Below, one piece after another: positions 1-64,000 of a DNA stretch of 64,000 nt; the first letter of the stretch is position 1; every line of letters starts with the position of its first letter. The translations under genes and the position numbers were made by a program. Source of the DNA: Armatimonadota bacterium (GTDB taxonomy: Bacteria > Armatimonadota > Fimbriimonadia > Fimbriimonadales > Fimbriimonadaceae); NCBI GenBank assembly GCA_017303935.1, contig JAFLBD010000003.1, positions 62,001 to 126,000 of the forward strand, in the 5' to 3' direction. The notes below the pieces were generated by a model. The model was given only the letters and a program-made list of their open reading frames with translations, was not told the origin of the DNA and searched no databases.

Positions 1-1292
1 TTCGTCCTCGTGCTGGAGTTCTCGCTTTCCAGGATATTGTCCCGGTAGAAGAATGAAGTATGGGGCGCAACAAAATTGTCACCGTAATCCCGCTTTTTTA
101 AATACTCTGGGGCGATTCCGGCTATCGGTTCTTTGTGCGTGTATTTGAATGGCAAATACGGATGATAGGCATAAATCAGTCTTCGGCTGTAACTTTCTGG
201 ACACCCAATCGCCGTCATTTCACTGGGGCTGTATGGTGTAAATTGGTACGTCGGCGTTCCCTGTACATTCGGAAACTTTTCAGTCAGACCAAAGCTATCA
301 ACAAGATTCGTAAGAGTCGACACAATAATACGGCTACCTTCCGGGTCAACTTCGGTGTATATGGCCTTTATTGCCTGAGCTTGTATAGCTTTCCAATTGG
401 CCAACTGATCAAACATCCACTGCTTGTGAATCGCAAGACTAGGAGGCGAATTAGTTGCTCCTTCCGAATATCGGGGGCCATATTGATTTTCACTGATTTG
501 CCCCCAAAAATTCACCATCGGTTCATTCAAGGCTTCAAAGTGAATGCCCTGAAACACATTTCCTCCGCAGAGCGGATTTTCAAGAACGTCTAGATGAATT
601 CTAAGTTCCGCCAAGAATGAGGACCAAAACTTCGGTAGCGGATGATTTTGAGTGATCGGAATTGGCAAGGGGCCATCGGTGCAAAAATTTTCTAAGAAAG
701 TCCCCGATGGTGGCTTCGTGGTTCCAGCACCGCCTTTCCACTCATAATCGTAGTGCGCTTGAGACACTAGCCAAGGATGGCAATCCAAAATGACATCTAG
801 TCCTTGGGCTTGTGCCGCAATGATGTCGGCGGCAAGAGCCTCGAAATTCTCTTGGGCATTGATATGATATCCAACTGGCCAATTACCGGGGCTAAAGGAT
901 GGATTGGAAGCCTCTCTCTTAAATATGAAACTTGGCTCGACTTTGCCCGTTTGGTCATGGACTCCGAAAGCCACTGGTGAAATCGGAATCCGAACATGCT
1001 CAAAACCAGCAAGACGAAGCTTGACAAAGTCTGCCTCTATGAGTAAGTCATCTAGTCGGCGCTCGTCGTAGCATGGTCGCCCCAGCATGTATGCCCAATC
1101 TGCCTGATACACGCCGTCAAGATTTACGCCATAGCGTAAATACTTGGGAATGGGATCAGTGCAACTTAGCTCATTCAACTCAGTTTCACCCGGTGGGTCG
1201 CCCGGAGGATTACCTTGCCCATACGAAACAGACGCCAACGAACTGAAGAACATGGCTGATGCCAAAAGTGAGAGTGACTTGAACGAATTCAT
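1..1292 (-). CDS. Exported GH5-like glycoside hydrolase (3' end cut by window edge)
   Basis: An open frame runs from ATG at 1292 to the left edge without a stop, about 430 codons. Residues 1-27 form a signal peptide (MNSFKSLSLLASAMFF then a small-residue stretch ending SYGQG). The body fits a GH5-type (beta/alpha)8 barrel of secreted cellulases: an early segment with ...HVRIPI, a DCHPWL segment on a strand end, and HFEALNEPM, whose Glu257 matches the general acid/base of the NEP motif. A later YAYHPYLPF segment matches the His/Tyr-containing strand. The nucleophile Glu was not identified and may lie outside the window. The likely substrate is a beta-linked plant or microbial polysaccharide outside the cell. 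Family assignment is by motif only; a related clan GH-A family is possible. Confidence 0.75.
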   Translation of the reverse strand, partial: MNSFKSLSLLASAMFFSSLASVSYGQGNPPGDPPGETELNELSCTDPIPKYLRYGVNLDGVYQADWAYMLGRPCYDERRLDDLLIEADFVKLRLAGFEHVRIPISPVAFGVHDQTGKVEPSFIFKREASNPSFSPGNWPVGYHINAQENFEALAADIIAAQAQGLDVILDCHPWLVSQAHYDYEWKGGAGTTKPPSGTFLENFCTDGPLPIPITQNHPLPKFWSSFLAELRIHLDVLENPLCGGNVFQGIHFEALNEPMVNFWGQISENQYGPRYSEGATNSPPSLAIHKQWMFDQLANWKAIQAQAIKAIYTEVDPEGSRIIVSTLTNLVDSFGLTEKFPNVQGTPTYQFTPYSPSEMTAIGCPESYSRRLIYAYHPYLPFKYTHKEPIAGIAPEYLKKRDYGDNFVAPHTSFFYRDNILESENSSTRT

Positions 1293-1395
1293 TACATTGC
1301 CTCTGATCTCAGTATAAAACGATTCTCTCAGAAACACAACAAGAATCGTGCCGATTCTCGCCAAATGAGAAATTACGTGCGAGCCAGAGCGGGGG

Positions 1396-2124
1396 TTAGC
1401 GTTCTAGCGGGCAGAACAACTGAAGCGTGCCGATTTTCTGGTAACCGAGCCGTGGATACAGCTTGGCGCCGGTGGTGTTTGCCAACAAGATGCTGGAGCG
1501 TTCTCCCGCTTCTTGCGCGTCAAAGAGCAATTGGCACATGAGATCGGTGGCGTAACCCTTGCGCCGTTCTTCGCCGACCACGTAGAGGTCCGAAACCCAA
1601 TGATCTGGCCCAACAGGAACCTTCATCACGGAGGCGACCTCCCGGAAATGGTGCCAAATTCGATATCGGGTTCCGATGGGCGGCCTGGGTTCCAAATGCT
1701 TTGGAAACTGCGGTCCTTCCCATTCCACTTGGTCGCCGGTCAGCCTTTCGACCTCGGAAGAATAGCGCAGCGGTGGAATCGACTCTAGGTCATGAACGAA
1801 AAACAGTTCGTGGAGCATCGCGCGGTACCCCGATTGTTTGAATCTTCGACGTATGTCCTCAAAATCCTCATCGTTGGAATGGACATAAGAGAGGAAGTGG
1901 AAGGCGGGGTGAGAAGCTCGGACTCGTTCAATCGCTTCTTCGGGGGAGATTCCCCACGCCACGATCTCAGTCTTACGGACGGTCCTTCGCACGGGATCAT
2001 CGCGCATGACGATCATATTAGGTTCTGCGAACGCGGCGAACGGATACGTGCGGCTTTTAGCGAAGCAAAAACCTTCGGTAAACACGTTGATCGCGACCTC
2101 CAGACTAATAATGTTCTGTTCCAC
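1396..2124 (-). CDS. GNAT-family N-acetyltransferase
   Basis: A 242-residue protein starting with GTG, preceded by an AGGTAGG-like ribosome site. The C-terminal half carries the acetyl-CoA motif GEERRKGYATDLM (about residues 184-196) followed by the GNAT closing strand LYPRLGYQKIGTLQLF. The N-terminal half (about 110 residues) is not recognisable and may hold a divergent partner domain. It probably transfers an acetyl group from acetyl-CoA to an amine; the substrate cannot be read from the sequence. It stands alone between the GH5 gene and tRNA-Gln, all on the minus strand. Confidence 0.7.
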   Translation of the reverse strand: MEQNIISLEVAINVFTEGFCFAKSRTYPFAAFAEPNMIVMRDDPVRRTVRKTEIVAWGISPEEAIERVRASHPAFHFLSYVHSNDEDFEDIRRRFKQSGYRAMLHELFFVHDLESIPPLRYSSEVERLTGDQVEWEGPQFPKHLEPRPPIGTRYRIWHHFREVASVMKVPVGPDHWVSDLYVVGEERRKGYATDLMCQLLFDAQEAGERSSILLANTTGAKLYPRLGYQKIGTLQLFCPLER

Positions 2125-2239
2125 TCTGACCTACCTTGAATTACGGCGAGGATTTCGGGAATTGATAGACGGACTCTTGCTCAAATATTAACAACTTTTG
2201 GAGCAATACTGTCGATTTTGCGTGGAAATTGCAAAGAAT

Positions 2240-2313
2240 TGGCTGCCCGAGATGGATTCGAACCACCATTACCTGGGCCAGAACCAGGCGTCCTGCCCTT
2301 AGACGATCGGGCA
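2240..2313 (-). tRNA. tRNA-Gln (anticodon CTG), CCA encoded
   Basis: Read on the minus strand, the acceptor stem TGCCCGA pairs with TCGGGCA, followed by discriminator G and an encoded CCA. The anticodon arm CCTGG-TTCTGGC-CCAGG gives anticodon CTG (reads CAG, Gln). The T arm contains GGTTCGAATCC. Length is 74 nt including CCA. A TACACT box at 2328-2333 lies where a -10 element would be. Confidence 0.93.
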
Positions 2314-2504
2314 ACGCAGGAACATCCAGTGTACCCGAACCCAATTTTTGCCAGCCCCACCTGTTTGCAAGGTAAAATAGAACCTAGTTCCTGGTGCAGT
2401 TTGTGCCAGTTTCTGGGCTCCGCACCTTATCGCGCCGCCGATGCCGCCCTATCGCACGGGACCAGAAAATCGAACACACCAATTTGGAGAAGTAACCCAC
2501 TCGT

Positions 2505-5201
2505 ATGAGTACAAAACGTGTTTATCTTTTCCGTGAGGGCAACGCTTCGATGCGTGACCTAATGGGTGGCAAGGGCGCGAATCTTGCCGAAATGACCAAT
2601 ATTGGTCTTCCCGTCCCTCCCGGATTCACTGTCACTACTGAAGTCTGTTCTGAATACTATGCCAACGGCAAAAAGCTCCCCGCCGAGCTGATGGCCGAAG
2701 TCAAAGCCGCCGTTGCCGAAGTCGAAAAGGACCTGGGTAAGAAGTTCGGCGATCCTGTCAATCCGCTTTTGATGTCCGTTCGCTCTGGCGCTAAGTTCAG
2801 TATGCCAGGCATGATGGACACAATTTTGAACCTTGGATTGAACTCCGATACTCTCAAGGGCATCATCGCCATCTCTGGTGACGAACGATTTGCTTACGAC
2901 GCCAATCGCCGATTTATCATGATGTTCAGCGACGTCGTTCTCGATGTCGACAAGCACTTCTTCGAAGAGATCTTTGACGCTAAGAAGAAGGCTCTCGGCG
3001 TTAAGCTCGATACCGAAGTTCCGGCAAGCGCGCTGAAAGAAGTTTGCGCAGAGTTTCTCGCTCTGGTCTTGCAGAAGACTGGCGAAGGCTTCCCTTCCGA
3101 TCCTTGGAAGCAGCTGGAACTCGCGATCGAGGCCGTATTCCGATCTTGGAACAACGACCGAGCGATCGTTTATCGCCGAACCGAGAAGATTCCTGACGAA
3201 ATCGGAACCGCGGTCAACATCCAGTCCATGGTGTTTGGCAACCTCGGCGACGATTGCGGCACCGGCGTAGCCTTTAGCCGCGACCCTTCAACGGGCGAAC
3301 ACTTGCTCTACGGCGAGTATTTGATGAACGCCCAGGGCGAAGACGTGGTGGCCGGTATTCGAACTCCGGTACCGATCAGCGAGCTCGAGAAGCAGAACAA
3401 GCCACTTTACGATGAGTTTGTCTCGATCACCAACAAGCTCGAAGCGCACTACAAGGACATGCAGGACCTTGAATTCACGATTGAAAAGGGTCGTTTGTTC
3501 ATGTTGCAATGCCGAAGTGGAAAGCGAACTGGTCCTGCTGGCGTGAAGATCGCGGTGGACATGGTCCACGAAGGGCTGATCACGAAGGAAGAAGCCGTCA
3601 ACCGAATCACTGGGTCACACCTTGACCAGCTTTTGCACCCGCGCATCGACGATGTTTATGTGAGCGACCGAGGCATTCGCCCGATCGCCAAGGGTCTAGC
3701 TGCCTCACCAGGCGCAGCTGTCGGAAAGATCGTTTTCGACGCTGACACCGCCGAAGTCATGGCCCAGAAGGGTGAAAAGGTTCTCCTCGTTCGTGAAGAG
3801 ACGAACCCGGACGACGTGCACGGCATGCTGGCTGCACAAGGCATTCTCACCGCCCGCGGCGGTAAAACTTCGCACGCTGCTGTTGTCGCTCGAGGATTCG
3901 GAATTCCTTGCGTCGCTGGTTGCGAAGCGCTCCATGTGAATGTCAAGGACCGCATTCTCTCGGTCGATCACCAAGAGTTCAAGGAAGGCGACATCATTTC
4001 GATCAACGGTTCGACCGGCGAAGTGTTCCCTCAAGAGCTGCCATTGATCGCGGCAGAAGTCAGCGGATTCTTTGGCGAGCTCATGAGCTGGTGCGACGAA
4101 TTCCGCCGACTCAAGGTGCGAACCAATGCCGACAATCCTCGCGATGCCCGGCAAGCCATCGAATTCGGTGCGGAAGGCATCGGCCTCTGCCGAACGGAGC
4201 ACATGTTCTTTGAGGCTGATCGACTGCCGATCGTCCGGGACATGATTCTCAGCAAGAGCGAAGTCCAGCGAGAAGCCGCTTTGCAAAAGCTGCTCGTAGT
4301 CCAGCAAACGGACTTCGAAGGCATCTTCGAAGCAATGGACGGCAAGCCAGTCACCATCCGGTTGATCGATCCTCCTTTGCACGAGTTCTTGCCATCGTTC
4401 GACGAACTCCTAAAGGAAGTGACTGAGCTCCAAATCGCGGTCAATATGACCGGCGGAGAATCGCTCAAATCTGTTCTTGCGGAGAAGGAGACGATGCTAA
4501 AGGCCGTCGAATCCATGCGCGAGTTCAACCCAATGATGGGATTGCGCGGTGTTCGACTCTCGATCATCTTCCCTGGAATCGTCGCGATGCAAACTCGGGC
4601 GATCTTGCAGGCCGCCGCCAAGCTGACGAAGCGTGGCGTGAAGGTCTATCCAGAGATCATGATTCCGCTGGTTGGACACGTCAACGAGCTTCGAGTGGTT
4701 CAGCGCCAACTTGAGAGCGTGGCTGCGGACGTGGTTGCCGAGGCCGGAACTGACATTCCGTACACCTTTGGCACCATGATCGAGATTCCACGCGCAGCTT
4801 TGACTGCCGGAGAAATCGCAGAGTACGCTCAGTTCTTTAGCTTCGGTACCAACGACCTCACGCAGATGACTTTCGGTTATAGCCGAGACGATGCTGAGGG
4901 CAAGTTCTTGCAGCGCTACGTCGAGCAAAAGGTTCTGCCGTTCAACGTGTTTGAATCAATTGATCAGACCGGCGTGGGTCGTCTCATGAAGATGGCGGTC
5001 GAAGAAGGCCGAGCTAAGCGAGATGGTCTCAAGTGCGGTATCTGCGGAGAGCACGGCGGCGATCCAGATTCGGTGATCTTCTGTCACCAGATCGGGCTCG
5101 ATTACGTATCCTGCTCGCCATTCCGAGTGCCAATCGCCAAATTGGCGGCAGCACAAGCTTCGATTCGTGAGCGAATGAAAGTCGGCGTGCTCGACAAGTA
5201 A
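2505..5201 (+). CDS. ppdK: Pyruvate, phosphate dikinase
   Basis: 898 residues, normal length for PPDK. It interconverts pyruvate + ATP + Pi and phosphoenolpyruvate + AMP + PPi in the cytoplasm. The N-terminal ATP-grasp domain starts with LMGGKGANLAEM. The central swivelling domain has the phosphohistidine in GGKTSHAAVVARG (His457). The C-terminal PEP/pyruvate barrel has RLIDPPLHEFLP and the catalytic Cys in CGICGEHGGDP (Cys847). It is monocistronic, bounded upstream by tRNA-Gln on the other strand and downstream by a terminator. A TAAAAT box at 2373-2378, in the GGTAAAATAG context seen before other genes here, may be its promoter. It probably serves gluconeogenesis or reversible PPi-linked glycolysis. 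Confidence 0.97.
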   Translation: MSTKRVYLFREGNASMRDLMGGKGANLAEMTNIGLPVPPGFTVTTEVCSEYYANGKKLPAELMAEVKAAVAEVEKDLGKKFGDPVNPLLMSVRSGAKFSMPGMMDTILNLGLNSDTLKGIIAISGDERFAYDANRRFIMMFSDVVLDVDKHFFEEIFDAKKKALGVKLDTEVPASALKEVCAEFLALVLQKTGEGFPSDPWKQLELAIEAVFRSWNNDRAIVYRRTEKIPDEIGTAVNIQSMVFGNLGDDCGTGVAFSRDPSTGEHLLYGEYLMNAQGEDVVAGIRTPVPISELEKQNKPLYDEFVSITNKLEAHYKDMQDLEFTIEKGRLFMLQCRSGKRTGPAGVKIAVDMVHEGLITKEEAVNRITGSHLDQLLHPRIDDVYVSDRGIRPIAKGLAASPGAAVGKIVFDADTAEVMAQKGEKVLLVREETNPDDVHGMLAAQGILTARGGKTSHAAVVARGFGIPCVAGCEALHVNVKDRILSVDHQEFKEGDIISINGSTGEVFPQELPLIAAEVSGFFGELMSWCDEFRRLKVRTNADNPRDARQAIEFGAEGIGLCRTEHMFFEADRLPIVRDMILSKSEVQREAALQKLLVVQQTDFEGIFEAMDGKPVTIRLIDPPLHEFLPSFDELLKEVTELQIAVNMTGGESLKSVLAEKETMLKAVESMREFNPMMGLRGVRLSIIFPGIVAMQTRAILQAAAKLTKRGVKVYPEIMIPLVGHVNELRVVQRQLESVAADVVAEAGTDIPYTFGTMIEIPRAALTAGEIAEYAQFFSFGTNDLTQMTFGYSRDDAEGKFLQRYVEQKVLPFNVFESIDQTGVGRLMKMAVEEGRAKRDGLKCGICGEHGGDPDSVIFCHQIGLDYVSCSPFRVPIAKLAAAQASIRERMKVGVLDK

Positions 5202-5223
5202 ATTCTAACGAGTCGAACCCAAT

Positions 5224-5262
5224 GGCCGGTATGTCCACACAGCAAGGCGTACCGGCCTTTTT
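5224..5262 (+). terminator. Rho-independent terminator after ppdK
   Basis: GGCCGGTA and TACCGGCC form an 8-bp stem around an 18-base loop, followed by TTTTT. Confidence 0.8.
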
Positions 5263-5278
5263 GTGCTAAAACTTGGTG

Positions 5279-6313
5279 ATGGAAGGACCATCTCGGCGGC
5301 AGATTTTGGCGGGAGCCGCTGGGCTTTCTGCGCTTGGATTGGTAGGATCAGCCGCCGCCGCCCGAATAAGAACCATGAAGCCAAAGGCACTTAAGAAAGG
5401 CGATTTGATCGGGCTGTTTGCTCCTGCGGGCAACATTGAATCCGAGGATGAACTGCAGAAAGCGGTCTCCAAAATCGAATCACTGGGATTTCGAGTCAAG
5501 GTTGGGTCAAACGTAATGCGGCAGAAGGGCTACCTTGCAGGGACCGATCAAGAACGAGCCGACGACGTGAATGCCATGTTTGCCGATCCTGAAGTGGACG
5601 GGATGATCGCTGTTCGAGGTGGCTATGGCGTGACCAGGATGTTGCACCTTCTCAATTACGATTTGGTCAAGCGAAACCCTAAATTCGTTTGCGGATACAG
5701 TGATCTCACGGCCCTGCTGAATGGATTATTTCGCAAGACTGGATTAGTGACATTTCATGGCCCGGTTGGAACGTCCTCTTGGACCGATTTTGATATAGAG
5801 AACTTTATGAAAGTCGCGACTGGGTTTGATGGCGAGTGGCTGATGCCGACTTCGGATGCGGTGCCGTTTCCCAGGGCGCAAACCTTCGTGCCAGGAACTT
5901 CGACCGGGCGATTGATCGGCGGAAATCTCTCCCTCATCGCGAGCATGGTCGGGACACCCTACTTCCCTCCCGCCGAAGACTCGATTCTGTTTATCGAAGA
6001 TTTGGACGAAGACGTTTACCGGCTCGACCGAATGCTGACTCAGATCTGGTCGTCTGGCGCGTTCAGCAAACTAAAGGGATTCGTTATTGGATCGCTCAAG
6101 CTGCCGAACCAAAAAGAAGGTGAACCCGCTCGAACGGATGACGAGATGATCGCAATGCTCGCAGAGCGGTGCAAGTTGTTTGGAGTACCTGCATTTTCTG
6201 GCGCATCGGTGGGGCACATCAGCAAGAAACTCACCTTGCCGATAGGTTGCCGGGCGCGGATTGATGCGGAGGCTCGTACGATCACACTTCTAGAGTCTCC
6301 AGTGATTCCCTAG
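5279..6313 (+). CDS. Peptidase S66 LD-carboxypeptidase, Tat-exported
   Basis: 344 residues from ATG 5279; TTG 5273 and GTG 5276 are possible alternatives. The N-terminus carries a twin-arginine signal, SRRQILAGAAGLSALG, so the enzyme is probably exported folded. The S66 (LdcA/MccF) fold is seen in KKGDLIGLFAPAG, the GG motif RGGYGVTRML, and the nucleophile Ser141 in GYSDLT. A candidate Glu is in IEDLDEDVYRLDRML and the His in VGHISKKLTLPIG. Family members cleave the L,D bond of murein tetrapeptides during recycling, or peptide-nucleotide antibiotics. A TAAAAC box at 5267-5272 ends 6 bases before ATG 5279 and there is no Shine-Dalgarno, which suggests a leaderless mRNA. Confidence 0.88.
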   Translation: MEGPSRRQILAGAAGLSALGLVGSAAAARIRTMKPKALKKGDLIGLFAPAGNIESEDELQKAVSKIESLGFRVKVGSNVMRQKGYLAGTDQERADDVNAMFADPEVDGMIAVRGGYGVTRMLHLLNYDLVKRNPKFVCGYSDLTALLNGLFRKTGLVTFHGPVGTSSWTDFDIENFMKVATGFDGEWLMPTSDAVPFPRAQTFVPGTSTGRLIGGNLSLIASMVGTPYFPPAEDSILFIEDLDEDVYRLDRMLTQIWSSGAFSKLKGFVIGSLKLPNQKEGEPARTDDEMIAMLAERCKLFGVPAFSGASVGHISKKLTLPIGCRARIDAEARTITLLESPVIP

Positions 6314-6699
6314 CTGAATTTCGCCTTTGTTTGCGCATTGCATCCCTTGATTATCCAGTGCAGAAAGATCAAGAGTCCGTGCGGGCCTGCCAAGACATTC
6401 ACTGCTGTGAGTGTCGTTACCCGATTAAAGTTCTTCCGCGATAGAATCAACTTTCTTGTCCAAAGGAGCAATGCTGAATGAAAGAATTGAGTCGCGGTGA
6501 CGCAAATCAGTACCGACTTCATCAAGGCAAGTCCAAGGATGTTCTTATCCGAATTGAGATAGTTAGACTCAAAACTTGGCATCTCTTGAATCAGGAACAT
6601 CAGCACCGATGATCCTATGATCAAGGAGAGCGCTGCTCCGGCCAAGTGACTGCGCTCAGAGATTTTTAGGAAACTATCTTCTGGCGACGACTGTTGCAT
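6310..6699 (-). CDS. Small integral membrane protein, function unknown
   Basis: 129 residues from ATG 6699 (MQQSSPED). Three hydrophobic segments are visible: LAGAALSLIIGSSVLMFLI, a second around LALMKSVLICVTATQFFHSA, and a C-terminal one around LLIFLHWIIKGC. No catalytic motif or family was recognised. A longer upstream frame exists but would run into msrA on the opposite strand. Its stop overlaps the end of the S66 gene by 4 bases (convergent), and its start lies 25 bases from the msrA start (divergent). The lack of promoter room keeps confidence moderate. Confidence 0.5.
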   Translation of the reverse strand: MQQSSPEDSFLKISERSHLAGAALSLIIGSSVLMFLIQEMPSFESNYLNSDKNILGLALMKSVLICVTATQFFHSALLLWTRKLILSRKNFNRVTTLTAVNVLAGPHGLLIFLHWIIKGCNAQTKAKFS

Positions 6700-6724
6700 G
6701 AGACACCGTAGAAGAGGATACACA

Positions 6725-7414
6725 ATGATCAAGCTCAAATCGATTGTGCCGTTAAGTTTGGCCCTGGGATTCACGCTGTTGGCATGCTCTCCAGTAAACG
6801 CTGGCAAACCACCTGCCGCGCCTCCAAGCAAGAACAAAGTGCCGTCCACAGCCTGCACGCTTGTCTTTGGCGCGGGATGCTTCTGGTGCGTAGAGACGAT
6901 GTTCGAGGAACTCAAGGGCGTTTACGATGTCGAAAGCGGATATGCCGGCGGAACATCAAAGGGAGTTACCTACGAGGATGTCTGCACTGGCACGACCGGG
7001 CACGCCGAAACAATCAAGGTGAGTTTTGATCCCAAAGTGATCACGCGCGAAGATTTGCTAAGGATCTTCTTCACGGTCCACGATCCGACAACCTTGAACC
7101 GACAAGGAGCCGATACAGGTACTCAGTATCGTTCTGTGATTTTCTATTCCACGCCGGAAGAGAAAGCTGTGTCTGAGAAGATCAAGGCAGAAATCTCCAA
7201 GTCAAAAATCTGGAAGAACCCGATCGTGACGACGATTGAGCCGCTCAAAAACTACACTGTTGCTGAGGCTTACCATCAGGACTACTACGCCCGATATGAG
7301 GCAGCGAGCGATGCTGAAAAGGCGAAGTTCAATCTTGGCTATTGCAACGCTGTGGTTGAACCTAAGGTACTCAAGTTCCGAGAGAAGTACCGCCATCTGC
7401 TCAAGAACCCTTGA
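6725..7414 (+). CDS. msrA: Peptide-methionine (S)-S-oxide reductase, lipoprotein form
   Basis: 229 residues from ATG 6725, preceded by AGAGGA at good spacing; an upstream start at 6698 is less likely because it lacks this site. A lipoprotein signal with lipobox-like LLAC precedes a Pro/Ala linker. The MsrA domain opens with FGAGCFWCVETMFEEL, where the first Cys is the catalytic one, and continues with VESGYAGG, GHAETIKV and QYRSVIFY. It reduces methionine-S-oxide in proteins, here presumably at the membrane or cell surface. The C-terminus LGYCNAVVEPKVLKFREKY holds a further Cys that could resolve the disulfide. It converges with the next gene, overlapping by 14 bases. Confidence 0.95.
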   Translation: MIKLKSIVPLSLALGFTLLACSPVNAGKPPAAPPSKNKVPSTACTLVFGAGCFWCVETMFEELKGVYDVESGYAGGTSKGVTYEDVCTGTTGHAETIKVSFDPKVITREDLLRIFFTVHDPTTLNRQGADTGTQYRSVIFYSTPEEKAVSEKIKAEISKSKIWKNPIVTTIEPLKNYTVAEAYHQDYYARYEAASDAEKAKFNLGYCNAVVEPKVLKFREKYRHLLKNP

Positions 7415-8054
7415 TCGTTAACCGGTCGAAGGTTTCTTGCAGTGCATCCGCTAATCTGATGGGATCGAGTTCGCTGACATAGACAGGCGCAGGTTGGGCA
7501 TAAACCGATCGCACATCGACAGTTGGAAGTGCGATCGGGATGCTCGCTTGTAGCAGCACTGCACGATCCGTCAACCTCAGCGCACATCCGCAGATCTTGA
7601 TTCCAAGCTGGGCGTGCACGATGTCATTGCCAGAGATCACTGAGAAGCAGTCTGTGCTCTTCGATACGGACCTTGACTGGTGTTCTTCGCCCAAAACCGC
7701 AGGTAGCCCGCAGAGATTCATCGCTTCGATCATAGGTGCGGTGATGGCGCGATAAACCAGTTTGACCGCTCGAGGATTCGCACCCGGAATCTCCGAAAGA
7801 GGAATCGCCATCCCGACCGTGACATCGTGACCGTGGAGTACCGCCTTCCCTCCCGTGATTCGCTTCGCCCAAGGGACTTGACATGATTCCACCAAGGCAG
7901 TTGTAGCATTTTGAAATCGGCCGAGTGTGACCCAAGGCCGATCCCACTGATAGACCCGCACAGTGGATCGACCGTGGTCAGCATGGTGAAGAAGCATGGC
8001 GTCGCGAGCCATGTTCGTCAGCCCGTTCAATTTGCCCTCAAAAATGCTAGTCAA
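7401..8054 (-). CDS. Lipoate-protein ligase / octanoyltransferase family protein
   Basis: 217 residues from a TTG codon, with GGTGAGG upstream as ribosome site; the internal ATG at MARDAM is another option. The BPL/LPL catalytic fold is recognisable from RPWVTLGRFQ, the substrate loop KRITGGKAVLHG and GIKICGCALR. The last segment replaces the usual G.K..GSAQ and puts a Cys near the catalytic region, so the protein may act as a LipM-type octanoyltransferase rather than an ATP-dependent ligase. It would attach octanoate or lipoate to lipoyl domains such as GcvH. The gcvPB gene nearby fits but is in a separate unit. Confidence 0.75.
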   Translation of the reverse strand: MTSIFEGKLNGLTNMARDAMLLHHADHGRSTVRVYQWDRPWVTLGRFQNATTALVESCQVPWAKRITGGKAVLHGHDVTVGMAIPLSEIPGANPRAVKLVYRAITAPMIEAMNLCGLPAVLGEEHQSRSVSKSTDCFSVISGNDIVHAQLGIKICGCALRLTDRAVLLQASIPIALPTVDVRSVYAQPAPVYVSELDPIRLADALQETFDRLTIKGS

Positions 8055-8073
8055 GTCGTCCTCACCTTGAATT

Positions 8074-8102
8074 TTGACTCACTTTCGAACGGGCTGTGAT
8101 AA
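8074..8102 (+). promoter_or_regulatory. Sigma-70-type promoter for the dockerin-tail protein
   Basis: TTGACT (8074-8079), a 17-base spacer and TGATAA (8097-8102), 22 bases before the chosen start. Prediction by consensus only. Confidence 0.5.
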
Positions 8103-8124
8103 CATGGTAAGCGAGAGTAAAACC

Positions 8125-9504
8125 ATGAATCAAAAGTCCATTATTGTAACTTCACTGGTTGTGGCGGCAGCGCATTCCTTCGCCGCACAAAATGTGGTCG
8201 TCTATGCTACCGTCGGACAGACCTGCCCAGGTTCAGGAACATCTACCGTTGCCTCTTTGAATTCGGCGTTCTGCGGTGCGAATAGCAAGGTTGGTTTCAC
8301 CGGTAACCTCAGCCCTTCTGACAACTTCATTTTCTTTGACAACTCGATCATTTGGAAGAACTCAAGCTCAACATTTGGTGTTCTGTCCGGTGCAGAGTCC
8401 ACGATGGGCGTGAGCGATTCTGGAAAGTTCATCTACAGCCCGTCCGTGGATGGTAACGATGCTGTGGTCGGCAACCTCGGTTCCATTCTCAAGAAGACTG
8501 ACCCAATCCCTGACCAACCCACAATTTTCAGTTCCTTCAATAGCCGCCCGCAGATGAGTGCGAATGGCACCGCATACTGGGTCGGAGGATACGCAAACAC
8601 GGCGACCGGTTCAACCGTAGGCAGAATTTTGATGAAGCAATCGCCTAGTGGGACCGTGACCTCCATTTTCAAGTCGTTTGACACGGTACTTGGCATCTCG
8701 CTGAACTCGATCGGAATTGGATTTGAGTTTGGAATTTCGGACAACGGCAACAACTACATTACGGTTCTTAAGGACGGTGGCGCCGAAACAGTCAATGATA
8801 ACTTGGTGATCAACCAGACCACGGCGATCAATGAAGCAACCGCACTTGGTGGCGGCGAGCTATTCACCTCCGGCGCCGGCCCATGGAGATTCCCAAGTAT
8901 CAACGATTCTGGACGATGGGCAACGTTCACAGGCACCAACCTCAGCAGCCGTGTGATCTATACGGACAGCGGAATCAAGTTGCGCACACTGCAGGTTCTG
9001 GACGGTGTGACTTTGACAAACAGCGATCGCGGTCTGGACATCAACAATGCTGGAATCATCTGCCACCTTTGGAACGCAGTTTCCACTTCGGCGCTTTTCA
9101 TCGGAAGCATTGATCATTTGGATGCATCGCGTCTCATCGCCAAATCGGGCGATCAGATCGACACCAATGGCGACTTTATTGCTGATGCCACTTTGACCTC
9201 AATTGAAGGCTCGTCAACCATCGGCCCTTCGATCACTATTGACGGCACAAACAGTGTCTACGCCAGGATCAAATATGTCGATAACGTCACTTCGACTGCG
9301 CGAGAAAGCGTTGTTCGATTTACGACCAAGCTTGGTGACGTGGATCGTGACGGCGAAGTGGGCTCGAACGACTTCGACACCGTTGTTGCCGCTTTCGGTA
9401 CAACTCCGACAGAAACTGGCTGGCAATCTCATGCCGACCAAGATTTCGACGGAGAAATCGGCGCCGGAGACTTTGATATCGTCGTTGCCAATTTCGGCAA
9501 CTAA
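8125..9504 (+). CDS. Secreted protein with C-terminal dockerin-like Ca-binding repeats
   Basis: 459 residues from ATG 8125 (MNQKSIIV), preceded by GCGAGAG; an in-frame ATG at 8104 would spoil the signal peptide. Residues 1-18 are a signal peptide ending SFAAQ. The central 390 residues are Ser/Thr/Asn/Gly-rich, probably beta-structured, and match no family I recognise. The C-terminus holds two EF-hand-like loops, GDVDRDGEVGSNDFDTVV and DQDFDGEIGAGDFDIVV, each followed by A.FG, the layout of a type I dockerin. The same tail occurs on the GDSL esterase at 48.3-49.6 kb. Its role is unknown; the tail suggests cell-surface or matrix attachment. Confidence 0.8.
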   Translation: MNQKSIIVTSLVVAAAHSFAAQNVVVYATVGQTCPGSGTSTVASLNSAFCGANSKVGFTGNLSPSDNFIFFDNSIIWKNSSSTFGVLSGAESTMGVSDSGKFIYSPSVDGNDAVVGNLGSILKKTDPIPDQPTIFSSFNSRPQMSANGTAYWVGGYANTATGSTVGRILMKQSPSGTVTSIFKSFDTVLGISLNSIGIGFEFGISDNGNNYITVLKDGGAETVNDNLVINQTTAINEATALGGGELFTSGAGPWRFPSINDSGRWATFTGTNLSSRVIYTDSGIKLRTLQVLDGVTLTNSDRGLDINNAGIICHLWNAVSTSALFIGSIDHLDASRLIAKSGDQIDTNGDFIADATLTSIEGSSTIGPSITIDGTNSVYARIKYVDNVTSTARESVVRFTTKLGDVDRDGEVGSNDFDTVVAAFGTTPTETGWQSHADQDFDGEIGAGDFDIVVANFGN

Positions 9505-9523
9505 CATTTCGGTACATAAACAG

Positions 9524-9558
9524 AAATGCCCTCCTCTATTCTCTGAGGAGGGCATTTT
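9524..9558. terminator. Bidirectional terminator between convergent genes
   Basis: AAATGCCCTCCTC and GAGGAGGGCATTT form a 13-bp stem with an 8-base loop. A-run and T-run flanks allow use from both sides, ending the dockerin-tail gene and gcvPB. Confidence 0.88.
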
Positions 9559-9564
9559 GTTGAA

Positions 9565-11058
9565 TCAACCAACGGGCTGAAGCGATTTCTTTTCTGCAGG
9601 GCGCCAGCGGACATCGAGAACCTTGACCGCTTGTGCTTCGTCCAACCGTCCAACGATCTGCGAGCTTGGCGCATTTTTCAGTAGCTCGGCGTCGGTCTCA
9701 GCTTCATGGCAGATTTGGATCATGGTGTCGCAGAAATGATCAAGGGTTTGCTTGCTCTCAGTTTCTGTTGGCTCGATCATGATCGCCTCTGGCACGATCA
9801 GCGGGAAGTAATTCGTCGGCGGATGGATTCCGTAGTCGATCAACCGCTTGCTGATATCCAGCGCTCGGACGCCATTTGCTTTGTATCGGGATGCAGTGAG
9901 AATGCACTCGTGCATGCAATAGCGATCGTGCGCGGGTGGCAAAACATTTCGTAATCGCGCCTGAACATAGTTGGCGTTCAATACTGCGAATCGGCTGATC
10001 CGGTTTAGATTTTCCTTGCCATACGCCAGCAGGTAGGTGAGCGCCCGGACTTCCATCAGGAACTGTCCGAAGAACGCGCTGACCCTGCCGATGGATTGCG
10101 GTCGATCGCGCAGCAGTTCGACCTTGCCACTCGAATTCCGGCGCACGACAGGCTTCGGAAGGAACGGCTCTAAGTGGTTCTGCAGCCCAATCGCGCCGCA
10201 TCCTGGCCCACCACCGCCATGCGGAGTGCTGAAAGTTTTGTGCAGGTTCAAGTGCATACAGTCGAAGCCGTGATCGCCTGGCCGGGTCGTGCCGACCATC
10301 GCGTTCATGTTCGCACCATCGCAGAAGACTTGCGCGCCGACGGAGTGAACCAGTTCACAGACTTCGGCAATATTGGTTTCGAATAGCCCAAGAGTCGAAG
10401 GATTGGTGACCATGAACGCCGCGACCTCAGTGCTGAGGACTGCCTTGAGGGCCTCAATATCCGTCAAACCATCGGCAGTTGTCGGAACTGACTTGACTGA
10501 ATAGCCACAAGCTGAAGCGCTGGCTGGGTTTGTACCATGCGCAGAGTCTGGAACGAGCACTACTTTTCTGGTTTCGCCTTCCCCGCGCGACTCGTGGTAA
10601 GCCTTGATCAGCATTAGGCAGGTTAGCTCACCGTGGGCTCCAGCAAGAGGTTGCAAGGTGATTTCATCAAACCCAGTGAGCTCAATTAGAATCTCTTGAA
10701 CTTGAGCAAGGACTTCGAGCGCGCCTGGAACAGTCGATTCTGGTTGCAGCGGATGGATGTGAGTGAATCCTGGACTAGATGCCGTTCGCTCGTTGATCTT
10801 TGGGTTGTACTTCATGGTGCACGAACCCAATGGATAGAAGCCTGTTTCGATGCCGTAGTTGATCTGACTCAGGTTTGTGAAGTGACGAATCATGTCGAGT
10901 TCGCCGACTTCTGGAAGATTCAGTTCGGTTCGCAATTCACCGAGCACCTGCTCGATATCCACCTCTGGAGTCGTCGGTTTAGGAAAATTGGCACCAACGC
11001 GGCCAGGAGTCGACTTTTCGAAAATGAGTTGCGGCTGTGGTACCAACTTGCGTGGCAT
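9565..11058 (-). CDS. gcvPB: Glycine dehydrogenase (decarboxylating) subunit 2
   Basis: 497 residues, normal for the PLP-binding half of a split P-protein. With GcvPA it decarboxylates glycine and passes the aminomethyl group to lipoyl-GcvH. The PLP lysine is in HLNLHKTFSTPHGGGGPGCG (Lys274). Other family segments are YPLGSCTMKYNPK near residue 80 and AHGTNPASA. No gcvPA, gcvH or gcvT is present nearby. A TAAAAT box at 11065-11070 lies 6 bases before the ATG with no Shine-Dalgarno, suggesting a leaderless mRNA. Confidence 0.96.
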   Translation of the reverse strand: MPRKLVPQPQLIFEKSTPGRVGANFPKPTTPEVDIEQVLGELRTELNLPEVGELDMIRHFTNLSQINYGIETGFYPLGSCTMKYNPKINERTASSPGFTHIHPLQPESTVPGALEVLAQVQEILIELTGFDEITLQPLAGAHGELTCLMLIKAYHESRGEGETRKVVLVPDSAHGTNPASASACGYSVKSVPTTADGLTDIEALKAVLSTEVAAFMVTNPSTLGLFETNIAEVCELVHSVGAQVFCDGANMNAMVGTTRPGDHGFDCMHLNLHKTFSTPHGGGGPGCGAIGLQNHLEPFLPKPVVRRNSSGKVELLRDRPQSIGRVSAFFGQFLMEVRALTYLLAYGKENLNRISRFAVLNANYVQARLRNVLPPAHDRYCMHECILTASRYKANGVRALDISKRLIDYGIHPPTNYFPLIVPEAIMIEPTETESKQTLDHFCDTMIQICHEAETDAELLKNAPSSQIVGRLDEAQAVKVLDVRWRPAEKKSLQPVG

Positions 11059-11084
11059 GACGCTATTTTACCGCTGAAACTGGG

Positions 11085-11984
11085 TCAGACATACGGGTTT
11101 GGTGGCGGCACAAACTTCCTAAATCCGAGCTTTGTTAACTCTGCGGCTATGTCTGCTGGGAGCGGCTCTTTGGCTAGAACGCTCCGAATCATTCCCCACG
11201 GCTTCAGCCCCATTTTGGACATCAGAGTCTTCAGAGCGATCTTGCGCATCAGATCCTTTGTGACCTTCGAATTCGGATCGTACGGAATACCGCCGTATTC
11301 GAACTTGTACTCATCATCCATATATCCAATCCAACATTCTGGAAGGGCGATTCCGCAGGCAATCTTCTCGATTTCTGCAGCGGACATCGTGTAGACATAA
11401 TTCCCGGCAGCCTCGTAGTTATGAATTCCGCTCGTACGGCGCATCATTTTCGCTACGAATCTTCCGAGACCAAAGAGGACACCATCCAATGGGCGATTTG
11501 GAATCTGCCGATCATTGGGCTCGATGAATACGACTGCCTTTTTGGCCACACGCAGGAGTTCGTGTACGGCTACCTGTGGCCTTGGAAAATGGTGGTACGC
11601 TTCCTTACAGAGCGCGTAATCGAACTGGTCGCTCTCGTACGAGAGGTGTTCTGCATTCTCCTTAGAAACATGCTCAATGAACCCAGCCTGATGCGCAATG
11701 AGCAGGCCAGTATCATCTAAATCAGTGGCGATGGCCCTTGCCCCGAACCGGATCAGAGTGCGAGCGTCGGTTGCAAACCTTCCATCACCAACCGTGACCC
11801 ATGAAGAGTTCTTATCGTGATTGTGAATCACTTTACAGACTTCGAGCATTCGAAGATGCCGGAATTTGTCTAGCGACTTTTCGTAGTTATCCTGTTCCTC
11901 GATCAGGTTTTCAAAATCAGTGTAATGCGAGGTAAATCTGATCTGTCGTTCGTAAAGATCGTTAAGTTGTTGATCCGTTTGCAT
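11085..11984 (-). CDS. SAM-dependent methyltransferase (class I, Methyltransf_11-like)
   Basis: 299 residues from ATG 11984 (MQTDQQLNDLYERQ), preceded by GGGAG. A longer frame upstream would pass through the 5S rRNA gene and is not credible. Class I methyltransferase features are a motif I-like VTVGDGRFATDA, acidic-loop IATDLDD, and ALCKEAYHHFPRPQVAVHE with the typical YHHF before the post-motif helix, then ELLRVAKKAVVFIEP. The C-terminal 120 residues are less conserved and may hold the acceptor site. The substrate is unknown. It lies between the rRNA terminator and gcvPB. Confidence 0.78.
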   Translation of the reverse strand: MQTDQQLNDLYERQIRFTSHYTDFENLIEEQDNYEKSLDKFRHLRMLEVCKVIHNHDKNSSWVTVGDGRFATDARTLIRFGARAIATDLDDTGLLIAHQAGFIEHVSKENAEHLSYESDQFDYALCKEAYHHFPRPQVAVHELLRVAKKAVVFIEPNDRQIPNRPLDGVLFGLGRFVAKMMRRTSGIHNYEAAGNYVYTMSAAEIEKIACGIALPECWIGYMDDEYKFEYGGIPYDPNSKVTKDLMRKIALKTLMSKMGLKPWGMIRSVLAKEPLPADIAAELTKLGFRKFVPPPNPYV

Positions 11985-12071
11985 GGCTCTCCCACACGGT
12001 TCGCTTATACAAAGGTACGGGCGATATGCCAAATATGATTCTGCAGACCTAGAGAATGAGTGCGGATAAAT

Positions 12072-12100
12072 AAAAAAGCCCTCCGTAGAGGGCTTTTCAA
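12072..12100 (-). terminator. Terminator of the 23S-5S rRNA unit
   Basis: On the minus strand AAGCCCTC-TACG-GAGGGCTT is followed by a T run, directly after the 5S gene. Confidence 0.88.
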
Positions 12101-12108
12101 AATTTAAT

Positions 12109-12232
12109 GTATCCGCGCAACGTGCATATCTGCCGGGAGGCTGCCCTCCAAGTACTTCCGCCGCTATTGAGCTTAACTGCCGTGTTCGGGATGGGAACGG
12201 GTGTTTCCTCAATGCCATGATCACGCGAATAC
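12109..12232 (-). rRNA. rrf: 5S ribosomal RNA
   Basis: The minus strand carries CCCGAACACGG, GTTAAGCTC and GTACTTGGAGGGCAGCC. The terminal helix is formed by GTATTCGCG and CGCGGATAC, which set the ends. It lies about 76 bases downstream of the 23S gene. Confidence 0.92.
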
Positions 12233-12308
12233 AAATTGTGGAAAGCGCGAACACTTTCAAAGTTACATACTGTTGTGTAGAAGCGCATCAGAACGAAATT
12301 GGGTGCTT

Positions 12309-15203
<2,895 letters not shown>

Positions 15204-15312
15204 AGTAGCACCTCAATTTAGTTTAGATGCGCGTTCCACACAACAATATGCAACTTTCAAAGTGCTTTCGCTTTTTCGCCAATCCGAACCGCGTCCCGAC
15301 TGGCAAAGAGGA

Positions 15313-15341
15313 ATGATACCAGTCGACCTATCTGTTGTCAA
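15313..15341 (-). promoter_or_regulatory. rRNA promoter (sigma-70 consensus) within a 282-bp gene-free stretch
   Basis: On the minus strand TTGACA (15336-15341), a 17-base spacer and TATCAT (15313-15318), about 110 bases before the 23S 5' end. Upstream lies an A/T-rich palindrome (TTTTTTCGAAAAAA) that could act as an UP element. The rest of 15204-15485 is leader and spacer with no other feature seen. Confidence 0.8.
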
Positions 15342-15485
15342 CGCCTCTAAGGGTTTTTTTCGAAAAAAGTCTTCGAATCACAAGGCAAATCGGTCGTCCG
15401 TCCAAGTTCATTGTGGCAAAGTTGAACTCGTTCTGGACACCGATTTTTGTCAGGATTCGCAGAATTCGCCGCACTGGTATTTCTA

Positions 15486-15959
15486 TCAGTGCATTTCCAT
15501 ATCACCCAGAATGGTCTGGATGTAATTGATCTGCCCCAGGTGATACGTCAAGTTCCAATGATGAAGGCCAATTGCGTCCGCCAAAGTGATGATCATCCCA
15601 CCGCCAAACGGCAATGTGATTTCGCGCTCTAGATCTTCATCCTCGACCGAAGATACGAGCGAACAGATCTTTGCAGTCTCCGACCGAAGCGTGGCTGCCA
15701 GGCCGGCAAAGTCCTCGCTTTGTGCGCCGGATGCGCGATTTTCCTCGGCATGATCACGGAATCGTTCAGGAATATCTCCGCCGATCACGCGGGTTAGTAG
15801 CGCTGGACTTTGCGAGAGCTCCTTCAGTTGGCTCATTGCCGACCTTGTGTGCGGCGCAGGAGACCAGTCGCGTTTATCTTCTGGAATCGCTTCCACCGCG
15901 CGAATCACGTCTTCCACCGCTCGCTGAGTTAGCTTGACAACCTGATCTTGCAATCGCAT
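15486..15959 (-). CDS. DinB-superfamily protein
   Basis: 157 residues with the four-helix DinB/YfiT-like pattern. The C-terminal helix HHWNLTYHLGQINYIQ supplies the metal-binding histidines, and a further His-containing helix lies near the middle. Family members bind a divalent metal and often act as thiol- or bacillithiol-dependent transferases, but the substrate here is unknown. A TAAAAC box at 15966-15971 ends 6 bases before the ATG and no Shine-Dalgarno is present. A second DinB-fold gene lies at 54.2 kb. Confidence 0.75.
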   Translation of the reverse strand: MRLQDQVVKLTQRAVEDVIRAVEAIPEDKRDWSPAPHTRSAMSQLKELSQSPALLTRVIGGDIPERFRDHAEENRASGAQSEDFAGLAATLRSETAKICSLVSSVEDEDLEREITLPFGGGMIITLADAIGLHHWNLTYHLGQINYIQTILGDMEMH

Positions 15960-16008
15960 ATTCTGGTTTTACCGAATCTAGTCTAAGCGATGTATTGTGG
16001 AATTTGAG

Positions 16009-16050
16009 CAAAAAAGAAGCCCTCGAACGACTATTCGTCCGAGGGCTTCT
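16009..16050 (-). terminator. Terminator after transaldolase
   Basis: AGAAGCCCTCG and CGAGGGCTTCT form an 11-bp stem around a 14-base loop, followed on the minus strand by a T run. Confidence 0.88.
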
Positions 16051-16067
16051 GAGTAAAAAGGACCTAA

Positions 16068-16724
16068 TTACGAAATCGACAAGCCAGCCTTGTTCCAATC
16101 CGCCAAGAATCGGTCCAGCCCCACATCGGTGAGTTGATGCTTGAACATCATTTCCATGATCTTGAATGGCATCGTGGACACATGGGCGCCCGCATTGATA
16201 GCCTGAGTGACGTGAAGTGGATGCCGGATACTGGCTACCAGCACTTCGCTGTCGAAGCCGTAAGTGTCGATCATCGCCACCGTGTCTTCCACCGCGACCA
16301 TGCCGTCTGACCCCAGATCGTCAACCCTGCCGACGAAGTTGCTGATGTATGTCGCGCCGGCTTTGGCAGCAAGGAGAGCTTGGCCCACACTAAAGACCAA
16401 GGTCACGTTGGTTCGAATTCCCTTATCCGAAAGAGTCTTGACGAGTTTGATCCCAGGTTCGATCAGCGGGACTTTGACCACGATCTGTTCGTGCCAGCTC
16501 GAAATCTCAAGCGCTTCTTTCAGCATCGTGTCGTAGTCGGTCGCGACGACCTCGGCACTGATCGAGCCACCAGGCACGAGTTCACAGATCTTCAGTACGG
16601 TTTCTTTGAAGCCTTTTCCAGACTTAGCGATCAAGGTAGGGTTCGTGGTCACCCCGTCCAAGATGCCCCAATCGGCGGCACGGCGTACTTCTTCAACATC
16701 TCCGGTATCAACAAAAAGCTTCAC
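16068..16724 (-). CDS. tal: Transaldolase (small, TalC/Fsa-type)
   Basis: 218 residues from GTG, typical of the short transaldolase subfamily. It moves a dihydroxyacetone unit between sugar phosphates in the pentose phosphate pathway. Visible features are MKLFVDTGDVEEV, the DGVTTNPTLIAKSG loop, and the Schiff-base lysine in IVVKVPLI. Further motifs are TNVTLVFSVGQALLAAKAGA and ISNFVGRVDD. A TAAAAT box (16732-16737) ends 7 bases before the GTG, with no Shine-Dalgarno. Confidence 0.95.
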   Translation of the reverse strand: MKLFVDTGDVEEVRRAADWGILDGVTTNPTLIAKSGKGFKETVLKICELVPGGSISAEVVATDYDTMLKEALEISSWHEQIVVKVPLIEPGIKLVKTLSDKGIRTNVTLVFSVGQALLAAKAGATYISNFVGRVDDLGSDGMVAVEDTVAMIDTYGFDSEVLVASIRHPLHVTQAINAGAHVSTMPFKIMEMMFKHQLTDVGLDRFLADWNKAGLSIS

Positions 16725-16844
16725 AGCGACTATTTTACATGGTTTAGAATCGCTCGAATTCTAATAAATCCTGTTAGGTTTACTAGTGAGTCCAAGTGAA
16801 AATGCCGATTATCATCTTGTATGGCCCGGGCCGTACGAATGGTT

Positions 16845-17387
16845 ATGAAATTCAACTGTATGAGATGTTTAGTTGTAGGAATGGCGGCGCTGGGAATCGC
16901 CGGTGGAGCTCAGGCAACCTTCTTTGACATAGAGGTCAACAATAACCTTTGGACCGCGCAGACGATTGCACGTCCAGTGGGATCGTTTGCAGAGGTCGGT
17001 CTTTTGAACCTAACACCTGGCGATGCAGACTTTGTTAAGATCAAGTTGTATCAAGGCGAGACGCTCACCGCGATCACGACTCCGCTTGGCAACGCACAGT
17101 TCACCGTGCCCGATACTCAGATGACATTGTTTGATGGCATCGGTTCGCCGTTGATGTCGAACGATGACGCCGGCACCGGCAATGGATCGACGATTCAGTA
17201 CCTCGTCCCTGTCACTGGCGATTACTACATCGGCATCTCGGGTTACGACGATCCACTTTTCGCCGGAACGTCTACTCAAGCCGGTAACTATGCCCTGACG
17301 CTCAGCGTGGTGCCAGAACCTGGTGCACTGCTTGCCATGGGAATCGGATTAGCTGGACTTGTCCGCTTGCGGCGACGGAGTCGGTAA
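16845..17387 (+). CDS. PEP-CTERM sorting-domain secreted protein
   Basis: 180 residues if started at MKFNCMRC (16845); in-frame starts at 16821 and 16839 also exist. A signal peptide ends at GGAQA. The middle 120 residues resemble pre-peptidase-like beta domains that follow ..WTAQTIARPVG.. and ..TGDYYIGISGYDDP... The C-terminus VVPEPGALLAMGIGLAGL followed by an Arg cluster is a classic PEP-CTERM signal (PEP motif, hydrophobic helix, basic tail), which is normally processed by an exosortase; none is in the window. The last 39 bases overlap the convergent MFS gene. A palindrome at 16819-16836 covers the first candidate start. Confidence 0.82.
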   Translation: MKFNCMRCLVVGMAALGIAGGAQATFFDIEVNNNLWTAQTIARPVGSFAEVGLLNLTPGDADFVKIKLYQGETLTAITTPLGNAQFTVPDTQMTLFDGIGSPLMSNDDAGTGNGSTIQYLVPVTGDYYIGISGYDDPLFAGTSTQAGNYALTLSVVPEPGALLAMGIGLAGLVRLRRRSR

Positions 17388-18614
17388 GACCACTTTTTTC
17401 ACTAGGATCGATCCGATCAAGAATGCAAACGCGGCGATGGTGAACGCCACGTGATAGCCAAGGCCTGGGCCTTGGCTATTTAATTTATCAATGCCTTGCC
17501 CGAGCATTCCGTTCAGAATCTGCGGCATCGCGACGCTCGATTGCCAAATGCCCATATCCTTGGCGAGTTCATCAGCGCTGGGCACCACGTCGGCAGCCAA
17601 AGCCCAATCCGCGCTGGTGAACGCACCGTAGCCAAACCCAAAGAGAAACGCGAGGCCGAGCATTACGGGATATATCGGCACCCATGCGATCGCTAAGATA
17701 GTGAAGAACATGATCCAACCCGCGGTTTGAATGACGGCCTTTCGACCTTTCGTGTCGGCGAGCTTGCCACCTACCTGCGCACCCACAATGCCAGTGATGC
17801 TAAGAACTACAATCAGGAGCACCGCCGCCAGCATCGGATCGGTGATTTTGGACGGCAACGGCGGAAAGATTTGAACCCGATCCTTTAAATAATATTGCCC
17901 AAATGAAGTGAGCATGTAGAACCCGAATGCGTTCAAGAATCGGGTGAACCAAACCCATCGGAAGTTTGGCAACTTCCACGGCTTTAGTAGGCTCTTCACG
18001 TCCAAAGAAGATTTGTCGACTTCAGGAAACGACGGCTCCTTGACCGTAGTTACCACGATGATCATCGCAAGCAAATTGACTCCCGCCAATAAGCCGAAAA
18101 TCGCACCATGGTTTATGTGCAGAATCGAGCTTCCCACGAGGATAATCGCCGCGAAGATTTGTGCAACAAAGCTGAGCATCGCCATCATTCCGCTGGCGCG
18201 ACCGCGGTGTTCTTGCGGCACGAATTCGGGGATCAGAGCGCTGTAAGGCCCGGTGGCTACGTCGTCCGAAATTTGGAGCAAAAGGTAACCCAAGATCAAG
18301 ACTCCAAAACTTCCTGCTGTACTCAAGATCAAGCACGCCAGTACGGTGAGGATGCTACCGAGGACCATCCAGGGACGTCGTTTGCCCCAACGCGTCGATG
18401 TTCGGTCGCTGATCCAGCCCATTAACGCAGGTCCAAAAGTCGCTTCGATGGCCCCAATCGCCAAGATCATTCCCCAGGCGCCATTCTTTTCTCCTTCTGG
18501 AACAATCTGCTGGACTTTGGTTGGAATCAACAGCAGTGCAAGAAACCACTTGAAGCTTGTTGCGAACCAGTACGCAGAAATCTTGAGATACCAGGCCGGT
18601 CGATCTTGAAACAC
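17349..18614 (-). CDS. MFS transporter (sugar-transporter-like)
   Basis: 421 residues with about 12 hydrophobic segments. The loop between helices 2 and 3, GWISDRTSTRWGKRRPWMV, is the MFS signature in the form common in SLC45/GPH-type sugar carriers. A second copy (GGKLADTKGRKAVIQ) sits in the second half. DVVPSADELAKDMGIWQ before a late helix also fits this group. Substrate unknown, possibly an oligosaccharide taken up with a proton. It diverges from mnmE with 32 bases between starts. Confidence 0.85.
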   Translation of the reverse strand: MFQDRPAWYLKISAYWFATSFKWFLALLLIPTKVQQIVPEGEKNGAWGMILAIGAIEATFGPALMGWISDRTSTRWGKRRPWMVLGSILTVLACLILSTAGSFGVLILGYLLLQISDDVATGPYSALIPEFVPQEHRGRASGMMAMLSFVAQIFAAIILVGSSILHINHGAIFGLLAGVNLLAMIIVVTTVKEPSFPEVDKSSLDVKSLLKPWKLPNFRWVWFTRFLNAFGFYMLTSFGQYYLKDRVQIFPPLPSKITDPMLAAVLLIVVLSITGIVGAQVGGKLADTKGRKAVIQTAGWIMFFTILAIAWVPIYPVMLGLAFLFGFGYGAFTSADWALAADVVPSADELAKDMGIWQSSVAMPQILNGMLGQGIDKLNSQGPGLGYHVAFTIAAFAFLIGSILVKKVVLPTPSPQADKSS

Positions 18615-18646
18615 CCGTCAAGTATGGCTCAGTAAAATAGGGCGAC

Positions 18647-19957
18647 ATGCTCGGCCCGCTCACAGATACGATCGTCGCCCCAATCACTGGCTCGCAAGAA
18701 GCTCCGGTAGCGATCATCCGGGCATCAGGCGCAGAATCCTGGCGCATCGCTCGAAACGTATTTGGAGGTCTTCCAGAGAATCCGGTCGCGCGACACGCCT
18801 ACTTCGGGAAGTTCACCTCCGGCGACGATGGGATTTGCATCCTGTTTGCAGAGGGCCACTCTTTCACTGGAGAGGCGATTGCAGAATTTCATGTCCACGG
18901 TTCGCTCGCATCCGTTCGTCACACCGTAGAGGCTTGCCTCAAGGCGGGAGGGCGCATGGCGAACGCCGGAGAATTCTCCTACCGCGCGCTGATGAATGGC
19001 GTCATTGACCTGAGCCAGGCAGAAGGGATCGCGGAGACGATCACCTCGCGCACTGAACGGCAACTCAAGCACTCCAACTTGATGCGGACTGGCGCGGTCA
19101 AGCAACATGTTTCAGAACTCTCGGCACAGATCACCAGAGTACTCGCACACGTAGAGGCCGCCGTGGACTTCAGCGAGGAGATCGGCGACCTCGATAAACC
19201 CGCCACCGCCGCAATGCTGGAGCCAATCATCGAGCATCTTAAGAAGAGGTGCTGGAATTCTGGCAAAGCGCAAATCGTGCGCACGGGCATCACCGTCGCG
19301 ATCATCGGCAAGCCAAATGCGGGCAAATCTTCCCTGCTGAACGCGCTGCTGCAATCCGACCGTGCCATCGTCACCGATATCGCTGGGACCACGCGGGATA
19401 CTTTAGAAGAGTGGATCGAAGTCGAAGGGTTTCCGGTCCGGTTGATCGACACCGCCGGGATTCGGGATTCCGACAATGTCATCGAACAGATTGGAATCCA
19501 GCGAACGCGCGATGCGGCTGCCTCCGCGGAGATGGTGTGGTACCTGGTGGACAGTGCCGCCGGTTGGTCCGACAGTGATGAGACTGAATCTGACTCTTTC
19601 GACGCCCCGGTCGTCACCGTCGCGACCAAGACAGATCTCGCCACGCCCGATTTCGAACACGACATAGCGATTTCGACAGTCACTCTTCAGGGGCTCGAAG
19701 AATTGGTTGCAACTTTGAATCCGTTGCTGACCATGGCGACCGAAGAGATGATCTTCCATCCTCGGCACCAAGAGCACTACCTGATGGCGCTGGAAAACCT
19801 GGCAAGCGCTCACCAAACATTGCTCTCTGAAATGCCATTCGACTTGGCATCGGTTGGCCTTCGAGGCGCACTCTACGAACTCGGAATGATCACAGGCGAG
19901 ACCGCGAGCCAAGACATCCTTGAAAGGATATTCAGCGCGTTTTGCATCGGCAAGTGA
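18647..19957 (+). CDS. mnmE: tRNA-5-carboxymethylaminomethyl-2-thiouridine GTPase MnmE
   Basis: 436 residues, slightly short for the family. With MnmG it modifies U34 of tRNAs. The N-terminal tetrahydrofolate-binding domain opens with DTIVAPITGSQEAPVAIIR. The G domain has the P-loop IIGKPNAGKSSLLNALL near residue 220, the switch GTTRDTLEEW, DTAGIRD and TKTD. The C-terminal FCIGK carries the conserved catalytic-type Cys. A TAAAAT box (18633-18638) ends 8 bases before the ATG with no Shine-Dalgarno. Its stop abuts the stop of the next gene on the opposite strand. Confidence 0.96.
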   Translation: MLGPLTDTIVAPITGSQEAPVAIIRASGAESWRIARNVFGGLPENPVARHAYFGKFTSGDDGICILFAEGHSFTGEAIAEFHVHGSLASVRHTVEACLKAGGRMANAGEFSYRALMNGVIDLSQAEGIAETITSRTERQLKHSNLMRTGAVKQHVSELSAQITRVLAHVEAAVDFSEEIGDLDKPATAAMLEPIIEHLKKRCWNSGKAQIVRTGITVAIIGKPNAGKSSLLNALLQSDRAIVTDIAGTTRDTLEEWIEVEGFPVRLIDTAGIRDSDNVIEQIGIQRTRDAAASAEMVWYLVDSAAGWSDSDETESDSFDAPVVTVATKTDLATPDFEHDIAISTVTLQGLEELVATLNPLLTMATEEMIFHPRHQEHYLMALENLASAHQTLLSEMPFDLASVGLRGALYELGMITGETASQDILERIFSAFCIGK

Positions 19958-20611
19958 TCATCGAACGGTGATCGGAATCACGACTTTCCACTGCCCTTTT
20001 GGAGCCTTTGCATTCATGTCTTTCGCCATTCCTTTCCATATGGTCTGGCCAGGCCGATATTCTTCGGAAGGCGACCTGCCAGTGAATTCGTATCGGCAAT
20101 TAAGTTGATAGCTCCCAGATGGCAACGCACGCTTTGTCGCGGTACTTCTGGCGGAGATTTCGTATATGCTCGTGCCTGGCTTCAAGATCAGCATGCCGTC
20201 AATGGAATCCACCAACAGCGTCTTTGATTGCCCCTTCTCCAGGACATAGAATCGATTTTGCTCGACCGTTTGGTTTACGATTGTCTGGTTGTCCGGAATC
20301 GTCCGGTGACCGTAGAACCACACAGGATTTGACTTCCTGAATAGGCTGAGCGTCGCATTGCTGGACAACGCTCCGTCGGATGCAAACACTGGCATCGGAA
20401 GGGACTTTTGCGAAACGTTCTGCAATTTCAACCTGACCCACAGCCTTTGACCCGGACGAATGGACTTAGCGCTGACGTCCACAGAAAGCTTGATTCCTGA
20501 CCGAACCACTTCCCCGCCCTCGATCCAATTCACCGGAGGGCTGGCCAACTTGACCCCAGAACCAGGAGCGAACTGCGCCAACACCACTGCCGAAACCAAA
20601 GATCCCCACAT
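19958..20611 (-). CDS. Secreted hypothetical protein
   Basis: 217 residues, preceded by AAGGA. A short hydrophobic N-terminus (MWGSLVSAVVLAQFAPG) suggests export. The rest is beta-rich: a segment such as IRPGQRLWVRLKLQNVS looks like one strand pair of an immunoglobulin-like domain, and the end QWKVVIPITVR is a closing strand. No family was recognised. It sits convergent to mnmE and divergent from clpB. Confidence 0.6.
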   Translation of the reverse strand: MWGSLVSAVVLAQFAPGSGVKLASPPVNWIEGGEVVRSGIKLSVDVSAKSIRPGQRLWVRLKLQNVSQKSLPMPVFASDGALSSNATLSLFRKSNPVWFYGHRTIPDNQTIVNQTVEQNRFYVLEKGQSKTLLVDSIDGMLILKPGTSIYEISARSTATKRALPSGSYQLNCRYEFTGRSPSEEYRPGQTIWKGMAKDMNAKAPKGQWKVVIPITVR

Positions 20612-20733
20612 AACACTATCCTTCTCTCTGATTCTAGACGTTAATAAAATTGCGGGTGATTTTTGGAACGAATCGAGCGAAAGATTTGTATATTGCTAAT
20701 AGAATCACATTTCTTTAGTGTAGGAGGCTCAAT

Positions 20734-23343
20734 ATGCGATTTGACAAGATGACAATCAAAACTCAGGATGCGTTCAGGGACGCTCAAGCGATGGCGGTGC
20801 AGATGGAACACCTGGCCATTGATACCGAGCATGTGTTACTCGCGCTTCTGAACCAGGATGGCGGCATCACGTTGCCGATGCTTCAGCTTCTGGGGACAGA
20901 TTCGGGCGCGATTTCTACTGAACTTCAATCTGACCTTAACTCTCGGTCCAAGATTTCTGGCTCCGCCGCAACCTATGGGACGAGCATGACTGGACGTCTC
21001 CAACAAGTCTTCAACGACTCGTTCAACCTTGCCGACCAACTGCACGATGAGATCGTTTCGACAGAACATTTGCTCATCGCCATTGCCAAGGAGCCTGGCT
21101 TTAGCGGCACCTTGCTGAGGCGGCTCGGGGTCACCGACCAAGCACTCCTCAAGGCTCTGGAATCAGTGCGTGGAGGTCAGCGTGCAACCGACCCAAATGC
21201 TGAATCACGTTATCAGGCGCTTGAAAAGTACGGGGTGGACGTCACTGCAAAGGCTCGGCAGGGCAAGCTAGACCCAGTCATCGGTCGCGACGAAGAGATT
21301 CGGCGCGTCATCCAAGTTCTCAGTCGCCGGACGAAGAACAATCCCGTTCTGATCGGCGAGCCAGGAGTTGGAAAGACGGCGGTTGTTGAAGGGCTGGCCC
21401 AACGGGTCGTCAATAACGAAGTCCCGACCAGTCTGCAAGGCAAGCGCGTCATTAGCCTCGATCTCGGCGCGATGGTTGCTGGCGCAAAGTACCACGGAGA
21501 GTTCGAGGAGCGGCTCAAGGCCGTACTTGACGAGATCAAAAAGCACGAGGGCGAGATCATCCTCTTCATCGATGAATTGCACACGCTCGTCGGTGCAGGC
21601 AAGACCAGCGGAGCGCTGGACGCGGCGAACATGCTCAAGCCAATGCTGGCTCGGGGCGAACTCCGGTGCGTGGGCGCGACGACGCTAAACGAATATCGGC
21701 AATACATCGAAAAGGATGCTGCGCTTGAAAGGCGATTCCAAACCGTTCTGGTGGACGAACCGACGGTGGAAGAGACAATCTCGATTCTGCGAGGATTAAA
21801 GGAGCGGTACGAGATTCACCACCGAGTTCGAGTGACTGATTCGGCACTAGTGGCCGCTGCGACTTTGAGTAATCGCTACATCACCGATCGTTTCTTGCCA
21901 GACAAAGCAATCGACCTGATCGACGAAGCGGCGAGCAAGTTGAAGATCGAAATCGAGAGCGTCCCGACCGAAATCGACGAGATCCAACGGCAAGTCATCC
22001 AGTTGGAGATCGAACAGCAAGCTCTGAAGAAGGAGACCGACGAAGCAAGCAAGGATCGCTTGGTCAATATCGAATCCAAGCTCGCCGATCTTAGGGAGCA
22101 GCTAAGCCGCGAATCCGCCAAATGGAAATCGGAAAAAGAACGCATCGATAAGCTCAACGAGATCAAGTCTGAGCTGGAAAATGCAAAGTCGGAGCTCGAG
22201 CGGGCTCAACGTGAAGTTGATTTGAGCCGGGCCAGCGAATTGCAATATGGCGTGATACCTAAGTTGCAACAGCGCTTTGATGCTGCACAAACCGAACTTC
22301 ATGAGCTTCAAGCCGATGGCAAGATGCTTAAGGAAGAGGTTGAGGCCGATGAGATCGCTGAGGTGATCAGCAAGTGGACCGGAATTCCGGTCAGCAAGTT
22401 GCTCCAAGGCGAAATGGGCAAATTGCTGGTTCTAGAAGAAGAGCTAGGCAAACGCGTTGTAGGCCAAGGCGAGGCACTTCGCGCAGTGTCGGACGCTGTG
22501 CGGCGATCGCGCTCTGGGATATCGGACCCGAACCGCCCTATCGGCAGCTTCTTGTTCCTTGGGCCAACTGGCGTGGGCAAAACAGAGACCGCAAAGGCGC
22601 TGGCTTCGAATCTATTCAACGATGAAAAGGCGATGGTACGGATCGATATGAGCGAATATGGCGAGCGTCATTCCGTGAGCCGGTTGATCGGTGCGCCTCC
22701 TGGATATGTCGGTTATGAAGAAGGCGGCCAGCTCACTGAAGTCGTGCGGCGTCGACCTTATTGCGTCGTGCTTCTCGACGAGATCGAAAAGGCTCATCCC
22801 GAAGTGTTCAATGTGCTACTCCAGGTTCTCGACGATGGACGGTTGACGGACGGTCAAGGCCGAACGGTGAACTTCAAGAACACGGTGATCATCATCACGA
22901 GTAATTTGGGCTCGCAACATTACGGCGATATGGTGTTAGACCGCCAGAAGTTCGAGGACATTCGCCGAGAAGTCTTGGATGAAGTCCGACACTTCTTCCG
23001 ACCGGAGTTCTTGAACCGATTAGACGAACTGGTAGTGTTCCAACCACTCGGACCAAAGGAAATAAAGGACATTGTGTTGATCCAGCTGCAAAGCCTGAAA
23101 TCCAGGCTTGCCGAGCGAAAGATCGGATTGGATTTGAGCGACTCCGCGCTCTCGCATTTAGCAAGCGTCGGATTCGATCCTGTGTTTGGCGCGCGTCCGA
23201 TTCGCCGCGCGATTGAGCGTGAGATTCTCAATCCGCTATCGCAGAAGCTGATCAGTGGCGAGGTCAAGGATGGAGATCACGTGCTTCTCGAGCTAGAGAA
23301 CGGATCGCTTGAATTCCGCCCACAAGTAAAAAGTAACTCCTAA
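20734..23343 (+). CDS. clpB: ATP-dependent disaggregase ClpB
   Basis: 869 residues, full length for ClpB, preceded by AGGAGG. It is a hexameric AAA+ chaperone that rescues aggregated proteins with DnaK/DnaJ. The N-terminal Clp-N repeats cover residues 1-150. The first AAA+ module has Walker A GEPGVGKT (207-214) and [13 protein letters not shown] long coiled-coil M domain (about 400-530, Glu/Lys/Leu-rich) follows, which separates ClpB from ClpA/ClpC. The second AAA+ module has Walker A GPTGVGKT (610-617) and GYVGYEEGG. No HAIR or CIRCE operator was seen upstream, unlike dnaJ in this window. Confidence 0.97.
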
Positions 23344-23353
23344 TGACTCCCAT

Positions 23354-23390
23354 ATTCCCGCCGAAGATAGAATCTCCGGCTGGAATTTTT
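23354..23390 (+). terminator. Probable terminator after clpB
   Basis: ATTCC-C-GCCG and CGGC-T-GGAAT form an interrupted stem followed by a T run. Confidence 0.6.
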
Positions 23391-23497
23391 GTGCCTGAAC
23401 AATATTCCTGGACGACTTCCGATAAACTAGCACCAAATTAGGAGGAACTCGGGGCATACCGACCGTCCGTAATTTTTGTCTGCTAGGGAAAAAGCAT

Positions 23498-26245
23498 ATG
23501 CGACTCAACAAAACCCTGTTTATTTCATTGGCGATGGTTGGAGTGTCCAGCATTGGACTCATCAGCCCCACAATTGCGCAATCTGAAACTGCTACAGCTG
23601 TAAAGGCAACACAAGCCGAGCCACCAAAGCGTGACCAACGCGCAGTGGATTACGAAAAGACCATCAAGGATCTGCAAAAGTTTGATGGCGCCTTCACGAT
23701 CTATCTCCGAAAGAAGGATGTTCTGGCGGAAATCGGAGAGGACAAGCTAGGCAAGATTTTCTGCCTTCAAGGTTCCTTCCACCACGGATTTAGCGAAGAC
23801 CCAGTCCAAGCTGGTTCTCCAATCGGCGGCAATGCAGTAGATGTCTTCCGGTTCGATAAGGCCGATGATTCAACCGTCTGGCTGGTCCGCCCAAATCTTT
23901 CGTACCGATGGGATTCGAGCGATCCACTTGGGCTCGCATCCGAGCGAAGCTTCCCTAAGGCAATTCTGGATGACTTCCGAATCGAAGGCTATAACCCAGA
24001 AACTAAGAAGTACTTAATCAACATCTCGTCGTTCATGACCGGCGATTTGCAACAACTGCCGATGATGATCACGATCCTCGGTGGCGGACAATACTCGCTT
24101 GATCGAGACAAGAGTGGCGTCGACAAGGTCATTCAAGGCGGAGACATCACCACCATCCGCATGAACCTGACTTACAACGGCCGCCCTAGCATGGGAGATA
24201 ACCCGCTGGCCGCACTTCTTGGCATGCAGTTCGTGAACCAAGCTGAAGACCCACGAAGCATGCCACTCAAGGTGACTTGGAGCATGTGGTTCCGTGACGA
24301 GAACAGCACCTACATGCCACGAGTCGCTGATCCTCGCGTTGGTTACTTCACCCAAGATTTCTGGTCTGTGGACAGGTTCTACCGACGCGACCGAACCCAA
24401 CGCTACATCAACCGATGGAACCTAGAGAAGAAGGATCCAAAGGCTGCGGTAAGCGAACCAGTCAAGCCGATTGTCTGGACCCTCGACCCTTCGATTCCTG
24501 CCAAATTCCGACCAGCATTCCGCGAAGGTGTGATGCGGTGGAACAAGGCATTTGACGCCCTCGGATACAAGAACGCTGTTCAAGTCGTCGAAGCTGATCC
24601 AAAGGACAAGGACTACGATCACGCCGATGCAAGGCGCAACGTCATCCGACTTACGATGACCCAGAATTCGGCCTACGCAATCGCATTGTTCCGAACCGAC
24701 CCGTTCACGGGTGAAATTCACAATGCAAGCGTCAACCTGGACGCCAACTTCTTGCATTACGTCAATCAAGAGTTCCTTCGATCGGTGATTCCTACCACTG
24801 CGATGGTGAAGGCTCGAACAGATTACGCACGACAAGGCCTCACGAAGTCCTTTGCAAATCTGCCTCAGCCATACGAAGTCGAAAACAACAACTTCGCTAA
24901 GGTGGGCAACACCAAGCTGAAGGAAATGCAGAAGCTCGGCTGGAGCACGATTGTTTGCGACCAAGCCAACTACGCTGTGCGTGATGCAGCGATGAAATAC
25001 CGAATGGCATTGGCAAACGGCATCAAGATGTCGCCTGATCAGTTCATTGACGATTACATCGCCGACGTGATTTGCCATGAAGTAGGTCACTGCATGGGCT
25101 TGCGACACAACTTCGTTGCTTCGACCAACTTGACCACGGCTCAGCTTGGAGATCCTGCTGCTGTTAAGGCAAACCAAGTCGCTGCTTCGGTGATGGACTA
25201 CACCCCAACCAACGTTGTGGCGATCCTCAACGGCAATGAAGAGTCGATGCACAACCACGGAGTTGGCCCATACGACGTGTTCGCGATCCAATATGGCTAT
25301 TCCGACAAGGCGGGCAACTCGCCAGACGCCGAGCGATTTGCGCTCTCGCAGATTGCTCGGAACGGTGGCCGACCTGGCTGCGGATTCATGACCGATGAAG
25401 ACGCCGACGGACTGGACCCATTTGTGAAGCGATTTGATCTTGCAAAGGATCCAATCAACTACATGGCGAAGGACATTCAATCCTCGCGCAAGGTCCGCCG
25501 ATGGGCTGTGGCAAACATGCCTCGAAATGGCGAATCCTACGCAGATCGAAACTCGTTGGTTCTGGGATCGATGCTGAATCAGATCAGTGGCCTTTCCAGC
25601 TTGGCTCCATTTGTGAGCGGCGTGGTTGGCAATCGAAACTTCCGAGGCGATGTTGACGAAAAGCCAACCCTCTCCCCGGTTCCAGCATCTGAAGCTCGCG
25701 CTGCGATGATGTTGATCACGAAGGAAGGCCTCTCGCTGGATTCAATAGATATTCCAGACAGCATCCTCAACAATCTCTCGCTTGACTACAACACCGGCGA
25801 CGGTAACCAGTTCACGGCTCCGATTCGTGGTCTGCTCGTCGGCACTCAAGCGAACCTCATGTTCCAACTTCTTTCGGTGGACACCATCGAAGGAGTGCTC
25901 GAAAATCAATTCAAGCAACCTGGCAATAAGAACGCATATACCATCGACGAGCACTATGGATTGCTTTCGTCGGCAGTGTTCGGCGAGCTTGGCAAGGGCA
26001 TGAACGTGAATTCGATCCGCCGAGAATTGCAAGCGTCGATGATCTACGCGTTGACGATTCAAGCTGGCACAAAGGGCATCTCTTCCGAAATCGCACGGTG
26101 CGCCAACGATCAGATCGACCGACTCGATTCTAAGTTGTCGGCTGCGATTGCTTCTGGCAGAATCGATTCGACGACCTCTTCGCACTACCGAGACTTGCGA
26201 CGAAAGATTGCAAGGTTCTCGAGCCGAATCGCCGTCGAACAATAA
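23498..26245 (+). CDS. Secreted zinc-dependent metalloprotease (DUF5117/DUF5118 type)
   Basis: 915 residues. A signal peptide ends near ISPTIAQ. The catalytic site HEVGHCMGLRH (His527, Glu528, His531, His537) is an extended HExxHxxGxxH metzincin-like zinc motif. The segment before it (IVWTLDPSIPAKFRPAFREG, then AFDALGYKNA) and the order of regions match the large outer-membrane-associated DUF5117/zinc protease family. The following SVMDYTPTNV may contain the Met-turn. The N-terminal 350 residues are beta-rich, and the C-terminal 300 are helical. It probably degrades proteins outside the cell or in the periplasm. It is monocistronic with a strong terminator. Confidence 0.88.
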   Translation: MRLNKTLFISLAMVGVSSIGLISPTIAQSETATAVKATQAEPPKRDQRAVDYEKTIKDLQKFDGAFTIYLRKKDVLAEIGEDKLGKIFCLQGSFHHGFSEDPVQAGSPIGGNAVDVFRFDKADDSTVWLVRPNLSYRWDSSDPLGLASERSFPKAILDDFRIEGYNPETKKYLINISSFMTGDLQQLPMMITILGGGQYSLDRDKSGVDKVIQGGDITTIRMNLTYNGRPSMGDNPLAALLGMQFVNQAEDPRSMPLKVTWSMWFRDENSTYMPRVADPRVGYFTQDFWSVDRFYRRDRTQRYINRWNLEKKDPKAAVSEPVKPIVWTLDPSIPAKFRPAFREGVMRWNKAFDALGYKNAVQVVEADPKDKDYDHADARRNVIRLTMTQNSAYAIALFRTDPFTGEIHNASVNLDANFLHYVNQEFLRSVIPTTAMVKARTDYARQGLTKSFANLPQPYEVENNNFAKVGNTKLKEMQKLGWSTIVCDQANYAVRDAAMKYRMALANGIKMSPDQFIDDYIADVICHEVGHCMGLRHNFVASTNLTTAQLGDPAAVKANQVAASVMDYTPTNVVAILNGNEESMHNHGVGPYDVFAIQYGYSDKAGNSPDAERFALSQIARNGGRPGCGFMTDEDADGLDPFVKRFDLAKDPINYMAKDIQSSRKVRRWAVANMPRNGESYADRNSLVLGSMLNQISGLSSLAPFVSGVVGNRNFRGDVDEKPTLSPVPASEARAAMMLITKEGLSLDSIDIPDSILNNLSLDYNTGDGNQFTAPIRGLLVGTQANLMFQLLSVDTIEGVLENQFKQPGNKNAYTIDEHYGLLSSAVFGELGKGMNVNSIRRELQASMIYALTIQAGTKGISSEIARCANDQIDRLDSKLSAAIASGRIDSTTSSHYRDLRRKIARFSSRIAVEQ

Positions 26246-26265
26246 GTCTCGCGGCAATCGACATC

Positions 26266-26302
26266 GTCCCTGCAGGCAGTTCTGCTTGCAGGGACTTTTT
26301 TT
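26266..26302 (+). terminator. Terminator after the metalloprotease gene
   Basis: GTCCCTGCA and TGCAGGGAC form a 9-bp stem with a 12-base loop followed by TTTTTTT. Confidence 0.9.
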
Positions 26303-26356
26303 GTTCTAAACTGTGTTTTCGTTTGGCCGTTTTCAAACGTATTTAAGAGGAGCGTT

Positions 26357-27352
26357 ATGCCTAATTTGCAAATCGACATGGATCAAGCACAATCGCTTGC
26401 GGAATCGCTTGGAACTTGGCTAGATGCTCTTGGTGCCCGGCAGACCAGTCACCAGCCGGTCAAGCCCGATCACTATCGTCCGTTTCATTGGCCACCCCAC
26501 CAGGTGAGCTTTGATTATCTTGTGCCAAACAGCGAATGGCATGGCCGGGCAGAAATGGTGGTCGATGGGGAAACGTATTCGGTCAGCGTCGCTCGGACTG
26601 GATTCGGGATATTCGGACGTTGCGATGCACTTCGCGCTGAAGCAAAATCGGACACCGAAGAAGGCATGATCAAGGCTTTGATCCAGACTGTCAAGCCGCT
26701 GCTCGCCCGCCGCAAATTGATTGGTGAATCGATTGAATCTGGAACGCCCTTCACGGGTTCATTCCGTGATCTCGATAATCTCTCCTTGCTGAAGCTATTC
26801 TTCTGTTCGGATCGCTCGGTGGCACACGACGCCCAGATTGAGATCGAAACGCGCGGCAACCTCGCTAACGTTGGTCCAGCGCTCATCACCATCCTCAACG
26901 AAACAAGGCACAAACACCGCAGGACAGCACAGTGGCTCGTATTAGATCTGTTCGAGGACTTGCCATCCTACTTCCCTACTGAAGAGGGACAAGCTCAAGC
27001 TCTCGAGGCGATCAAACAACTTCTCTGGACGGCGGAAGACGACTACGCCCGCACCGTGTATAAGGCAGGTGTGGTTCTCGGCGGGCATGTCTGCACCGAA
27101 GCGGCTGCGAACGTGATTTTGGAGTGTGTGGATTGCCCGAGCCGGATTGGAAGGCGGTCCGCAATGCACGCAAGTTTCCACCTTTGCGAATGGCTTCCTT
27201 CTCGAAGGCCCGACGTATTGCGCGCATTGCGTAAGTCGTCTGCTTCCGACAAAGAACCCATCCTTCAGAAATATTGTACGGCGCTCATAAAGGACATTGA
27301 GACCGAACAAATCGACCACGTCGCCGACCCGATTTTTCCCGACGAACCGTAA
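26357..27352 (+). CDS. Conserved-looking cytoplasmic protein, function unknown
   Basis: 331 residues, preceded by AAGAGGAG. No signal peptide or membrane segment. Residues 40-110 look like a small alpha/beta domain (VSFDYLVPNSEWHGRAEMVV, then GETYSVSVARTGFGIFG). Residues 150-310 are helical with a loose 40-residue periodicity that could be HEAT-like repeats. No catalytic motif was found. Its stop overlaps the start of the following DD-peptidase gene (TAATG), so the two are translationally coupled and may share a role in the envelope, but this is inference. Confidence 0.65.
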   Translation: MPNLQIDMDQAQSLAESLGTWLDALGARQTSHQPVKPDHYRPFHWPPHQVSFDYLVPNSEWHGRAEMVVDGETYSVSVARTGFGIFGRCDALRAEAKSDTEEGMIKALIQTVKPLLARRKLIGESIESGTPFTGSFRDLDNLSLLKLFFCSDRSVAHDAQIEIETRGNLANVGPALITILNETRHKHRRTAQWLVLDLFEDLPSYFPTEEGQAQALEAIKQLLWTAEDDYARTVYKAGVVLGGHVCTEAAANVILECVDCPSRIGRRSAMHASFHLCEWLPSRRPDVLRALRKSSASDKEPILQKYCTALIKDIETEQIDHVADPIFPDEP

Positions 27353-28683
27353 TGCTAACGACTTGCCTTGCACTCCTTTCCGCGGCTTCGACCGCAACTC
27401 TCTCTGAACGAATCGAACTTGCCTTAGACGATCCTGCCTTGGATGGCGCACTTGCTAGCGTGACTGTGATGGCTCCCAGCGGCGAAGTTTTGTTCGAACA
27501 GAATTCAGACAAGCGGGTGATGCCGGCAAGCAACCAAAAGATTCTCTCCTGCCTTTATGCGGCGGATAGCCTGGGGACAGCTTATGCCCCTGAAACTCAG
27601 GTTTGGGTGTGGCCCGATCTGATCACGATTTACTCTCCGGGGGACCCGAGCATGACGCTCGCCAAGTTGGTTGAGGCTTCTAAGCAATTACCCAATCGAA
27701 ATTTGCCGGTCAAGCTCGTTCAGGCGTATTCTCCAGGAGTCCCGCCGGGCTGGGAGTTTGATGATCTCATCAACCGATACGCCGCTCCCGTGAAGGCATT
27801 TACTGTTGACCAGGGCGCTTTCGCGCTGGAATCGGAGAAGGGCAAAATCGTGCCCTTGCCCCCACAGTACGGCATCAATGTGATCTTTACACCCAGCGCA
27901 TCGGCTGCTCAAGTCGACTACGATCTCGCTTCTGGCACAGTGCGCGTGAAGGGTGAGCTCGGGTCGAACCGTGCCTCGCTCGATACGCTTGCGCTACGAA
28001 ATCCGGACATCGTGGCAGGAAAGTTCTTTGGTCGCTCGGTAACAGCCGGAGTAGGCGTGCCGCGATCAATTCCAACTTTTCGTATCACGGGCGATATTCT
28101 CGCCAAGCAGCTTGGAGATTGTCTTGCACCGAGCGACAACCAATACGCTGAGCACATGTTGTTGATGGCGGCAAGTAGCAAAGGGCTGATCAAGAACCCA
28201 GCTGATCCCTATCCTGCCGCCCAACAGGGCCTCATTAAGTTTTTGACTCAAACCGTCGGCGTGAATGCTAAAGACATCCGCCCGGACGATGGAAGCGGGC
28301 TCAGCAGACATAACTTGGTCACCACCCGTGCGATCGCTCAGAGTTTGCGATGGGCCACGCAGCAACTGTGGTTCCCAGCGTTTGAAAACGGTCTTGCCGC
28401 ACCTGGCAAAGGGACCCTCAAATCACGTCTTCAAGGCAGTAGCTTCCGAGGCAAGACCGGCACGCTTGACATGGTTGTGGGACTGAGTGGATACGTTCTA
28501 ACCAAGAATGGCGAGCGCAGAATCGTGTCCATTATCATCAATCACGCCACCGAATCTTCGTCAAAAATACGGGAAATTGCGGATGGAATCGTGAGAATTG
28601 TGGAGAGTGACCTTGCCGATGGCACGGGAGTTGCGTACAGTGATCGACATGAAGTTCGACATGCGCTCCTTGTTTCCAACTAA
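27352..28683 (+). CDS. dacB: D-alanyl-D-alanine carboxypeptidase/endopeptidase, PBP4 type (S13)
   Basis: 443 residues. A short signal peptide precedes the penicillin-binding fold. The three active-site motifs are present: SNQK (Ser60, Lys63), SxN-type SGLSRHN, and KTGTLD. Between the first and second lies the extra domain usual for S13 enzymes (TFRITGDILAKQLGDCLAPSDN). It trims or cleaves peptidoglycan peptides outside the cytoplasmic membrane. The gene is slightly shorter than E. coli dacB. It overlaps the upstream unknown gene by one base and the next gene by 35 bases. Confidence 0.93.
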   Translation: MLTTCLALLSAASTATLSERIELALDDPALDGALASVTVMAPSGEVLFEQNSDKRVMPASNQKILSCLYAADSLGTAYAPETQVWVWPDLITIYSPGDPSMTLAKLVEASKQLPNRNLPVKLVQAYSPGVPPGWEFDDLINRYAAPVKAFTVDQGAFALESEKGKIVPLPPQYGINVIFTPSASAAQVDYDLASGTVRVKGELGSNRASLDTLALRNPDIVAGKFFGRSVTAGVGVPRSIPTFRITGDILAKQLGDCLAPSDNQYAEHMLLMAASSKGLIKNPADPYPAAQQGLIKFLTQTVGVNAKDIRPDDGSGLSRHNLVTTRAIAQSLRWATQQLWFPAFENGLAAPGKGTLKSRLQGSSFRGKTGTLDMVVGLSGYVLTKNGERRIVSIIINHATESSSKIREIADGIVRIVESDLADGTGVAYSDRHEVRHALLVSN

Positions 28684-28966
28684 GGCCCTGATTCTGCTCT
28701 TAGCAATCGGGTTTATAGATTTGGTTGCGACAGCGGTCCTGCACGCTAGAGGTCAGATCGTCGAGCTCAATCCGATCATGCGCCCATTGATCGAAACCAG
28801 CGAGTGGCTGTTCGCCTTGGTAAAGGGCATGACACTCGTGCTCGCCTGGTTGACGATGGTGCGAAACTCAAAGACTCACCTGGCTTTTATCCGACGAGCC
28901 TGCCTCGCAGGTAGCGGCGCATACATATTCATCTGGTGCGTCTGGTTCTTCTCCAGCGCGGGTTAG
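28649..28966 (+). CDS. Small membrane protein, DUF5658-like
   Basis: 105 residues from ATG 28649 (MKFDMRSLFPTK); ATG 28661 is an alternative. Three hydrophobic segments are seen. The segment FIDLVATAVLHARG, followed closely by ELNPIMRPLIE, matches the pattern of the DUF5658 family (Asp in helix 1, then ELNPLM). Function unknown. The start lies inside the end of dacB in another frame, indicating coupling. Confidence 0.65.
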   Translation: MKFDMRSLFPTKALILLLAIGFIDLVATAVLHARGQIVELNPIMRPLIETSEWLFALVKGMTLVLAWLTMVRNSKTHLAFIRRACLAGSGAYIFIWCVWFFSSAG

Positions 28967-29008
28967 TCACCAACCGAACCTGCCACCAGTGCGCCATACT
29001 GAAAACAG

Positions 29009-29908
29009 ATGGCTCGCCGGTACGCCGCTGCGGATATTGGATCAAACACCGTTCACCTCTTGGTGGCCGAGATCACCCCAACCGGCATTCGCCAATTGAT
29101 GAGTGAAAGCAATTGGCTCTCTCTCGGCGAAGTCGTCAGTCGCGAAAAGATCATCCCTCCCAAGGTCGAGCAATCTCTCATCGACTCGCTCAAGGTGTAT
29201 CGAAAAGCCGCGACCGAATTGGGCGCGCCAAAACTCCAAGTTTTCGCGACAGAGGCGATGCGCATAGCGCAGAACCACGAGGAAGTTCTGAAGAGGATTC
29301 GCACCGAATCTGGGGTGAATGTTGAAGTCATTTCCGCGATCCGCGAAGCAGAACTTTCTCTTCTGGGCACCTCGCTGGACACCCATTTTGACGGTCCGCA
29401 CCTGATGATCGAAGTCGGTGGAGGCAGCGTTCAAGTTGCGCTCTGCGAAGATGGCAAGATCCTAGATGAACATTCGCTCAGCATCGGCACAGGCCGCCTC
29501 AAAGCTAAGTTTAATCTGGAACAGCCGAGCAATCCCGAAGTTATCTCCCAGGTTCGGCATTATTGCCGCAGCCTGTTTGAGCGATGCCCGAAGCCGGAGC
29601 GGTTAGAAGGCGTGGTCGCAAGTGGCGGGGTGGCGAGGGGACTTTTGCGGGCGTTGCATCCAGATGGTGCACCGATTCTCCGATTATTTGAAGTGGATTA
29701 CCTCGTTCGATCGGTGGCGGAGTTAACAGAAAAACAAATCTGCCGCAGATTCCACGTCAAAGGCAAACGAGCTGGAACTCTTTTGTGTGGTTCCATCATC
29801 TTTCAAGAGATGTTGCGGCACTACTATCAAGACCGGTTCACCGTGAGCGAATTCGGCGTGAGAGAAGGTGCCGTCCTAGAACAAGCCAGCGAACCCGTTT
29901 TAAAATGA
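29009..29908 (+). CDS. ppx: Exopolyphosphatase / pppGpp phosphohydrolase family (Ppx/GppA)
   Basis: 299 residues, the short single-module form. The actin-like ATPase fold is shown by AAADIGSNTVHLLVAEI (phosphate loop 1), VFATEAMRIAQN, and IEVGGGSVQVAL (phosphate loop 2), then VVASGGVARGLLR. Catalytic Glu is expected in the region EAELSLLG. It removes terminal phosphate from polyphosphate, or hydrolyses pppGpp. Its stop overlaps the ppk start (ATGA), so synthesis and breakdown of polyphosphate are made from one mRNA. A CATACT box ends 8 bases before the ATG. Confidence 0.9.
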   Translation: MARRYAAADIGSNTVHLLVAEITPTGIRQLMSESNWLSLGEVVSREKIIPPKVEQSLIDSLKVYRKAATELGAPKLQVFATEAMRIAQNHEEVLKRIRTESGVNVEVISAIREAELSLLGTSLDTHFDGPHLMIEVGGGSVQVALCEDGKILDEHSLSIGTGRLKAKFNLEQPSNPEVISQVRHYCRSLFERCPKPERLEGVVASGGVARGLLRALHPDGAPILRLFEVDYLVRSVAELTEKQICRRFHVKGKRAGTLLCGSIIFQEMLRHYYQDRFTVSEFGVREGAVLEQASEPVLK

Positions 29909-31992
29909 GAATCAAAAAGCGTCCACTCAATCGGCCCGTAAGCGAGCTTTCGAACAGGTATGTCAATCGTGAATACAGTTGGCTGCAGTTTAATCAGCGT
30001 GTGCTTGAAGAGGCAGAAAATCCGCGTGTGCCGCTTTTTGAACGCCTCAAGTTTCTCGCCATCTTTGAGTCCAACCTAGACGAGTTTTACATGGTTCGTG
30101 TTTCGGGGTTGATCGAACAGCACGAAGGCGGCATTCAGGACTTGACTCCGGATGGGTTGACACCTTCTGAACAGCTGACAATGATCGCCGAAGTCGCCAG
30201 GGCGCTGCGGCAACGAGCAGCGAATCAATGGTCAGACGTCCTGCGACCGGCTCTCGAAGAAAAGGGCGTCCGAATTCGAAATATCGCCGATCTCCCAATT
30301 GAAAAGCAGATGGAGTTGCGGCAGTACTTCCGCGAAGAAGTCTTCCCGCTTTGCACACCGCTGATCTTGCATCCCGCGCCGAACGTGCCGTTCATTTCCA
30401 ATCGATCGCTCAATCTGGCCGTCACGCTCAAAGGCAAATCGAAAGGAATCTACATCGGCCGGGTCAAAATCCCTTCTGTCATCCCGAGGGTGATCGAAGT
30501 TTCGCCGGGTTCACTTGAATACGTTCTTCTTGAAGACCTCGTAAAGCACAATCTCGACTCTCTGTATCCGGGCACCAATATCCAGAGTGCGAATCTTTTC
30601 CGTGTCATTCGCGATGCTGACGTCGAAATCAAGGACCTGGAAGCAGCGGACCTCGTCAACGCTATCGAAGAATCTATTCGCGAGCGACGATTTGGCGCAC
30701 CGGTGTTGTTGGAGATTGAAGAAGGAACACCGACATCAGTGCGGAACACGCTCATGAAGTTGTTGGAATTGGATTCCGACGATGTTTTTGATGTTCGCGG
30801 ATTGATCGGCATGGACATGCTCAGCCAGATCGCCAAGCTCGACCTGCCCGATCTTCGCTTCCCACAGTTCTCTCCAATTAAAACTGAAGCGTTGAGCACC
30901 CCACAGAGTCTGTTTTCGATCATCGCTGAGCGAGACGTGCTGGTCCATCACCCTTTTGATAGCTTCTCGCCAGTGGAGAATTTTGTACGAAGCGCGGCGC
31001 AAGACCCAGATGTGATCGGGATCAAGCAAACCTTGTACCGTGCGGGTGCAAAATCTCCGATCGTCGAAGCACTGCTTGAGGCCGCAGAACGTGGCAAGCA
31101 GGTCGCGGTGATGGTGGAGCTCAAGGCTCGGTTTGACGAGAGCAATAACCTGGTTTGGGCCAGAGCCCTTGAGCGCGCTGGCGTTCACGTGAGCTACGGA
31201 TTCCCAAATATGAAGGTCCATTGCAAGCTCTGCTCGGTCGTGCGCCGAGAGGGTGGCAAGCTGAAATCCTACGTCCACATCGGGACCGGAAACTACAACC
31301 CAGACACCGCGCGGCTGTATACCGACGTTGGCTTGTTCACTTCGGACCCGGATATCACGCGGGACGTCCAGGAACTGTTCAACTACCTCACCGGACTTTC
31401 GAATCCGATGGAGTACAGGCAGTTGCTTGTTGCGCCAGACAATCTGCGCGATAAAGTCATCCAGCGAATTGAGCGCGAAATCGACTGTCACCGCCAATAT
31501 GGCAACGGCAGGATCATTATCAAACTGAATTCTTTGGTCGATCCCGAGGTCATCGAGAGTCTGTACGATGCTTCTAACGTTGGCGTTCAGGTGGATCTCT
31601 TGGTACGCGGCATCAGCTGCGTGCGGCCAGGCATTCATGGCATGAGCGAGAACATCCGGGTCAAGTCCGTAGTCGGCAGGTTCCTCGAACACTCGCGGGT
31701 TTACTATTTCGGCAACGGAGGCACTCCTGAAGCGCTCATTGGTAGTAGCGACCTGATGCGCCGCAACCTTGATCGCCGAATTGAGGTCTTGGTGCCAGTT
31801 CGGTCCGAAGTTCTCACTCGGATGCTGCATGACAATCTGCTCAGCATCTATTTGCAGGACAACACGAACTCGTGGATCATGCAATCCGATGGCTGCAGCC
31901 AACGGAAAATCGAAGATGGCGACAACGCTTTTTCGGCACAGAAGTACTTGATTCAGCATCCTTTTGCGCCGCATCAAGTTCCCGGTAAGTGA
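29905..31992 (+). CDS. ppk1: Polyphosphate kinase 1
   Basis: 695 residues from ATG 29905, overlapping ppx by four bases; a longer upstream frame is not needed. It builds polyphosphate from ATP. The N domain carries NREYSWLQFNQRVLEEA, the head domain FESNLDEFYMVRVSG. The two histidines of the active site are in MKVHCKLC (His439) and FLEHSRVYYFG (His596), which agree in spacing with E. coli His435 and His592. YVHIGTGNYNPDTARLYTD is also typical. The C-terminal 25 residues are not conserved. Confidence 0.96.
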   Translation: MRIKKRPLNRPVSELSNRYVNREYSWLQFNQRVLEEAENPRVPLFERLKFLAIFESNLDEFYMVRVSGLIEQHEGGIQDLTPDGLTPSEQLTMIAEVARALRQRAANQWSDVLRPALEEKGVRIRNIADLPIEKQMELRQYFREEVFPLCTPLILHPAPNVPFISNRSLNLAVTLKGKSKGIYIGRVKIPSVIPRVIEVSPGSLEYVLLEDLVKHNLDSLYPGTNIQSANLFRVIRDADVEIKDLEAADLVNAIEESIRERRFGAPVLLEIEEGTPTSVRNTLMKLLELDSDDVFDVRGLIGMDMLSQIAKLDLPDLRFPQFSPIKTEALSTPQSLFSIIAERDVLVHHPFDSFSPVENFVRSAAQDPDVIGIKQTLYRAGAKSPIVEALLEAAERGKQVAVMVELKARFDESNNLVWARALERAGVHVSYGFPNMKVHCKLCSVVRREGGKLKSYVHIGTGNYNPDTARLYTDVGLFTSDPDITRDVQELFNYLTGLSNPMEYRQLLVAPDNLRDKVIQRIEREIDCHRQYGNGRIIIKLNSLVDPEVIESLYDASNVGVQVDLLVRGISCVRPGIHGMSENIRVKSVVGRFLEHSRVYYFGNGGTPEALIGSSDLMRRNLDRRIEVLVPVRSEVLTRMLHDNLLSIYLQDNTNSWIMQSDGCSQRKIEDGDNAFSAQKYLIQHPFAPHQVPGK

Positions 31993-32084
31993 AACTACCA
32001 GCTAGCAGAAGCGCGGGACCTTCGGCGGTCTAGCAATCTCGCGAGCGAACATTTGGTTGTAAAACGGCGACAATAACCATAAGG

Positions 32085-32216
32085 ATGCCCACACAAAAAC
32101 CAATGCCGGTGTCACCAGCCACAGAAGTTGCTCAGGAAAAACTAGAAAAGCTCATGATCGATGCTTGGCGACGTGAGCACGAAGAATCGGAAGAAGAAGA
32201 ATCTTCTAACGACTGA
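32085..32216 (+). CDS. Possible 43-residue acidic protein
   Basis: A frame from ATG 32085 encodes a small hydrophilic protein: a Pro-rich start (MPTQKPMPVSP), a helical middle (ATEVAQEKLEKLMIDAWRR) and an acidic tail rich in Glu and Ser. The ribosome site is weak. It follows ppk1 by 92 bases and its end overlaps the convergent S51 peptidase gene by 11 bases. It may be a real microprotein co-transcribed with ppk1, but codon evidence is thin. Confidence 0.35.
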   Translation: MPTQKPMPVSPATEVAQEKLEKLMIDAWRREHEESEEEESSND

Positions 32217-32880
32217 GCCATTCTGGCTTGCCTTCAGACTCGATCAACTTCCCTTCGCGGATGACGATCCACTCGCCTTCGCTTATCCCGACGCCTCGTT
32301 CCACGGGCCAATGATCTAGCGCAAATTTTAAGCGGACTTGGCGGTCACGATTGCGATAGTGCGTGTCCACCAGAAACGGCACCAAACCAATGCCTTCCGA
32401 TCGCAGTGGCAGATTGTCATCTGTCATCCCTCCGATCATCGGATTGCTGAGCACCATCGCTCCAGCGCTCGTTCCGAAGAAGCAAACTCCATTATCGAGC
32501 GCTTGCCGAAACAGCTTTTGCGCAAATTGGGCGCCTAGAGCGGCAACAAGCCTCTTCTGATCCCCTCCGGGCATCCAAACGCCCTTGGCGTTCAGCACGA
32601 GGTGAGCGAGCTTTCTATTGGTTGCGGGGCCAGGTTGATCCCCGAACGCGATGACGTTTTTCGCTCCGTTCTCTTTAAGGAACTGGGTTGACCCGTCAGC
32701 GGATTTCTGCGGCTCAGCTGACGAATAGCCCAGAACGATGATCTTCTCGTCGGCTCCTCCGATCGCTCGAAGGAACCGAGCGACCACCTTTGGACTGGTC
32801 TTGCCTCCACCGGCAAGGATAATTGTGCCGGGTTCTGGCGTTGCGCTGACCATTGCTGTAAGCAGCAGGCTAGAGAGCAT
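32206..32880 (-). CDS. Exported cyanophycinase-like peptidase (S51)
   Basis: 224 residues with a short signal peptide (MLSSLLLTAMVSATPEPG). The S51 fold starts TIILAGGGKTSPKVVARFL. The nucleophile Ser138 is in FFGTSAGAMVLSNPMIGG, and the candidate His is in FLVDTHYRNRDRQVRL, both typical of cyanophycinase (rather than aspartyl dipeptidase PepE). Cyanophycinases cut beta-Asp-Arg bonds, but secreted members in bacteria that lack cyanophycin have unknown substrates. No cyanophycin synthetase is in the window. Confidence 0.85.
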   Translation of the reverse strand: MLSSLLLTAMVSATPEPGTIILAGGGKTSPKVVARFLRAIGGADEKIIVLGYSSAEPQKSADGSTQFLKENGAKNVIAFGDQPGPATNRKLAHLVLNAKGVWMPGGDQKRLVAALGAQFAQKLFRQALDNGVCFFGTSAGAMVLSNPMIGGMTDDNLPLRSEGIGLVPFLVDTHYRNRDRQVRLKFALDHWPVERGVGISEGEWIVIREGKLIESEGKPEWLSR

Positions 32881-32883
32881 GGA

Positions 32884-33285
32884 TCAAATCTCGGGTCTGC
32901 GCCATTCGAGACGCAAGGAAGGAAGCAACTGCTCGTCTTTACGAATCGGCAAATTGCTGTTCATCAAGAGATTTTGAATTCGGCGCTCGGCCTCAGATCG
33001 AAACTCCTCAAACTGAGATTCCATGTCCTCGCGCATCTTATCCATGTCTTCCAGGAGCCGGAGGATGATCTCCACTCCCGCCAGATTGACACCGATTTCT
33101 TGCGTCAGCCGCTGAATTCGCTGGACTCTTTGAATGTCCACCATGCTATACAAGCGATTCTTTTGGCCGACTCGGCTCGGGTTGACCAGGCCGAGCCTTT
33201 CGTATTGCCGCAAGGTTTGCGGATGGACATTGCACAGACGGCTTGCAACACCGATCATGTACAGCGGCTCTCGGTCGGCGCTCAC
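32884..33285 (-). CDS. hspR: Heat-shock repressor HspR (MerR family)
   Basis: 133 residues from GTG, overlapping dnaJ by four bases. The MerR helix-turn-helix is YMIGVASRLCNVHPQTLRQY, followed by the wing ERLGLVNPSRVGQKNRLYS. The C-terminal half is a long helix (EMEDM-like, residues 75-115) for dimerisation. This N-terminal pattern with NVHPQTLRQYE and the position directly after dnaJ are those of HspR in Actinobacteria, Deinococcus and others. It should repress the dnaJ operon by binding HAIR sites; one is present upstream of dnaJ. Confidence 0.88.
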   Translation of the reverse strand: MSADREPLYMIGVASRLCNVHPQTLRQYERLGLVNPSRVGQKNRLYSMVDIQRVQRIQRLTQEIGVNLAGVEIILRLLEDMDKMREDMESQFEEFRSEAERRIQNLLMNSNLPIRKDEQLLPSLRLEWRRPEI

Positions 33286-34331
33286 GCCTTGACCTCCGCT
33301 TGTGCCATCTGTTCGAACAACTCGCGCTGTTCTGGAGTGAGATTTTTGGGCAATGCAATCTTGAGTTTCACAAACAGATCACCTCTCTGATTAGAATTCA
33401 ATTTCGTCATTCCTTGATTCGCTAGCCTGAGCGTTTGGCCAGGTTGCGATCCCTCGTTAATCTTCATCGTGAGTGTCCCGCGGAGTGTCGGAACTCGTAC
33501 TTCCCCGCCCAAGACAGCAGTCGTCAGGCTAACTGGCACTTCGGTTTCTAGATCGTCACCCTTTCTTTCGAACTGAAAGTGCTTTTCGGCTTTGACCACA
33601 ACGTAAAGGTCGCCCGCGCGGCCATTTGCGCCGACCGATCCTCGGCCAGGTACCCTGAGCTTCCTTCCTTCCGGAATCCCGGCGGGAATCTTCACCTCAA
33701 CCCGTTTGTTGCTGAGCACGACGCCGTCGCCGCTGCAGGTCGGGCATCGTTCCAGGGTGGATTTTCCGGTGCCGCCACAACCTTCACAGGGTTGTGACAT
33801 GCCGAACATTCCGCGCTGGGCTCCCGAACCTTGGCAAACGGGGCAAGTTCTCGAAGACTTCAGCCGGACGAATCCTGTTCCGTCGCAAGACTTGCAACTA
33901 TCTTGAACTTGGTAGCTGAGCGTGCGGCTGGTGCCTTTGTCGATTTCTTCGAGCGGCACAATGATCTCTTTGGTGAGGTCTTTGGCTTCGACACCTTTGG
34001 GCCTACTCCCTTCTGCTGGCGCGGTATGAAAGAATTGCTCGAAGATCGAGCCAATGCCACCACCGCCGAAGTCGAAATTGACTCCGCCAAAGTCGCCTCC
34101 GCCAGACATATTCTCGTAATTCTCGCCAAAACGGTCGTACGCTTTGCGCTTTTCAGGATCGCTGAGCACTTCATTTGCTTCGCTGATCTCCTTGAATTTG
34201 GCTTCGGCGGCCTTATCCCCTGGGTTCACATCAGGATGGTATTTGCGTGCAAGCTTTCGATACGCTGATTTGATTGTCTTATCATCAGCGGACCGGCTTA
34301 CGCCCAACACCTTGTAAAAGTCCTTTGCCAC
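33282..34331 (-). CDS. dnaJ: Chaperone DnaJ (Hsp40)
   Basis: 349 residues, preceded by AGGAG. The J domain (1-70) contains the HPD tripeptide in KYHPDVNPGD. A short Gly/Phe region follows (GGGDFGGVNFDFGGGGIG). Four CxxCxGxG zinc motifs are intact: CKSCDGTG, CPVCQGSG, CEGCGGTG and CPTCSGDG. The C-terminal substrate-binding beta domains end at KVRIALPKN-like sequence. It stimulates DnaK and works with ClpB. There is no dnaK or grpE beside it; it forms a two-gene operon with hspR. Confidence 0.96.
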   Translation of the reverse strand: MAKDFYKVLGVSRSADDKTIKSAYRKLARKYHPDVNPGDKAAEAKFKEISEANEVLSDPEKRKAYDRFGENYENMSGGGDFGGVNFDFGGGGIGSIFEQFFHTAPAEGSRPKGVEAKDLTKEIIVPLEEIDKGTSRTLSYQVQDSCKSCDGTGFVRLKSSRTCPVCQGSGAQRGMFGMSQPCEGCGGTGKSTLERCPTCSGDGVVLSNKRVEVKIPAGIPEGRKLRVPGRGSVGANGRAGDLYVVVKAEKHFQFERKGDDLETEVPVSLTTAVLGGEVRVPTLRGTLTMKINEGSQPGQTLRLANQGMTKLNSNQRGDLFVKLKIALPKNLTPEQRELFEQMAQAEVKA

Positions 34332-34353
34332 GTTATGCTCCTACACTCAATAC

Positions 34354-34374
34354 CATGAGTATATAACGCTCAAG
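34354..34374. promoter_or_regulatory. HAIR-like HspR operator upstream of dnaJ
   Basis: CATGAGT-N7-GCTCAAG matches 12 of 14 fixed bases of the HAIR inverted repeat CTTGAGT-N7-ACTCAAG with exact 7-base spacing. It lies 22 bases before the dnaJ ATG and covers the A/T-rich stretch TATATA likely to contain the -10. Supports autorepression of dnaJ-hspR. Confidence 0.72.
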
Positions 34375-34388
34375 TCGGGCGATTGGTT

Positions 34389-34428
34389 TCAAAACAAGAG
34401 TGCCCCGGAGAATTTTTCTCCGAGGCAC
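34389..34428 (-). terminator. Terminator of rpoBC
   Basis: On the minus strand GTGCCTCGGAGAA and TTCTCCGGGGCAC form a 13-bp stem followed by TCTTGTTTT, 22 bases after the rpoC stop. Confidence 0.85.
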
Positions 34429-34449
34429 CTGTAGAGAGGAAATTCTCTC

Positions 34450-37400
34450 TTAGTCGAGGCTTGGCTCTTCAGTACCGTCTTCCAGCCGAACTTCCTCTTG
34501 GAAGCTGGCCATATCGGCGATGCTGATTTCCGGCAGATCGAGTTCGTCTTCGAGAATCGTCTCGTCTGCTTCCACCAACGCGGTGAGCGATTGTTGCGCC
34601 CAGCTTGGTGCGGATCGATCAACTTCGATTCCGACATCTTGATAATGTCGAACGCCGGTACCAGTTGGGATCAAGCGACCAATGATCACGTTCTCCTTCA
34701 GACCGATCAGCGAATCTTGCTTTCCTCGCACTGCAGCTTCCGTCAACACGCGAGTCGTCTTTTGGAACGACGCAGCTGACAAGAACGAATCCGTGGCAAG
34801 CGATGCTTCGGTGATACCGAGCAGAATCCATTCGGCTTCTGCCTCTTGCGGATCTCGCTCAACATCTTCACCTGTCGCAGGATCAACGTACTTGATCTTC
34901 TTCTCTTCGGCGATCATCTTTCGCACTCGATCAGTCTCGCGTTGGAACCGGAATCGGTCCACGATCTGACCTGGCAAGAAGCTGGTATCGCCTGGCACCT
35001 TGACCTGTCGCTTTCGGAGCATTTGGCGAACGATGACTTCGACGTGCTTATCGTTGATGTCAACACCTTGGCTCTTGTAAACGCGTTGCAAGTTCGCGAT
35101 GAAGTAGTCGTAAACCGCGTTGGCGCCTGCGAGCAACAGAACTTCGTGTGGATCAAGCGGACCGCCAGTGAGCGGGTCACCCTTAATAATCTTCGAACCC
35201 TTGTTGACTGGCAACTTACCTTGCGGTGGAACCAGCACAGGATAGAGAATCTTAACCTTCTCGATTCCTTGTCGCCGTAGAACCTGCAGGGTCGGCGCAG
35301 TCAGCTTGGAGCCAACCAATCGCTCGAGGCTTGGCTCGAGTCGACCATTTTCGCCTCGCTCCCAATCTTGCTTTTCACTGATGAACGCATCTCGGAGCGG
35401 TGCGGTGGTCGGCACGTCAGCCTCTACCACGACCCATCGGCCAAAGCTAGACTCTTGGACGTCGATCACATAACCCGAGACCGGGCAGATGATCGCCTTA
35501 CCACGTGGGTTGCGCCGTGCTTCGAAGATTTCTTCGACACGGACGATACCGCTCGATTCACCCGTCCAGGTGACAAAGAAGGTCTTTCGGCTTCGATCCC
35601 AGAGCTTTTGGCTATCTCGGTCGAGCTTTTCAGCAGCCTTGGCAGCGGCCTTTGTTTGGCGCGCTGTCATCTTCTTTTCGCCGTCGGCTTCTTCGGTTTC
35701 GCGGTTCATCAATCCCTTGATCACCGATTCTTGATTCTCGATGAGCTTGGTAGGATCGAAGTCCTTGAGATCGGTTGAAGTAGCCGCGCTAAAGTCCGCA
35801 AGGAAGAGCTTAATGAACTTACCGGTTTTGTACTGGTTCGTTCCTGCAATAACCTTTGCACCCGCAACACCACCGGTGTGGAAGGTACGCATCGTTAGCT
35901 GGGTACCCGGTTCACCAATCGACTGGGCCGCGATGATTCCGACTGCAACGCCGATTTCAATCGTCTTCTTCGAAGACATGTCCATGCCGTAGCAGGTCGC
36001 GCAAACGCCTTGCTCAAGTTCGCAGGTCAGTGGCGATCGAATCTTGAGACCCAGTTCACCGTGTTCGGTGATCGTGAATCCAAACTCTTCGTACTTCTTG
36101 CCGATCTTCTCGCGCTCTTCATCGGTATCGACAGCGGCGATCTCCTTGAGATAGTCCTTTTCGAACTTTCCGATGTGAACAGCGAGGTCTTCCGAGACCA
36201 TCGTTCCGTATTCGACGATTGGCTGCTTGGTTTCTCGGTCGATGACCGTAGCCAAGGTGTGGCGACCGATCACTCGATCTTGGATCGATTCGATCTGTTC
36301 GCCTTCATCCAGCAATCGATGAACGATAATGCCTTCGGTCGTACCGCAATCGCGCTTCTTGATGATCACGTCTTGGGCGACGTCGCAAAGACGGCGCGTC
36401 AAGTAACCCGCGTCAGCAGTTCGAAGTGCGGTATCGGCCAATCCCTTACGGGCACCGTGGGTGGTCACGAAGTACTCAAGCATCGACAGTCCGCGATGGA
36501 ACGAGTTCTTAACCGGCAATTCGTAAATTACTTCGTTGAACTGGTTCATCATGAGGCCGCGCATTCCGGAGAGCTGCGAAAGCTGCTTCACCGAACCACG
36601 AGCACCGGACACCGTGATAATCGACAGTGGATTCATCTGGTGCATACCGTGCACCAGCTCCTTACCGATTTCGTCGTACGTTTCTTGCCAGAGCTTCACG
36701 AGGCTGTTTTGCATTTCGTTAAAGCCGAGCATTCCGCGTCGGAACTGTTGGTCGATACGCTGGGATCGGTTGTCTGCTTCGGCGAGGATTTCTTCTCGTC
36801 GTTGCGGCGGGTCCATGTCCGTGAGCGCGATGCTCAAACCGTACTTGGTGGCCCACTTGAATCCGAGGTCCTTCATGTCGTCGAGCAACTTGATCGTATT
36901 CTCCTTTCCGGCGACCTTGTGCGCAGTCACAATCGTTTCTGCAATCGCCTTCTTGGTGAGTTCGATGTTGATAAAGTTGTCGGCGTACTTCATCGGGAAC
37001 GGCAAGATTTCGTTCAAGATCAGCTGGCCAGGGGTCACCTGGAATAGCTTCGTCTCGTGCTCCATCTCGAGTTCCTTGAGTTCGCGGACTTCGTCACCGT
37101 TCTCGTTCGTGATCGTTTCGTAAGCGTACTCTTGACCAGTCTTTGGATCGCGGTAGTCGACTTCCGACTCTGGTCGGCAAATCGGCCTGGTCAATCGAAC
37201 CAGAACTGGGTCATTGATGATAAATCCTCGATCTTCTGCACTCACGTTGTCCATGACATACAGAACCTCGTCGATTCCGCTGTAAACGTGCGGCGCTGGG
37301 TTCTTGTCTGGATCTGCCTTGTGAGCTTCGATCTGAGCCTGAAGACGATTCTTACCTTCGACGCGAGTGAATGTCAGCGCGTAGCAACCCAAAACGATGT

Positions 37401-39198
37401 CTTGGATCGGCGAAACGGTTGGCTTTCCGTCGGCTGGGCTAAACAGGTTCTGCGTCGAGAGCATGAGCACTCGAGCTTCAGCCTGCGCTTCCGTGCTGAG
37501 TGGTACGTGCACAGCCATCTGGTCGCCGTCAAAGTCCGCGTTATAGGCGTGGCAAACGAGCGGGTGAACCTGAATCGCCTTACCTTCAACGAGAATCGGC
37601 TCGAAAGCTTGAATTCCCAATCGGTGAAGGGTCGGAGCACGGTTCAGAAGCACCGGATGCTCGGCGATGACTTCTTCGAGGCCATCCCAAACCGCCGGGT
37701 GCATTCGGTCGATCATGCGCTTTGCAGTCTTGATGTTCTGCGTGATCTTCTTTTCGACCAAGCTCTTCATCACGAACGGCTTGAACAGTTCGAGCGCCAT
37801 CTCCTTCGGCAGACCGCACTGGTGCAGCTTAAGGTGAGGACCAACCACAATCACCGATCGTCCGGAGTAGTCCACACGCTTACCGAGGAGGTTCTTTCGG
37901 AACCGGCCTTCCTTACCCTTGAGCATGTCGCTCAAGGACTTCAGTGGGCGCTGGTTGCTACCAACGACAGGTCGGCTTCGTCGGCCATTGTCGATAAGCG
38001 CATCCACGGCTTCTTGGAGAAGTCGCTTTTCGTGGTTGATAATGGACTCAGGAGCTTGGATTTCCATGATCCTCTTGAGTCGGTTGTTGCGGTTGATAAT
38101 TCGTCGGTAAAGATCGTTGAGGTCCGAAGTCGCGAACCGGCCACCATCGAGCTGAACCATCGGGCGCAATTCAGGGGAGATGACAGGAACGGAGTCCAAA
38201 ATCATCCAATCTGGTCGGCTCTTCGAGCTGATCAGCGCTTCGCACAGTTCGAGTCGCTTGATTGCTCGGGCTCGCTTTTGGCTAGTCGTGACAACGATTT
38301 CGTGGCGGAGTTCTCGCGCCATTCGCTCTAGGTCGACGCGTCGCAGCAGCTCCTTGGCTGCGTCTGCGCCGATGTTTGCGCGGACCAAGCCACCAAGGTC
38401 GGTGCGAAGTCGTCGATCGACGGCATCAAGCATCTTGCTAATTGCGCGCCACTTGTCTTCTTCGATGAGCTGATTGAGTTCAAGCTTGCCAAGTAGATCG
38501 ACGGCGACGTCAAGATCCTTGAGTCGGTCGTCTGCGTCGCGGTATTCCGCACGAATTCGGTCAAAGGCAGCCTTCATGCGCTCTTTGACAAACTGCTCAT
38601 CCATGTACTCGTCTGGGTTGTTGCGCATCTCGTTGGTGAGTCGCGTAACCGATTCGAGTTCCAGGTCTTGCATCTGGACCATGATGTGCTTCTTCTCCGC
38701 TTCCACAGCTTCGCGGATTTTCGGCATCATCTCCTGGATTTGCTCAGCTTCGATATCAATGATGATGAAGCTGGCAAAGTAGATGACCTTCTCGAGCTGT
38801 CGTGGGCTGATATCTAGGATCAACGAAAGTGGGGATGGGACACCCTTGAGGTACCAAATGTGGCACACAGGAGCGGCGAGTTCCACCACACCCATGCGTT
38901 CTCGGCGGACCTTGCTGCGGGTGACTTCAACGCCACATCGCTCGCAAATGATCCCCTTGTACTTGATCTTCTTGTATCGACCGCACGAGCATTCCCAGTC
39001 CTTTACAGGACCGAAGATGCGCTCGCAGAACAGACCATCGCGTTCGGGTTTGAACGTTCGATAGTTGATCGTCTCCGGCTTCTTGACCTCGTAGCTGATC
39101 ATTTGGCCGTTGGCGTCTTTGCGGATCGACCAGCTCCGAATTTCTTCGGGGCTAGCGATGCCGATACGGATCTTATCAAAAAGGCTTACGTCTGCCAT
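34450..39198 (-). CDS. rpoC: DNA-directed RNA polymerase subunit beta'
   Basis: 1582 residues, longer than E. coli (1407) or Bacillus (about 1200). The N-terminal zinc site has Cys70, Cys72, Cys85 and Cys88 ([20 protein letters not shown]). The Mg-binding catalytic loop [12 protein letters not shown] is at 553-564. The second zinc site is complete (RDCGTTEG and [13 protein letters not shown]). The bridge helix and first trigger-loop helix ([12 protein letters not shown]) are intact. About 103 residues, rich in Lys/Ala, then interrupt the trigger loop (1114-1216) before [12 protein letters not shown] resumes, at the site of E. coli SI3 but with no resemblance seen. The C-terminal tail is acidic. 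It follows rpoB after an 88-base spacer with a hairpin. Confidence 0.98.
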
Positions 39199-39241
39199 GT
39201 TATTTGTGTGTTTGTCGAGTTAAAACGCTTGTTAAATCCTG

Positions 39242-39276
39242 GAGCCTGAACCACCCAAAAAGGGTGATTCAGGCTC
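39242..39276 (-). other. Hairpin between rpoB and rpoC
   Basis: On the minus strand GAGCCTGAATCACCC and GGGTGGTTCAGGCTC form a 15-bp stem with one G-T pair and a TTTTT loop. No T run follows, so it is not a standard terminator; an RNA-processing or stability element, or a partial terminator, is possible. Confidence 0.65.
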
Positions 39277-39286
39277 AATTTTGGGG

Positions 39287-42200
39287 CTAGTTAAAGAATC
39301 CGACGCTTCGAGCCAGTCGGACATCGTCCCCGGCGGTCAGCTCATCGAGATCCTTTAGCGTCAGTTCGCGATTGTTCTGGTCTTCGACAGAAACCTTCAA
39401 GCAGAGTGATCGAAGTTCGTTCACCAAGATCTTGAAGGACTCAGGAATTCCAGGCTCCGAAATGGTCTCACCCTTGACGATGCTTTCGTACGCCTTTACG
39501 CGGCCCATAACGTCGTCGGACTTGATGGTGAGAAGCTCTTGCAGCGTGTATGCAGCGCCGTAGGCTTCAAGCGCCCACACTTCCATTTCACCAAATCGCT
39601 GACCACCAAACTGCGCCTTACCACCGAGCGGTTGCTGTGTGACAAGGGAGTAGGGGCCAATCGAACGTGCGTGAATCTTTTCGTCGGCAAGGTGTTCCAG
39701 TTTCAGGATGTACATCACGCCCACGGTGATTGGGTTTGGCAACTTATCGCCTGTCAAACCATCCCGCAGGAAGCTCTTGCACGATTCTGGATCGATACCA
39801 GCGCGATCGAACGAGTTCTTTCGGATCGTTTCGATGATTTCGGCATAGACCTTGTCGTCAGCCTTGTGCGCCGGACCTTCGGTCTCTGGAAGTTCGTCTG
39901 GAGTCCATTCGTCGAGATCAAGAATCTCAGAAACTGCCTTGACCGGAGCCGCAGCCAGAATCCGGCTGATGTTCTCGAGCCGATCGACATCCATGCTGCG
40001 AAGCTTCTTTTCGACCTTGGCAAGCATCTCATCGAGAGGCTCGTCGATATCGAAACCGATGTTCAAGCCGAGTTCGCGATTGACGTAGGCATCCAGCACC
40101 TTTCGGCGCATATCTTCTGCCATGCGTTGAACTTCATCAAGGATCTCGTGCTCTGTAGCACCTTCAAACGCTGGGCACTCGTAACGAACACCGAAGTGTC
40201 GCCCGACATAGCCGAGGTGGGTTTCCAGAATCTGCCCGATGTTCATACGAGAAGGCACACCGAGCGGGTTTAGCACCACGTCTACCGGCGTTCCGTCTGC
40301 CAAGAACGGCATATCTTCGACCGGAAGAATCTTCGAAATAACACCCTTGTTTCCGTGACGTCCTGCCATCTTGTCGCCGACCATCAGCTTTCGCTTCTGG
40401 GCTACGTAGACCTGGACAGTCATGTTGGTACCGGCCGGCAATTCGTCACCTGCAATCTGGATCAACGGATCTTCGGTGCGGTCGCAAATCGGTCGCTCTC
40501 GCTTCTTCGATTCCTTATAGATGTAGTTGATATTCGGGCTGAGGTACTTGTACCGGCTGAACACCTTCACATCCACGACTGTTCCCTTTTCGCCGTGTGG
40601 CAATCGCAGTGAAACGTCGCGGGTTTCTTCGGCCTTCTTACCAAAGATCGCGATAATGAGCCGCTCTTCAGCGGTCATTTCGGTTTGACCCTTCGGCGCA
40701 ACCTTACCCACAAGAATGTCTTCTGGCCGGACTTCAGCACCGATTCGGATGATTCCGTTCTCGTCGAGGTCCTTCAGAGCGTCATCGCCAACGTTTGGAA
40801 TGTCGCGAGTGATTTCTTCTGGGCCAAGCTTTGTGTCCACCGCTTCCGATTCGTGCCGCTCGATGTGAATCGAAGTAAACACGTCGTCCTTCACCATGCG
40901 CTCGCTGATCAGAATCGCGTCTTCATAGTTGTATCCGCCCCATGGCATAAACGCGACCAGCACGTTCTTACCTAGAGCCAATCGACCATCGTCGCAAGTT
41001 GGACCGTCCGCAAGCGGATCACCTTGGAGAACTCGGTCCCCAGGAATCACGCGTGGTCGGTGCGTAAAGCAAGTCGACTTGTTCGACTGCACCAAGTGCA
41101 TCAGCGGGTAGACATCGAGTCCGCCATCGTCGTTCTTGATTCGAATTTCTTGGCTCGTGACTTGCTCGACAACGCCTGGGCGGTGAGCCACAACGGCGGC
41201 GCCGGAGTCCACAGCGGCGGTTCGCTCGTAGCCCGTGCCAACAATCGGCGCATCGCTTCGAAGCGTTGGAACAGCCTGACGTTGCATGTTCGCACCCATC
41301 AGAGCGCGGTTTGCGTCGTCGTTTTCAAGGAACGGAATGAGCGCCGTAGCCACAGAGATGATCTGCTGCGGCGAGACGTCCATGTACTGAACCAAATGCT
41401 TTGGAATCGTCGGATACGACGCACCACCAAAGTCTCTATCACCAGCCGGGCATCGCACCTTGACGAAATCGTCAACGATATTGCCATCCGCGTCCAAAAC
41501 CATGTCTGCAGGAGCAATTCGGCAATGGAAGTCGTCGTTCGCGGTGAGATAAGTGATCTCGTTGAGAACCTTGCCATCCACGACCTTTCGGTACGGGGTC
41601 ATCAAGAACCCGAACTCATCGATCCTCGCATGGGTCGTCATCTGGCTGATGAGACCGATGTTTGGACCTTCAGGAGTTTCGATCGGGCAGATTCGGCCGT
41701 AGTGAGATCGGTGAACGTCACGGACTTCCAGCTTTGCGCTGGTTCGCTGGAGACCACCAGGACCGAGGCTCGAAAGCCTTCGCTTGTTGGTGATTTCGCT
41801 AAGCGGGTTCGTTTGGTCCATGAACGTGCTGAGCTGGTTGGAGCTAAAGAAGCTCTTAATGCTCGCGCTCACAGGCTTGACGCTAAGAATAATTCCTGGG
41901 AGCAAGTTGTCTTGATCCGCAGAAGTCATTCGCTCGCGGGCAACCTTCTCCATTCGGACAAAACCGAGTCGGAGTTGGGATTGCAGCAACTCGCCCACGC
42001 TTCGGACGCGCTTGTTCTTGAGGTCGTCAATGTCATCGCGCTCAGCGTCGCCAAGGATGTAGGGCTCCATCGCCAGGATGATTCCCGCCAAGTCGTCGCT
42101 GGTCAGATTGCGAACAGTGATAGGCACGTTGACCTTCAATCGCTGATTCAAGAATCGGCGACCAACCTTTCCGAGGTCGTAGCGCTTGACTTCAAAGAAC

Positions 42201-43324
42201 TGACTGTAAATGAGTTGCTTTGCAGCGTCTTCAGTTGCAGCTTCACCCGGACGCATTCGCTTGAACAAGTCCAGCATCGCGTCGCGCGTGTTGGTGGTCT
42301 TATCTGCTTCCAGGGTCGAGTTCACCAGCGGAGACAACTTCAGCACTTCAAGGCCATCGAGCTCCATGGATTCGATCTTCTTCGCGGTTTCGCGATCGAT
42401 CTGCTCCATCTTGTGGACGATCACCTTCGTGCCTTCGGTTAAGTCGTTCAGCAGTCGGCAGTTCACCAGGTCGTCTGCGACCGGCTTATCGAGCGTGACT
42501 TCTTCGCCGAAGTGCCACAGCATCTCTTCGTTGGTCGACAGCGCGGATTCAACTTCAACAACCGTATCGAGCACGGTGTCAGGAAGGGTCGAAAGAATCT
42601 TCTTCGAGAGGATCGTTCCTCGATCGAGCAGCACTTCGCCAGTTGATGAATCAGCCAAAGGCTCAACGAGCTTCTTCTTACCTGCATCTCGAACCTTCAG
42701 CTGGTATCGAATTCGGCCACGGTACTTTTCAGGATTGTTGCTATCGAAGAACGCGTGGATCGCCTTCACCAATTGGGTGATTGGCAGCTTCTTGGTTTGG
42801 CTAACCTGAGTGTAAACCACGTGGTTCGAATCGGATTCGACTTCGAGCCATGGACCTTCGGTAGGAATAATACGCGCAGAGACGATGACCTGCATTGCAG
42901 TGTCAACGCCTTCTTCAAAATACAGACCCGCGGATCGCGAAAGCTGGGAAACAATGACGCGCTCGCGGCCATTGATAATAAAGGTTCCCTTGTCGGTCAT
43001 CAAAGGCAAGTCGCCCAGATAGACCTCGGACTCGATCTCTTCTCGGTCTCGTCCACCGAATCGGACGGTGGCCTTGATAGGAGCCTCGAACGTCATGTCA
43101 CGATCTCGGCAGTCTTGAATCGAGTACTTAGGTTCTCCCAGATGGAAATCTACGAACTCAATATAATTGGATTGCGTAAAATCCCAAATTGGGGAAAACG
43201 TTTTAAATAGTTCGGGAAGTCCTTCTTCTAGAAACCAGCGATAGCTGTTGAGTTGAAGTTCGATCAGGTTCGGCATGCTTAGGGGTTGGGAAAGACGTTT
43301 TGTTGCCGGCTGAATAACTCTCAT
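39287..43324 (-). CDS. rpoB: DNA-directed RNA polymerase subunit beta
   Basis: 1345 residues, preceded by AGGAGG. Core segments include DVHRSHYGRICPIETPEGPN, ILISERMVKDDVFTSIHIE and GRHGNKGVISKILPVEDMPF. The C-terminal clamp region is GGKAQFGGQRFGEMEVWALEAYGAAYTLQE. The rifampicin-pocket cluster reads SSNQLSTFMDQ..NPLSEITNKRRLSSLG. At the places of E. coli Gln513 and His526 it has Thr and Asn. In the window it is not preceded by rplK/A/J/L; the neighbour upstream is ridA on the other strand. Confidence 0.98.
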   Translation of the reverse strand: MRVIQPATKRLSQPLSMPNLIELQLNSYRWFLEEGLPELFKTFSPIWDFTQSNYIEFVDFHLGEPKYSIQDCRDRDMTFEAPIKATVRFGGRDREEIESEVYLGDLPLMTDKGTFIINGRERVIVSQLSRSAGLYFEEGVDTAMQVIVSARIIPTEGPWLEVESDSNHVVYTQVSQTKKLPITQLVKAIHAFFDSNNPEKYRGRIRYQLKVRDAGKKKLVEPLADSSTGEVLLDRGTILSKKILSTLPDTVLDTVVEVESALSTNEEMLWHFGEEVTLDKPVADDLVNCRLLNDLTEGTKVIVHKMEQIDRETAKKIESMELDGLEVLKLSPLVNSTLEADKTTNTRDAMLDLFKRMRPGEAATEDAAKQLIYSQFFEVKRYDLGKVGRRFLNQRLKVNVPITVRNLTSDDLAGIILAMEPYILGDAERDDIDDLKNKRVRSVGELLQSQLRLGFVRMEKVARERMTSADQDNLLPGIILSVKPVSASIKSFFSSNQLSTFMDQTNPLSEITNKRRLSSLGPGGLQRTSAKLEVRDVHRSHYGRICPIETPEGPNIGLISQMTTHARIDEFGFLMTPYRKVVDGKVLNEITYLTANDDFHCRIAPADMVLDADGNIVDDFVKVRCPAGDRDFGGASYPTIPKHLVQYMDVSPQQIISVATALIPFLENDDANRALMGANMQRQAVPTLRSDAPIVGTGYERTAAVDSGAAVVAHRPGVVEQVTSQEIRIKNDDGGLDVYPLMHLVQSNKSTCFTHRPRVIPGDRVLQGDPLADGPTCDDGRLALGKNVLVAFMPWGGYNYEDAILISERMVKDDVFTSIHIERHESEAVDTKLGPEEITRDIPNVGDDALKDLDENGIIRIGAEVRPEDILVGKVAPKGQTEMTAEERLIIAIFGKKAEETRDVSLRLPHGEKGTVVDVKVFSRYKYLSPNINYIYKESKKRERPICDRTEDPLIQIAGDELPAGTNMTVQVYVAQKRKLMVGDKMAGRHGNKGVISKILPVEDMPFLADGTPVDVVLNPLGVPSRMNIGQILETHLGYVGRHFGVRYECPAFEGATEHEILDEVQRMAEDMRRKVLDAYVNRELGLNIGFDIDEPLDEMLAKVEKKLRSMDVDRLENISRILAAAPVKAVSEILDLDEWTPDELPETEGPAHKADDKVYAEIIETIRKNSFDRAGIDPESCKSFLRDGLTGDKLPNPITVGVMYILKLEHLADEKIHARSIGPYSLVTQQPLGGKAQFGGQRFGEMEVWALEAYGAAYTLQELLTIKSDDVMGRVKAYESIVKGETISEPGIPESFKILVNELRSLCLKVSVEDQNNRELTLKDLDELTAGDDVRLARSVGFFN

Positions 43325-43402
43325 TCATTCCTCCTGGGGATACCGCAAAACGGCACGATTTCACCTGGCGTGAAAAGGGGTGCACAGTCTCGGGGCTATA
43401 AC

Positions 43403-43431
43403 ATTATCCCTACCGGCACAGACTATGTCAA
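43403..43431 (-). promoter_or_regulatory. rpoB promoter (sigma-70 consensus)
   Basis: On the minus strand TTGACA (43426-43431), a 17-base spacer and GATAAT (43403-43408), giving an mRNA leader of about 70 bases that includes a small TTCAC..GTGAA hairpin and AGGAGG. This supports rpoB being first in its operon. Confidence 0.82.
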
Positions 43432-43523
43432 GGCCGGATTAACATTTCAGGCTGTTTCCACCGCAATTTTATGTGCATTTTCCTTGAACTGCGGGTTGAC
43501 AAAATTTCGGTACTCTAGCCGGT

Positions 43524-43904
43524 ATGCGACAAGTCGTTTCGACGCCAGATGCTCCTGGTGCCATCGGACCCTATTCCCAGGCGATCAAAGCTTCGGGGAC
43601 GTTCCTATTCATCAGCGGCCAGATCCCTCTTCGTCCGGACGGTTCTATGGTGGGCCCAAGCATCGAGGAACAGTGCGAACAAGTGATGAGCAACCTTGAA
43701 GCGGTCCTGAAGGCAGGCGGTTCCAGCTTCGGTAACGCCGTGAAGACCACAATTTTGCTGAGTTCGATGGACCACTTTGCCACTGTCAATGAGATCTACG
43801 GCAAGCGCTTTGGCGACAGGCCGCCAGCTCGTGCCACATACTCGGTGGTTGGACTGCCCAAAGGTGTGGACATCGAGATCGAAATGATCGCTTTGGTGGA
43901 CTAA
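43524..43904 (+). CDS. ridA: RidA-family reactive-intermediate deaminase
   Basis: 126 residues, full length. Family motifs are APGAIGPYSQAIKASG, LFISGQIPLRPDG and RPPARATYSVVGLPKG with the conserved Arg that binds the substrate carboxylate; IEIEMIALVD closes the fold. RidA hydrolyses enamine/imine products of PLP enzymes. It leads a four-gene plus-strand run with 1-base, 11-base and 0-base gaps to the next genes. A TACTCT box ends 7 bases before the ATG, so the mRNA may be leaderless. The co-transcription with a reductase locus is unusual and may indicate a reactive carbonyl or imine made by its neighbours. Confidence 0.93.
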   Translation: MRQVVSTPDAPGAIGPYSQAIKASGTFLFISGQIPLRPDGSMVGPSIEEQCEQVMSNLEAVLKAGGSSFGNAVKTTILLSSMDHFATVNEIYGKRFGDRPPARATYSVVGLPKGVDIEIEMIALVD

Positions 43905-43905
43905 T

Positions 43906-44805
43906 TTGAAGCACGTCGTATCGGTGAGCTTGGGGAGCAGCGCGCGCAATAAGTCGAGCGAATTTGAGATGCTCGGCGAGCGTTTCTTGCTTGAACGCAT
44001 CGGCACCGACGGCGACATGAAGGCTTTCAAAGCGAAGTTCGAAGAACTCGATGGCAAAGTCGACGCGATGGGAATCGGTGGCGCAGACCTCTATCTGGTC
44101 AGCGGCGAGCGCAAGTTTGCCTTTCGGGAGATTGCGCATTGCATTTCTGGGGTGAAACGAACGCCAATAGTGGACGGCAGTGGACTCAAGCACACGTTGG
44201 AACGCAAGAGCATTGAATTCCTTTCCGAAAGTCACCAGATCGATTTCGCCAAGGAGAAAGTGTTTCTGGTCAGCGCCGTCGACCGTTATGGAATGGCGCA
44301 GGCTCTGGATAAGGTTTGCCCAGACGTAATCTATGGCGATTTGCTGTTCGGCATCGGGCTGAATCTACCTATTCGAACCTACGCGGGTGTCCAAAGATTG
44401 GCAAACGTGTTGCTGCCAGTAATCACCAAATTGCCTTTCAAGTGGTTTTATCCGACGGGTGAAAAGCAAGATCAACGCACGCCAAAGTTCCAAAAGGTGT
44501 GGGATGACCGCACTTTCATTTGTGGGGATTCGTTGTTCATCTTGCGATTTGCGCCTGATCGCCTCGAGTGGAAAACGATCCTCACTCAGAGCGTGCGCGC
44601 GGCCAATTTGGAATACTTCAAGTCGGCAGGGGTGAAGCAGTTGATCACCACCACGCCCGTTGTCGGGAACGAGACTTTCGCCACAAACGTCATGGAAGCA
44701 GCCATCGTGGCGTTATTAGGTAAGGGCCAGACCCCGCTTCTTGAGTCAGAATATGAAGAAGTTTTGGGGCGCATGAACTGGAAACCGAACGTCATTCAAC
44801 TTTAG
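43906..44805 (+). CDS. Uncharacterised protein paired with AAR-like reductase
   Basis: 299 residues from a TTG codon one base after ridA. The N-terminus HVVSVSLGSSARNKSSEFEM, followed by RIGTDGD, GKVDAMGIGGADLYL and TPIVDGSGLKHTLERK, is distinctive. I recall homologues labelled 'quinate 5-dehydrogenase' in databases, a name not supported by any motif I see: there is no clear Rossmann GxGxxG. The middle has LPIRTYAGVQRLANVLLPVI and FKWFYPTGEKQ. No signal peptide; one or two moderately hydrophobic stretches could touch membrane. Position and spacing suggest it works with the AAR-like enzyme downstream, perhaps supplying or accepting its product. Function unknown. Confidence 0.75.
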   Translation: MKHVVSVSLGSSARNKSSEFEMLGERFLLERIGTDGDMKAFKAKFEELDGKVDAMGIGGADLYLVSGERKFAFREIAHCISGVKRTPIVDGSGLKHTLERKSIEFLSESHQIDFAKEKVFLVSAVDRYGMAQALDKVCPDVIYGDLLFGIGLNLPIRTYAGVQRLANVLLPVITKLPFKWFYPTGEKQDQRTPKFQKVWDDRTFICGDSLFILRFAPDRLEWKTILTQSVRAANLEYFKSAGVKQLITTTPVVGNETFATNVMEAAIVALLGKGQTPLLESEYEEVLGRMNWKPNVIQL

Positions 44806-44816
44806 GAAGTTCAATT

Positions 44817-45884
44817 TTGAAGAAATTCGCCTTTGTGGTCCATCCGATTGCTGCGCGTGACGCGGCCCGCAAGTATCCCCTTTTGGGCATACTGCCTGAT
44901 GGCGCGATTGAGGCGATTATGCGCATCAAAAAGCCCAGCGTCGTGAGCCAAATCACAGGGATTGAATCGACTACTGGCGCAAAGACCGAAGGCTGGTTTA
45001 TCGGCTTGCCAATGACTCCGCACATGATGATGGAGCCTTCGAACCTTGATTTCACCTACGATCAGATTGTTCGTTGCGCCGAAATCGCCGAGGGACTTGG
45101 CGCAGACATAATCGGTCTTGGCGCGTTCAGTAGCGTGGTCGGCGACGGCGGCATCACGGTGGCGAGTCGATCCAAGATAGCAGTGACCACTGGAAACGCT
45201 TACACCGTCGCGACAGCGATTGAAGGTGCGATCAAAGCTTGCAATCTGCTGGGTGTGAATCCAGCCGATTCGGAGTTGGCAGTCGTCGGAGCGACCGGGA
45301 GCATCGGAAAAACCTGCGCAAAGGTCTTGGCTCCTCAATTCAGATCGACCGTTCTGCTGGGTCGCGATTTAGAGCGTACTGCTGCCGTTGCAGACGAATT
45401 GCCTCGTGCCAGAGCCAGCACCAATCCGACTGATCTAAAGGGTGCAGAAGTTTTGATCACGGTGAGTTCGGCTGGCAAGGAGATCGTATTCCCCGAGAAT
45501 CTTGCGATCGGAGCTGTCGTGGTAGATGTTGCGAGGCCGCGCGACGTCAGCGTACGAGTATCCAAAGAGCGTCCAGATGTTTTGGTGATCGAAGGCGGCG
45601 TGGTCAAGGTTCCCGGCAAGCCAGAATTCAACTTCAATTTCGGATTTCCTGCGGGGACAGCCTATGCTTGCATGAGCGAGACGATGATGCTCGCGCTGGA
45701 CGACCGGATCGAGAACTTCACCCTTGGCAAAGAGGTCAGCGTGCAACAGGTCGAGGAGATTTCTTCGATTGCCGCCCGTCACGGATTCGAGCTCTCAAGT
45801 TTCCGTAGCTTCGAACGTGCGGTCGACGAGGCCACCATCGCCAAGGTGCGTGAGGCACGTCAGAAAGTGGCGGTCACTGCGTAA
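44817..45884 (+). CDS. Long-chain acyl-[ACP] reductase (AAR)-like oxidoreductase
   Basis: 355 residues from TTG, preceded by AGGAAG. It follows cyanobacterial acyl-ACP reductase along its length: GLGAFSSVV (cf. ALGGFSSI), VTTGNAYTVATAIEG (cf. TTGNTHTAY), the NADPH-binding VVGATGSIGKTCAKVLA near 157-173, RPDVLVIEGGVV (cf. HPDVYILNGGIV) and YACMSETMMLALDD, whose Cys285 aligns with the acyl-thioester Cys of AAR. VEEISSIAARHGFEL closes the match. Cyanobacterial AAR reduces fatty acyl-ACP to aldehydes for alkane synthesis. No aldehyde-deformylating oxygenase gene is in the window, so the product may stay an aldehyde or be passed to a neighbour. Annotation pipelines could call it shikimate/quinate dehydrogenase. 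Confidence 0.82.
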   Translation: MKKFAFVVHPIAARDAARKYPLLGILPDGAIEAIMRIKKPSVVSQITGIESTTGAKTEGWFIGLPMTPHMMMEPSNLDFTYDQIVRCAEIAEGLGADIIGLGAFSSVVGDGGITVASRSKIAVTTGNAYTVATAIEGAIKACNLLGVNPADSELAVVGATGSIGKTCAKVLAPQFRSTVLLGRDLERTAAVADELPRARASTNPTDLKGAEVLITVSSAGKEIVFPENLAIGAVVVDVARPRDVSVRVSKERPDVLVIEGGVVKVPGKPEFNFNFGFPAGTAYACMSETMMLALDDRIENFTLGKEVSVQQVEEISSIAARHGFELSSFRSFERAVDEATIAKVREARQKVAVTA

Positions 45885-46622
45885 ATGCTGGACGTATCTG
45901 GCGTTTCCCACTGGTACGGCACGCGCCAAGTGCTCAACGAAATCAGTTTCAGCGTCGAGAATGGCGAGATTCTGGCGATCATGGGCGCCAGCGGCGGTGG
46001 GAAGACGACCCTTCTGAAGTGCATCAGTGGTCTGTTGCGGCCGACTCAAGGCTCGATCTTGGTTGATGAAATCGACGTAGTCAAGCAGCCCGAACTTGCC
46101 CGGGAGAACATGGGCTTAGTCTTTCAATACGCCGCGCTATTTGATTACTTGAATGTCGAGGACAACATCGTCTTTGGCGTCCAGCGTAAGCGCAAGCTCA
46201 AGCCAAAAGACAAAGCTGAGCTCGTGAACACGCTTCTTCAACTGGTTTCTCTGGAACCTGAAGTGTCGAAATTGATGCCGAGCGAACTGTCTGGCGGGAT
46301 GCGAAAGCGAGTCGGTCTCGCAAGAGCACTCGCGACTAGTCCCAAGCTTTTGCTTTACGATGAACCCACCAGCGGGCTCGATCCAGTCACGGCTTACAGT
46401 GTTGACCGGCTCATCGTGGACACGCGAAATCGAACCGGCATGACCAGCGTTGTGGTCAGCCATGATGTCAATAGCGTCTTTCGGGTCGCCGACAAAATCG
46501 CGTTCTTAGCGGACGGCGAGTTGCAGTTCTTTGGGACCCAAAAGGACTTCGAATCGAGCAATCATGACGCGATCCGCGAGCTTGTAGACAAGGCCGCGGC
46601 GCACAGCTTGGGCGTTTTATAA
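45885..46622 (+). CDS. ABC transporter ATP-binding protein, MlaF-like
   Basis: 245 residues starting immediately after the stop of the AAR-like gene. Walker A is GASGGGKTT (34-42), the signature LSGGMRKRVGLARALA and Walker B LLLYDEPTSGLDP. The LSGGMRKRV form and the segment ENMGLVFQYAALFDYLNVEDN are those of MlaF/Ttg2A lipid-transport ATPases. No MlaE permease or MlaD MCE protein is adjacent, so the partner must be elsewhere. The context with an acyl-ACP reductase is consistent with lipid or lipid-aldehyde handling, but that is inference. Confidence 0.88.
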   Translation: MLDVSGVSHWYGTRQVLNEISFSVENGEILAIMGASGGGKTTLLKCISGLLRPTQGSILVDEIDVVKQPELARENMGLVFQYAALFDYLNVEDNIVFGVQRKRKLKPKDKAELVNTLLQLVSLEPEVSKLMPSELSGGMRKRVGLARALATSPKLLLYDEPTSGLDPVTAYSVDRLIVDTRNRTGMTSVVVSHDVNSVFRVADKIAFLADGELQFFGTQKDFESSNHDAIRELVDKAAAHSLGVL

Positions 46623-46704
46623 GTTCAAATTGATTTTTCGGTGAACATTCCCTTTCAGATTGCGTTGTTCATTCTTGAACGACTTTGAAAAGCGAGATAA
46701 CCGT

Positions 46705-47211
46705 ATGAAAAAGCTGATTACTTTTATCGTCTCTGCGCTGATGGTGGGCGTGATGGCTACCGCAGCGATGGCTCAAGATGCTGGTCCTGGTGGACGCGGT
46801 CCTGGCGGTGCACCAGGTGGACGAGGACCTGGTGGCCCTGGCGGACCTGGCGGCGATCGCACCAAGATGCGCGCAAAGATGAAAGAGATTGAAGCAAAGG
46901 TTCTTGCCCAGCTGAAGCTCACCGATGCGCAAAAGACGAAGATCAAGAACCTGAACGCTAAGTATGACAAGCAGATGGCTGATCTTCAAAAATCGACCGC
47001 AGATCGAGAAACCAAGATGAAGAAATTGCGGACGATGATGGAGAGCCGCCGAAAGGAATTCATGGCCATCCTCACTCCTGAGCAGCAAAAGAAGTTCGAT
47101 GCTTTGATGAAGGCAGAAATGGAAAAGTTGCGCAAGGAACGCGAGAAGAACGGCGGTCAAAAGCCAGGTGGCTCGAAGCCAAGCGGCGGCAAGCCATCCA
47201 AGCCAAACTAA
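46705..47211 (+). CDS. Periplasmic Spy/LTxxQ-like protein with Gly/Pro-rich linker
   Basis: 168 residues from ATG 46705 (MKKLITF). A signal peptide ends at ATAAMAQ. Residues 24-51 are an almost pure Gly/Pro/Arg repeat (units such as GGRGPGG). The following helical domain has the two LTxxQ-type motifs, LKLTDAQKTKIKNL and ILTPEQQKKFDAL, which are spaced as in CpxP/Spy envelope chaperones. A Lys/Gly/Pro/Ser tail follows. It probably binds unfolded proteins or metal in the periplasm. It stands between the MlaF-like gene and a terminator. Confidence 0.8.
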   Translation: MKKLITFIVSALMVGVMATAAMAQDAGPGGRGPGGAPGGRGPGGPGGPGGDRTKMRAKMKEIEAKVLAQLKLTDAQKTKIKNLNAKYDKQMADLQKSTADRETKMKKLRTMMESRRKEFMAILTPEQQKKFDALMKAEMEKLRKEREKNGGQKPGGSKPSGGKPSKPN

Positions 47212-47234
47212 TCAATCCAACCCCCTCTAAACAA

Positions 47235-47270
47235 GAATGGAGAGCCTATCGGCTCTCCATTCTTGTTTTT
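47235..47270. terminator. Bidirectional terminator
   Basis: GAATGGAGAGCC-TATC-GGCTCTCCATTC, a perfect 12-bp stem followed by TTGTTTTT, lies between the Spy-like gene and the convergent GNAT gene. Confidence 0.92.
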
Positions 47271-47799
47271 AGTCCCCAAAGTTCTTCAGGAGGAATCCCC
47301 ATTCCGGCGCCTCGTCTGGGTCATCGCAAATACGCTCCCCAACTCGAACTGCGCCAAAAGACTCGTACAATCGGTGCGCATCGATAAACTTCTTATCGCT
47401 CCAAATCTCAAGGTTTTGTCCTGGAGTTTCGTCGAGAATGCGCTCGAAAATCTCTGTCGCGATTCCCTGCCGCCTTGCATCGGGATGGACGTACATCCGA
47501 ATCACTTCGGCAGATGTTCGTGAAACCCTCACGGTTCCCTCTTCTAGCGCAGTCGAGCCGAGTTCGCCAGGAGTCTCGGCGTGGAACGCGACACCGCCGC
47601 ATCCAACGATCTGGCCGTTTGTAGCTTCAGCAATCCAGAACCGCGCCATCAGTGGATCACAGTACTCGGTCAAATCGTATAGGTCCGAGTGATAGCCGGA
47701 TTCATCCCATGTGAACCCATACTCGTCATACACTGCCTGTACGACCCGCACAACTCCAGGTGCGTCATGTGGCCGAACTAATCGAATTTGGTATGCCAT
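47269..47799 (-). CDS. GNAT-family N-acetyltransferase
   Basis: 176 residues. Acetyl-CoA motif A is VIRMYVHPDARRQGIATEIF (about 99-118), preceded by the GCGGVAFH strand and followed by NLEIWSDKKFIDAHRLYESF and GAVRVGER. This is a single standard GNAT domain. The substrate is not predictable. It converges on the Spy-like gene and shares its terminator. Confidence 0.8.
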   Translation of the reverse strand: MAYQIRLVRPHDAPGVVRVVQAVYDEYGFTWDESGYHSDLYDLTEYCDPLMARFWIAEATNGQIVGCGGVAFHAETPGELGSTALEEGTVRVSRTSAEVIRMYVHPDARRQGIATEIFERILDETPGQNLEIWSDKKFIDAHRLYESFGAVRVGERICDDPDEAPEWGFLLKNFGD

Positions 47800-47845
47800 G
47801 ACTGAAACTCAATCATGGCATTCTATCCAGTCGTGTGGGCCTAAA

Positions 47846-48211
47846 TTATGCGCCTTCTTCAGGTGCGTAGCAGAATCGCTCTCGAACGATCTTGCCATCC
47901 TGCAGTTCGTACACACCGACTTCCTGCATTTGCGATCGTTGACCCGAGGGCTTATGGGTTGTATCCATGTCGTAAACAACCGCAAACAGGTTGTCGCCGT
48001 GTGGGAAGGGGCCGGTGGCTTTCAAGCTGTGCGCTTCAAAATTCTCTGCCCACCACTCATTCTTGGCGTTGATGCCTTCCATCCCTTTAGATTCCATCCC
48101 ATCGGCTTCGATGCTGACGATTTCGGGCGAGTAGAGCTCCGCATAGATCGGCTCCCAGTTACCGGCATTGAACAATTCGACGAGGCGTGTGCCAACTTCT
48201 ATAGCTTTCAT
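47846..48211 (-). CDS. SnoaL/NTF2-like fold protein
   Basis: 121 residues, preceded by AAAGGA. The cone-shaped NTF2-like fold is indicated by VGTRLVELFNAGNWEPIYAE, YSPEIVSIEADG, GINAKNEWWAENFE and the closing VYELQDGKIVRERFCY. Members include polyketide cyclases, isomerases and ligand-binding stress proteins; no catalytic residue pair can be assigned. It has the strongest promoter in the window with a palindrome in its spacer, so it is probably switched by a repressor. Confidence 0.8.
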   Translation of the reverse strand: MKAIEVGTRLVELFNAGNWEPIYAELYSPEIVSIEADGMESKGMEGINAKNEWWAENFEAHSLKATGPFPHGDNLFAVVYDMDTTHKPSGQRSQMQEVGVYELQDGKIVRERFCYAPEEGA

Positions 48212-48247
48212 TGATTTTCCTTTGTGGGTTTCCCCAGTTCGAAATTG

Positions 48248-48276
48248 ATTATAGTAGACGCGTGTTTACTTGTCAA
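48248..48276 (-). promoter_or_regulatory. Perfect sigma-70 promoter with operator-like palindrome
   Basis: On the minus strand TTGACA (48271-48276), exactly 17 bases, then TATAAT (48248-48253). The spacer holds GTAAACACGCGTCTAC (48254-48269), an imperfect palindrome (6 of 8 pairs per half, centre GCGC/ACGCGT) like TetR-family operators. Confidence 0.82.
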
Positions 48277-48291
48277 GACCTCTCTCGAAAA

Positions 48292-49566
48292 TTAATCGCC
48301 ATTTAATCCAAAATTGGCGGTCACGAGGTCGAAATCGCTACTTCCGACTTCCCCGTCTCCATCCAGATCGGTGTTCGAGTTCGATGATCCAAAGGCTGCG
48401 ACCACCGCATCAAAGTCGTTCGAACCCACCTCATTGTCTTCGTCAACATCGCCGTTGATGAGGCTAAACGCAACGTTCACCGAGCTGCTGTTCAAGGTGA
48501 CCGATTGCTTCTTGATCAGCCAGTGGCCGACCTTAGCCAGCAAGTCGTAGGTACCGAATCGAGTACTTTGAATCGTAAATCCGCCATTGGATGACAAAGT
48601 TGTCGGCGCGAAGGTTTGCACTACGGTCGTCCCCTGTTTCAGCGTAAAGGTCACGGGATATGCGCCGATCGGGCCGAGCCAGTTCTGCAGATCGACAGTG
48701 CCAGTGATCGTCGACGGGGGCGCGGTGAGTTGATAAGCCACGTCGGATAAGAGCTGATGTCCAATTCGCGTCGGGTGCACCTCGTCGTAGAAAAGGTACT
48801 GGTCTGGATTCGGCACAACGGTGCTGCCAACTAAAGCTGGCTGCGTGACGTTCGTCAGTCCGTAGTTCGCAGGATGCGCCTGTACATCGTTGAGGTTGCT
48901 GGCGACATCGAATGCGATGAATGTCGCTGCCGGAAAGTCCGTTCGCAATGTCGCGATTTTGGAAGCCAACGTTGTGTTGTGGGTTTGGCTGACAGCGTTC
49001 TTCGGGATTTCGTCCACTGTGCCTCGGTAGCGCGGAGTATTTCCGAGTAGAGGGAGGTTCGGGATCAAGAATTGTCGTGCGCCTCGAGCATACAGCGTTC
49101 GAATGTCAGCGTCAATCCGTGATGGAGGGATCGTGCCATCGGTTTGACCATCAAAGTAGTCGTTCGCGCCGCACCACACAACGTACAGCTGGTTCGCGTT
49201 GATCGCGGGATTTGCCGCAAGATACCGGCTGACTTGAGTCGAGACGTTCGGGAACTGGAAGAATAGAAATCCGAACGTTCCGGTTCCGCTACTTGCACCG
49301 CCAAATGCCCAGTTCGTCCCGCTGGCACCGCTTCGCGCCAATGCGATGTTGTAACGAGTCGCTAGTCGCTCGATCCACACCAACCCATTTGAGAACCGAC
49401 CTTGATAGTAGTTCGAGCCAGGCTGAACTCCCAACGTTCCTGCGCTGATGTTGCCCATATCCGAAAGACTGTCACCGAAAACGATGATCTTGTTGAATGC
49501 GCCAAGACACTTGGACGAGACCAAACAGCTCAGAACGATACCGGCGACGATACGAACTCGCGACAT
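48292..49566 (-). CDS. Secreted GDSL/SGNH esterase with dockerin-like tail
   Basis: 424 residues. A signal peptide (MSRVRIVAGIVLSCLVSS) is followed by the SGNH hydrolase blocks: Ser in VFGDSLSDMGN, Gly block with SGASGTNWAFGGASS, Asn in WCGANDYFDG, and the Asp/His pair in YDEVHPTRIGHQLL. A linking beta domain (about 280-370, TITGTVDLQNWLG) leads to two EF-hand-like loops, GDVDEDNEVGSNDFDAVV and DLDGDGEVGSSDFDLVT. It probably deacylates polysaccharide or lipid esters outside the cell. A TAAAAT box (49573-49578) ends 6 bases before the ATG. Confidence 0.9.
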   Translation of the reverse strand: MSRVRIVAGIVLSCLVSSKCLGAFNKIIVFGDSLSDMGNISAGTLGVQPGSNYYQGRFSNGLVWIERLATRYNIALARSGASGTNWAFGGASSGTGTFGFLFFQFPNVSTQVSRYLAANPAINANQLYVVWCGANDYFDGQTDGTIPPSRIDADIRTLYARGARQFLIPNLPLLGNTPRYRGTVDEIPKNAVSQTHNTTLASKIATLRTDFPAATFIAFDVASNLNDVQAHPANYGLTNVTQPALVGSTVVPNPDQYLFYDEVHPTRIGHQLLSDVAYQLTAPPSTITGTVDLQNWLGPIGAYPVTFTLKQGTTVVQTFAPTTLSSNGGFTIQSTRFGTYDLLAKVGHWLIKKQSVTLNSSSVNVAFSLINGDVDEDNEVGSNDFDAVVAAFGSSNSNTDLDGDGEVGSSDFDLVTANFGLNGD

Positions 49567-49694
49567 TCAACCATTTTAACTTGGAATTACGAATCTCACG
49601 AGCAAAATGAAAAAATAGATATTTGATGTATCAAGTATCTCGGTTGCGCACTCAATGACTTCATCAGCTGGGAAACCGGTTTGGGAGGATGAAC

Positions 49695-50768
49695 ATGAAC
49701 TTCAAAAATTACGCTGTCTTGCTGTCACTGACTCTTTCGGGAGGGGCGTTGGCCCAAACTTATCAGGCGACGGTTTATCCGGACAACACGCTTGTTAATG
49801 GAATTTCTTCTTCAATTGGAGGAGGACATTGGGGCGGCAAAGCGGCCTTGTTCGACGGGTTTGGAAGGCCACAAATTGTGCATCCGAAGTTCCTGGATTC
49901 TGCAACCACAACCGGTACCTCTTACATCAACGCTCGCAATGGCGAACTCTCTGTGGGCTATGGCATCTATGCTCAAAATCCGGGTCATACCGTTGCGATT
50001 AGGTGGGTGGGCAAAACCGCGCTCCGTCTCACCAATCCATTCCCGGCGTGGGGTGCCGTCGCCGTTTCTACAGATGGTAATCAAATCGTAGGTACTGTGA
50101 TTGACATCACAACAGGGCAAGAATCCGTCGGCCCCGGCGACCAGCATGGAATCATTTGGGACGCCCAAACCGGCGCAGTCATCGCAGATTTGTATGATGG
50201 CAAGCCTCAATACATCACCGGCGGAGCGGGCGGAATTCAGGTCGGCTATGACTTTGCCAGTAACGGTGCCCAGGCTCGGATGTGGCGAGGAACTGCTCGG
50301 CCAGCCATCAACCTGCATCCAACGGCTTACGACGTCTCACAAGCCGTCGCAACGGATGGCGTCACACAAGTTGGCAACGTGGGCATCGCCGTACGGTTGT
50401 TTGACGAAACACACCATGGCACTCGCGTGATGATGAACAGTGCAGCGGTTTGGCATGGCAAAGCAAGTTCATTGCAAACCCTAGGCTATTACCTCCCGGG
50501 CTATCCGCACTTTGTGAGCTTTGCGACCGGAGTCTCGGGTCCGTTCGTTTGCGGCGTCGGTCAGGCTAAGAACTATGCAGGGACAACCCAAACGACTCAT
50601 GCCGTCGTGTGGGATCTGTATCGCTACCAGCCGATCGATCTGCACTTTACATTGCCGACGGGATACATTTCATCGAGGGCGACGAGTGTCGACGCTGATG
50701 GAAATGTCACCGGATACACGGTGGATGCGCTCGGCCGTGTTCATGGCGTGATTTGGACTCGAAACTAA
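49695..50768 (+). CDS. Secreted HAF-repeat-like protein
   Basis: 357 residues from ATG 49695, with GGGAGG at proper distance; ATG 49689 would touch that site. A signal peptide ends at GGALAQ. The chain contains repeated short blocks like AVSTDGNQIVGTV, GIIWDAQTGAVI, AVVWDLYRYQPIDL and TSVDADGNVTGYT, each with a W-D/G turn, as in HAF-type extracellular repeat proteins that form a beta-propeller. No catalytic residues seen. It is monocistronic. No terminator was seen in the 210 bases that follow. Confidence 0.65.
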   Translation: MNFKNYAVLLSLTLSGGALAQTYQATVYPDNTLVNGISSSIGGGHWGGKAALFDGFGRPQIVHPKFLDSATTTGTSYINARNGELSVGYGIYAQNPGHTVAIRWVGKTALRLTNPFPAWGAVAVSTDGNQIVGTVIDITTGQESVGPGDQHGIIWDAQTGAVIADLYDGKPQYITGGAGGIQVGYDFASNGAQARMWRGTARPAINLHPTAYDVSQAVATDGVTQVGNVGIAVRLFDETHHGTRVMMNSAAVWHGKASSLQTLGYYLPGYPHFVSFATGVSGPFVCGVGQAKNYAGTTQTTHAVVWDLYRYQPIDLHFTLPTGYISSRATSVDADGNVTGYTVDALGRVHGVIWTRN

Positions 50769-50978
50769 GCCCTATCACTTCTATCCTTTGCTGGGTTCGA
50801 ATTGCGATTGATCGTCGTGATTCGAATCCAGTTTCGTTTATGACTCGCCGATTGAGAATACGGCGGGAATAGTTCAGCCGCCCACAACAATATGGGCAGA
50901 AACGGCCCATTCTCGCTCCGGTGCCGGATATAATCACCGAGCGCCCCGCGAATGTGCGAGGGCCGCGAAGTGTGACGC

Positions 50979-51521
50979 ATGTCCCAAGAGCTGACAGAAG
51001 AATCCTTATTAGAACGGAGGTACCTGAATGCGCTGGCCAATGGAGATTCCAGCGCCTTGGGTGGTCTGTATGAGCTCTATGGCGAGCGGATTTTCCGCTA
51101 CGCTTATCGAATGCTAGGCAACCGCTCGGATGCCGAAGACGCCACTGCAGAAACCTTTTTGCGAGTGCTTCGCCGATCGAGTGAATTGCGCGCCGATGGT
51201 GCCTTTCGCACCTGGCTTTTCCGCATTACTCGGAATCTTTGCATCGATCGTATGCGTCAACATAAGTTACTAGAGTTGCCTCAGGATGCCCAGTATGGAA
51301 GTCCGGAGGAGAAAACAACTCTTCGAGTCACCGTTCAACAGGCTTTGGCGGATTTGCCGCCGGATTATCGCGAGCCATTGATTTTGTGTGATTTGGAGGA
51401 CATTTCAGCCAAGGAAGCGGCAGAAGTCCTTAAGATAACCGTACCGGCGCTCAAGTCGCGGCTTTACCGTGGTCGTCGAGCGCTCCGAGACAAACTGGGC
51501 ACTGCCCTGGAGAGAAAATGA
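50979..51521 (+). CDS. ECF-type RNA polymerase sigma factor
   Basis: 180 residues. Region 2 has YELYGERIFRYAYRMLGN followed by DAEDATAETFLRVLRR and FRTWLFRITRNLCIDRMR. Region 4 has LPPDYREPLILCDLEDISAK then EAAEVLKITVPALKSRLYRG, a standard helix-turn-helix for the -35 element. Its stop overlaps the start of the next gene (ATGA), the usual layout for an anti-sigma partner. A TATAAT at 50929-50934 may belong to its promoter, although no matching -35 was found. Confidence 0.93.
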   Translation: MSQELTEESLLERRYLNALANGDSSALGGLYELYGERIFRYAYRMLGNRSDAEDATAETFLRVLRRSSELRADGAFRTWLFRITRNLCIDRMRQHKLLELPQDAQYGSPEEKTTLRVTVQQALADLPPDYREPLILCDLEDISAKEAAEVLKITVPALKSRLYRGRRALRDKLGTALERK

Positions 51522-51808
51522 AGCAAGAGGAACTCTACGAGAGATTAGTGGATCTCTATGTGGGCGACGAATTGCCAGAAGAACTCATGGAAGAGTTGGA
51601 ACTGGCTTCTACCCGCAATCGCCAACTCGCGCAAGATATGCATTCTTTGCGCCAGACCGTGGAAATGCTGCGCGCTATTCCACAGCCAAAGTACCGCGAG
51701 GAATCGTTCCATCGAATCCTGTTCAAGCTGTACGCTGGAGGTGCTAATCCGCAACCCAAGAGTTCTCCGCCTGCTTATTTTCAATATCAGTTACCCATTA
51801 ACGGATAG
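51518..51808 (+). CDS. Possible anti-sigma factor (cytosolic, short)
   Basis: 96 residues, overlapping the sigma gene by four bases. The start MKQEELYERLVDLYVGDELP resembles the N-terminus of zinc-finger-type anti-sigma factors (start helix then GDELPEELMEELE), but there is no HxxxCxxC and no membrane helix. Position and coupling suggest it binds the ECF sigma. It ends 16 bases before dnaN. Confidence 0.55.
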   Translation: MKQEELYERLVDLYVGDELPEELMEELELASTRNRQLAQDMHSLRQTVEMLRAIPQPKYREESFHRILFKLYAGGANPQPKSSPPAYFQYQLPING

Positions 51809-51824
51809 GAGCTATTAAACAATC

Positions 51825-52925
51825 GTGAAGCTGGAATGTTCTCGCAAAGACTTGGTCGATGCTATCGCTCTTGTTGCCCCCGCAGCAAGTTCGCGCTCGC
51901 CACAACCACTGTTTCAAACCATTCGGTTAGAAGCGGCTGAAAACAGCCTCGAGCTAATGGCTTGCGATGGCGAAATGTGGGCCGAACGCGCAATTCTAGC
52001 TGCCGTTGAAGAGCCAGGTGCTGTTTGTGTACAGGCAAAGGTTCTACAAGAGCTGATTACTCTTCTCCCAGATGGTCCGGTCACTTTGGAAAAGACCAGC
52101 GGTGCCGTTTTCGTGCGTTCTGGCGCGTCCGAATGGCGACTCATGGCGCTCAATGCCGACGACTTTTTGACGATCCCTACGATCAACGCATCGAGTCGAT
52201 TCACCCTCAAGATGGGCGAATTCCGAGATGCTGTTGACGGCGTACTTTATGCCGTGGCCGACGATGGCGGTAGGGCTGTTCTCACTGGTGTCCAGTTCAA
52301 CTACGATGGTCAGCTCCTGACTTTGGTGGCAACGGACACTCACCGACTTGCTGTCAACCGGATTGAAAAACCAGGAATCGGATCGAACTTGACGGTCGTG
52401 ATGAGCGAAAAATCTCTCAAGACAATCAAGAACCTGCCCGTTGGCGACGAAGAAGAAATCACGATTGAATTCGACGACACGCGGCTTTCTGTCGATACCG
52501 GAACTGCACGAGTCGTTTCTCAACTTCTCAGCGGCGCCTATCCAAACTGGGAGCGTGTGGTTCCAAACGAGTTCACCCGAACATGGAAGCTTGACCGCGC
52601 AGAGCTGATGGAGAATCTGAAGCGAACGATGATTCTTGCCCGAGATGCCGCCAATCGCGTACGATTCGGTGGCAACGGAATGCAAGTGATCATTTCGGCA
52701 CGATCTGACGAAAAGGGCGAGGCGAAGGAAGAGATTCCGGCGATTATGGAAAATGGCGATATCGAAATCGCTTTCAACGGTCGCTATCTGCTTGAAGCCC
52801 TGAATGCGATGCGGTCCGATAGCATCGTGGCGCAGCTCACCGAAGCCAGCCGGCCGGCGATCATTCGTCCAAACGATGAATCCACTGAGCGGTTCTGCGT
52901 GATCATGCCGATGACGCTAAACTAA
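51825..52925 (+). CDS. dnaN: DNA polymerase III sliding clamp (beta subunit)
   Basis: 366 residues from GTG; AGGAG lies 14 bases upstream, rather far. Three clamp domains are present: MKLECSRKDLVDAIALV (1), RFTLKMGEFRDAVDGVLYAV (2), and RTWKLDRAELMENLKRTMI (3). The end VIMPMTLN matches the usual C-terminal PM.L motif. It forms the ring dimer that holds polymerase on DNA. It is not beside dnaA or recF but follows an ECF sigma/anti-sigma pair closely enough to be co-transcribed. A hairpin terminator follows. Confidence 0.96.
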   Translation: MKLECSRKDLVDAIALVAPAASSRSPQPLFQTIRLEAAENSLELMACDGEMWAERAILAAVEEPGAVCVQAKVLQELITLLPDGPVTLEKTSGAVFVRSGASEWRLMALNADDFLTIPTINASSRFTLKMGEFRDAVDGVLYAVADDGGRAVLTGVQFNYDGQLLTLVATDTHRLAVNRIEKPGIGSNLTVVMSEKSLKTIKNLPVGDEEEITIEFDDTRLSVDTGTARVVSQLLSGAYPNWERVVPNEFTRTWKLDRAELMENLKRTMILARDAANRVRFGGNGMQVIISARSDEKGEAKEEIPAIMENGDIEIAFNGRYLLEALNAMRSDSIVAQLTEASRPAIIRPNDESTERFCVIMPMTLN

Positions 52926-52946
52926 CCATTTGGTTGACAAATAGAA

Positions 52947-52980
52947 AATCCCGGTTAGCATCGCTGACCGGGATTCTTTG
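52947..52980 (+). terminator. Terminator after dnaN
   Basis: AATCCCGGTTAGC and GCTGACCGGGATT form a 13-bp stem (one G-T) with a 3-base loop, then CTTTGT. Confidence 0.8.
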
Positions 52981-52992
52981 TATGCCGAATCT

Positions 52993-53496
52993 TTAGAATC
53001 GGACGCCGAGGAACAAGCCAAAGCCGTTCAGTTTACTTTCCATCGTTCCGAGATAACGGAGTTCAGCAAACATCGGCATACCGCCCTGTTGCAAGTCCAT
53101 TCCCACACCAATAGTGTATGCGAAGATCACGCCGCTTTCGTTCTCTGAACCGCTGCGCCACTTTGCAAAGCTCGCGCCAGCACCAGCTAGCGTGTACATC
53201 TTGTCCGTTCGCGAGACGTAGTTGAGCAGGATTGGTGCGTTTCGGAAATTGTTCTTGTTCAGCACGTCTCCGGAAAGGGTGAGCATTGCGCTTTGGCGGC
53301 CAGCATTGGCGTACTTGAGGTCGCGCAGCTTCATATCGAAGCCAAAACCAACCCAAGATCCTCCTGCCGTTCGAGCTTCGCCGCTCGATGGCCAGAAGTT
53401 TCCGATCTTAAAGCTCATTCCCATCGGCTTTGTTTCTTGCGCCGATGCCGAGAGCGCCGCGCATCCGAGCGCTAACATCAATAATGTTTTCTTCAT
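52993..53496 (-). CDS. Exported beta-barrel-like outer membrane protein
   Basis: 167 residues from ATG 53496 (MKKTLLMLALGCAALSASAQ), preceded by AGGAG. After the signal peptide come alternating strands with aromatic ends (MSFKIGNFWP, WVGFGFDMKL, ILLNYVSRT, MYTLAGAGASFAKW) and a final FGLFLGVRF, as in small eight-stranded barrels that end in Phe. This argues for a diderm envelope. No specific family was identified. Confidence 0.7.
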   Translation of the reverse strand: MKKTLLMLALGCAALSASAQETKPMGMSFKIGNFWPSSGEARTAGGSWVGFGFDMKLRDLKYANAGRQSAMLTLSGDVLNKNNFRNAPILLNYVSRTDKMYTLAGAGASFAKWRSGSENESGVIFAYTIGVGMDLQQGGMPMFAELRYLGTMESKLNGFGLFLGVRF

Positions 53497-53556
53497 AAAT
53501 CTCCTGTGAAGAATTGCGCCCAACGGGCACAGTCTCAGTTCTTAGTACGATTGAAC

Positions 53557-54195
53557 CTAGCTCGATTGACCCAGAATTTCTAGATTTTGCCACTCGATGG
53601 GACTCAGGAGCGCTTTGTCGAGGATGTCGAGGTACTCCTCTTCTTCGATGCAGTAGGCCCCGAGAGACTCCGTATGATCGTTGATGAACTGCGAATCAAA
53701 ATGCGTGAATCCTAGCGAACGAAGGTGAGCAAGGAAATGATGCAGACCGATCTTGCTAGCATCGGTGCGACGACTGAACATCGACTCCCCGCTGAAGACG
53801 GTGCCCAACGTTACACCGTAAATTCCTCCGGCCAGCTCTTCGCCATCCCAAACCTCGCATGAGTGCGCCCATCCCCTTCGGTGAGCTTCGCAATAGAGCT
53901 CAATCAATTCCTCGCTGATCCAATTGTCTTCCGGGCGAATACATCCGCGCATGACCTTCTCGAAGCATCTGTCTGTGGTGACTGCGAACTTCCCTTGCCG
54001 AATCTTTTGTGCCAATCGCCTAGAAATATGAATCCCCTCGATTGGCAACAAACATCGCCAATTCACAGAGTAGAGGATGATGTTGTCGGAGTGGTCCGCC
54101 ATCGGAAAATGGCCGTGCTCCAGACCAACTCGCAATCGATCAACAGTCAATCTGCTTTGAATTGAGTTTTCATTCCAACCATTCCAGAGCCCCAT
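53557..54195 (-). CDS. aat: Leucyl/phenylalanyl-tRNA-protein transferase
   Basis: 212 residues, with AGGAGG upstream. It adds Leu or Phe to proteins with N-terminal Arg or Lys, marking them for ClpS-ClpAP under the N-degron rule. Matches to the family are GHFPMAD, EGIHISRRLAQKIRQGKF, CEVWDGEELAGGIYGVTLG, FSGESMFSRRTDASKIGL and SQFINDHTESLGAYCI. The N-terminal segment is shorter than in E. coli. It is divergent from a DinB-fold gene with 36 bases between starts. Confidence 0.93.
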   Translation of the reverse strand: MGLWNGWNENSIQSRLTVDRLRVGLEHGHFPMADHSDNIILYSVNWRCLLPIEGIHISRRLAQKIRQGKFAVTTDRCFEKVMRGCIRPEDNWISEELIELYCEAHRRGWAHSCEVWDGEELAGGIYGVTLGTVFSGESMFSRRTDASKIGLHHFLAHLRSLGFTHFDSQFINDHTESLGAYCIEEEEYLDILDKALLSPIEWQNLEILGQSS

Positions 54196-54231
54196 GACTT
54201 TTGAATCCTCCTGTTAAGATAAGATACTCCC

Positions 54232-54651
54232 ATGAGCAGTAACAACTTCTTGAGCAAGTCACTCGAAGAATGCGATTTTCAACTCCGTGCGGTGCTAACC
54301 GGCTACCCAGCCGCGCACCTCGACACGAAAGTTGCCCCAACGGCAATGAGCGTCCGCGAATCTGTCGAGCATCTGGCGATGGTTTATCACGCCACAAATC
54401 TGATCGCCCACGGAGAGACGTTTGATTGGGGATCGGGTTGGTCCACGGGCATCACCGACTTCAATCAGTTGATGGAGAAGATGTTCGATCTTCGTCTCGT
54501 GGCTATCATGGCATGCATGCGCACGCCAGACCAACATGAAATCGCGATGGATTACATCGCGATGCACGATAGCTATCACATCGGTCAGCTCTGCTTAATG
54601 CGGATGTCGGTAGATAGCGCCTGGGATCCGTATTCGCTGTATCAACACTGA
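54232..54651 (+). CDS. DinB-superfamily protein
   Basis: 139 residues. Helix pattern and metal histidines fit DinB: SVRESVEHLAMVYHATNLI near residue 40 and the C-terminal AMHDSYHIGQLCLMRMS. Function likely as a metal-dependent thiol transferase, substrate unknown. A TAAGAT box (54220-54225) ends 6 bases before the ATG, with no Shine-Dalgarno. It shares little sequence with the other DinB-fold gene at 15.5 kb except the C-terminal HxxxH. Confidence 0.78.
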   Translation: MSSNNFLSKSLEECDFQLRAVLTGYPAAHLDTKVAPTAMSVRESVEHLAMVYHATNLIAHGETFDWGSGWSTGITDFNQLMEKMFDLRLVAIMACMRTPDQHEIAMDYIAMHDSYHIGQLCLMRMSVDSAWDPYSLYQH

Positions 54652-54681
54652 TCCTTTATTGCTTGCGCCGCCGGTGGATGC

Positions 54682-54996
54682 TCAGAGTCGCGAATTCTCG
54701 CGTACCATCTTCTGAACGATTTCGAGCAATCGCCGGCGAGAGCTTTGTAGTGCCGGGCAATGGGTGCACTCAAAGAACTGCCGGGTGACAATTAGCCTGG
54801 ACTTGACGTCTGGCTTACAGCTAGACAGTTCAGAGCGCAACCGGTCCAGTTCGTCCGAAAGGCATTGGACGCTCAGCAATCCAATAATTTTTGATGCGCG
54901 CGTCTCATCAATGGATAGGTCCATGTGCTCGGCAGTGACATACGCCATGACGCGATCGGAAACCATACCGGCAAATATGGCACTGGAATCGCTCAT
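54682..54996 (-). CDS. Hypothetical protein with CxxC
   Basis: 104 residues from ATG 54996 (MSDSSAIFAGM). It is hydrophilic and mostly helical, with FFECTHCPALQSSRRRL near residue 75 giving one CxxC pair plus nearby Cys at SVQC and SSCKP, so it could bind a metal or form a disulfide. No family recognised. An extended -10 (TGTATGAT, box 55004-55009) ends 7 bases before the ATG, matching the leaderless pattern of other genes here and supporting this start. Confidence 0.55.
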   Translation of the reverse strand: MSDSSAIFAGMVSDRVMAYVTAEHMDLSIDETRASKIIGLLSVQCLSDELDRLRSELSSCKPDVKSRLIVTRQFFECTHCPALQSSRRRLLEIVQKMVRENSRL

Positions 54997-55142
54997 GTCA
55001 GCTATCATACACCGAAATGGTAGAGCTTGCACCAACAAACAGAATTCCGAACAAAATTCTTGAAATCAGACCTAGATATTCGGTTTCATGAGAATCATTA
55101 CGCAAAAATATTGCTTCGTCTAATTAACTTAAAGATAACAGT

Positions 55143-55832
55143 CTACAGCGAACGCTCGCCAGCTTTCAGCCGAGCCTCGACCAAATCAAGCCTTGCGGAG
55201 TCGGGCGACATTCGTAGAGCGTCCATCACGTCGGTATCTCCTAGTGCGATCACGAGTTGCTGCTTACGCTTTGTATCCTGGCTCGCACAGATCATCAATC
55301 GAACCCGGCCAACTTCCCAGAACCAATAGCTCGCCTTATCTCCTGGCAACACGCTGGGCTCGATAGTTGAGAACGCTTCTTGGTACTGCCGGACTTTTTC
55401 TGATAGTTGATCGGCTGAAGTGTAATCTAGCGTGTACATCGCCAAGACGACCTTGTTTCGAAGCGAAAGTACACCAAAGGACTCTATTCCGGATTGCCAC
55501 CCTTTGGCGACGTACTCGTCCCCAGTGATCGGCGATTCTTCGAAGAAGTCAAAACCGTTCTTTGGCCTAGCGAACACTTCGAACGCTTGATCCTCGGTCG
55601 CATGGATGCGCAGAATGCGGTCGCCATTGAGGAGGTACGGCGCGTTGTTGTCCGGTGACCATTGCACCGAGACTTGCAGGCTAGGTTTTTCGGGTCCGCT
55701 GGCGCCGATATTCTTTGGAATTGCATCGTCTGCGCATCCAATGAGCCCGGCGGCTAAAACTGCGAGGCTAACTGATCGCCACAATTTTGTACTTTTGAAT
55801 TCCAGCTGGAGCTTCAACTTCAATCTCCTCAT
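55143..55832 (-). CDS. Lipoprotein, function unknown
   Basis: 229 residues if started at ATG 55832; TTG 55784 gives a neater lipoprotein signal (WRSVSLAVLAAGLIGC), with the lipobox Cys in LIGCADD. With the upstream start it overlaps greA by 65 bases in another frame. The mature part is of mixed alpha/beta type with Trp-rich segments (SYWFWEVGRVRLMIC) and no recognised domain. It lies downstream of greA on the same strand and may be co-transcribed. Confidence 0.62.
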   Translation of the reverse strand: MRRLKLKLQLEFKSTKLWRSVSLAVLAAGLIGCADDAIPKNIGASGPEKPSLQVSVQWSPDNNAPYLLNGDRILRIHATEDQAFEVFARPKNGFDFFEESPITGDEYVAKGWQSGIESFGVLSLRNKVVLAMYTLDYTSADQLSEKVRQYQEAFSTIEPSVLPGDKASYWFWEVGRVRLMICASQDTKRKQQLVIALGDTDVMDALRMSPDSARLDLVEARLKAGERSL

Positions 55833-56238
55833 CCACACCTTTGCCAATGAGCGCCGCACCGAGCGGTGCACTGATGCTGATCAGATCGTTGGCTGGGTCT
55901 GCTTCAAAGCTACCCACGAGTTTGATCTGCAGCTCATCGCCCCAGTTCAAGTCTTTCAGGGTAACTGTGCTTCCCAAATGCGCTGTGTCGCCCGCAGACT
56001 CTGGGCGGTCAACCACCTTCGCAAGAAGTAACAACTTTTCGAGGTCAGCGATGCGACCTTCATTGCGTGATTGGTTCAGCTTTGCTTCGTGATAAGCAGC
56101 ATTTTCGCGCAAATCGCCGTGGCTCTTTGCCTCGCGAATCGCTTCTGCGATTGCTGCGCGCTTTGGGCCTTTTAGTGCATCAAGCTCTTCTTTCAGCTTG
56201 GCAAACCCTTCTTTGGTCAGCAAGACTTCATTCGACAT
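55768..56238 (-). CDS. greA: Transcription elongation factor GreA
   Basis: 156 residues from ATG 56238. The N-terminal coiled coil (1-75) starts LLTKEGFAKLKEELDALKG and has the tip acidic residues in AKSHGDLRENAAYHEAK, which reach the polymerase active site to aid RNA cleavage. The C-terminal FKBP-like domain has GSTVTLKDLNWGDEL, ISISAPLGAALIGKGVDEEI and VEAPAGIQKYKIV. It rescues backtracked polymerase. A TACAAT box (56248-56253) ends 9 bases before the ATG. A longer frame upstream would overlap the divergent glycosyltransferase and is rejected. Confidence 0.97.
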   Translation of the reverse strand: MSNEVLLTKEGFAKLKEELDALKGPKRAAIAEAIREAKSHGDLRENAAYHEAKLNQSRNEGRIADLEKLLLLAKVVDRPESAGDTAHLGSTVTLKDLNWGDELQIKLVGSFEADPANDLISISAPLGAALIGKGVDEEIEVEAPAGIQKYKIVAIS

Positions 56239-56287
56239 TGAACCCGTATTGTAGCACCGAGACTCTGCGTGCTTGTATGATTGTGCT

Positions 56288-57175
56288 GTGGTCGCCGATG
56301 TCATTATCGTCAGTTTCAATACGGTCGAGCATTTGCGACGATGCCTGAGTTCTGTCGTAAGCCAACCCGGAGTAGGAGAAGTCGTAGTGGTAGACAACGC
56401 TTCGGAGGATGGATCACCAGAAATGGTGGCATCCGATTTTCCAAATGTAACCCTTATTAAGAATGTCACCAACGTCGGATTTGGTCGGGCTAACAACCAG
56501 GGGATCGCAGCGACAAAGTCCCCTATCGTGCTGCTTTTGAATTCAGACATCGAAGCTGAAGACGGCGCGATCCAGCAGATGCTAGAAACCCTTGACCAAG
56601 AGAATGCGGTCGCAATTGGAGGTGCGTTAGTCGATGCAGGAGGAATGATTCAGCCTTCCTGCTGCACCCAACTGACTTTGTGGGCGGTGTTCTGTGAACA
56701 AACAGGACTAGAGAAGCTCTTCCCAAGCTCGTCGTTTTGGTCGCCATATTGGATCACGAACCGGCTCCCTAAAGACAGGCCCTCTGCCGTGGCTCAGGTG
56801 ATGGGAGCTTGCTTGATGATGCGGCGTGGAGAGCTATTTGACGAACGCTACTTTTTGTATTGCGAAGACACTGAGCTGTGCATTCGGCTTGCACGCAAGG
56901 GCAAGATTCTGTACGAGCCTCGGGCGCGGTTCAAACATGCGCTTGGCGCAAGCACTTCGCTAGAGCGGAGATGGTGGTCAATCGCGCTTTACAACCGAGG
57001 CAAAGAACTCACATTTTTGATCCACCAATCCCGATGGGCCGCGATGGTTTGCTGGGTATTGAATCGAAAAGGTGCGGCAATACGGTTACTCCTTGCCGTC
57101 TTATCATTAAACCGATCGCGGATTCGCACGTTTTGGCGTGTCATGACGGCACCGATTTCGGGTCCACGGGTCTAA
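56288..57175 (+). CDS. Glycosyltransferase family 2 (rhamnosyltransferase-like)
   Basis: 295 residues from GTG 56288; TTG 56273 is in frame but lies over the likely -10 (TATGAT, 56276-56281). The GT-A fold opens VADVIIVSFNTVEHLRRCL, then VVVDNASEDGSPEMV with nucleotide-sugar contacts, VGFGRANNQGI, and the DxD-like LLLNSDIEAEDGA. The acceptor loop has VMGACLMMRR and YFLYCEDTELCIRLARKG. This layout is typical of WbbL-like dTDP-rhamnose transferases. The nearby Wzm/Wzt-type exporter points to a role in surface polysaccharide synthesis. Confidence 0.88.
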   Translation: MVADVIIVSFNTVEHLRRCLSSVVSQPGVGEVVVVDNASEDGSPEMVASDFPNVTLIKNVTNVGFGRANNQGIAATKSPIVLLLNSDIEAEDGAIQQMLETLDQENAVAIGGALVDAGGMIQPSCCTQLTLWAVFCEQTGLEKLFPSSSFWSPYWITNRLPKDRPSAVAQVMGACLMMRRGELFDERYFLYCEDTELCIRLARKGKILYEPRARFKHALGASTSLERRWWSIALYNRGKELTFLIHQSRWAAMVCWVLNRKGAAIRLLLAVLSLNRSRIRTFWRVMTAPISGPRV

Positions 57176-57184
57176 CTGAATTTT

Positions 57185-57472
57185 ATGCATCGCATCCACA
57201 ACATCGAAACCTCATTGGAAGTCTTTGACACGAAGCTCGTGAACGCCAAGTTTCGCGACGTAAAGATGGTTGACGCCGATCTGCACGACCTCGACATGGA
57301 GCGCGCCAAGTTCCAAGACGTGAATCTGGCAAACAGCAAATTTACGAATATCAACTTCACAGGTGCTGAAATTGAGGATTGCGATTTCACTGGGGCGACG
57401 ATCAACGGTGTGCTTGTGGAAGACCTGCTCCAAACATTCCGAGCGTTTAAGCGTCCGAGCGATACCGAGTAA
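57185..57472 (+). CDS. Short pentapeptide-repeat protein
   Basis: 95 residues. From residue 18 it shows pentapeptide-like units with central Leu/Phe/Met (AKFRD, ADLHD, AKFQD, VNLANSKF, INFTG, CDFTG, ATING), enough for about two coils of a right-handed beta-helix. The C-terminus EDLLQTFRAFKRP is helical. Function unknown. It begins 9 bases after the glycosyltransferase stop and its end overlaps the convergent ABC gene by 26 bases. Confidence 0.7.
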   Translation: MHRIHNIETSLEVFDTKLVNAKFRDVKMVDADLHDLDMERAKFQDVNLANSKFTNINFTGAEIEDCDFTGATINGVLVEDLLQTFRAFKRPSDTE

Positions 57473-58169
57473 GCACTTCTTCGACGGGTCCGTCCGCTTC
57501 AATCAGGCCGTTTTTCATCCAGAGGCATCGCGTCGCCACGCGCCGAATGCTCTCTTGCTGGTGAGAGACAAACAGCACCGCGCCGCCCTTTTCTCGATAG
57601 TCTTGGATGTACTGGTAGCACTTCTCCTCGAAGGCGAAGTCACCCACCGCGAGCACTTCATCGACGATCAAGATTTCCGCATTCACATGGGTGGCAATAC
57701 TGAATCCCAGTCGGGCCATCATGCCGCTGCTGTACGTTCGGACCGGAGAGTCGATCACCTTTTCTAGCTCAGCGAACGCGACGATTGAATCGGTGGCCTC
57801 AATGGCTTGCTTTCGGCTCAGCCCCAAGATCGCGGCATTGAAGACGATGTTCTCGAGCCCCGTTAGATCGGGGTGGAAGCCGGCGCCTAACTCCAGAAGT
57901 GGCGCGATCCGACCATTCACTTGGATCGATCCGCTAGTGGGCTTGTAGATTCGGGAAATTAGTGAAAGTAAGGTGCTCTTCCCCGCCCCGTTTCGCCCGA
58001 CAAGCGCGACACATTCGCCTGCTTCTAGCGTGAAGGAGACACCCCGCAAGACGTCGAGTTTCTCGATCTTTCTTTTCGTCACCGACATCAGCGCGGTCTT
58101 AAGCGAGCGCGTGTGACTTAAGCGAAACGACTTGTGGAGATCAGAAATTGTGATCCGGTTCTCGCTCAT
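57447..58169 (-). CDS. Polysaccharide export ABC ATPase (Wzt/TagH type)
   Basis: 240 residues from ATG 58169, overlapping the permease stop by four bases. Walker A is GRNGAGKST (58-66), the signature YSSGMMARLGFS, Walker B ILIVDEVLAVGD. The LLELGAGFHPDLTG segment is typical of Wzt/TagH exporters of O-antigen or teichoic acid. It lacks the C-terminal carbohydrate-binding domain found in some Wzt proteins. It powers export of an undecaprenyl-linked glycan with the permease upstream in the operon. Confidence 0.92.
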   Translation of the reverse strand: MSENRITISDLHKSFRLSHTRSLKTALMSVTKRKIEKLDVLRGVSFTLEAGECVALVGRNGAGKSTLLSLISRIYKPTSGSIQVNGRIAPLLELGAGFHPDLTGLENIVFNAAILGLSRKQAIEATDSIVAFAELEKVIDSPVRTYSSGMMARLGFSIATHVNAEILIVDEVLAVGDFAFEEKCYQYIQDYREKGGAVLFVSHQQESIRRVATRCLWMKNGLIEADGPVEEVLTRYRSDA

Positions 58170-59017
58170 GGTCGTTCCACAAACCCCCATTTCACTCGGT
58201 TAAAGAATGCGTACCCTCCGATGAAAATCGCGAGCGAGACCAAAGCCGTGATCGAAACCAGCGTCCAGTCTAGCGGCAAGTAAGGCAGCTTCTTGTCTCC
58301 AAAAATTGGATCCTGAGGAGCGACCAAAATCTTGCGGTAGGTCGTGCACAACATCGCTACCGGATTGAGATGAAACGCAGTGTAAAGCCACGGCGATTTC
58401 TCCGCGGTACTGGCATAAACTTGCTCGCTGAAGTACATCACCGGGCATACAAAAAGCAACAACTGCAACACCACCGTGACGATGTACTTGACGTCCTCAT
58501 AGTACGTGTTCAGCGCAGAGATGAAAAGGCTAAGCCCAGCCACCAGCATGAAGTTGATGAGCAAAGGAATCGGAACCAGAACCATGCTCCAGCTAAAGGG
58601 CGATATTCTGGGATCGGCGAGGTAGATCACCACCAAGAAAGCGAAGAAAACACCTAGCGCCAGTACCAAGTGGATGAAGTTGCTGATGACTGAAGTCAGA
58701 GGCAAAATCTCCCTCGGGAAATATACTTTCTTGATGATCGGCAGCGAACCCAAAATGCTTTGCGAGGAATCTAGCAACGACTGCTGGAAAAACATGTATG
58801 GCAGATAGGCGGCCAGGATATATGCGCTGAAATTTGGGGTTTCGTTGCGCATGAAGATTTTGAAAACGAAGGTCATCACTCCGACGGTGACTAGCGGATT
58901 GAAGAGCGACCAAAAGAACCCAAAGACACTGTTTTTGTATCGGATGCGTAGCTCACGCTCGACGAGCGTGAACAGCAGTTCGCGATATCGCCAAAGCTCG
59001 GCGAGGTCCTTACGCAT
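58166..59017 (-). CDS. Polysaccharide export ABC permease (Wzm/TagG type)
   Basis: 283 residues with six hydrophobic segments. The N-terminus LWRYRELLFTLVERELRIRY then KNSVFGFFWSLFNPLV is the ABC-2 permease amphipathic start of Wzm/TagG. The later PLLINFMLVAGLSLFISALN and YYEDVKYIVTVVLQLLLFVC also fit. It forms the channel for the ATPase downstream. A TACACT box (59027-59032), in an extended TGGTACACT form, ends 9 bases before the ATG with no Shine-Dalgarno. Confidence 0.92.
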   Translation of the reverse strand: MRKDLAELWRYRELLFTLVERELRIRYKNSVFGFFWSLFNPLVTVGVMTFVFKIFMRNETPNFSAYILAAYLPYMFFQQSLLDSSQSILGSLPIIKKVYFPREILPLTSVISNFIHLVLALGVFFAFLVVIYLADPRISPFSWSMVLVPIPLLINFMLVAGLSLFISALNTYYEDVKYIVTVVLQLLLFVCPVMYFSEQVYASTAEKSPWLYTAFHLNPVAMLCTTYRKILVAPQDPIFGDKKLPYLPLDWTLVSITALVSLAIFIGGYAFFNRVKWGFVERP

Positions 59018-59064
59018 TGTTCGCCAAGTGTACCAATCTCATTGCGGCTGGGTTTAGGAACTGA

Positions 59065-59709
59065 TCAATAGCTCTTCATCTCGCCCGTAAGCAAGAATTC
59101 CACCCGCTCCGCGATGTTGATGGAGTGGTCCGCAACGCGTTCGATGTCGTGGATTGCTACAACAAGATAGCTCAGCGTGACTGCGTGTTCAGGATGAATT
59201 TGCATCGACTGATGCGCTTGGTCGCGAAGTTCAAGGAACAACTTATCCGCTTGCTGTTCCATCCGAACTACTTGTGAGATTAGGGCTACGTCTTGCTTAG
59301 CGTAACTTTCGATCGCGGTGTGGAACATGGTTCGGGCAATGTCCGAAAACCGCGGAAGATCTACAAAGCCGGATTCACCGAGTTCACTCTCGACGCGGAG
59401 GCTGCAGCGCGCTAAATCCACCGCGAGATCCGCGACCCTCTCGATGTCGGTGATCATCTTGAGAACGGTGCCAACTTTGCGGCGATCGACATCAACTTGC
59501 TCCCGGTCGGCGAGTAATTCTAGGCACGCGAGTTCAATTTTGGCGTCCAGCGCATCTACGCGGTCATCGCTCTCGATCACTTGCTCGGCAGCATGCGATT
59601 GTAGATAGGTCAAAGCTTGCACTGCGCGCTGAAACATCATTTCGGCGCGGGACGCCATCTCGAGTAGATCGTGCTCGATACTCAACATTGGCGAGGTCTC
59701 TTGGTTCAA
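59065..59709 (-). CDS. phoU: PhoU phosphate-signalling protein
   Basis: 214 residues, full length, with two PhoU three-helix repeats. The metal-binding motifs are in ITDIERVADLAVDLAR (first repeat) and IHDIERVADHSINIAE (second), both with the E/DxxxD pattern. It normally represses PhoR-PhoB signalling and restrains the Pst transporter. Here it is not beside pst or phoR genes; its start overlaps the end of the OppF-like gene (ATGA). Confidence 0.93.
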   Translation of the reverse strand: MNQETSPMLSIEHDLLEMASRAEMMFQRAVQALTYLQSHAAEQVIESDDRVDALDAKIELACLELLADREQVDVDRRKVGTVLKMITDIERVADLAVDLARCSLRVESELGESGFVDLPRFSDIARTMFHTAIESYAKQDVALISQVVRMEQQADKLFLELRDQAHQSMQIHPEHAVTLSYLVVAIHDIERVADHSINIAERVEFLLTGEMKSY

Positions 59710-60614
59710 CGAACGCCCTCAGCTATGAGCGGGTTGTGGCAAGCCACCTGATGTGCGTCGCCCGCGAGCAACGGGACTTCATTTGAACATCGATCCAAAT
59801 ACCGTGGGCACCGAGGCGCGAATGGGCAACCCGCCTGCCCACGGGAAGGATGCAAGGTCTCGATCTCTGGCAGCATCCCGATATGTTCTGGAGTCAGTGC
59901 GGATTCGAGCAACAGCTTCGTGTACGGGTGATTCGGACTTTCGAAAACTGTGTCGGTGTCGCCAAACTCAACGATGTTGCCAAGGTACATGACCGCCACC
60001 CGGTCACTCAAGAACCGAACCGTCTCTAGGTTATGCGAAATATAGAGAAACGCGCATTTCAGTTCGGATTGGAGATCCTTAAGGAGGTTCAAAATTTGAG
60101 CCTGGACGCTTAGGTCAAGTGCAGATGTAGGTTCGTCGCAAATGAGCAACTTTGGGCGAAGTGCGATTGCGCGGGCGATCGCTACACGCTGCCGTTGCCC
60201 GCCAGAGAGTTGGTGCGGGTATCGATCCTTCAGATTCGGATTCAACCCGACCTGGGACAACAGCTCATCCAGGTTCACTTCGACCTTCGCAAGATTCGCG
60301 GGCTCCTTGATGAGATCACCGATCCTCCATCTGGGGTCTAGACTAGCAAAAGGGTCTTGCCAAACCACTCCCACCGTGGACGCCTGTCCGGGGTGAACAC
60401 CGCTCACTGACCTGCCATCAAGCTCAATACTTCCTGAGAACGGCTGGAGGCTCAAAATGCATCGTGCGAGGGTGGTCTTGCCACAGCCAGATTCTCCGAC
60501 AATTGCCTGGAACTGCCCTTCTGCGACATCTAGGTTGATGCCTCGAATGGCGCGGTTTTGCTGATTCCCTTTCGTGAAAGTGACTTCAAGATTCCGAACA
60601 GAAAGAACGCTCAT
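59706..60614 (-). CDS. Peptide ABC transporter ATP-binding protein (OppF/DppF-like)
   Basis: 302 residues. Walker A is GESGCGKTT (40-48), signature [16 protein letters not shown], Walker [13 protein letters not shown]. The C-terminal extension has [19 protein letters not shown], the Cys-containing oligopeptide-transporter domain (oligo_HPY). It should energise peptide or nickel import with permeases not present here. It overlaps nadK upstream and phoU downstream by four bases each. Confidence 0.92.
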
Positions 60615-61459
60615 GTAGAACTCCCTCCGCCAAGTAGAAGGTTGGTCACCTTGTTGAGGAAGTCTTGATCATCGACTTGCACGAGGCGAATAGTTCGGTC
60701 GCTCTTGGTAACAATCACCCGATCACCGCTGAACATTTCGACCCGGTCGTGGCCATCGCAACTCAAAATGGCATCGCCACGCGTCTCGACCCTGATCTCA
60801 ATGGTGCTATTGGAGCCGAAGACGAGCGGACGAGCACTCAGAGTGTGCGGGGTGATCGCACTGAGCAAGATTACTTCTAGCTTCGGGTCTACGATTGGGC
60901 CTCCTGCCGAGAGATTGTATGCTGTACTGCCCGTCGGAGTCGAGACGATGATCCCATCCGCTGGATATTGGGTCAAAAACTGATTGTCCACGAAAATTTC
61001 GAACTCAAGCATTCTCGTGGTAGCGGCCCGTTGGACCACAGCTTCGTTTAGCGCGTGGAACTCAGCGATTGTCTCCCCACTTCGAACCAAAGTGGCTTGG
61101 ACCATCATTCGCTCTTCTAGAGTCGAATTCCCGTCAACAAACATGCTGAGGGCGGCGCCGAGCTCCGAAGGCTGACATTGGGTGACGAACCCGAACTTGC
61201 CGTAGTGGACGCCTAGAATCGGAGTGTGCCTTTCTCCACAACGTTGGGCTGCGTTGAGCAATGTGCCATCACCGCCAAAACTGATGACGAGATCGCAATT
61301 GCCAAAATCTTCGTTGGTGGCGGTTGGGATGCCGACCAGTTTTGCGCTGAGTTCGTCGGCAAACACCTGTACTCCGCGATCAATGAGGCTGGCGGCGGCA
61401 ATCTTCGCCGCTTCAATCGCGTCGGCTCGGTACAGATTAACTAGAAGATGAAAGCGCAC
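60611..61459 (-). CDS. nadK: NAD kinase
   Basis: 282 residues from GTG. It phosphorylates NAD to NADP. GGDGT is at 62-66 in ISFGGDGTLL, the NE motif in FHALNEAVVQR, and the nucleotide-binding loop in STPTGSTAYNLSAGGPI. SCDGHDRVEM near the end also fits. A perfect TATAAT (61469-61474) ends 9 bases before the GTG, so the message is probably leaderless. First gene of the nadK-oppF-phoU operon. Confidence 0.95.
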   Translation of the reverse strand: MRFHLLVNLYRADAIEAAKIAAASLIDRGVQVFADELSAKLVGIPTATNEDFGNCDLVISFGGDGTLLNAAQRCGERHTPILGVHYGKFGFVTQCQPSELGAALSMFVDGNSTLEERMMVQATLVRSGETIAEFHALNEAVVQRAATTRMLEFEIFVDNQFLTQYPADGIIVSTPTGSTAYNLSAGGPIVDPKLEVILLSAITPHTLSARPLVFGSNSTIEIRVETRGDAILSCDGHDRVEMFSGDRVIVTKSDRTIRLVQVDDQDFLNKVTNLLLGGGSST

Positions 61460-61477
61460 CTAGTTGAAATTATAGCG

Positions 61478-61512
61478 GCACGGCGCACCCCATTATCTGA
61501 GGTGCGCCGTGC
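61478..61512. terminator. Strong hairpin between the TPR gene and nadK
   Basis: GCACGGCGCACC and GGTGCGCCGTGC form a perfect 12-bp stem with an 11-base loop. No T run follows on either strand. It ends four bases from the nadK -10 box. Probably a terminator for the TPR gene, with an atypical tail. Confidence 0.6.
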
Positions 61513-61546
61513 GTTGTGGAAGTTGACTGATTTTGATTAACGCGAG

Positions 61547-63034
61547 TTAGGACGCTTTGCCTTCGGCCTTTCGCATTCGTTCCAAGTTAGCGAGCACGTC
61601 GCTTGCGTTTGGATCGAGTTTCAGCGCTGCTTCCAGCACTGCGATGGCTTCCTTTCGCTTATTTTGTCGCTCAAGAGCGATCGAAAGGTTGTTGTAGGCT
61701 TGAACGTACTTCGCGTCTTGCTTGATCGCGGTTCGGAAAGCAGCTTCTGCTTCCTTGTACTTTGCCTGCCCGAGGTACCAAAGGCCCATGCCGTTTCGTG
61801 CTCGAGCGTTGTTCGGATCGGACTTCAGAACGGTGGCGTAGTGGAACTTCGCCCCTTCCTTATCGCCCATCGACCAAAGCGCAGCCGCGAGGTCAAGTCG
61901 AACTTCGTTTCGAGTTGGATCCTTTCGCAAGATGGTCTTCCAAAGGTTGACCGCCGAACCCAAATCACCAGATCGAGCATATGCAGCTGACAAGTTCATT
62001 TGAGCACCCTTGTTGTCTGGGTTCAAATCGTATAGCCGCTTGAAGAACGGAACGGCTTCATCGTATCGGCCTTGAGTGTAGAGCACCAAGCCGAGGTTGT
62101 TCAGACTGGCTGCATCCTTTGGATCGATATCGAGTGCCCGCTTGTAAGCAGCTTCTGCGCCTTCAGCATCGTTTGCTTGCATGCAAAGAACACCTCGGTT
62201 GAACCAGAAGTTCTTATCGCCGGCCATCATGTCTTCGACTTCAGCCATCATCTTCATGGCATCGTCTCGTCGACCTGCTCGGAGATAGAGATCGCTCAAA
62301 GCGGCCTTAACTGACGGATCGGTTTCGCCAACGGAAAGAGCTCGCTCGAAATACGCGATTGCGTCATTGACCTTTGAGAGTCGATAGTACGAAAAGCCAG
62401 CGTTGCGAGCAAAATTTGCGAGATCCGTTCGGAGATCGCTTGCTGCAGCGAACTTCGAAGCGGCCATTGCAAAGTCGCCTTTGAGTTCGTACGATGCGCC
62501 CAGGTTGTTCTTGATGAACGCATCCTTTCCATCGAGCTTTTCGGCTGTTGTCAGCGCGCTGATGGCTGCATCCGCGTTCTTCTTCGCCAGTTGGAGGCTA
62601 CCGATGTTGTACCAAGCCTCGACCATGTCAGGCTTCATCTTTGCAACGACGGTGTATGTTGCGAGAGCCTTATCGTCTTGCGAGGTCATCAAGTAGGCAT
62701 TGCCCAAGTTGACCTTGACTTCGAGGTCGGTTGGGCGCAGCTCTTGTGCCTTTTCCAACGAAGCGACAGCCATTTCGGGCTTGCTTTGTCGGAGGTAGAT
62801 GAATCCCAACCAACTGTGGGCTTCGCCGTTGGACGGGTCTGCCTTGACAACTGCTTCCAGCTTAGCGGCAGCGTCGTTCAATTGGCCGGCCTTGTAGAGC
62901 TGAGCAGCTTCAAAAACTTGTGCGTTTGAAGCAGGGGCAACCGGCTCGGTTTGGGCCATTGCGGTGCCGACAATCAACATTGCGGTCAAAAAGGTGAAGC
63001 TCAGCTTTTTGATCCAATTCTTCTTTACAGTCAT
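61547..63034 (-). CDS. Exported TPR-repeat protein
   Basis: 495 residues from ATG 63034, preceded by GGGGAAG; a TTG four codons upstream would overlap that site. A signal peptide ends at GTAMAQ. Then about 12 tetratricopeptide repeats run to the end, with the usual W-LG-Y/A-P pattern (for example AHSWLGFIYLRQSKPEMAVA and ASLNNLGLVLYTQGRYDEA). It is a solenoid for protein-protein contact, probably periplasmic. No catalytic domain is present. Partners are unknown. Confidence 0.88.
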   Translation of the reverse strand: MTVKKNWIKKLSFTFLTAMLIVGTAMAQTEPVAPASNAQVFEAAQLYKAGQLNDAAAKLEAVVKADPSNGEAHSWLGFIYLRQSKPEMAVASLEKAQELRPTDLEVKVNLGNAYLMTSQDDKALATYTVVAKMKPDMVEAWYNIGSLQLAKKNADAAISALTTAEKLDGKDAFIKNNLGASYELKGDFAMAASKFAAASDLRTDLANFARNAGFSYYRLSKVNDAIAYFERALSVGETDPSVKAALSDLYLRAGRRDDAMKMMAEVEDMMAGDKNFWFNRGVLCMQANDAEGAEAAYKRALDIDPKDAASLNNLGLVLYTQGRYDEAVPFFKRLYDLNPDNKGAQMNLSAAYARSGDLGSAVNLWKTILRKDPTRNEVRLDLAAALWSMGDKEGAKFHYATVLKSDPNNARARNGMGLWYLGQAKYKEAEAAFRTAIKQDAKYVQAYNNLSIALERQNKRKEAIAVLEAALKLDPNASDVLANLERMRKAEGKAS

Positions 63035-63102
63035 TTTCTTCCCCAAAATTCGCTAATTGCTAATAACGAAGTGTGACGCCACATTTGGCGCACTTCCCTT
63101 TA

Positions 63103-64000
63103 TTATCCACCGTTCACTGCAGAACCAATCGAATCTTGATAATATTCAAGCAGTTGTGCGGTGTTCAGATCGATTTTTGTAGCCAAATCGGCAGATAGTT
63201 GGAACTGCGTCCCGCCCACTGATCCGATAATCTCAACAAAAACGCCTTTTGCGTTAGCGACTCGCTTAAGATGTTCCACATTTTGAGACGAAACACCCGC
63301 AAAAACTACACCAGGAAATTCACCGAATAGCGCAGAAGTTGGGGACATTTCTGAGAAGACTTTTGAACGAGAAAGTTCCAATCTGGCTCCATGCCCCGAA
63401 GTAATCGCCATTTCGGCGAGAGCAGTGGCAGCCCCGCCTTCGCTCAAATCGTGTGCACAGGTCAATAATCCTTGCGCGGCGCATTCCACCAAAAAGGAGT
63501 GCAATCGAGCCTCAGCCGCCATATCTGGAGATTCGGGAACCCCATTTTCGATCCCGTGAACTGCGCTCAGATATCGACTAGCGCCGAGGCCCGTTCCGCT
63601 CAGCGGCCCCGGAGTGATGACCACGACTTCATCGCCCTCGCTCCAGCCGCTCCCGATCGCCTTGGAACCGTCTTCCAGCACACCGAGCATGCCGATGATC
63701 GGTGTCGGCAAGACCTCGCCGAGTTCGCTCTCGTTGTAGAAGCTCACGTTGCCGCTCACCACCGGGATGGAAAGCGCATCAGCTGCCTCTGCGATTCCTT
63801 TCACCGCGCGATCAAACTGCCAATAGACATGCGGCTGTTGTGGATTGCCAAAGTTGAGGCCGTCGGTAATCCCTGCTGGCATCGCGCCCGTGCAAGCGAC
63901 ATTTCGTGCTGCTTCGGCTACCGCCAGCATTCCCCCGCGATATGGATCGAAGTAGGTCCAAAGCGCATTGCCATCTAGCTTGATCGCAAGACCTTTCTTA
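63103..64000 (-). CDS. purL: Phosphoribosylformylglycinamidine synthase subunit PurL (5' end outside window)
   Basis: The frame is open to the right edge, so only the C-terminal part (about 299 residues) is seen. It converts FGAR to FGAM in purine synthesis. Recognised segments are ITDGLNFGNPQQPHVYWQF, VVSGNVSFYNES, and AHDLSEGGAATALAEMA of the second AIR-synthase-like domain. ATP- and FGAR-binding parts lie upstream, outside the window. It ends 69 bases from the start of the TPR gene on the same strand. Confidence 0.94.
   Translation of the reverse strand, partial: KKGLAIKLDGNALWTYFDPYRGGMLAVAEAARNVACTGAMPAGITDGLNFGNPQQPHVYWQFDRAVKGIAEAADALSIPVVSGNVSFYNESELGEVLPTPIIGMLGVLEDGSKAIGSGWSEGDEVVVITPGPLSGTGLGASRYLSAVHGIENGVPESPDMAAEARLHSFLVECAAQGLLTCAHDLSEGGAATALAEMAITSGHGARLELSRSKVFSEMSPTSALFGEFPGVVFAGVSSQNVEHLKRVANAKGVFVEIIGSVGGTQFQLSADLATKIDLNTAQLLEYYQDSIGSAVNGG

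Follow-up and report, generated by a model that had tools for sequence, protein, structure and literature searches.

HspR has been published for Helicobacter, Campylobacter and Deinococcus as well as for Streptomyces, where its regulon comprises dnaK, clpB and lon (PMC2687793, PMC6888292 and PMC7464140, as far as their accessible text goes). The HAIR consensus CTTGAGT-N7-ACTCAAG is the HspR site, and in Campylobacter and Helicobacter hspR is paired with a J-domain gene (cbpA), with HAIR-like sites upstream (PMC7464140, accessible text). In Streptomyces coelicolor the HspR regulon consists of the dnaK operon, clpB and lon, and groES is under a separate repressor, HrcA (PMC2687793, accessible text). 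In Corynebacterium glutamicum the ECF factor SigH, HspR and HrcA act on heat-shock genes (PMC3489674, accessible text), and the combination of ECF, HspR and HrcA control is already in print for other phyla. In Deinococcus radiodurans, Sig1 is described, in the accessible part of the literature, as required for the heat induction of DnaKJ. For an HspR/HAIR regulon of the Armatimonadota no report was found in the openly accessible literature by title or opening abstract; the accessible part of PMC7448276 has nothing on it, and the text of the Fimbriimonas genome paper contains no word starting with heat, HspR or chaperone. An earlier note on the present DNA had predicted HspR autoregulation of dnaJ-hspR outside Actinobacteria; the last part of this holds for the locus described here, but with the published HspR proteins of Helicobacter, Campylobacter and Deinococcus, known to us from partial texts, it is not in itself new.

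The window, i.e. the whole 64-kb stretch of a Fimbriimonadaceae genome that was analysed, carries on its minus strand dnaJ (33282..34331), which starts with GTG and encodes a protein of 349 aa with a zinc-finger domain, and hspR (32884..33285), which overlaps dnaJ by 4 bp and encodes a protein of 133 aa. DnaJ passed TIGR02349 (382.5, cut-off 377.2). HspR has a MerR-type HTH at its N terminus (PF13411, residues 9-76, 1e-15) and passed the NCBIfam equivalog NF047375 with 109.8 bits (cut-off 105; 110.2 bits in the genome search), so that the operon partner of dnaJ, called HspR-like in the earlier note, now passes an equivalog cut-off. The arrangement of hspR with a J-domain gene and a HAIR-like site before the unit is like that of cbpA-hspR in Campylobacter and Helicobacter. 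A hairpin resembling an intrinsic terminator, with a 14-pair stem and identified by consensus match only, follows rpoC (34399..34429, minus strand); its position between rpoC and dnaJ suggests that dnaJ-hspR requires a promoter of its own.

The HAIR-like repeat, CTTGAGCGTTATATACTCATG, is located at 34354..34374 on the minus strand. It matches the consensus used here, CTTGAGT-N7-ACTCAAG, in 12 of the 14 arm bases that were scored, with the exact N7 spacing and a gap of 22 bases to the GTG of dnaJ (34331); coordinates, match, spacing and gap were all correct on recheck. A third half-site, TTGAG (34346..34350, minus strand), lies 3 bp downstream. Read along the minus strand, a GAAAC-N17-CGTT pair overlapping CTTGAGCGTTATATACTCATG is followed by GTA, TTGAG, a ribosome-site-like GGAG stretch and the GTG of dnaJ. 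Judged from sequence and conservation, the repeat is very probably where the heat-shock repressor HspR binds.

The closest relatives of this HspR were found in Fimbriimonadaceae and other Armatimonadota. From 80 HspR loci kept, 51 (L046-L096) were treated as Armatimonadota by their label or their rank among the matches, two of them being labelled only "bacterium", and the remaining 29 (L097-L125) as Campylobacterota, one of them labelled "Proteobacteria". The 51 Armatimonadota loci, 30 further relatives and the window gave 82 loci; in five no J gene was found (L016, L025, L037, L066 and L081), and removal of 11 duplicates from the other 77 left 66 unique loci. J genes were detected without requiring a zinc finger, so J proteins lacking it are included. 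In this set, in which the linkage of HspR and HAIR exists by construction since the loci were collected via their HspR, and in which relatives are not independent samples, an in-register HAIR (at least 10/14, 125-140 nt before the HPD codon) was present at dnaJ/cbpA-hspR in 54 of the 66 unique Armatimonadota loci. Across these 54 loci the HAIR arms reached up to 2 bits of information, against only 0-0.16 bit in columns -75 to -17, and each column of the third half-site (+24..+28) was conserved in 44-53 loci. Seven of the 12 loci without an in-register HAIR belong to relatives outside the family but within the order (L023, L029, L031, L035, L036, L038 and L042); among the four of these whose genomes were searched for dnaK, the gene adjoins hspR in L036, L038 and L042, and in L035 the two genes are on different contigs. 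In L091, dnaK is directly upstream of dnaJ and no HAIR was found before dnaJ. In L044, L059, L076 and L082 a 10-12/14 site is present, placed at a different distance. Among the Campylobacterota-type loci, the J gene could be read in 27 of 29, and the best site in each of these had a raw score of 10-12/14.

Further sites were found before other chaperone genes. The earlier note had stated that clpB in the same window has no HAIR site; this is wrong, as a HAIR-like operator, CTTTAGTGTAGGAGGCTCAAT, with 11/14 matches is present at 20713..20733 on the plus strand, where it contains a ribosome-site-like GGAGG stretch and touches the ATG of clpB (20734..23343, plus strand, 869 aa, TIGR03346 with 1340 bits). 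Of 30 clpB loci, 28 were readable; L156, which has an 11/14 site, and L173 were left out as their start motif was not found. The best site scored at least 11 in 17 of the 28, 10 in seven and fewer in four, and several of the seven scores of 10/14 were equalled in 12-25 of 200 shuffles. For dnaK, which is absent from the dnaJ-hspR locus as the earlier note had observed, the gene was found elsewhere in the genome (C1:736641) with a HAIR-like site of its own, TCTTAGTGTAGAGCACTCAAG, at C1:736574-736594. Like that of clpB, this site is degenerate, both matching in 11/14; by a weight matrix of the relatives it scored 14.1 bits, which is inside the range of shuffled-window maxima (10.3-16.8 bits). 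Among 30 dnaK loci the best site scored at least 11 in 28 and 10 in two; for the latter two, 18 and 20 of 200 shuffles did equally well. Before hsp20, HAIR sites of at least 10 were present in 10 of 26 loci, one of them perfect; in the genome under study hsp20 gave no match at E<=1e-12.

The check for HAIR sites proposed in the earlier note for dnaK, grpE and lon thus had a divided outcome: upstream of grpE, lon and also groES (26 loci each) the best scores were 7-10, the same as in shuffles. For lon, one copy per genome was examined, and most genomes have two. Two ECF rows (L232 and the L235/L236 fragments) were left out of this upstream test. The three genes were set aside as HspR targets for lack of support in these loci. 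Like S. coelicolor, as described in the accessible text, the genome under study combines an HspR-type repressor, HAIR, dnaK and clpB as predicted targets and probably separate control of groES; unlike S. coelicolor, it has dnaK and dnaJ-hspR apart, and the lon copies examined lack HAIR. The likeness to D. radiodurans lies in a non-actinobacterial HspR with HAIR sites whose targets, according to the part of the literature accessible, include dnaK, dnaJ, clpB and hsp20; the difference concerns grpE and lonB, both reported as targets in D. radiodurans, whereas no HAIR above chance was found here before grpE or lon.

The CIRCE consensus is TTAGCACTC-N9-GAGTGCTAA. A CIRCE score of at least 14/18 was found upstream of groES in 25 of 26 loci, compared with at most 12 in the other gene sets, which points to HrcA as the probable regulator of groES. 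In C. jejuni the gro promoter, too, is bound by HspR, whereas groES here carries CIRCE and shows no HAIR above chance. A CIRCE-like repeat was seen within 200 bases upstream of groES in the genome under study (L307).

A scan of 41 genomes with at most one mismatch gave 30 HAIR places in 20 genomes; the reversed control gave 35 and was compared by count only. By coordinates, 13 of the 30 were placed just before dnaK, dnaJ, clpB or hsp20, and 10 more were inspected individually; four of these precede dnaK, hsp20, hsp20 and an ECF gene, and six are inside ORFs. Altogether 17 of the 30 places precede dnaK (6), dnaJ (4), clpB (3), hsp20 (3) or an ECF sigma gene (1), and the three perfect sites precede dnaJ, dnaJ and hsp20. 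A predicted regulon of dnaK, dnaJ-hspR and clpB, with some hsp20, is therefore well supported. The earlier note had named the lack of HAIR sites elsewhere and the lack of conservation in close relatives as what would speak against an operator; sites were found before dnaK and clpB, the dnaJ site is kept in register as described above, and the reading as a HAIR-type operator now has stronger support than that note could draw on.

The note had also supposed that the regulon may be divided, and dnaK, clpB and dnaJ-hspR are separate units. Of the 14 genomes from the order's other families that were searched for both genes, 13 have dnaK next to hspR; in G048 the two are on different contigs, and the hspR match of G043 is fragmentary. 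The two genes are neighbours in none of the 20 Fimbriimonadaceae genomes with a dnaK match, where "different contig" in drafts is weak evidence and the clear cases are the genome under study, G008, G011, G014 and G021. From this difference the dnaK-dnaJ-hspR operon of the sister families appears to have been broken up in the Fimbriimonadaceae, which would be why the regulon is divided. Where dnaJ is separated from dnaK, it is preceded by HAIR; the loci in which dnaK was seen upstream of it lack the site. The family thus offers a clean example of operators following the split of an operon.

ECF sigma factors recognise a promoter class with a GGAAC or GAAAC -35 element, a spacer of 16-18 nt and a -10 element like CGTT or CGTA. 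Such a pair precedes dnaJ, with GAAAC at 34386..34390 and, 17 nt after it, CGTT at 34365..34368 inside the HAIR (both minus strand). Of the 54 in-register loci, 22 have GRAAC at precisely this offset, compared with 0.53 on average for any one offset, and a GT at +7/+8 is conserved in 48 and 51 of the 54 loci though it lies outside the HAIR arms. Before clpB, GGAAC (20665..20669) is followed after 17 nt by TGTA (20687..20690, plus strand), a motif match with a weaker -10 than CGTT. GRAAC-N17-CGTT was found before dnaJ in 17/66, dnaK in 14/30, clpB in 7/28 and hsp20 in 3/26 loci (shuffled means 0.2, 0.05, 0.07 and 0.03), before grpE, lon and groES in 0/26 each and before the ECF genes of the genome under study in 1/22. 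A looser form was found in 29/66 dnaJ, 19/30 dnaK, 18/28 clpB and 4/26 lon loci (shuffled means 0.4-0.9). HAIR loci without GRAAC-N16-18-YGTW in range numbered 30/59 for dnaJ, 14/30 for dnaK and 7/24 for clpB. In sequence, the recurrent promoter before dnaJ, dnaK and clpB looks like the ECF type. This resembles C. glutamicum, known to us from partial text, in having ECF-like promoters plus HspR plus a putative HrcA; the phylum is another one. In several dnaK promoters of relatives, GGTANNAT between GGAAC and CGTT was noticed, like an overlapping sigma-70 -10.

The overlap of the -35/-10 pair with the dnaJ HAIR raises the question of whether the conserved block is a promoter only, of the ECF or sigma-70 type, with an incidental likeness to HAIR. 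A TATACT within the repeat is also like a sigma-70 -10, but a sigma-70 scan at dnaJ gave no match on the minus strand, and a sigma-70 promoter for dnaJ was rejected on this ground. Against a promoter alone stands the register of HAIR relative to the promoter, which differs between genes: counted from the HAIR start, the -10 is at +6 in 24 dnaJ loci, mostly at -5 to -14 at dnaK and mostly at -23 to -27 at clpB. Furthermore, the promoter of the same kind before the ECF candidate C1:338829 is kept in 17 of 23 loci (16 with TGTT), and this ECF-like promoter occurs there without HAIR above chance, except in L374 (11/14). We regard a promoter without an operator as very unlikely.

That the sites serve another MerR-type protein or a different repressor is less likely still, with hardly any probability left to it. 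One other MerR-like match in the genome is weak (37.7 bits, C1:17988); the dnaJ-linked protein alone passed the HspR cut-off, and the motif is that published as the consensus for HspR (PMC7464140, accessible text).

For the HspR operator proposed here, counts are of little help. With at most three mismatches, six HAIR sites were found in the window against a shuffled mean of 2.58, and 9 of 100 shuffles reached six; the dnaJ site is the sole one with two mismatches. In the 2.56-Mb genome, 11 sites with at most two mismatches compare with ~7.3 expected, so that by count alone the dnaJ HAIR is no rarer than chance, and a reversed control pattern was commoner than HAIR (231 vs 102 at up to three mismatches). 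The raw genome count was therefore discarded as an uninformative test, and the dnaJ site was accepted as beyond chance because of its place and its in-register conservation. Ten of the 11 genome sites are within ORFs of at least 100 aa, the dnaJ site being the exception. With a weight matrix built from the best consensus matches of relatives only, excluding the genome under study, the dnaJ site ranked first in the window (27.6 bits) and the clpB site second (18.6 bits), compared with the maxima of 20 shuffled windows given above. A functionless chance match, for which the near-expected genome count could be cited, is the least credible reading, given ~0.0003 sites expected with at most two mismatches in the 118-bp rpoC-dnaJ gap, the in-register conservation and the first rank by a matrix made without the genome itself. 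Two HAIR-like matches 67 bp apart (window 6486-6573), upstream of an msrA-like gene, are inside a small reverse ORF and were set aside as probable chance.

In Streptomyces, DnaK is the co-repressor of HspR and is titrated by unfolded protein. Sig1 of Deinococcus is an ECF factor. In C. glutamicum heat-shock genes are reportedly controlled by an ECF sigma factor, HspR and HrcA together, going by the title of Ehira 2009. From the observed sites, their conservation and gene specificity, the operon layout and the recurrent ECF-like promoter, we infer HspR binding, repression, a DnaK step and the action of an ECF sigma factor, and consider the following very likely as a whole. HspR would bind the dnaJ HAIR, perhaps also the third half-site, and thereby cover the -10 of the ECF-type promoter, keeping its own operon dnaJ-hspR off in unstressed cells; dnaK and clpB would be repressed through HAIR sites at or just after their promoters. 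Under heat stress active HspR would be lost and all three units released, by analogy with Streptomyces through titration of the DnaK co-repressor by unfolded protein, and an ECF sigma factor would probably drive their transcription. For a more elaborate version the chances appear evenly balanced: a three-part Fimbriimonadaceae circuit with an ECF on-switch for dnaK, dnaJ-hspR and clpB, an HspR veto placed at the -10 for dnaJ, just downstream of the promoter for dnaK and at the ribosome site for clpB, HrcA for groES, a dnaJ-hspR operator-promoter newly composed after the operon break-up and, in at least one relative (L348), feedback via an HspR-gated ECF gene.

For the little-studied phylum Armatimonadota, on whose heat-shock regulation no paper was found in the openly accessible literature, this gives a concrete, testable regulon. 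It suggests that the heat-shock response of Fimbriimonadaceae uses a known kind of switch, distributed over several operons, and that control by ECF sigma factor, HspR and HrcA recurs beyond Actinobacteria and Deinococcus.

The attempt to single out one ECF factor failed, since two ECF candidates of the genome under study both carry the same promoter kind: besides C1:338829, this applies to C2:718606, for which 15 of 30 retrieved loci were looked at, the genome's own among them, and CGTT was seen in five and TGTT in two. In a relative, a HAIR of 13/14 together with GGAAC-N17-CGTT was observed before an ECF sigma gene (L348:1501-1521) that by eye is similar to one of these two candidates, which suggests HspR control of the sigma factor in that relative. 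Among 23 other loci of this ECF gene a possible HAIR was seen in one only (L374, 11/14), so that such control would not be general.

In 27 of the 66 unique loci, the J protein next to hspR lacks the C..C.G.G zinc-finger pattern and is CbpA-like (L052, L054, L055, L057, L059 and L060 among them); that of the genome under study has the pattern. Three bases after hspR follows a gene like those of peptidase S51 or cyanophycinase (32206-32880, minus strand), which did not reach the NCBIfam cyanophycinase cut-off; it may share a transcript with dnaJ-hspR.
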